19,884 bases of DNA. It comes from Flavobacterium psychrophilum. Its GTDB lineage: Bacteria; Bacteroidota; Bacteroidia; Flavobacteriales; Flavobacteriaceae. This document shows, piece by piece, positions 1 through 19,884 of the stretch. A program made the translations under genes and the position numbers. Numbering within the stretch: position 1 is the stretch's first letter; every line of letters begins with the position of its first letter. Under the pieces are notes generated by a model, which ran no database searches, was not told where the DNA came from, and saw only the letters and a program-made list of their open reading frames with translations. The stretch spans positions 1 through 19,884 of the forward strand of contig CAMBHH010000044.1 in NCBI GenBank assembly GCA_945866505.1, read 5' to 3'.

Positions 1-848
1 CCATAATTTAAGGCTCCTGTAGCAATAATATCTACATAATCAGTTCCAGGGTAATATTCTTTAAACTTTCCATAAGATAAATGTGGACTCCAAACCCAAA
101 TAACATTTGTAGCTCCAACTGATTCAAACACATCTTTTATATGTTTAAAGGCGGCAACAAACTCGGCAGGATCGTTATTTTGAGGCCCCCAAGGATAACG
201 GTACGGATCATTCATTTCATGTCCACATCTAAGATATATAGGATATCCCACTTTTGCAGCCTCTGTTGCCCATTCTTTTATATAAGAATCATAATCACCA
301 TTAGCAACAGATTTAAGTCCGTGATTGTTTCTTTGCTTTAGTTCTTTAATTTTAGGAAAGCTTTCTTTTGTGAATTTTTCTAACCATGGTTCCCACGTAA
401 TCATTGGGATTGATCCAATTCTGACTATTGCATCCACTTTATTTTTAGGGAATTTATATATTTCACCTTCTCCCCAGGCTTCATAGATTTGGATAATCGG
501 AAATGTTAGCGCTAATGAATCTTCTAAATCGATAATACTTTCATATGACAATCCATTACTATCATCTGCGGCTCCAAAAAGAATTTTTTTTGTTTTTAGA
601 AGTGCATATTTATTGCTTCTTTGGTCGTTAAACCATGCTAATTTTTTCCCTCTATTTTCCTCTCTTTCTCCTATAATATTATCTTTCTCAATATCTTTAA
701 CTGTGTTTCCTAAGTTTTCTAGAAATCCGCCTAAAGGTCCCTTTGATCTCTTACTTAAGGTTGATAAACCATAAATAATAAAATATCCAAGGACTAAAGC
801 TAGAAGCACATTAAATATTCTTATTGTTTTTGTTTTAAATGGTGACAT
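1..848 (-). CDS. Glycoside hydrolase family 26 protein, membrane-anchored (3' end outside window)
   Basis: The frame is open from ATG at 848 to the left edge (282 codons, no stop), so the C-terminus is missing. Residues about 10-30 form one hydrophobic segment followed by Lys/Arg. This suggests an N-terminal membrane anchor with the enzyme domain in the periplasm. From about residue 88 the protein reads as GH26: TWEPW at 151-155, RCGHEMN at 207-213 and a YPWG at 218-221. The HEMN glutamate (E211) fits the family's acid/base residue; the nucleophile glutamate would lie beyond the edge. GH26 enzymes are endo-hydrolases of beta-mannans and mixed-linkage beta-glucans or xylans. The gene starts 65 bp after a GT2 synthase stop and has the same direction, so it probably trims or edits the nascent polymer, as BcsZ does in cellulose systems. 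The family call is firm; the substrate is unknown. Confidence 0.85.
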   Translation of the reverse strand, partial: MSPFKTKTIRIFNVLLALVLGYFIIYGLSTLSKRSKGPLGGFLENLGNTVKDIEKDNIIGEREENRGKKLAWFNDQRSNKYALLKTKKILFGAADDSNGLSYESIIDLEDSLALTFPIIQIYEAWGEGEIYKFPKNKVDAIVRIGSIPMITWEPWLEKFTKESFPKIKELKQRNNHGLKSVANGDYDSYIKEWATEAAKVGYPIYLRCGHEMNDPYRYPWGPQNNDPAEFVAAFKHIKDVFESVGATNVIWVWSPHLSYGKFKEYYPGTDYVDIIATGALNY

Positions 849-913
849 ATATTATCTTAGATTTATTATAATTTAATTGTTGAAATGTATTTAAGCTCTA
901 CTATTTTTACTTT

Positions 914-2521
914 CTATTTAATTTTAAATTTCTTGTCTTTTGTAATTTCTATTTTACTCCAAGCATTCTCTGCTTTAAGAAACAAAGATTTATATGCTGC
1001 TATTATTCCACCTAAAAATTGTACAAAAGCAATCATTGCAAATCCAATCATCCCCCAAGTTTTTTCAGCAGTAAGAATTAATTCACTTTCTGAAATGTAA
1101 TATCTTCTTTCAATATATATCCCCGTAAGTAAGATTATAAATAGGAAACAATATATAATCAAGGGTTTCACAAAAGGGCTCATAAAACCTTTTACCGCTA
1201 CTTTTGCTGTTGGAATATAAGGAACATTTTTATTGATGATAGATAAAAAAAATGCATAGGTAAATACAGGCCAACAAGAATATTTTAGTACCATGCCTCT
1301 CCAATGAATGCCTCTTTCTGTTTTTTTATCACATAAAAATTTTTGGGCACGTGCATAAACTAATATTGCAATCAACACAATTGGCGCTCCTAGTATGATA
1401 AATTCGCCAAAATCTATACTAGCAGGGCTTATTTTTGTAGTAAAAAATAACAAGGGTACGAAAATAAAAAAGGCAGTCATTGGACCAACTAAATAATAGG
1501 TGCCTATAGACGAATAGCTTACTTTTTGCCAGAAAGTTAGCCCTTTTGAAGCTTTTGGCAGTTCATCAAAAAGCATTTCAAATACTCCTCTTGCCCATTT
1601 TAATTGTTGTTTACAAAACGAAGTAAAGTCTTCGGGAACCAATCCTCGACTTACAATTACAGGGTTGTATATTGACTTCCATCCTTTTGAGTGAAGTCTA
1701 ATTGAGGTATTTAAATCTTCGGATAGACCTTTAGCGTGACCACCAATACTCTCTAATGCTTTTCTTCTAAAAGTGCAATTAGCGCCAATAGCTACTGCAC
1801 CACCATAACCAAATAATCCCATTTGAGTGGGGCCATAAAATACATAGGTTTGTTCAGCTGCTCCCTGTGCTGTAAAAGATCTGAACATATTGTAATAGCC
1901 CTGACTTACTTGAACAAAGCCCACTTTTTCATCTTTAAAAAATCCTAGCGTTTGATCTAAAAAATTTGGAAAAACAATATGATCGGGGTCTAAGACTAAA
2001 ATAAAGTCTTCTTTAGTAATTTTTAGCGCTTCGTTGATTTTACCCGCTTTTGCACCAGGAATGTCAAGTAATTCTAGCCAAACTACTCCGTGTTCTTCAG
2101 CTAACTCTTTAAAAGCTTTATCTCTAGTATCATCAAGTAAATAGGTTGTATGAGGGTAGTTTAAGTTTTTAAGTGCTTTAAAAGTATTTTCAAACATTGA
2201 TAATGGCTCTCCTGGAGAAGATGTTGTAAAAACGGCCACAGTTAAGTTTTTTTCTGGAACAGGTACCTCTTTTGGTTTTTGAATACGTAAATAATTAATC
2301 CATATTAACGCAATTCTTACGTTTCCGTAAACAAAAAGCAGACTTAAAATGATGTATAAGTAAAAGTTTTCAATATGTTCTTTTCTAAACCACCATTCAA
2401 GTAAATTAAAAATACTAATTAATCCAGCAATTGTTAATCCTAAAAATATTGCTTTGTCTAAGCTAGTTACTTTCTTGGCTTCTTTAAACTCCCATAATTC
2501 TTCACGTAATTTTGAATTCAT
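914..2521 (-). CDS. Processive family 2 glycosyltransferase (cellulose-synthase-like polysaccharide synthase)
   Basis: This 535-residue inner-membrane protein would polymerise a nucleotide-sugar and thread the chain through its own membrane channel. Two membrane helices (about 24-42 and 53-75) precede a cytosolic GT-A domain (about 90-320). That domain shows LLDD at 128-131, KAG at 158-160, the metal-binding DPD at 178-180, SED at 267-269 in place of TED, and QQLKW at 305-309 in place of QxxRW. Further helices follow at about 340-361, 375-390, 410-430, 452-470 and 488-510. VPYIPTAK at 433-440 sits where BcsA has its gating-loop FxVTxK. No PilZ domain follows, so direct c-di-GMP control like that of BcsA is not evident. 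Its ATG shares one base with the stop of the upstream barrel gene (TAATG), which suggests translational coupling. Polymer identity cannot be read from sequence; the neighbouring GH26 hints at a beta-mannan or beta-glucan. Confidence 0.88.
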   Translation of the reverse strand: MNSKLREELWEFKEAKKVTSLDKAIFLGLTIAGLISIFNLLEWWFRKEHIENFYLYIILSLLFVYGNVRIALIWINYLRIQKPKEVPVPEKNLTVAVFTTSSPGEPLSMFENTFKALKNLNYPHTTYLLDDTRDKAFKELAEEHGVVWLELLDIPGAKAGKINEALKITKEDFILVLDPDHIVFPNFLDQTLGFFKDEKVGFVQVSQGYYNMFRSFTAQGAAEQTYVFYGPTQMGLFGYGGAVAIGANCTFRRKALESIGGHAKGLSEDLNTSIRLHSKGWKSIYNPVIVSRGLVPEDFTSFCKQQLKWARGVFEMLFDELPKASKGLTFWQKVSYSSIGTYYLVGPMTAFFIFVPLLFFTTKISPASIDFGEFIILGAPIVLIAILVYARAQKFLCDKKTERGIHWRGMVLKYSCWPVFTYAFFLSIINKNVPYIPTAKVAVKGFMSPFVKPLIIYCFLFIILLTGIYIERRYYISESELILTAEKTWGMIGFAMIAFVQFLGGIIAAYKSLFLKAENAWSKIEITKDKKFKIK

Positions 2522-4020
2522 TAAAATATAAAATTTAATCCTAGGTTAGTGTTTTTTCTTCTGTAGAAAAATGTTTCTTGGTCAATGTAAGTAATTTTTG
2601 CTGAAAAACGATTTGAAAAACTATAGTTAATAACACCTGTAACTGCAACTGGTGTGAAAGTATCATCGTAAAATCCGCCAATTTCATATTCAGTTGCACT
2701 TATTTGAATACGATAAGGATTTCTCAAAGTAGCATAAAAACCATAATTTACTTTGGCTTCAAGTGATAATTTTTTTGTTGGTTTATAATTTATTAAAAAT
2801 ATACCTTCGTGAACTTTTTGTTCTTTTGGAGTAAAGTAAGGATCATAAACACCCAAACCTTGACTGTCGTAAACAAATAAAACGTCTTTTGAATCTGTAA
2901 AATTGTAACTGTACCCAAATTGAAAGTTTAAATTTCGAATTTTTATGGGTTGGGTTAAAATCCATGAATAAATTGATTTTATAGTATTGTCATCTTTAAA
3001 AAATTTATGATTATATCCTCCTTGAAATAGAATCCATTTATTGGTATAATTTAAGGTGCCAAATATATCTTCTTGTGTTAAATTAAATTTGGTGCTTGCA
3101 ATAGTGCTTAGTAAACTACTTTTAGAGTATCCAAAATTTAATGATACGTTTTTAGCTATTTTTTTAACAAAACTTAAACCGCCTAACCAATCAACCTCAC
3201 CAGAGAAATTTTTGTAAAGGCCAGCTGTAAGGTTTGCATTTAGTTTTAAACTATCAAAGCGAAATTGGTTACCCAATTTTACAATTAAAGCTCCTTCTTT
3301 TTGTGGGGAAAAACTATAATCAGATATTTCTAATCTTGGATTTAAAAATCTAGATTCATATTTTTCTAAAACTATGTGGTATGCGAAAAAATTCAATGGC
3401 TGGGTATCCGTCTGATATTCTACACTTGTTTTAACATACAAAGCAGACAATTCTTTTATCTGGCCCGATAAATCTTTTGTAATTTCTGTATTTGGATACA
3501 GGGCAAGAATTCTATCAATCCTATTTTGTGCATTTTTAATATCTCCTTCCCAAAATCTTAAATTAGCTTGCATCAACAAAAATTCAACATTTTTAGAATT
3601 GTCATCCATGAAATTAGACAAAACAGATTCTAGGTTTTCTATTTTTCCTATTTGATAAAGAAACCTAGCGTAATCCATTTGAAGATTTTGATCCAAAGGA
3701 GCAATTGAGATGGCTTTTTTAAATTTATTTTCGGCTTCCTGATTGTAACCGTTTAATGACAGTACATGCGCATATATCCAATTTACGCTTAAGCTTTCAG
3801 AAAAATTAAAGTAATTTTCGTTTAATATGAATAATGCTTTCTCATATTCTTTTTTGCTAATATGTTCTTTTGTATTTTTTAATAAACCTTCTTCAGTTAT
3901 ATTGGATGGCGATTTAGAAGGCTGATTCTGAGAAAAAACAGGGAAATTTAAAAAAATAAAAAAGCATGTAAAAATGATTTTAGTGATTTTAAGTGCTTTC
4001 TCTGTTGTAATTAATTTCAT
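2521..4020 (-). CDS. TPR plus outer-membrane beta-barrel protein (YaiO-like), probable polysaccharide exporter
   Basis: This 499-residue exported protein has a signal peptide at 1-30 (cleavage likely after VFS, before QNQ). Residues about 44-185 are helical TPR-like repeats (KEYEKALFIL, GYNQEAENKFKKAISIAP, WEGDIKNAQNRIDRILALYP). From about 195 the sequence alternates short amphipathic beta strands and ends in a terminal Phe (LGLNFIF), as outer-membrane barrels do. The layout of periplasmic TPR scaffold followed by barrel matches the YaiO family. It is also functionally analogous to the TPR-porin pairs BcsC, PgaA and AlgK/AlgE. It is the first gene of a minus-strand run barrel, GT2, GH26, and its stop overlaps the GT2 start by one base. 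The likely role is to carry polymer across the periplasm and outer membrane. YaiO-type barrels are not firmly proven exporters, so the export role is inferred. Confidence 0.8.
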   Translation of the reverse strand: MKLITTEKALKITKIIFTCFFIFLNFPVFSQNQPSKSPSNITEEGLLKNTKEHISKKEYEKALFILNENYFNFSESLSVNWIYAHVLSLNGYNQEAENKFKKAISIAPLDQNLQMDYARFLYQIGKIENLESVLSNFMDDNSKNVEFLLMQANLRFWEGDIKNAQNRIDRILALYPNTEITKDLSGQIKELSALYVKTSVEYQTDTQPLNFFAYHIVLEKYESRFLNPRLEISDYSFSPQKEGALIVKLGNQFRFDSLKLNANLTAGLYKNFSGEVDWLGGLSFVKKIAKNVSLNFGYSKSSLLSTIASTKFNLTQEDIFGTLNYTNKWILFQGGYNHKFFKDDNTIKSIYSWILTQPIKIRNLNFQFGYSYNFTDSKDVLFVYDSQGLGVYDPYFTPKEQKVHEGIFLINYKPTKKLSLEAKVNYGFYATLRNPYRIQISATEYEIGGFYDDTFTPVAVTGVINYSFSNRFSAKITYIDQETFFYRRKNTNLGLNFIF

Positions 4021-4177
4021 GATTTATTAAAATTTATTGAAATTTCTAAAGGATTTAAAAACTCCGACAATTTTATATTATTTATTTTTTCTCAACAGTA
4101 ATCCTATAATCTTTTATACTGATATAATTTTAATAAGAATAACAAGTGATTCTACGAAAAAACCTATCATGATAATG
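4021..4177 (-). other. Intergenic gap between LRR gene and exopolysaccharide operon
   Basis: This 157-bp AT-rich gap must hold both the 3' end signal of the LRR gene and the promoter of the barrel-GT2-GH26 operon if they are separate units. I found no TAnnTTTG box in the minus direction and no strong hairpin with a T tract. The absence leaves open that the LRR gene and the three downstream genes form one transcript. Confidence 0.4.
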
Positions 4178-5800
4178 TTATAAAGCATCTATTGATCCAA
4201 AAGTTTTCCAAACAAGAGCCGCCTTATAATTCGACACTGAATTGGAAGGTACTTTTAAAGATGTACTACCGAGATTTACATACTGAAAGACACTTGCGTC
4301 TATTGTCAAAGGAGTAACTATATTTACACTTACATTTTTTAATCCATTGCAATTGTAAAATGCACCATTTCCAATACTTGTTATACTATTTGGGATGATA
4401 ACATTTGTTAGGGAACTACATCCAAAAAAGGTGTCAACTGAAATTTTTGTCACTGTATTTGGAAACTCAAAACTAGTAAAACTATAACAATTACCAAAAG
4501 CAGTTTTTCCAATTTCTTTTATTCCAATGGGAAGAACTACTTTGGTCAAGCTCTTACAATTATAAAAAGCGATTTCAGGTATTAAAGTAACTCCATTTGG
4601 AATCGTAATTTCACCGATACTATTGCAACCCGCAAAAGCTCCCTTTCCAATACTTGTAACGCCACTTGGGATATTAATTTGTGTTAAACTACTGCAGTTA
4701 TAAAAAACTGTTTCAGCTATACTTGTTAAGTTACTTGGCAAAGCAAAATTCTTTAAGCTCGCACAATTCCCAAAAGCATTGCTTCCAATGCTTGTTATAC
4801 TGCCCGGCAAAACAATATTTTCTAAACTTGCACACCCATAAAAACTTGCATTTCCTATACTTGTAACCCCACTTGGTATAATAATATTTGTTAGCTTAGC
4901 ACACTCATAAAACAAATTATCTGGGAAACTTGTGAAATTACTTGGAATAACTGCTTTGGTTAAATTAACACACATGCCAAAAGCAGATGGCCCTATACTT
5001 GTAACTGTTTGCGGGATGATAATTTCTTTTAAAACAGAACACTCATAAAAAGCTGATGAACCAATTGTTGTTATATTACTTGGTATTATGTAACTCGTTA
5101 GGCTATTACATGCATAAAAAGTTTCATTTGGTATTTTTGTAAAAGTAGATGGAAATGTAACATTAGTTAAACTTACACATAAACCAAAGACAGCAGATCC
5201 CATATTTGCATTTATAACACTATTTGGTATTATAACATTGTTTAAACTGCTGCAATCGTAAAAAACTGCATTTCCAATACTTGTTATGGTATTTGGTATC
5301 GGCAAAGAAACTAAACTTTTGCAACTAGCAAAAACACCATCAGATAAATGGGAAGTTCCAGAGGGAATTTTAATGTCTTTTAAACTTGTACATTTACCAA
5401 AAGCATCTTTGTTAATAGTTGTTACAGCGTCAGATATATTGATACTCGTGATCTTAGAATCGTCGTAAAAAGCAAGTTTTCCTATACTTTTTATATTACT
5501 TGGAATAATCACACTTGTTAAATTATAACAATAGGCAAACCCTTCATCTGCAATACTTGTTATCGTGTAGGTAACTCCGTTTTTTTCTATTGTTTGAGGT
5601 AAGCTCAAAACGCCTGATGGTCCGATTTCAGTTTCCTTTTTTACGGACACTTCTTTGTTGATGGAGTTAGTTACTGTATATCTATAAATCCCATCACTGA
5701 AAGAAGTTTCTGTAGGATTTTCTATAGGATCTTCTGGTGTAGTGCTACATGATGAAAAAACCAAAGAAAAAATTATAAAATAAAGATATGTCTTTTTCAT
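4178..5800 (-). CDS. BspA-type leucine-rich-repeat (LRR_5) surface lipoprotein
   Basis: A lipoprotein signal peptide occupies residues 1-18, with lipobox VFSSC at 14-18. A Thr/Pro/Glu/Asp linker follows. Residues about 75-505 are about 18 LRR_5 repeats of 23 residues, each of the form xxLxxVxIPxxVTSIGxxAFxxC. The C-terminal tail (VPSNSVSNYKAA, WKTFG) is typical of Bacteroidetes LRR_5 proteins. No T9SS sorting domain is present, so anchoring is through the lipid. Acidic residues just after the Cys (TTPEDP) could act as a surface-export signal, but the local rules for that vary. LRR_5 proteins such as BspA mediate adhesion and protein binding; no catalytic motif is seen. The gene lies upstream of the polysaccharide operon on the same strand, so a matrix or adhesion role is plausible but unproven. 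Confidence 0.88.
   Translation of the reverse strand: MKKTYLYFIIFSLVFSSCSTTPEDPIENPTETSFSDGIYRYTVTNSINKEVSVKKETEIGPSGVLSLPQTIEKNGVTYTITSIADEGFAYCYNLTSVIIPSNIKSIGKLAFYDDSKITSINISDAVTTINKDAFGKCTSLKDIKIPSGTSHLSDGVFASCKSLVSLPIPNTITSIGNAVFYDCSSLNNVIIPNSVINANMGSAVFGLCVSLTNVTFPSTFTKIPNETFYACNSLTSYIIPSNITTIGSSAFYECSVLKEIIIPQTVTSIGPSAFGMCVNLTKAVIPSNFTSFPDNLFYECAKLTNIIIPSGVTSIGNASFYGCASLENIVLPGSITSIGSNAFGNCASLKNFALPSNLTSIAETVFYNCSSLTQINIPSGVTSIGKGAFAGCNSIGEITIPNGVTLIPEIAFYNCKSLTKVVLPIGIKEIGKTAFGNCYSFTSFEFPNTVTKISVDTFFGCSSLTNVIIPNSITSIGNGAFYNCNGLKNVSVNIVTPLTIDASVFQYVNLGSTSLKVPSNSVSNYKAALVWKTFGSIDAL
4250..5560 (-). repeat. Tandem 69-bp LRR units with a ~207-bp (three-unit) superperiod
   Basis: The LRR coding region repeats every 69 bp (23 codons). 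The repeats also come in threes. The phenylalanine-glycine form (AFGKC, VFGLC, AFGMC, AFGNC) falls at repeats 3, 6, 9 and 12. It is followed each time by a unit lacking SIG (SHLSDG, TKIPNE, TSFPDN, TSIAET) and then by a unit containing an IG (TSIG or TTIG). The phase changes after repeat 13. Boundaries are approximate. Confidence 0.7.
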
Positions 5801-5809
5801 TTTTTTTTG

Positions 5810-5840
5810 CTAATATATTTAAAAATATGACTACAACAAA
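5810..5840 (-). promoter_or_regulatory. Candidate Bacteroidetes promoter of the LRR lipoprotein gene
   Basis: On the minus strand TTTG (5840-5837) is followed after 19 bases by TATATTAG (5817-5810), seven of eight matches to TAnnTTTG. The ATG at 5800 lies only 9 bases beyond the -7 box, so the transcript would be nearly leaderless. The spacing is good, but short AT-rich boxes arise by chance. Confidence 0.35.
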
Positions 5841-5928
5841 TAAAACAGTATTAAGAATTTTAAACACTGGCAACAATGTTAGCCCAACTTGCAGCTAATC
5901 ATCCCTAAACACCTGTGTTTAAAGCATA

Positions 5929-6840
5929 TTAGTAATTCTCAATCTCCAATTTGTGTACGAGGCATTTTGGGGTAAAGGGTTGATGCAGCATTTTTAAAAT
6001 TTGATAAATTGCTTTGAGTTTATTAGAAGAATCACTGCATTTTTTGACTTCGATGTGTTGATGTAATTTGCCATGTACCGAACTATAGAACACTTTTTGA
6101 GTATTTGCAATTCTTACTATTTGCTTCGTCTGTTCGAGCAAAGCGCTCGGGTCACGACAGTGACAATTTTTATTTTTTATTTTTAGTTGACGACAAACTG
6201 TATTTACTAGCCAATAGGCTAAAATAGCAAGATGTAAATGAGTCATCGAAGCAGTATCGGTTTTTAGGCATCGAAACGTACTCTCTCTTTATAATTTTTC
6301 TATTATTTTTCAAAGGTATTCATAAGCACTCGATGTCTCTATAATAGTGTTATAAATCTTCCAAACTATTTGTTCATCGCTTGCCGAAGACTGGTTCTTA
6401 TAAAATATGTTCGTGCATTTACTTGAGCTTATTGCCTGGGCAATTTACTCGCAAAATATAATTGGTTTGTTCCAAGGAATGAACCCTTTATAAACTAATT
6501 TCCTGTTTGTTTTGTATTATAATTCGATGTAAAACCTTTTCGTCCTTGATGCTGTAACCTTTAATTTTGGAGCGAGCCACACAAACATAATCATAGCCTT
6601 TTTCTTGAATTAATTATTAAGTTTTCTTCTTTGGCAATGGCTACATCCAAAACCACCAAAACTTTGGCATTAATATTTACCGGTTTCAATCTCAATTTGT
6701 CAATCATTTTGGGTAGCAAAGCACTGTCGGCGGTGTTGCAATCCAAGATTTCAGTGTATTTTGGAAACGCTACGGGATTGACTACCATTGCCAAAACAAT
6801 CAACTTGGCTTTAAATATGAGTTTTAAAAAACCTATTTAA
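5929..6840 (-). pseudogene. Decayed IS1634-like (IS4-group DDE) transposase remnant
   Basis: On the minus strand, pieces of one transposase appear in order but in shifting frames with stops. About 6590-6825 encodes LIVLAMVVNPVAFPKYTEI and DVAIAKEENL. About 6546-6598 encodes GYDYVCVARSKIKGYSI. About 6340-6400 encodes SSASDEQIVWKIYNTI. 6290 down to 5929 encodes RESTFRCLKTD, then THLHLAILAYWLVNTVCRQL and a C-terminal tail ending ENY. These segments match my memory of IS1634/IS1549-type transposases, including the ESTFRCLKTD region around the DDE glutamate. About half of a usual ~550-600 residue protein is missing, chiefly the N-terminus. The piece that usually sits between KTD and the HLHLAILAYW segment is also gone. 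Only the last 105 codons remain as an open frame. The remnant begins within about 15 bases of the aldehyde dehydrogenase stop codon. I could not identify terminal inverted repeats or target duplications. Confidence 0.75.
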
Positions 6841-6852
6841 GATTAAAAAATA

Positions 6853-8406
6853 TTACAAATCGAATTTTATTCCTTGTGCCAAGGGTAAACTCGTGGTGTA
6901 ATTAATCGTGTTGGTTTGACGACGCATATAGATTTTCCAAGCATCGGAACCGGATTCTCGACCACCACCTGTTTCTTTTTCTCCTCCAAAAGCGCCTCCA
7001 ATCTCAGCTCCGGATGTTCCAATATTGACATTGGCAATACCACAATCGGATCCTGTAACTGACAAGAAAAGTTCGGCTTCACGCAAATTATTGGTCATAA
7101 TCGCCGAAGACAATCCCTGAGCAACTCCGTTTTGAATTTCGATGGCATTTTCTACCGAACCGGAATATTTTAATAAATATAAAACTGGAGCAAATGTTTC
7201 GCGTTGTACAATTTCGAATGAATTGTTGGCTTCGGCAATAGCTGGTTTTACGTAGCAACCACTTTCGTATCCTTCACCCGAAAGTACCGCACCTGTCACA
7301 ATAAGTTTTCCACCTTCGGCAACCACTTTTGATAAAGCATTAGAGTACATTTCGACAGCCTGCAAGTCAATTAGTGGTCCAACGTGATTGTTTTCGTCCA
7401 ATGGATTTCCTATTTTTAATTGGCCGTAAGCCGAAACCATAGCTTCTTTTACTTTGTCATAAATACTTTCGTGAATAATCAAACGACGGGTTGATGTACA
7501 ACGTTGTCCAGCAGTTCCAACAGCTCCAAAAACAGCTCCAATTACAGTCATTTTGATATCGGCATCTGGCGTTACGATTATGGCATTATTTCCACCCAAT
7601 TCTAATAATGATTTTCCCAAACGAGCTGCAACTGCTTGCGCCACGATTTTCCCCATTCGGGTGGAACCTGTCGCCGAAATTAAAGGAATTCGTTTGTCGT
7701 TTGTCATTAATTCTCCCACTTTATAATCTCCGTTTATCAAACAAGAAATTCCTTCCGGTAAATTATTTTCTTTAATTACTTCGGCGATGATGTTTTGACA
7801 GGCAATGCCACAAAGAGGTGTTTTCTCTGATGGTTTCCAAACGCATACATCGCCACAAATCCAAGCCAAAGCGGTGTTCCAAGCCCAAACCGCAACCGGA
7901 AAATTAAATGCAGAAATGATTCCAACGATTCCCATGGGGTGATATTGTTCGTACATCCTGTGTCCTGGACGTTCTGAATGCATGGTTAATCCGTGCAATT
8001 GACGGGAAAGTCCCACGGCAAAATCACAAATATCAATCATTTCCTGAACTTCGCCATAGCCTTCCTGAAGACTTTTTCCCATTTCGTAGGAAACCAATTT
8101 GCCCAATGCTTCTTTATTTTTTCGTAATTTTTCACCAAACTGGCGCACGATATCCCCACGTTGAGGCGCGGGCATTAATCGGAAAGTTTTAAAAGCTTCG
8201 GTGGCGGTTTGCATTACATTTTCGTAATCAGCAGCTGATGAAGTTTTTACAGAAGCGACTAATTGTCCGTCTACTGGCGAATGACTTTCTAGGATTATTC
8301 CGTTTGAGAAATGATGAATTCCTGTTGAAGTTCCTTCATTTATAGCTTTTATGCCCAATTGTACCAAGGCTTCTTTCATTCCGAATTGGTTTGCGATTGT
8401 TATCAT
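6853..8406 (-). CDS. ALDH7 (antiquitin)-type aldehyde dehydrogenase, probable alpha-aminoadipic semialdehyde / piperideine-6-carboxylate dehydrogenase
   Basis: This 517-residue cytosolic NAD(P)-dependent dehydrogenase would oxidise an aldehyde to its acid. ALDH7 members act on alpha-aminoadipate semialdehyde in lysine breakdown. The antiquitin signature SERPGHRMYEQYHPMGIVG (144-162) is clear. It is followed by the NAD-fold elements SAFNFPVAVWAWN (165-177), KPSEKTPL (191-198) and GSTRMG (247-252). The catalytic residues are E269 (LLELGGNN) and C303 (GQRCTS), and ETFAP (403-407) is present. Length is normal for the family, and no frameshift is seen. The coding GC is visibly higher than in the polysaccharide and LRR genes to the left. 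The upstream neighbour is an unrelated metal channel and the downstream neighbour is a dead IS, so context adds nothing about the pathway. The subfamily is well supported; the exact substrate is inferred from family knowledge. Confidence 0.92.
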   Translation of the reverse strand: MITIANQFGMKEALVQLGIKAINEGTSTGIHHFSNGIILESHSPVDGQLVASVKTSSAADYENVMQTATEAFKTFRLMPAPQRGDIVRQFGEKLRKNKEALGKLVSYEMGKSLQEGYGEVQEMIDICDFAVGLSRQLHGLTMHSERPGHRMYEQYHPMGIVGIISAFNFPVAVWAWNTALAWICGDVCVWKPSEKTPLCGIACQNIIAEVIKENNLPEGISCLINGDYKVGELMTNDKRIPLISATGSTRMGKIVAQAVAARLGKSLLELGGNNAIIVTPDADIKMTVIGAVFGAVGTAGQRCTSTRRLIIHESIYDKVKEAMVSAYGQLKIGNPLDENNHVGPLIDLQAVEMYSNALSKVVAEGGKLIVTGAVLSGEGYESGCYVKPAIAEANNSFEIVQRETFAPVLYLLKYSGSVENAIEIQNGVAQGLSSAIMTNNLREAELFLSVTGSDCGIANVNIGTSGAEIGGAFGGEKETGGGRESGSDAWKIYMRRQTNTINYTTSLPLAQGIKFDL

Positions 8407-8442
8407 TGTAACTTTATGAGTTAGAATTGTTATATTTATTTA

Positions 8443-8475
8443 CAAATATATTGTATTCCGTTGAAATTGTAAAGA
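8443..8475 (-). promoter_or_regulatory. Candidate promoter of the aldehyde dehydrogenase gene
   Basis: On the minus strand a perfect TATATTTG (TAnnTTTG) occupies 8450-8443, 36 bases before the ATG at 8406. A TTTA about 19 bases upstream could stand in for the -33 TTTG. The -7 box is convincing; the -33 is weak. Confidence 0.45.
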
Positions 8476-8519
8476 AAACCTAAACTTTCATAAAGATTTT
8501 GAATGTAGTAAGGTTTTTT

Positions 8520-8709
8520 AGCCCCGATTAAAGTGGAAATCCTTGTGAAAAGAAAGGCTAATTTTTTCTTGCTAAAAAAGAGCGACCAGCGGAAGCTCCT
8601 TTTTTGGCTTAGAAAAATAGCGTTTCTTGAGCAAGATTACTTCACTAAAAATTTATTTTCAGAGGTGTTCAGTGAACTTCGTTTATAACGGAAAGCGGGA
8701 TTGGCTCCT
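8520..8709. repeat. Flavobacterium-type intergenic repeat element (AGCCCCGAT ... GCGGGA..GGCTCC), structured
   Basis: This fills most of the 310-bp gap between the aldehyde dehydrogenase start and the CorA stop. The left end reads AGCCCCGATTAAAGTGGAA then ATCC. The right end reads CGGAAAGCGGGATTGGCTCC then TGAAAA. I recall this pairing of ends, with variable middles, as a common non-coding element in Flavobacterium genomes. The middle can fold: 8571-8583 (GCTAAAAAAGAGC) pairs with 8595-8608 (GCTCCTTTTTTGGC) with one bulge, and CTTGCT at 8568-8573 can pair with AGCAAG at 8630-8635. The outer AGCC and GGCT are also complementary. No open frame of note is present. It lies at the 3' side of corA and may act as a transcript-end structure. 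The identification rests on memory of the consensus. Confidence 0.55.
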
Positions 8710-8716
8710 GAAAAAT

Positions 8717-9643
8717 TTAAAACATATTCTTTTTCTTGAATAAAAAGACACTTGAAACGGAAATTAAAAGAGAAATGGCCAAAACAAACCAAAATCCTAA
8801 TGGGTTTTCTTGAAAATTATTGGGCACATTCATACCGTACAAACTGGCGACTAAAGTTGGTATCATCAAAATGATGGATATCGAAGTCAACCTTTTCATT
8901 ATTACGTTCAAATTGTTCGAAATTACAGACGCATAGGCATCCATCATACCAGTTAAAATGTTGCTGTAGATGCTGGTTGTTTCTTCGGCTTGGCGCAATT
9001 CGATTTCGACATCTTCGAGTAATTCTACGTCGTAAGTATCTTTATGGGCTTTCAAATTTTTGATTCTTCGAAACAAAACATCGTTACCTTTCAAAGAGGT
9101 AACAAAGAATACTAAACATTTTTCTATTTGCCACAAGGCTTGAAGTTCTTCGTTCTTGATGGATTCTTCAAGATTATCTTCGGCTTCTTTTATTCTTTGG
9201 TTGATTTGTTTTAAGTATTTCAAAAACCAAATGCTGGACGAAAGCAATAATTTTAAAACTAAATCGAAATCATTTTCAATTGAAATATTTTTGCGCTTGG
9301 TATATAAAACAAAGTCAGAAAGAATGTCAGTTTGATGAAAACAAAGCGAAACAAAAATATCGTCTTTGAACATTAAACCTAGAGGCGCGGTGTTGAACGG
9401 CAGTTTTGGATCGTCGCTTTTGAAAGGAATTCTAAGGATAATAAGCGTCCAGCCGTTTTCGATTTCGATACGAGGCCGTTCGTCAATATCTTCAATATCG
9501 CTGTAAAAATCTTTGGGGATTTGGAGTTCTTGGAGCAGGAATTTGGTTTCCTCTTTTGTGGGACAAACTACATTAATCCAGCAGTTTTCTTCTTGATTTT
9601 CGGTTTGAGTTAAACCATTATTGTTTTTGTAATAGGTAATCAT
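8717..9643 (-). CDS. corA: CorA-family magnesium/divalent metal channel
   Basis: This 308-residue inner-membrane protein has a long cytosolic N-terminal alpha/beta domain with charged helices (KQINQRIKEAEDNLEESIKN, DVELLEDVEIELRQAEETTS). Two C-terminal membrane helices follow (about 251-269 and 282-302). The signature YGMN is at 269-272 right after the first helix, and a basic tail (FKKKNMF) closes the protein. CorA pentamers pass Mg2+, and some members Co2+, Ni2+ or Zn2+, across the inner membrane, gated by cytosolic Mg2+. The loop after GMN reads VPNNFQENP, whereas classical CorA often has MPEL there. Selectivity is therefore uncertain and a Zn2+-type (ZntB-like) role cannot be ruled out. 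Start at ATG 9643 gives the normal family length. Confidence 0.9.
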   Translation of the reverse strand: MITYYKNNNGLTQTENQEENCWINVVCPTKEETKFLLQELQIPKDFYSDIEDIDERPRIEIENGWTLIILRIPFKSDDPKLPFNTAPLGLMFKDDIFVSLCFHQTDILSDFVLYTKRKNISIENDFDLVLKLLLSSSIWFLKYLKQINQRIKEAEDNLEESIKNEELQALWQIEKCLVFFVTSLKGNDVLFRRIKNLKAHKDTYDVELLEDVEIELRQAEETTSIYSNILTGMMDAYASVISNNLNVIMKRLTSISIILMIPTLVASLYGMNVPNNFQENPLGFWFVLAISLLISVSSVFLFKKKNMF

Positions 9644-9760
9644 AATGTAATACGATGTATTTAGGAATATCGCTTACATGAGGCAACGACTATTCCTGTT
9701 TTTGATTTGTTTTCTTCGAATAATAATCGTCCATGGTGGAGGCTAAAAATTAATTTTTTG

Positions 9761-9768
9761 CAAAAGTA
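9761..9768 (-). promoter_or_regulatory. Possible -7 promoter box upstream of corA
   Basis: TACTTTTG (TAnnTTTG) reads on the minus strand at 9768-9761, 117 bases before the corA ATG. No clear -33 TTTG is placed correctly. If used, it gives a 5' leader of roughly 110 bases. The rest of the 288-bp gap (9644-9931) holds no gene that I can support. Confidence 0.25.
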
Positions 9769-9860
9769 CCGCTTTGCAGCTGAAAAAAATCTTAATTCTT
9801 TCTTAATTAAATGTCTAAATGGTTTTCAATATTTTATAGGAATGAAGTTGGACTATTGAA

Positions 9861-9908
9861 TAAAAAAACATTAAGAAAGTTACGTTACGGTAGGTTTCTT
9901 AATGTTTT
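9861..9908 (-). terminator. Rho-independent terminator after the nuclease/OB-fold gene pair
   Basis: A perfect 14-bp inverted repeat (AAAACATTAAGAAA at 9865-9878 with TTTCTTAATGTTTT at 9895-9908) encloses a 16-base loop. On the minus strand it starts 23 bases after the OB-fold stop codon and runs into TTTTTTTATTC. The stem is AT-rich, as expected in this genome. Confidence 0.65.
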
Positions 9909-9931
9909 AAAAATATTTAAAGTCAAAAAAA

Positions 9932-10297
9932 TCAGTCTTTTTTCACAGCAATGCTTGTCGGATTGTAAATTTGTGGGATTTGTTTTGGGTCATTTTTATA
10001 GGTTGTGATTTTACCTTTTATGTATATGGTTTTGTCTTTCAAGTCTTCGATTTTGAGGTTCATTTTTTCGAGGTAATTGTTTGAAATCACAACTGTAAAA
10101 ACGCTCTCTGGATATGGTTTATCTATGTTGATGTAATTGGTGTTTTTGCCTTCGGAGGCAAGTTTGAATGATACTACTTTGCCCATTACACAAACTTCTT
10201 TATCCATATAATCCTTGACCTTGACGGTTGTGATGGTGTCTTGCGAAAAACAATTAATCGAAAATACGAAAAATAAAACTGTTACTAAATTTTTCAT
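9932..10297 (-). CDS. Small exported OB-fold protein
   Basis: I place the start at ATG 10297 (121 residues), 15 bases after the upstream nuclease stop. An in-frame TTG at 10312 would add five residues ahead of a normal signal peptide. Residues 1-18 form the signal peptide (VLFFVFSINCFS, cleaved before QDT). The Cys lacks the small residue at -1 expected of a lipobox. The mature part reads as a five-strand OB fold: VKDYMDKEVCVMGKVVSF, TNYINIDKPYP, VFTVVISNNYLEKM, LKDKTIYIKGKITTYK and PQIYNPTSIAV. OB folds commonly bind nucleic acids or oligosaccharides. Here the preceding co-directional gene encodes a secreted EEP hydrolase, so a role in periplasmic nucleic-acid binding is plausible. No catalytic residues are seen. 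Confidence 0.78.
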   Translation of the reverse strand: MKNLVTVLFFVFSINCFSQDTITTVKVKDYMDKEVCVMGKVVSFKLASEGKNTNYINIDKPYPESVFTVVISNNYLEKMNLKIEDLKDKTIYIKGKITTYKNDPKQIPQIYNPTSIAVKKD

Positions 10298-10312
10298 GGT
10301 TTTAATTTTCAA

Positions 10313-11422
10313 CTATTTAACTTCTTTAACTAAGTAAATATAAACCGGAAAGTGGTCACTGTAGCCTATTTCGTTTTCAGAATGTCGCAAAGGATAACCT
10401 GCATACCTACCAAATTTTTGAATCATAAACGGCTTGTTGTAAATTCCTGCTTTCCAATATTGATAGGTAGAACGATCTTCTTTTATCATGGTTTCGGAAA
10501 CCATAATTTGGTCAAATATATCACCTGAATCTCTGTAAAAAAGTGTAGCATTACCGTCTTTAAACATTTGTTCGAAAGGATTATAAACCCCAAATTGTTG
10601 TACTTCCGATTTTTTCAATTTCGCCCCAATCCCAACTTTGACACTTTTGTTATAACTTCCATCATTCAAATCTCCCATCAATATAATTTTGGCATTCGGA
10701 TTTTTGTTATAGATAGAGTCCATTGCTTTTTTAGCTAATCTCCCTGCAGCTTCGCGAAATGGGCTACTTTTTTTCTCGCCACCAGAGCGAGATGGCCAGT
10801 GATTGACCATAATGTTAATTTCCTCTCCGTCAAGAAATCCTGTTACAAGTAGAATGTCTCTGGTATAAACTCTATTGTCATTAGCAATTTCTATCTTGTC
10901 TTTGTCTAATTTTTCTTCCTCAGTTTCTTTTTCTTTCTCTTTTTCGTTACTATTCCCTCTGTAAATAATCAAAGGAATGTTGATGAAACTTGTGGGTTTG
11001 AAATGTTTTTTCTGGTACAGCAAAGCAACATCAATTCCTCTTTTATCAGGAGAATCAAAATGTACAATTCCATAATCATTTTTGGCCATATTGGGATGTT
11101 TCACCAAATCTTCCAAAACATTTCGGTTTTCAATTTCACAACCTCCTATTATGGCTGGAGCTTCTTTTTGTTTGTCATTCGTGCCAATTTGCATTAATAC
11201 TGTAGAAAGATTTTCTAGTTTTTGTTTGTATTTTTCAGAAGTCCAACGCTGAAGCCCCGCAGGCAACCATTCTTCGTCATTGTTTGGGTTGTTGATGGTG
11301 TCGAATAAATTTTCGAAATTATAAAAGGCAACCGTACGTAGGGCATAATTTTTCTGTTGCGCATTGGTTTCAAAATTTGAAGTTATAGCAAAAAAAACTG
11401 CAATTAGGACTTTTATTCTCAT
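10313..11422 (-). CDS. Secreted endonuclease/exonuclease/phosphatase (EEP) family hydrolase
   Basis: This 369-residue exported protein has a signal peptide at 1-21 (cleaved about TNAQ). The EEP (DNase I-like) fold motifs appear in order: FYNFENLFD (33-41), the acidic CEIEN (95-99), DKRGIDVALLY (126-136), NHWPSR (207-212), GDLND (250-254) and SDHFPVY (355-361). These supply the Mg2+ ligands and the Asp/His pairs for phosphodiester hydrolysis. EEP members cleave DNA, RNA, phospholipids or inositol phosphates, so the substrate is not fixed by the fold. A Glu/Lys run at 158-178 interrupts the domain and looks like low-complexity expansion. The gene is followed after 15 bases by the OB-fold gene. 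It is divergent from a TonB receptor gene whose downstream partner is a secreted endonuclease, which favours nucleic acid as substrate. Confidence 0.88.
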   Translation of the reverse strand: MRIKVLIAVFFAITSNFETNAQQKNYALRTVAFYNFENLFDTINNPNNDEEWLPAGLQRWTSEKYKQKLENLSTVLMQIGTNDKQKEAPAIIGGCEIENRNVLEDLVKHPNMAKNDYGIVHFDSPDKRGIDVALLYQKKHFKPTSFINIPLIIYRGNSNEKEKEKETEEEKLDKDKIEIANDNRVYTRDILLVTGFLDGEEINIMVNHWPSRSGGEKKSSPFREAAGRLAKKAMDSIYNKNPNAKIILMGDLNDGSYNKSVKVGIGAKLKKSEVQQFGVYNPFEQMFKDGNATLFYRDSGDIFDQIMVSETMIKEDRSTYQYWKAGIYNKPFMIQKFGRYAGYPLRHSENEIGYSDHFPVYIYLVKEVK

Positions 11423-11466
11423 GATTTTATATTATTTTTATGTAAAATTTAACAATTACTTGTTGG

Positions 11467-11502
11467 CAAAAGTAAATAATAAAAATTATAAATGTAGTTT
11501 TG
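11467..11502. promoter_or_regulatory. Two opposed -7-like boxes in the divergent intergenic region
   Basis: The 132-bp gap between the two divergent gene sets contains TACTTTTG on the minus strand (11474-11467) and TAGTTTTG on the plus strand (11495-11502). Both fit TAnnTTTG and lie 44 and 52 bases from their ATGs. The two boxes form an imperfect inverted repeat. Neither has a TTTG at the correct -33 distance, so either the promoters depend on an activator or the match is chance. Confidence 0.35.
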
Positions 11503-11554
11503 TAATCGTTAAGAATTATTATTTCTTATCAATACGAATTAACTTTAATTAAAT

Positions 11555-14314
11555 ATGAAAAAAATTATTTTTAGCGCACTATTTGTTTTGCAATTAGTGT
11601 TTGCTTTTGGACAATCGAATGCTGGGGTTACCGGTAAAGTGGTCGATTCAAAAACACAGAAACCATTAGAAGGCGTTATACTATCGATTCAAAATACCAA
11701 TTTAATGCAACTTTCAGATGCTAACGGGAAGTTCACTTTTGACAAAATTGAAATTGGCAGCCAGTTTTTGCGCATACGAACAAACGGGTACAAAGAACAA
11801 TTACTTCAAATAGAAATTGTTGCAGGTCAACTCCTAGATTTTGGGACAATAACTTTAGAGGAAGATATTACCACAGAACAACAATTGACCTTAATTACAA
11901 TTACAGATAATGATTTAAGTGATGATAACGGTGGTTCCGAAAGTACAGCAGGATTGCTTCAAGCATCGAGAGATGTTTTTTTACAAGCAGCAGCATACAA
12001 TTTTGGCCAAGCCAGATTTAGTGTTCGTGGTATTGACAACGAATATTCGAATATACTTATCAATGGTGTTTCAATGAATCGATTGTCTGACGGAAGACCG
12101 CAATACAGCAACTGGGGAGGACTAAATGACGCCACAAGAAATCAAGAATTTACCAATGGTTCAGCACCATCAGATTATACATTTGGCGGAATTGCAGGGA
12201 CACAGTACATTACTACAAGAGCATCTGTTTACCGCCCTGGAACAAGACTTTCCTTTTTGAGCACCAATACTAATTACAACTTTAGAGCGATGGTAACTCA
12301 CGCATCGGGTATGGATAAAGATGGCTGGGCATATGTAATTTCTGGTGGAAGACGATGGGCGCAAGAAGGTTATTTTGACGGGACAGATTATGCTGCCAAT
12401 TCATTATTTGCGAGTATTGAAAAGAAAATAAACAACCATCACAGCCTTAACTTTACCTCAATTTATGCTCAAAACAGAAGAGGGAAAAATTCTCCAAATA
12501 CCCAAGAAGTTACTGATTTGAAAAACTTTAAATACAACTCTTATTGGGGGTATCAAGAAGGTGAGAAAAGAAATTCTAGAGTAAAAGATGTTGAAGAGCC
12601 TATTTTTACCTTAAGCCACTTTTGGAAATTTAATTCTAAAACCAAATTAAACACCAATGTTTCGTACCAATTTGGACAAATAGGAAACAGCCGTGTCGAT
12701 TTTCAAAAAACCGCTAATCCAGATCCTAATTATTACAGAAATTTGCCAAGCTATTACACAACCCTATATACTTATAATAATGATGTAGCAACCTACACTC
12801 CAGATTTTGCCGCTGCAGAGGAGACAAAAGCAAATTTCCTTGCCAATCCGCAAATGGATTGGAGAGGTATCTATCGCATCAATAATGAAAACCTAACTAA
12901 CGGAAGTCGTTATGTTTTATACGAAGACAGAACAGATGATAAAACTATTGTAGCCAATACTATCCTTTCTTCTCAATTGGCAGATAATATCGTAATGAAT
13001 GCAGGTGGAAGTTTTACCAAATTAAAATCATCCAACTTCAAAAACCTAATCGATTTATTAGGAGGAACTTATTATAATGATATTAACACTTTTGGTACTT
13101 TGCCCGGCGAAGAACATTCTGATTTGAATAATCCAGACAGAACAATTGTCGAAGGAGATAAATATGGGTACAATTATGAAGTAAATGCCACTAGAATTGA
13201 TGCTTTCACCCAGTTTAAATTTACTTATGATAAAATAGATTTTTACCTTGGACAAGCTTTTTCCAGAAGCAGTTATCAAAGAGAAGGATTGTACAAAAAT
13301 GGGTATTATGCAAATAATTCATTTGGAAAAAGCGAAAAATTAAACTTTGACAACTTTGGTTTCAAAGGCGGTGCCACCTATAAAATTACAGGACAACATT
13401 TTATAGATTTCAATGGTATTTATATGACTAAAGCCCCGAATCACAAAGATGTTTTCCCAAATGCTAGAGTCAATAATATTACAACACCCAACATTAAAAA
13501 CGAAACTATCAATAGTGTGGACGTGAGCTATGTAATAAGAATGCCAAGCCTTAAAGCGCGTTTCACTGGTTATTTCAACGAAACCCAAAACACTACTGAT
13601 GTTGCTTTTTATTATGCAGATGCAATTAATGCTGGAAACGGTGAGTTTGTAAATGAAGTTCTTTCTGGTCAAAACAAAAGAAACAAAGGAATTGAAGCTG
13701 GTTTAGAATATCAAGTTACATCTACTATAAAAGCCACAGCTATAGCAGCTTATGGAGACTATACGCATACTAACAACCCGAATTTAGCGATTAACGCTGA
13801 TGGACAAACCACAGCGATTTTTGACGGAAAAGCCAATTTAGAAGGATACAAACAGGGTGGAATGCCGCAACAAGCTTATTCGGCTGGACTAGAATATCGT
13901 GATCCAAAATTTTGGTGGATTAGTGCCAACGTGAATTATTTGTCTAATAATTATTTGGACGTAGCACCATTATTAAGAACAGAAAAATATATTACAGATT
14001 CCGATCAAGCGAATTTCCCATTTGATCCGGCATTATCAGCTAGTTATTTAGCTCAAGAGAAATTTAAAGACTTCACCCTTGTAAATCTTGTAGGAGGAAA
14101 AACTTGGAGAATACAAGAAAAAACTTTAGGATTGTTTGCCAACGTCAATAATGTTTTCGATATTCAATACAAGACAGGGGGCTTCGAACAAGCAAGAAAT
14201 GCTACATATAGCGAATTATATAAAGATCACCAGGGGCCCACTCGTTCTTTTGGACCTAAATATTTCTACGGATATGGAAGAACATTTATGGTAAATGTTT
14301 ATTTAAACTTTTAA
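11555..14314 (+). CDS. TonB-dependent outer-membrane receptor with CarboxypepD_reg-like N-terminus
   Basis: This 919-residue protein begins with a signal peptide (1-19, cleaved about FAFGQ). A CarboxypepD_reg-like Ig domain (about 24-100) opens with GVTGKVVDSKTQKPLEGVIL and contains DANGKFTFDKI. A plug domain follows (about 130-225; VFLQAAAYNFGQARFSVRGID, ILINGVSMN). A long beta-barrel ends in FMVNVYLNF, with the aromatic terminal residue of outer-membrane barrels. Such receptors import bulky ligands using TonB/ExbBD energy. The size and N-terminal domain resemble SusC-like transporters, but the next gene is a DUF5689 lipoprotein and not a SusD. Together with the downstream secreted endonuclease and the divergent EEP nuclease, this suggests import of nucleic-acid fragments or nucleotides. 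The ligand is inferred from context only. It leads a plus-strand operon; the next ATG is 12 bases after its stop. Confidence 0.92.
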   Translation: MKKIIFSALFVLQLVFAFGQSNAGVTGKVVDSKTQKPLEGVILSIQNTNLMQLSDANGKFTFDKIEIGSQFLRIRTNGYKEQLLQIEIVAGQLLDFGTITLEEDITTEQQLTLITITDNDLSDDNGGSESTAGLLQASRDVFLQAAAYNFGQARFSVRGIDNEYSNILINGVSMNRLSDGRPQYSNWGGLNDATRNQEFTNGSAPSDYTFGGIAGTQYITTRASVYRPGTRLSFLSTNTNYNFRAMVTHASGMDKDGWAYVISGGRRWAQEGYFDGTDYAANSLFASIEKKINNHHSLNFTSIYAQNRRGKNSPNTQEVTDLKNFKYNSYWGYQEGEKRNSRVKDVEEPIFTLSHFWKFNSKTKLNTNVSYQFGQIGNSRVDFQKTANPDPNYYRNLPSYYTTLYTYNNDVATYTPDFAAAEETKANFLANPQMDWRGIYRINNENLTNGSRYVLYEDRTDDKTIVANTILSSQLADNIVMNAGGSFTKLKSSNFKNLIDLLGGTYYNDINTFGTLPGEEHSDLNNPDRTIVEGDKYGYNYEVNATRIDAFTQFKFTYDKIDFYLGQAFSRSSYQREGLYKNGYYANNSFGKSEKLNFDNFGFKGGATYKITGQHFIDFNGIYMTKAPNHKDVFPNARVNNITTPNIKNETINSVDVSYVIRMPSLKARFTGYFNETQNTTDVAFYYADAINAGNGEFVNEVLSGQNKRNKGIEAGLEYQVTSTIKATAIAAYGDYTHTNNPNLAINADGQTTAIFDGKANLEGYKQGGMPQQAYSAGLEYRDPKFWWISANVNYLSNNYLDVAPLLRTEKYITDSDQANFPFDPALSASYLAQEKFKDFTLVNLVGGKTWRIQEKTLGLFANVNNVFDIQYKTGGFEQARNATYSELYKDHQGPTRSFGPKYFYGYGRTFMVNVYLNF

Positions 14315-14326
14315 GAATTTAGCCTT

Positions 14327-15781
14327 ATGAAAAATATATTTAAAAATAGCTTAATCACTGTACTATCAATCGGATTGTTTTCAGGTTGTGTAAATGATAC
14401 TTACGATACTCCACAATTCGGAGATTGTGTAAATCCAGGTTTAACCAAAACGAAGGAAGTTGCCGATATTTATGTAGTCGCAATAAATCCAGTGCCAAAT
14501 CCAACAACGGGAATTCCAAATACACCAACATATCATAATTATAAAGATCCTGCCGATCCAACAAAAGGAGAAAATAACGATTACATTGAAGCCTATGTTA
14601 TTTCAAGCGACGAAGGTGGGAATTTCTATAAAAGTATGTATTTTCAACCCCTTGATGGTTCAAAAGGATTTAATCTTTCAGTAGACGAAGCAAGTCTTTA
14701 TACTAAAAACTATCAACCTGGAAAAAAAGTGTTCTTAAAACTTAACGGTTTGGCTTTTGGAAATCCTAACAATCGTTTTGCAAGAGGATTGGTTTTTGGT
14801 GCACCTCCAACAGATCAATATGATGTGGATAGACTTCCAACTTTACAATACCCAAAACACCTTATCGCTTCTTGTGATATAGTGAGTGAGGAAGATATAG
14901 TTCATAAAATCACTTTAGCTCAAGCCTTTAGCGATACTTACTTGAATACTTTGGTAGAAATTGATAATGTTCAATTTACTGATGAAGCAGCTGGTGGAAC
15001 CTATGATTCCAATAGAACAGATGATTTTGACTCCAGTATTTTTATAACTGAAAATGGATCAAAAAATTTAACCATTAGAACAAGTCGATTTGCCAATTTT
15101 GCAGGTCGTAGAGTTCCTACAGGTAAAGGAAAAATAAGAGGTGTATTGACCAAATACAACACCACTTATCAAATTATAATGAGAACCGAACGTGACGTTA
15201 ATATGCCAAATGAAAGAGTAGATTATACTCCTGCTCTTGTTGGCTCAAATTCTAACGTTTTCCCGTCAACTGTAAATGAAACATTTGAAAGTTTTTCCAC
15301 TTCTCCTGCTCAAACTAATTTTCCAAATTATATCAATGATGCAGCAGTTGGCTCGAGATACTATGATACAAGGACATTTAATTCAAATAAATACATTCAA
15401 GTAACCTCTTTTGGTTCAGGTGGTGCAAATAAATCTTACTTCTTTGTTCCTGTTAATATGACTGCCGCTAATAATTTTTCATTCAGATCTAATATGGGCT
15501 TTTGGAATGGTGCAGTGTTAAAAGTGTATTATGTTCTAGCAACAAATTACACAGCAGGAGGCGCAATTGATGTGACAAAAATGGTTGATATTACTTCAAT
15601 ATTTACAATTCCCTCAACCCCAGCCTCTGGTTATGGAAGCTCATTTACAGCAAGTGGTAATTATGCTATTCCATCAACTGTAATCGGAAATGGATATTTT
15701 GTTTTTGAATATTCTGGAGATGCAAACGCTTTTCCAGCGGTTACTTCCACTTTACAATTGGATAATATTATTGTGAATTAA
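14327..15781 (+). CDS. DUF5689 surface-type lipoprotein with OB-like segments
   Basis: This 484-residue lipoprotein has lipobox LFSGC with C21. Residues about 84-155 (YIEAYVISSDEGGNFYKSMY, then FNLSVDEASLYTKNYQPGKK and LNGLAFG) are the hallmark of DUF5689. Residues about 205-292 (TLVEIDNVQF ... GKGKIRGVLTKYN ... IIMRTERDVNM) form a second segment. Both have strand patterns like OB folds. The C-terminal part (about 316-484; NETFESFS ... LQLDNIIVN) looks like the jelly-roll module common in secreted Bacteroidetes proteins. It occupies the position SusD takes beside SusC. A surface-bound partner that captures ligand for the TonB receptor is the natural reading. OB-like folds next to two secreted nucleases suggest that the ligand is nucleic acid. 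Family recognition is good; function is inferred. Confidence 0.8.
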   Translation: MKNIFKNSLITVLSIGLFSGCVNDTYDTPQFGDCVNPGLTKTKEVADIYVVAINPVPNPTTGIPNTPTYHNYKDPADPTKGENNDYIEAYVISSDEGGNFYKSMYFQPLDGSKGFNLSVDEASLYTKNYQPGKKVFLKLNGLAFGNPNNRFARGLVFGAPPTDQYDVDRLPTLQYPKHLIASCDIVSEEDIVHKITLAQAFSDTYLNTLVEIDNVQFTDEAAGGTYDSNRTDDFDSSIFITENGSKNLTIRTSRFANFAGRRVPTGKGKIRGVLTKYNTTYQIIMRTERDVNMPNERVDYTPALVGSNSNVFPSTVNETFESFSTSPAQTNFPNYINDAAVGSRYYDTRTFNSNKYIQVTSFGSGGANKSYFFVPVNMTAANNFSFRSNMGFWNGAVLKVYYVLATNYTAGGAIDVTKMVDITSIFTIPSTPASGYGSSFTASGNYAIPSTVIGNGYFVFEYSGDANAFPAVTSTLQLDNIIVN

Positions 15782-15800
15782 TTTTTTTAAATAAATCTAT

Positions 15801-15832
15801 AAAAGGCTTCTTTGATAGAAGCCTTTTTTTTT
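15801..15832 (+). terminator. Rho-independent terminator inside the operon, before the endonuclease gene
   Basis: A perfect 10-bp stem (AAAAGGCTTC at 15801-15810, GAAGCCTTTT at 15818-15827) has a 7-base loop and an unbroken T tract through 15832. It begins 19 bases after the DUF5689 stop and ends 17 bases before the endonuclease ATG. Confidence 0.85.
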
Positions 15833-15849
15833 CTAAATTAACCAAAATA

Positions 15850-17814
15850 ATGAAAAAAATAATTTTTGTATTCACATTGTTATTTTATACTATTTCGAAT
15901 GCACAAGTAGTCATTAACGAGTTAGATACCGATACACCCGGCACTGACGATAGAGAATTTGTTGAACTAAAATCATTAGTTCCTAATTTTTCGTTAGACG
16001 GTTATCTTTTAGTATTCTTTAATGGAAACCCTACTTCTACATCTGCAAATAAAAGCTATATAACCATCGATTTAAGGGGATTAGCAACTGATGCCAACGG
16101 GATAATTGTAATTGGAAATTCGATGGTTTCACCAACTCCAGTTGAAATATTTCCCGACAATGTAATTCAAAATGGCGCAGACGGTGTGGCACTTTATCGA
16201 AGTGGTCTATCTTTCTTTCCCGATAATACACTAGCAACAAAAACAAACTTGGTTGATGCTTTAATGTACGACACAAATGATCCCGACGCAGTGGGCTTAA
16301 TGGATATATTAGGCGTAAGTGTTCAATATAATGAGGGTCAAAATAATCGATCAGAAACGCAATCTATCCAAAGAAAAAACGATGGTACTTTTGAAACTAA
16401 AAATCCAACACCGGGCGCTAATAATGACGGAAGTGGCATTGTTTTCAACGGAATAAGTATATCAGTGAGTGTTACGAACAAAACCGAAGGCGAAAGTTTC
16501 TCCATAACATTTACCACACAAACCAATGTAACAAGTGATTTGTCATTTACTTTTACATTAAACAATGCAACATTCAAAACGACCGATTTTACAGGAAATA
16601 CTGCAATTACAATTCCAAAAGGAACAAAAAGTTTTACCACAACTATTACCCTTGTCGACGATATTTTAAATGAAGGTGATGAGGTTTTAAAAATTAGTAT
16701 TGGTACGATTCCATCGCAATACATACTCCTTAATGACAATATTGAGATACGAGTTTTAGACAATGATTTCACCATTGCTTCGTATGGATCTCCTTTGAAC
16801 CCAACTTACGGAACAATTTCGAACACTGCCCCAAATGGATATTATGCAACGCTCGAGGGGCTTTCTGGACCTGCATTAAAGCAAGCAATTCTGGATATTA
16901 TTGCCAATCCAGCTGTAGTTCATGCTCACAATTATGGCGATCTTATCGAAATTCTAAAAACTGCTGATCAAAACCCTAAAAACAGTAATCAAGTTTGGTT
17001 AATGTATGTAGAACAATCCCGGTCTAAAATTGACTTTCAAGACACTGGAACGAATACTGGAAAATGGAATCGCGAACACATCTATCCACAATCACGCGGT
17101 GGTTTTTCAAACGGAACAGCGAGTATTCCTGATGGAATTAACAAATGGAATACAACAAATGCAAATGATATTCTTGCTGGTCACGCCGATGCACATCATA
17201 TTCGTGCCGAAGACGGACCTGAAAATAGTTCGCGGGGCAATAACGATTATGGCTTAACGGGCTACGACGGTCCAAGTGGAACAATGGGATCGTGGAAAGG
17301 CGATGTGGCTCGTTCACTTTTTTATATGGCTATTCGCTACAATGCTTTGAGTGTTGTTAATGGTGATATTCCCGATGCTACCGTTGGCCAATTAGGCGAT
17401 TTGGCTTCTTTATTAAAGTGGAATATCTTAGATCCAGCAGATGATTTTGAAATGAATCGCAATAATTACATTTACACTTGGCAAGTCAACAGAAATCCAT
17501 TTATTGATTATCCCGATTTGGCTAATTATATTTGGGGTTCAAAAGCGGGTCAAGCTTGGCATTTTAATCTATCGACCAATGATTTTGCGCATTTAAAAAT
17601 AAATCTCTATCCCAATCCTGCACATAAATTTATTACAATCTCAGGTCTGAAGGAAAAAGCAACAGTCGAAATTTATAATAGTCTTGGCGCAAAAATATTG
17701 GACCAAAAATTCAATGGCGAAATCCAATTGAACATTGATTTTCCGGCAGGAATCTATTATGCCAAAATCGGTTTAGGCGAACAATCAATTGTTAAAAAGT
17801 TCTTGGTGGAATAA
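15850..17814 (+). CDS. T9SS-secreted endonuclease I with lamin-tail and Calx-beta-like domains
   Basis: This 654-residue multidomain protein has a signal peptide at 1-18 (SNAQ). A lamin-tail domain follows (about 19-192; VVINELDTDTPGTDDREFVEL, ending NPTPGANN). Next comes a Calx-beta-like domain (about 200-306; VTNKTEGESFSITF, NEGDEVLKISI, RVLDNDF). The endonuclease I domain spans about 310-562, with the beta-beta-alpha-metal signature WNREHIYPQSRGG at 406-418, a His-rich HADAHHIRAED at 445-455 and the conserved NRNPFIDYP at 546-554. The C-terminus (582-654; LYPNPAHKFITISG ... FPAGIYYAKI ... IVKKFLVE) is a type A T9SS sorting domain. The protein should therefore be released or attached at the cell surface. 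Endonuclease I enzymes (EndA, NucM and Vvn relatives) cut DNA and RNA non-specifically. The lamin-tail domain may hold the enzyme to polymer or surface. Its place after a TonB receptor and DUF5689 lipoprotein supports a nucleic-acid scavenging role. Confidence 0.93.
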   Translation: MKKIIFVFTLLFYTISNAQVVINELDTDTPGTDDREFVELKSLVPNFSLDGYLLVFFNGNPTSTSANKSYITIDLRGLATDANGIIVIGNSMVSPTPVEIFPDNVIQNGADGVALYRSGLSFFPDNTLATKTNLVDALMYDTNDPDAVGLMDILGVSVQYNEGQNNRSETQSIQRKNDGTFETKNPTPGANNDGSGIVFNGISISVSVTNKTEGESFSITFTTQTNVTSDLSFTFTLNNATFKTTDFTGNTAITIPKGTKSFTTTITLVDDILNEGDEVLKISIGTIPSQYILLNDNIEIRVLDNDFTIASYGSPLNPTYGTISNTAPNGYYATLEGLSGPALKQAILDIIANPAVVHAHNYGDLIEILKTADQNPKNSNQVWLMYVEQSRSKIDFQDTGTNTGKWNREHIYPQSRGGFSNGTASIPDGINKWNTTNANDILAGHADAHHIRAEDGPENSSRGNNDYGLTGYDGPSGTMGSWKGDVARSLFYMAIRYNALSVVNGDIPDATVGQLGDLASLLKWNILDPADDFEMNRNNYIYTWQVNRNPFIDYPDLANYIWGSKAGQAWHFNLSTNDFAHLKINLYPNPAHKFITISGLKEKATVEIYNSLGAKILDQKFNGEIQLNIDFPAGIYYAKIGLGEQSIVKKFLVE

Positions 17815-17863
17815 AAATAAGAAAACAAATTGTTTTTTTAATTCATAACTCGAATTTGATTAT

Positions 17864-17871
17864 TATTTTTG
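17864..17871 (+). promoter_or_regulatory. Possible -7 box upstream of the LD-carboxypeptidase gene
   Basis: TATTTTTG fits TAnnTTTG in the 166-bp gap after the endonuclease gene, about 110 bases before the LD-carboxypeptidase ATG. No well-spaced TTTG lies upstream, so this is weak. Confidence 0.22.
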
Positions 17872-17980
17872 AACCACATAGATTATAAAGTTAAATTTTT
17901 AAAGAAATACACAGGCATTTTGTTTGCTAGTAGCTATATGATCTATGTTGAGCAAAGCGACTTTAAACAAATCATAAACT

Positions 17981-18997
17981 ATGATTTCTATGGGATTCAA
18001 AATTAATATTAAAGTATTGGCTAGCCAAAATATAGTTTTATATCGACTTCTAATCCTTATTTTTGTTTTACAATTTTCCAACATTCAAGCCCAAATACCT
18101 ATGAAAATTCCCGCTAGTTTACAAAAAGGAGATACGATAGCCTTGGTAGCAACTGCCCGAAAAAATATTGACGACAACTTGAAACCCGCCATCGATTTAT
18201 TGCACAGTTGGGGATTGGAAGTCGTAATTGGCAAAACTATTGGATTGGACAATAACCAATTGGCGGGAACAGATGCCGAACGAGCAGCGGATTTTCAACA
18301 CCAATTAGATAATCCAAATATTAAAGCCATTTGGTGTGTTCGTGGCGGTTATGGAACTATAAGAATGATTGATTTACTGGATTTTACAAAATTCAAAAAA
18401 AATCCAAAATGGATTGTAGGTTTCAGCGACGTAACCGTAATTCACAGTTATATCAACAACTTAAATATTGCCACCATTCACGGCGCAATGCCTATAACCG
18501 TGGGAAAAGCCAGCACAGAATCGATAGAGAGTTTACGGAAATCACTTTTTGGCGAAAGCCTAGAATATGAAATTCCATCTGAGGTATCGAATAGATTAGG
18601 AAATGCCAAAGGCGAAATTGTGGGCGGAAATTTGTCTATTTTATACAGTCTTATGGGATCGAATGCTCAAATCGATTGCAAAGGAAAAATACTTTTCATC
18701 GAAGACCTAGACGAATATTTGTACCACATCGACCGAATGATGATGAGTTTAAAACGTTGCGGTTGTTTTGATAATTTGAATGGCTTAATCGTTGGAACAA
18801 TGACTAAAATGAAAGACAACGACATTCCTTGGGGGAAAAATGCCAACCAAATTATCGAAGATGTAACCAAAGGATATTCGTTTCCAGTACTTTATAATTT
18901 TCCGGCGGGACATTTTCGCGACAACCGAGCCTTGATTTTTGGCAAACAAGTCTCTTTAGAATTAAATACAACAACTTCGAAACTCACTTTTGAGTAA
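17981..18997 (+). CDS. ldcA: Exported S66-family LD-carboxypeptidase (muramoyltetrapeptide carboxypeptidase)
   Basis: This 338-residue serine peptidase would remove the terminal D-Ala from peptidoglycan tetrapeptides. The S66 motifs are all present: CVRGGYGTIRMID (119-131), the nucleophile in GFSDVT (147-152, S149), GEIVGGNLSIL (211-221), E241 in FIEDLDE, and H311 in PAGHFRDNRA. These give the expected Ser-Glu-His triad. Classical LdcA is cytosolic; this one has an N-terminal hydrophobic stretch (about 20-36, ending NIQAQ) like a signal peptide, so it probably works in the periplasm. The upstream start is uncertain: ATG at 17981 or ATG at 17990 would both keep the signal peptide, while M41 would give a leaderless cytosolic enzyme. 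The gene is followed closely by the yraN-type gene. Family assignment is secure; location is likely but not certain. Confidence 0.9.
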   Translation: MISMGFKINIKVLASQNIVLYRLLILIFVLQFSNIQAQIPMKIPASLQKGDTIALVATARKNIDDNLKPAIDLLHSWGLEVVIGKTIGLDNNQLAGTDAERAADFQHQLDNPNIKAIWCVRGGYGTIRMIDLLDFTKFKKNPKWIVGFSDVTVIHSYINNLNIATIHGAMPITVGKASTESIESLRKSLFGESLEYEIPSEVSNRLGNAKGEIVGGNLSILYSLMGSNAQIDCKGKILFIEDLDEYLYHIDRMMMSLKRCGCFDNLNGLIVGTMTKMKDNDIPWGKNANQIIEDVTKGYSFPVLYNFPAGHFRDNRALIFGKQVSLELNTTTSKLTFE

Positions 18998-19013
18998 CTC
19001 GCAACTTCCCACT

Positions 19014-19033
19014 TCTAACCTCTAACCTCTAAC
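19014..19033 (+). repeat. Short tandem heptamer (TCTAACC, ~2.9 copies)
   Basis: Between the LD-carboxypeptidase stop and the yraN ATG the sequence TCTAACC repeats nearly three times, preceded by the related ACTTCCCACT. It is a simple-sequence tract in a 43-base spacer. Confidence 0.7.
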
Positions 19034-19040
19034 TTTCAAA

Positions 19041-19400
19041 ATGGCCGACCACAACGATTTAGGAAAACTTGGAGAAGAAATAGCGGTTGAATTTCTTCAA
19101 AAAAACGGCTATGAAATTCTAGAAACGAACTGGACATTCCAGAAAGCCGAAGTCGATATTATTGCCAAAAAAGAAAATATACTTGCCATTATTGAAGTAA
19201 AAACACGCTCTTCACTCGATTTTGGTTTACCTCAAGACTTTGTAAAACCCAAGAAAATTCAACTTTTAGTGAAGGCAGTAAACGAATACGTTATTTCAAA
19301 AGACTTGGATATTGAAGTACGTTTTGACATCATTGCCGTTCATAAAGAAGGTAAGAATTTTGGCGTGGAACATATAATGGATGCCTTTTATCACTTTTAA
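19041..19400 (+). CDS. yraN: YraN family protein (UPF0102)
   Basis: At 119 residues it has the normal size for this family. It carries the characteristic motifs GKLGEEIAVEFLQKNGYEIL (7-26), TNWTFQKAEVDIIAKK (29-44), IIEVKTRSSLDFGLPQDFV (50-68) and PKKIQLL (70-76). The spaced E, D and ExK residues (E12, D39, E52, K54) match the PD-(D/E)XK nuclease-like core that the family is thought to adopt. The cellular role is not established; a DNA-processing or resolvase-like activity has been suspected from the fold. It follows the LD-carboxypeptidase gene after 43 bases and may be cotranscribed with it. Confidence 0.93.
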   Translation: MADHNDLGKLGEEIAVEFLQKNGYEILETNWTFQKAEVDIIAKKENILAIIEVKTRSSLDFGLPQDFVKPKKIQLLVKAVNEYVISKDLDIEVRFDIIAVHKEGKNFGVEHIMDAFYHF

Positions 19401-19419
19401 ATAATTTATTTTTGTTTGA

Positions 19420-19451
19420 TTTGTAACAATTTGTTTTTTTATTTATATTTG
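19420..19451 (+). promoter_or_regulatory. Bacteroidetes-type promoter of the aspartate-kinase-like gene
   Basis: TTTG (19420-19423), a 20-base spacer and TATATTTG (19444-19451) match the TTTG/TAnnTTTG consensus exactly. The next ATG is at 19553, giving an mRNA leader of roughly 95 bases. This is the best-formed promoter in the window. Confidence 0.65.
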
Positions 19452-19552
19452 CAAAAGTTTACAAACAATAATCTTAAGGAATCGTAGATTTTATATTCTA
19501 AATCTTCCGAAAAAAAACGGTGATTTCCTTAAAAACTAACACAACTAAAAAA

Positions 19553-19884
19553 ATGAAAACTGTTTCCTCAATTGTAGAAAATTACATCAAAACAAAGCCA
19601 TTTCTGTTAAACGCATTGTCCCTTGGCATTATCAACTTGACGTCATTGTCACGGAATATTATGCTCGAATTGGAGTCGGAATTTGGCAAAGAAGTGAAAC
19701 AAGGCGCAGTTGTAATGGCGCTAAAAAGGCTAACGGAGGAATTGGATTTTAGACTCAATCACAAAATCAACAAAGTCATAAAAAACATTGGTGAAATCAC
19801 CGTTCGTTCTGCGTTGACGGATTATACCTTTGCCGCTTCGGACACAGTTTTGAACAAACAAGCCGATTTAATTACGGATATCAA
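19553..19884 (+). CDS. Aspartate-kinase-like (ACT-type) conserved protein, N-terminal part
   Basis: The frame is open from ATG 19553 to the window edge (110 codons), so the C-terminus is missing. It opens MKTVSSIVENYIKTKPFLLN and continues ALSLGIINLTSLSRNIM, QGAVVMALKRLTEELDFRLN and NIGEITVRSALTDYTF. I recall this family in Flavobacteria beside LD-carboxypeptidase and yraN genes, annotated as aspartate kinase. The visible part has no kinase nucleotide-binding motif, so it is more likely an ACT-domain regulatory protein than an active kinase. No signal peptide is present, so it should be cytosolic. The gene has its own promoter upstream. Family recognition is moderate and the function is unknown. 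Confidence 0.6.
   Translation, partial: MKTVSSIVENYIKTKPFLLNALSLGIINLTSLSRNIMLELESEFGKEVKQGAVVMALKRLTEELDFRLNHKINKVIKNIGEITVRSALTDYTFAASDTVLNKQADLITDI

What the first reader, a model, noticed from the sequence alone, without database searches (positions are those of the whole stretch)
9932..17814. Candidate extracellular nucleic-acid scavenging locus
Five exported proteins converge on one theme. There are two predicted phosphodiesterases (EEP and endonuclease I), two proteins with OB-like folds (a small exported one and a DUF5689 lipoprotein), and a TonB-dependent receptor. The lipoprotein takes the SusD position beside the receptor. A workable model is that the T9SS endonuclease cuts extracellular DNA or RNA, the lipoprotein captures fragments, the receptor imports them, and the EEP enzyme with the OB protein finishes them in the periplasm. 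This would be a SusCD-like system for nucleic acid, not glycan.
Basis: inference. Interest (0 to 1): 0.78.

Follow-up and report, generated by a model that had tools for sequence, protein, structure and literature searches.

The report
Probable flavobacterial DNA uptake module
These genes look like a conserved gate with which flavobacteria probably pull DNA through their outer membrane and digest it; their relatives in a duck bacterium are known to be needed for taking up foreign genes.

Summary
The five genes are real. The core is three of them: an EEP nuclease, a divergent TonB-dependent receptor and a DUF5689 surface lipoprotein. Where contigs leave room, DUF5689 follows the receptor in 165 of 167 loci and EEP lies upstream in 132 of 160; 26 of the 28 EEP misses form one clade, whose 27 searched genomes keep EEP elsewhere. 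The receptor is orthologous to that of Riemerella columbina and to a 76%-identical R. anatipestifer protein that fits RA0C_RS04915. Deleting RA0C_RS04915 or its DUF5689 partner abolishes natural transformation (PMC8459023). It is probably not for transformation alone: five small genomes in which neither ComEC nor DprA was found keep receptor, DUF5689 and EEP. The secreted endonuclease is no fixed partner, but lies beside the core in 8 of 95 genomes against 0.8 expected. The OB gene is a local extra. DNA binding, DNA passage, EEP's role and phosphate control are unproven.

The parts
9932..10312 (-). Small exported protein, possibly OB-like; local companion of EEP (the first ATG lies a few codons inside the listed TTG start)
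   Evidence: weak PF13742 hit below cut-off; relatives next to EEP in 14 of 80, 1 of 30 and 0 of 60 loci
10313..11422 (-). EEP-family nuclease/phosphodiesterase with an N-terminal signal-like segment; presumed periplasmic
   Evidence: PF19580 353 bits; N35, E37, N38, E96, H208, D251, N253, D356, H357 invariant in 32 aligned orthologues (that these are the catalytic residues is recalled)
11423..11554 (.). Divergent intergenic region with two facing TAnnTTTG-like -7 elements, 11495-11502 (+) and 11467-11474 (-)
   Evidence: the same kinds of octamer in 65 and 61 of 130 orthologous regions against at most 36 in shuffles (common descent not excluded; the consensus is recalled)
11555..14314 (+). 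TonB-dependent receptor: signal, CarboxypepD_reg domain, plug, barrel; proposed DNA gate
   Evidence: R. columbina orthologue and R. anatipestifer relative
11885..11905 (+). Candidate TonB box (residues 111-117) in a conserved stretch of low model confidence
   Evidence: inference from the alignment consensus and the model
14327..15781 (+). DUF5689 lipoprotein with C-terminal jelly-roll; proposed surface DNA-binding partner
   Evidence: PF18942 182 bits; Cys21 invariant in 78 aligned sequences; model pLDDT 90; fold of residues 313-484
15850..17814 (+). Secreted endonuclease I with T9SS type A sorting tail; accessory
   Evidence: PF04231 102 bits, PF18962 42 bits, TIGR04183 42.6 bits; recurrent neighbour

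Best explanation
EEP, the TonB-dependent receptor and the DUF5689 lipoprotein form a conserved flavobacterial module that brings DNA through the outer membrane. The lipoprotein on the cell surface catches DNA and the TonB-powered receptor admits it to the periplasm. There it has two fates: EEP cuts it into usable pieces, and in competent species some is passed to ComEC for transformation. In this window a secreted endonuclease I adds cutting outside the cell. Shown here: the genes, the orthology and the linkage. Shown by others: in R. anatipestifer the orthologous pair is required for transformation. Inferred: DNA binding by the lipoprotein, passage of DNA through the receptor, the role of EEP, and nutritional use.
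For: Deletion of either gene of the orthologous pair gives no detectable transformation. Orthology: one full-length match at E <= 1e-60 in the R. columbina genome (G145; the tool scored only the top 3 candidates per genome), identity of that protein with a named R. columbina receptor, 76% with an R. anatipestifer protein bearing only PF13620 as described for RA0C_RS04915, 35% over full length between that protein and the window's. R. columbina has EEP, receptor and DUF5689 in the window's order. Linkage: DUF5689 165 of 167, EEP 132 of 160 loci with room; EEP orthologue elsewhere in 27 of 27 genomes of the clade without it upstream. In the 80-genome panel DUF5689 is strong (E <= 1e-20) in 38 of 40 receptor-positive and 2 of 40 receptor-negative genomes, and those two hold a diverged receptor between EEP and DUF5689. 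Endonuclease I near the core in 8 of 95 genomes, 0.79 expected. TonBA and TonBB mutants transform less.
Against: No binding or transport was measured by anyone in the papers seen. ComEC and DprA presence do not follow the receptor: ComEC 31 of 40 positives and 26 of 40 negatives, DprA 34 and 28 (Fisher P 0.32 and 0.18). F. johnsoniae was not competent under the Riemerella conditions although it has homologues. The lipoprotein is acidic (pI 5.1; median 5.1 in 159 orthologues), and its C-terminal fold resembles carbohydrate-binding and adhesin domains. The TonBB effect was ascribed to iron by its authors. Removing phosphate lowered transformation in R. anatipestifer and raised it in R. columbina. 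Two of 60 loci (L147, L153) have no DUF5689 behind the receptor. F. johnsoniae also has low-identity PilB, PilC, PilQ and PilT homologues, which its authors thought might suffice for pilus-type uptake. The small OB and endonuclease genes are not constant.
Confidence: 0.6

Rival explanations
1. One reading: a phosphorus or nitrogen scavenging system in which endonuclease I cuts extracellular DNA or RNA, lipoprotein and receptor import fragments, and EEP and OB finish them; transformation in Riemerella is a by-product.
For: Core kept in five small genomes in which ComEC and DprA were not found; endonuclease I directly after DUF5689 in G461 and G355 of those; low-phosphate induction of endonuclease I proteins in F. 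johnsoniae; Lutibacter takes up DNA-derived carbon.
Against: Endonuclease I and OB are absent from most loci; the table of low-phosphate genes of F. johnsoniae names no DUF5689 protein, though locus tags could not be matched; the transformation defect implies that DNA long enough to recombine gets in (inference).
Confidence: 0.2
2. A transformation-only DNA uptake gate, with EEP making single strands or limiting incoming DNA.
For: Both pair mutants fall below the detection limit, like comEC, dprA and recA mutants; in R. columbina ComEC lies about 11 kb from the module.
Against: Core kept without detected ComEC and DprA; no coupling of presence; in the 40 genomes ComEC is never within 200 kb of the receptor on the same contig.
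Confidence: 0.08
3. The receptor imports something else (metal chelate, cofactor, peptide or glycan) that the cell needs to become competent; the transformation defect is indirect.
For: TonB-dependent receptors usually carry such ligands and the fold is generic; the C-terminal jelly-roll of the lipoprotein resembles carbohydrate-binding modules; iron affects transformation in R. anatipestifer.
Against: Near-constant EEP partner and repeated recruitment of endonuclease I; mutant effect is complete, whereas the deletion of a SusC-type receptor gene hit in the same screen (RA0C_RS09840) had no effect.
Confidence: 0.1
4. Chance neighbourhood of unrelated exported proteins.
For: Fits the small OB gene and the downstream S66 and YraN genes, seen only in close relatives.
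Against: The core is linked at receptor identities down to about 34-36%.
Confidence: 0.02

Closest known systems
RA0C_RS04915/RA0C_RS04920 of Riemerella anatipestifer, essential for natural transformation (PMC8459023: abstract, sections 18, 20, 21 and passages seen)
   Same: Outer-membrane receptor with carboxypeptidase-regulatory domain followed by a DUF5689 lipoprotein; orthologous receptor
   Different: 35% receptor identity; the paper does not name an EEP or endonuclease I partner (its upstream gene RA0C_RS04910 is mentioned without function); transformation untested in the window's organism
SusC/SusD glycan importers
   Same: TonB-dependent receptor with CarboxypepD_reg domain followed by a surface lipoprotein gene
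   Different: Lipoprotein is DUF5689 with a beta-rich model, not SusD; no SusC/RagA model hit; nuclease neighbours, no glycoside hydrolases among the genes scanned
Phosphate utilisation systems (PUS) of F. johnsoniae (PMC8115612: passages and section 14)
   Same: TonB-dependent receptor, lipoprotein and phosphodiesterase genes in one place; endonuclease I proteins EndA1/EndA2 are low-phosphate induced
   Different: PusD proteins are SusD-type; EndA1/EndA2 are orphans there; no evidence of phosphate control for the window's core
BtuB-BtuG type vitamin B12 importers of Bacteroides
   Different: Different lipoprotein family and nuclease neighbours

Membership tests
Riemerella transformation receptor/lipoprotein pair | Orthologous receptor | tested here: met
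   Single match in the R. columbina genome at E <= 1e-60, its identity with a named protein and 76% to R. anatipestifer, 35% full-length to the window. That P0244 is RA0C_RS04915 is inferred from name and domain, not accession.
Riemerella transformation receptor/lipoprotein pair | DUF5689 gene directly downstream | tested here: met
Riemerella transformation receptor/lipoprotein pair | Required for natural transformation | not testable with these tools
   Known only for R. anatipestifer
NCBIfam NF052645 (M949_1556 family lipoprotein) | Score over the curated cut-off of 475 bits | tested here: not met
   Window 283 bits; R. columbina 564 and L161 761 bits pass. The window protein is a relative, not a strict member.
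SusCD system | SusD-family lipoprotein | tested here: not met
   No SusD Pfam or NCBIfam hit; beta-rich model
SusCD system | SusC/RagA family model match of the receptor | tested here: not met
   No NCBIfam hit at E <= 0.01
TonB-dependent receptors | Plug plus barrel fold | tested here: met
   Predicted model:
EEP/DNase I-like nucleases | Family match and conserved catalytic residues | tested here: met
T9SS-secreted endonuclease I | Endonuclease_1 domain and C-terminal sorting tail | tested here: met
OB-fold proteins (small protein, DUF5689) | OB-fold match | tested here: inconclusive
PUS (phosphate utilisation systems) | Induction by phosphate depletion | not testable with these tools
   No expression data for this organism; no Pho-box search was made

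The most novel reading that the evidence does not exclude
Flavobacteriales possess a dedicated TonB-dependent importer for polymeric DNA, made of a receptor, a non-SusD surface lipoprotein and a periplasmic nuclease, used in place of or beside the pilus/secretin route of other Gram-negative bacteria. It serves nutrition first; natural transformation is a second use where ComEC and DprA are kept.
Probability: 0.45. Interest if true: 0.85.

Novelty: new variant of a known kind. Interest (0 to 1): 0.62.

Why it matters
How DNA crosses the outer membrane in naturally transformable flavobacteria is open; the authors of the Riemerella screen found no similarity of this pair to known uptake machinery. 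If a TonB-dependent receptor passes DNA, that is a new class of cargo for a well-studied transporter family. It would also place DNA feeding and gene uptake in one locus carried by most of the flavobacterial genomes sampled here, with a nuclease partner that can be tested at once.

Tried and rejected
Five genes as a fixed unit: rejected. Endonuclease I (catalytic domain) was in 4 of 80, 0 of 30 (loci with only about 1.5 kb of flank) and 4 of 60 loci; OB in 14 of 80, 1 of 30 and 0 of 60. A further profile hit in L137 was not the catalytic domain.

Linkage of the core to ComEC: absent in the 40 genomes (same-contig distances all over 200 kb; different contigs cannot be judged). In R. columbina ComEC lies about 11 kb upstream.

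Presence/absence with competence genes: no significant coupling, which tells against a transformation-only reading. Panels were only roughly size-matched (0.3-3.9 Mb negatives, 1.3-2.6 Mb positives) and completeness is not given for these handles, so absences may be assembly gaps. RecA was found in all five genomes with neither ComEC nor DprA.

OB relation by profile comparison: nothing. The DUF5689 half was not modelled alone, so the missing OB match is no proof. Sequence search of solved structures: no match for EEP or endonuclease I, nothing informative for OB or DUF5689, only the N-terminal domain for the receptor.

Charge: no net positive charge on the lipoprotein. No Pho-box search was made.

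Papers: DUF5689 and the two RA0C locus tags each occur only in PMC8459023 in this library. Searches pairing TonB-dependent receptors with DNA uptake and with DNA degradation listed no other experimental case in Bacteroidota that I recognised; I judged most of these from titles and abstract starts. M949_1556 is reported as a R. anatipestifer virulence-related gene (passages); whether it is RA0C_RS04920 was not established.

I first took the clade without upstream EEP (L088-L110, L112, L113, L116, L117) for Riemerella kin; one search showed that L156 is Riemerella instead.
Full report
Observation. The window encodes, at the given coordinates, a small exported protein (9932-10312, -), an EEP-family enzyme (10313-11422, -), a TonB-dependent receptor (11555-14314, +), a DUF5689 lipoprotein (14327-15781, +) and an endonuclease I with a T9SS tail (15850-17814, +). 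EEP is divergent from the receptor across 132 bases that hold two facing TAnnTTTG-like -7 elements (consensus recalled); such octamers recur in 65 and 61 of 130 orthologous regions against at most 36 in shuffles, though common descent is not excluded. No whole genome is held for the window. The named nearest proteins are mostly from Flavobacterium.

What is conserved. I looked at three sets of loci: the 80 kept of 260 found by receptor search, the 30 best matches of an order-wide search, and 60 loci that I chose from that search to span divergence. Counting loci with at least 900 bases of room, DUF5689 follows the receptor in 77 of 77, 30 of 30 and 58 of 60; EEP is divergent and adjacent in 69 of 71, 7 of 30 and 56 of 59. 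Two EEP misses of the first set (L015, L018) have an EEP match that is partial or slightly further off. The other 26 form one clade; in the four loci of it that I read (L105, L112, L113, L117) the upstream gene reads like a sugar-type transporter by eye. All 27 genomes of that clade searched keep an EEP orthologue elsewhere, for example about 16 kb away in G006 and 71 kb in G265.

Distribution. The receptor was found at E <= 1e-60 in 189 of 294 genomes of the order (185 with one match) and, with the L105 receptor as query, in 179 of 199 genomes of a family (173 with one match); only the top 3 or 4 candidates per genome were scored. Of the 20 family misses, 17 are genomes of 2.2 Mb or less, and two (G428, G352) in fact carry a diverged receptor between EEP and DUF5689.

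Endonuclease I and OB. The window's endonuclease position is shared by four close relatives (L001, L003, L004, L005). In 95 further genomes with 135 endonuclease I genes by my count, 8 have one within about 17 kb around the receptor, against 0.79 expected from genome size (Poisson P 2e-6, not corrected for kinship). It lies directly after DUF5689 in G461, G355 and G438 (start overlapping the end of DUF5689 in L178), between EEP and receptor in G334 (coordinates), and upstream of EEP in G199, G221, G241 and G219. So it has joined the core in at least three arrangements. The OB gene is a local companion of EEP.

Link to natural transformation. In this library DUF5689 is named in one paper, a transposon screen in Riemerella anatipestifer (PMC8459023; abstract, sections 18, 20, 21 and passages seen). 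Clean deletions of RA0C_RS04915 (predicted outer-membrane protein, PF13620) and of its operon partner RA0C_RS04920 (DUF5689) gave no detectable transformation. The authors proposed, as a speculative model, that the pair binds and imports DNA. The receptor in L156 is identical to a named R. columbina protein whose contig has the same length as that of L156, and an R. anatipestifer protein with only PF13620 is 76% identical to it and 35% to the window's receptor. L156 has EEP, receptor and DUF5689 in the window's order at 36%, 38% and 31% identity. R. columbina is naturally competent (PMC7965970, abstract). The paper notes a DUF5017 gene between the pair in F. columnare; three Flavobacterium loci read here have an extra lipoprotein-like gene of about 200 codons there. 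tonBA and tonBB mutants of R. anatipestifer transform less (PMC8383284, abstract and section 20); the authors ascribe the tonBB effect to iron.

Not transformation alone. I compared 40 receptor-negative genomes (the 20 family misses and the 20 listed of 105 order misses; two carry the diverged core) with 40 small receptor-positive ones, only roughly matched in size. ComEC is present in 26 and 31, DprA over cut-off in 28 and 34, RecA in 37 and 38: no significant coupling. DUF5689 at E <= 1e-20 is in 2 and 38, EEP-family proteins at E <= 1e-80, paralogues included, in 13 and 40. Five positives show neither ComEC nor DprA (G343, G355, G415, G429, G461). Four keep EEP, receptor and DUF5689 side by side; the fifth has receptor, DUF5689 and endonuclease I on a short contig and EEP on another. 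G461 also has endonuclease I after DUF5689. If these absences are real, the module has a use without transformation, most simply feeding on DNA. Lutibacter, a flavobacterium, incorporates DNA-derived carbon (PMC8289736, abstract and passages), and endonuclease I proteins of F. johnsoniae are induced by phosphate depletion (PMC8115612, section 14 and passages); no DUF5689 protein is named in that table, but locus tags could not be matched.

Against the reading. F. johnsoniae was not competent under the Riemerella conditions although it has homologues, and it has low-identity pilus homologues that its authors thought might suffice for uptake. Phosphate removal had opposite effects in the two Riemerella species. 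Two of 60 loci lack DUF5689 behind the receptor. No one has measured DNA binding or passage.

Judgement. The best explanation is an outer-membrane DNA gate with a periplasmic nuclease, required for transformation where that was tested and probably also used for nutrition. The pair's role in transformation is published.

Noticed in passing
window 17981-19400: An LD-carboxypeptidase (S66) and a UPF0102/YraN protein with nuclease-like weak hits follow endonuclease I; both are kept beside the core only in some close relatives.
   Followed up: partly
L026 12833-13435, L032 12842-13462, L070 12866-13474: An extra lipoprotein-like gene of about 200 codons, resembling the C-terminal half of the DUF5689 protein by eye, lies between receptor and DUF5689.
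   Followed up: partly
L126 56-5202: A second receptor gene, a lipoprotein-like gene and a lipoprotein-type endonuclease I form an operon-like row just upstream of the core.
   Followed up: no
L147, L153: Receptor and EEP without a DUF5689 gene behind the receptor; another small lipoprotein-like gene follows in both.
   Followed up: partly
L003, L033, L056, L060, L067: Record titles name Klebsiella, Chitinophaga, Bdellovibrio or Nitrotoga, but the loci are Flavobacterium-like (59-86% receptor identity, 57% in L067); probably mislabelled bins.
   Followed up: no
window 4178-5800: Exported protein made almost wholly of BspA-type leucine-rich repeats (LRR_5, 401 bits).
   Followed up: no
G281:C1:2107132-2108168: In the clade with relocated EEP, the EEP match of this genome is read in two overlapping pieces, perhaps a frameshift.
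   Followed up: no
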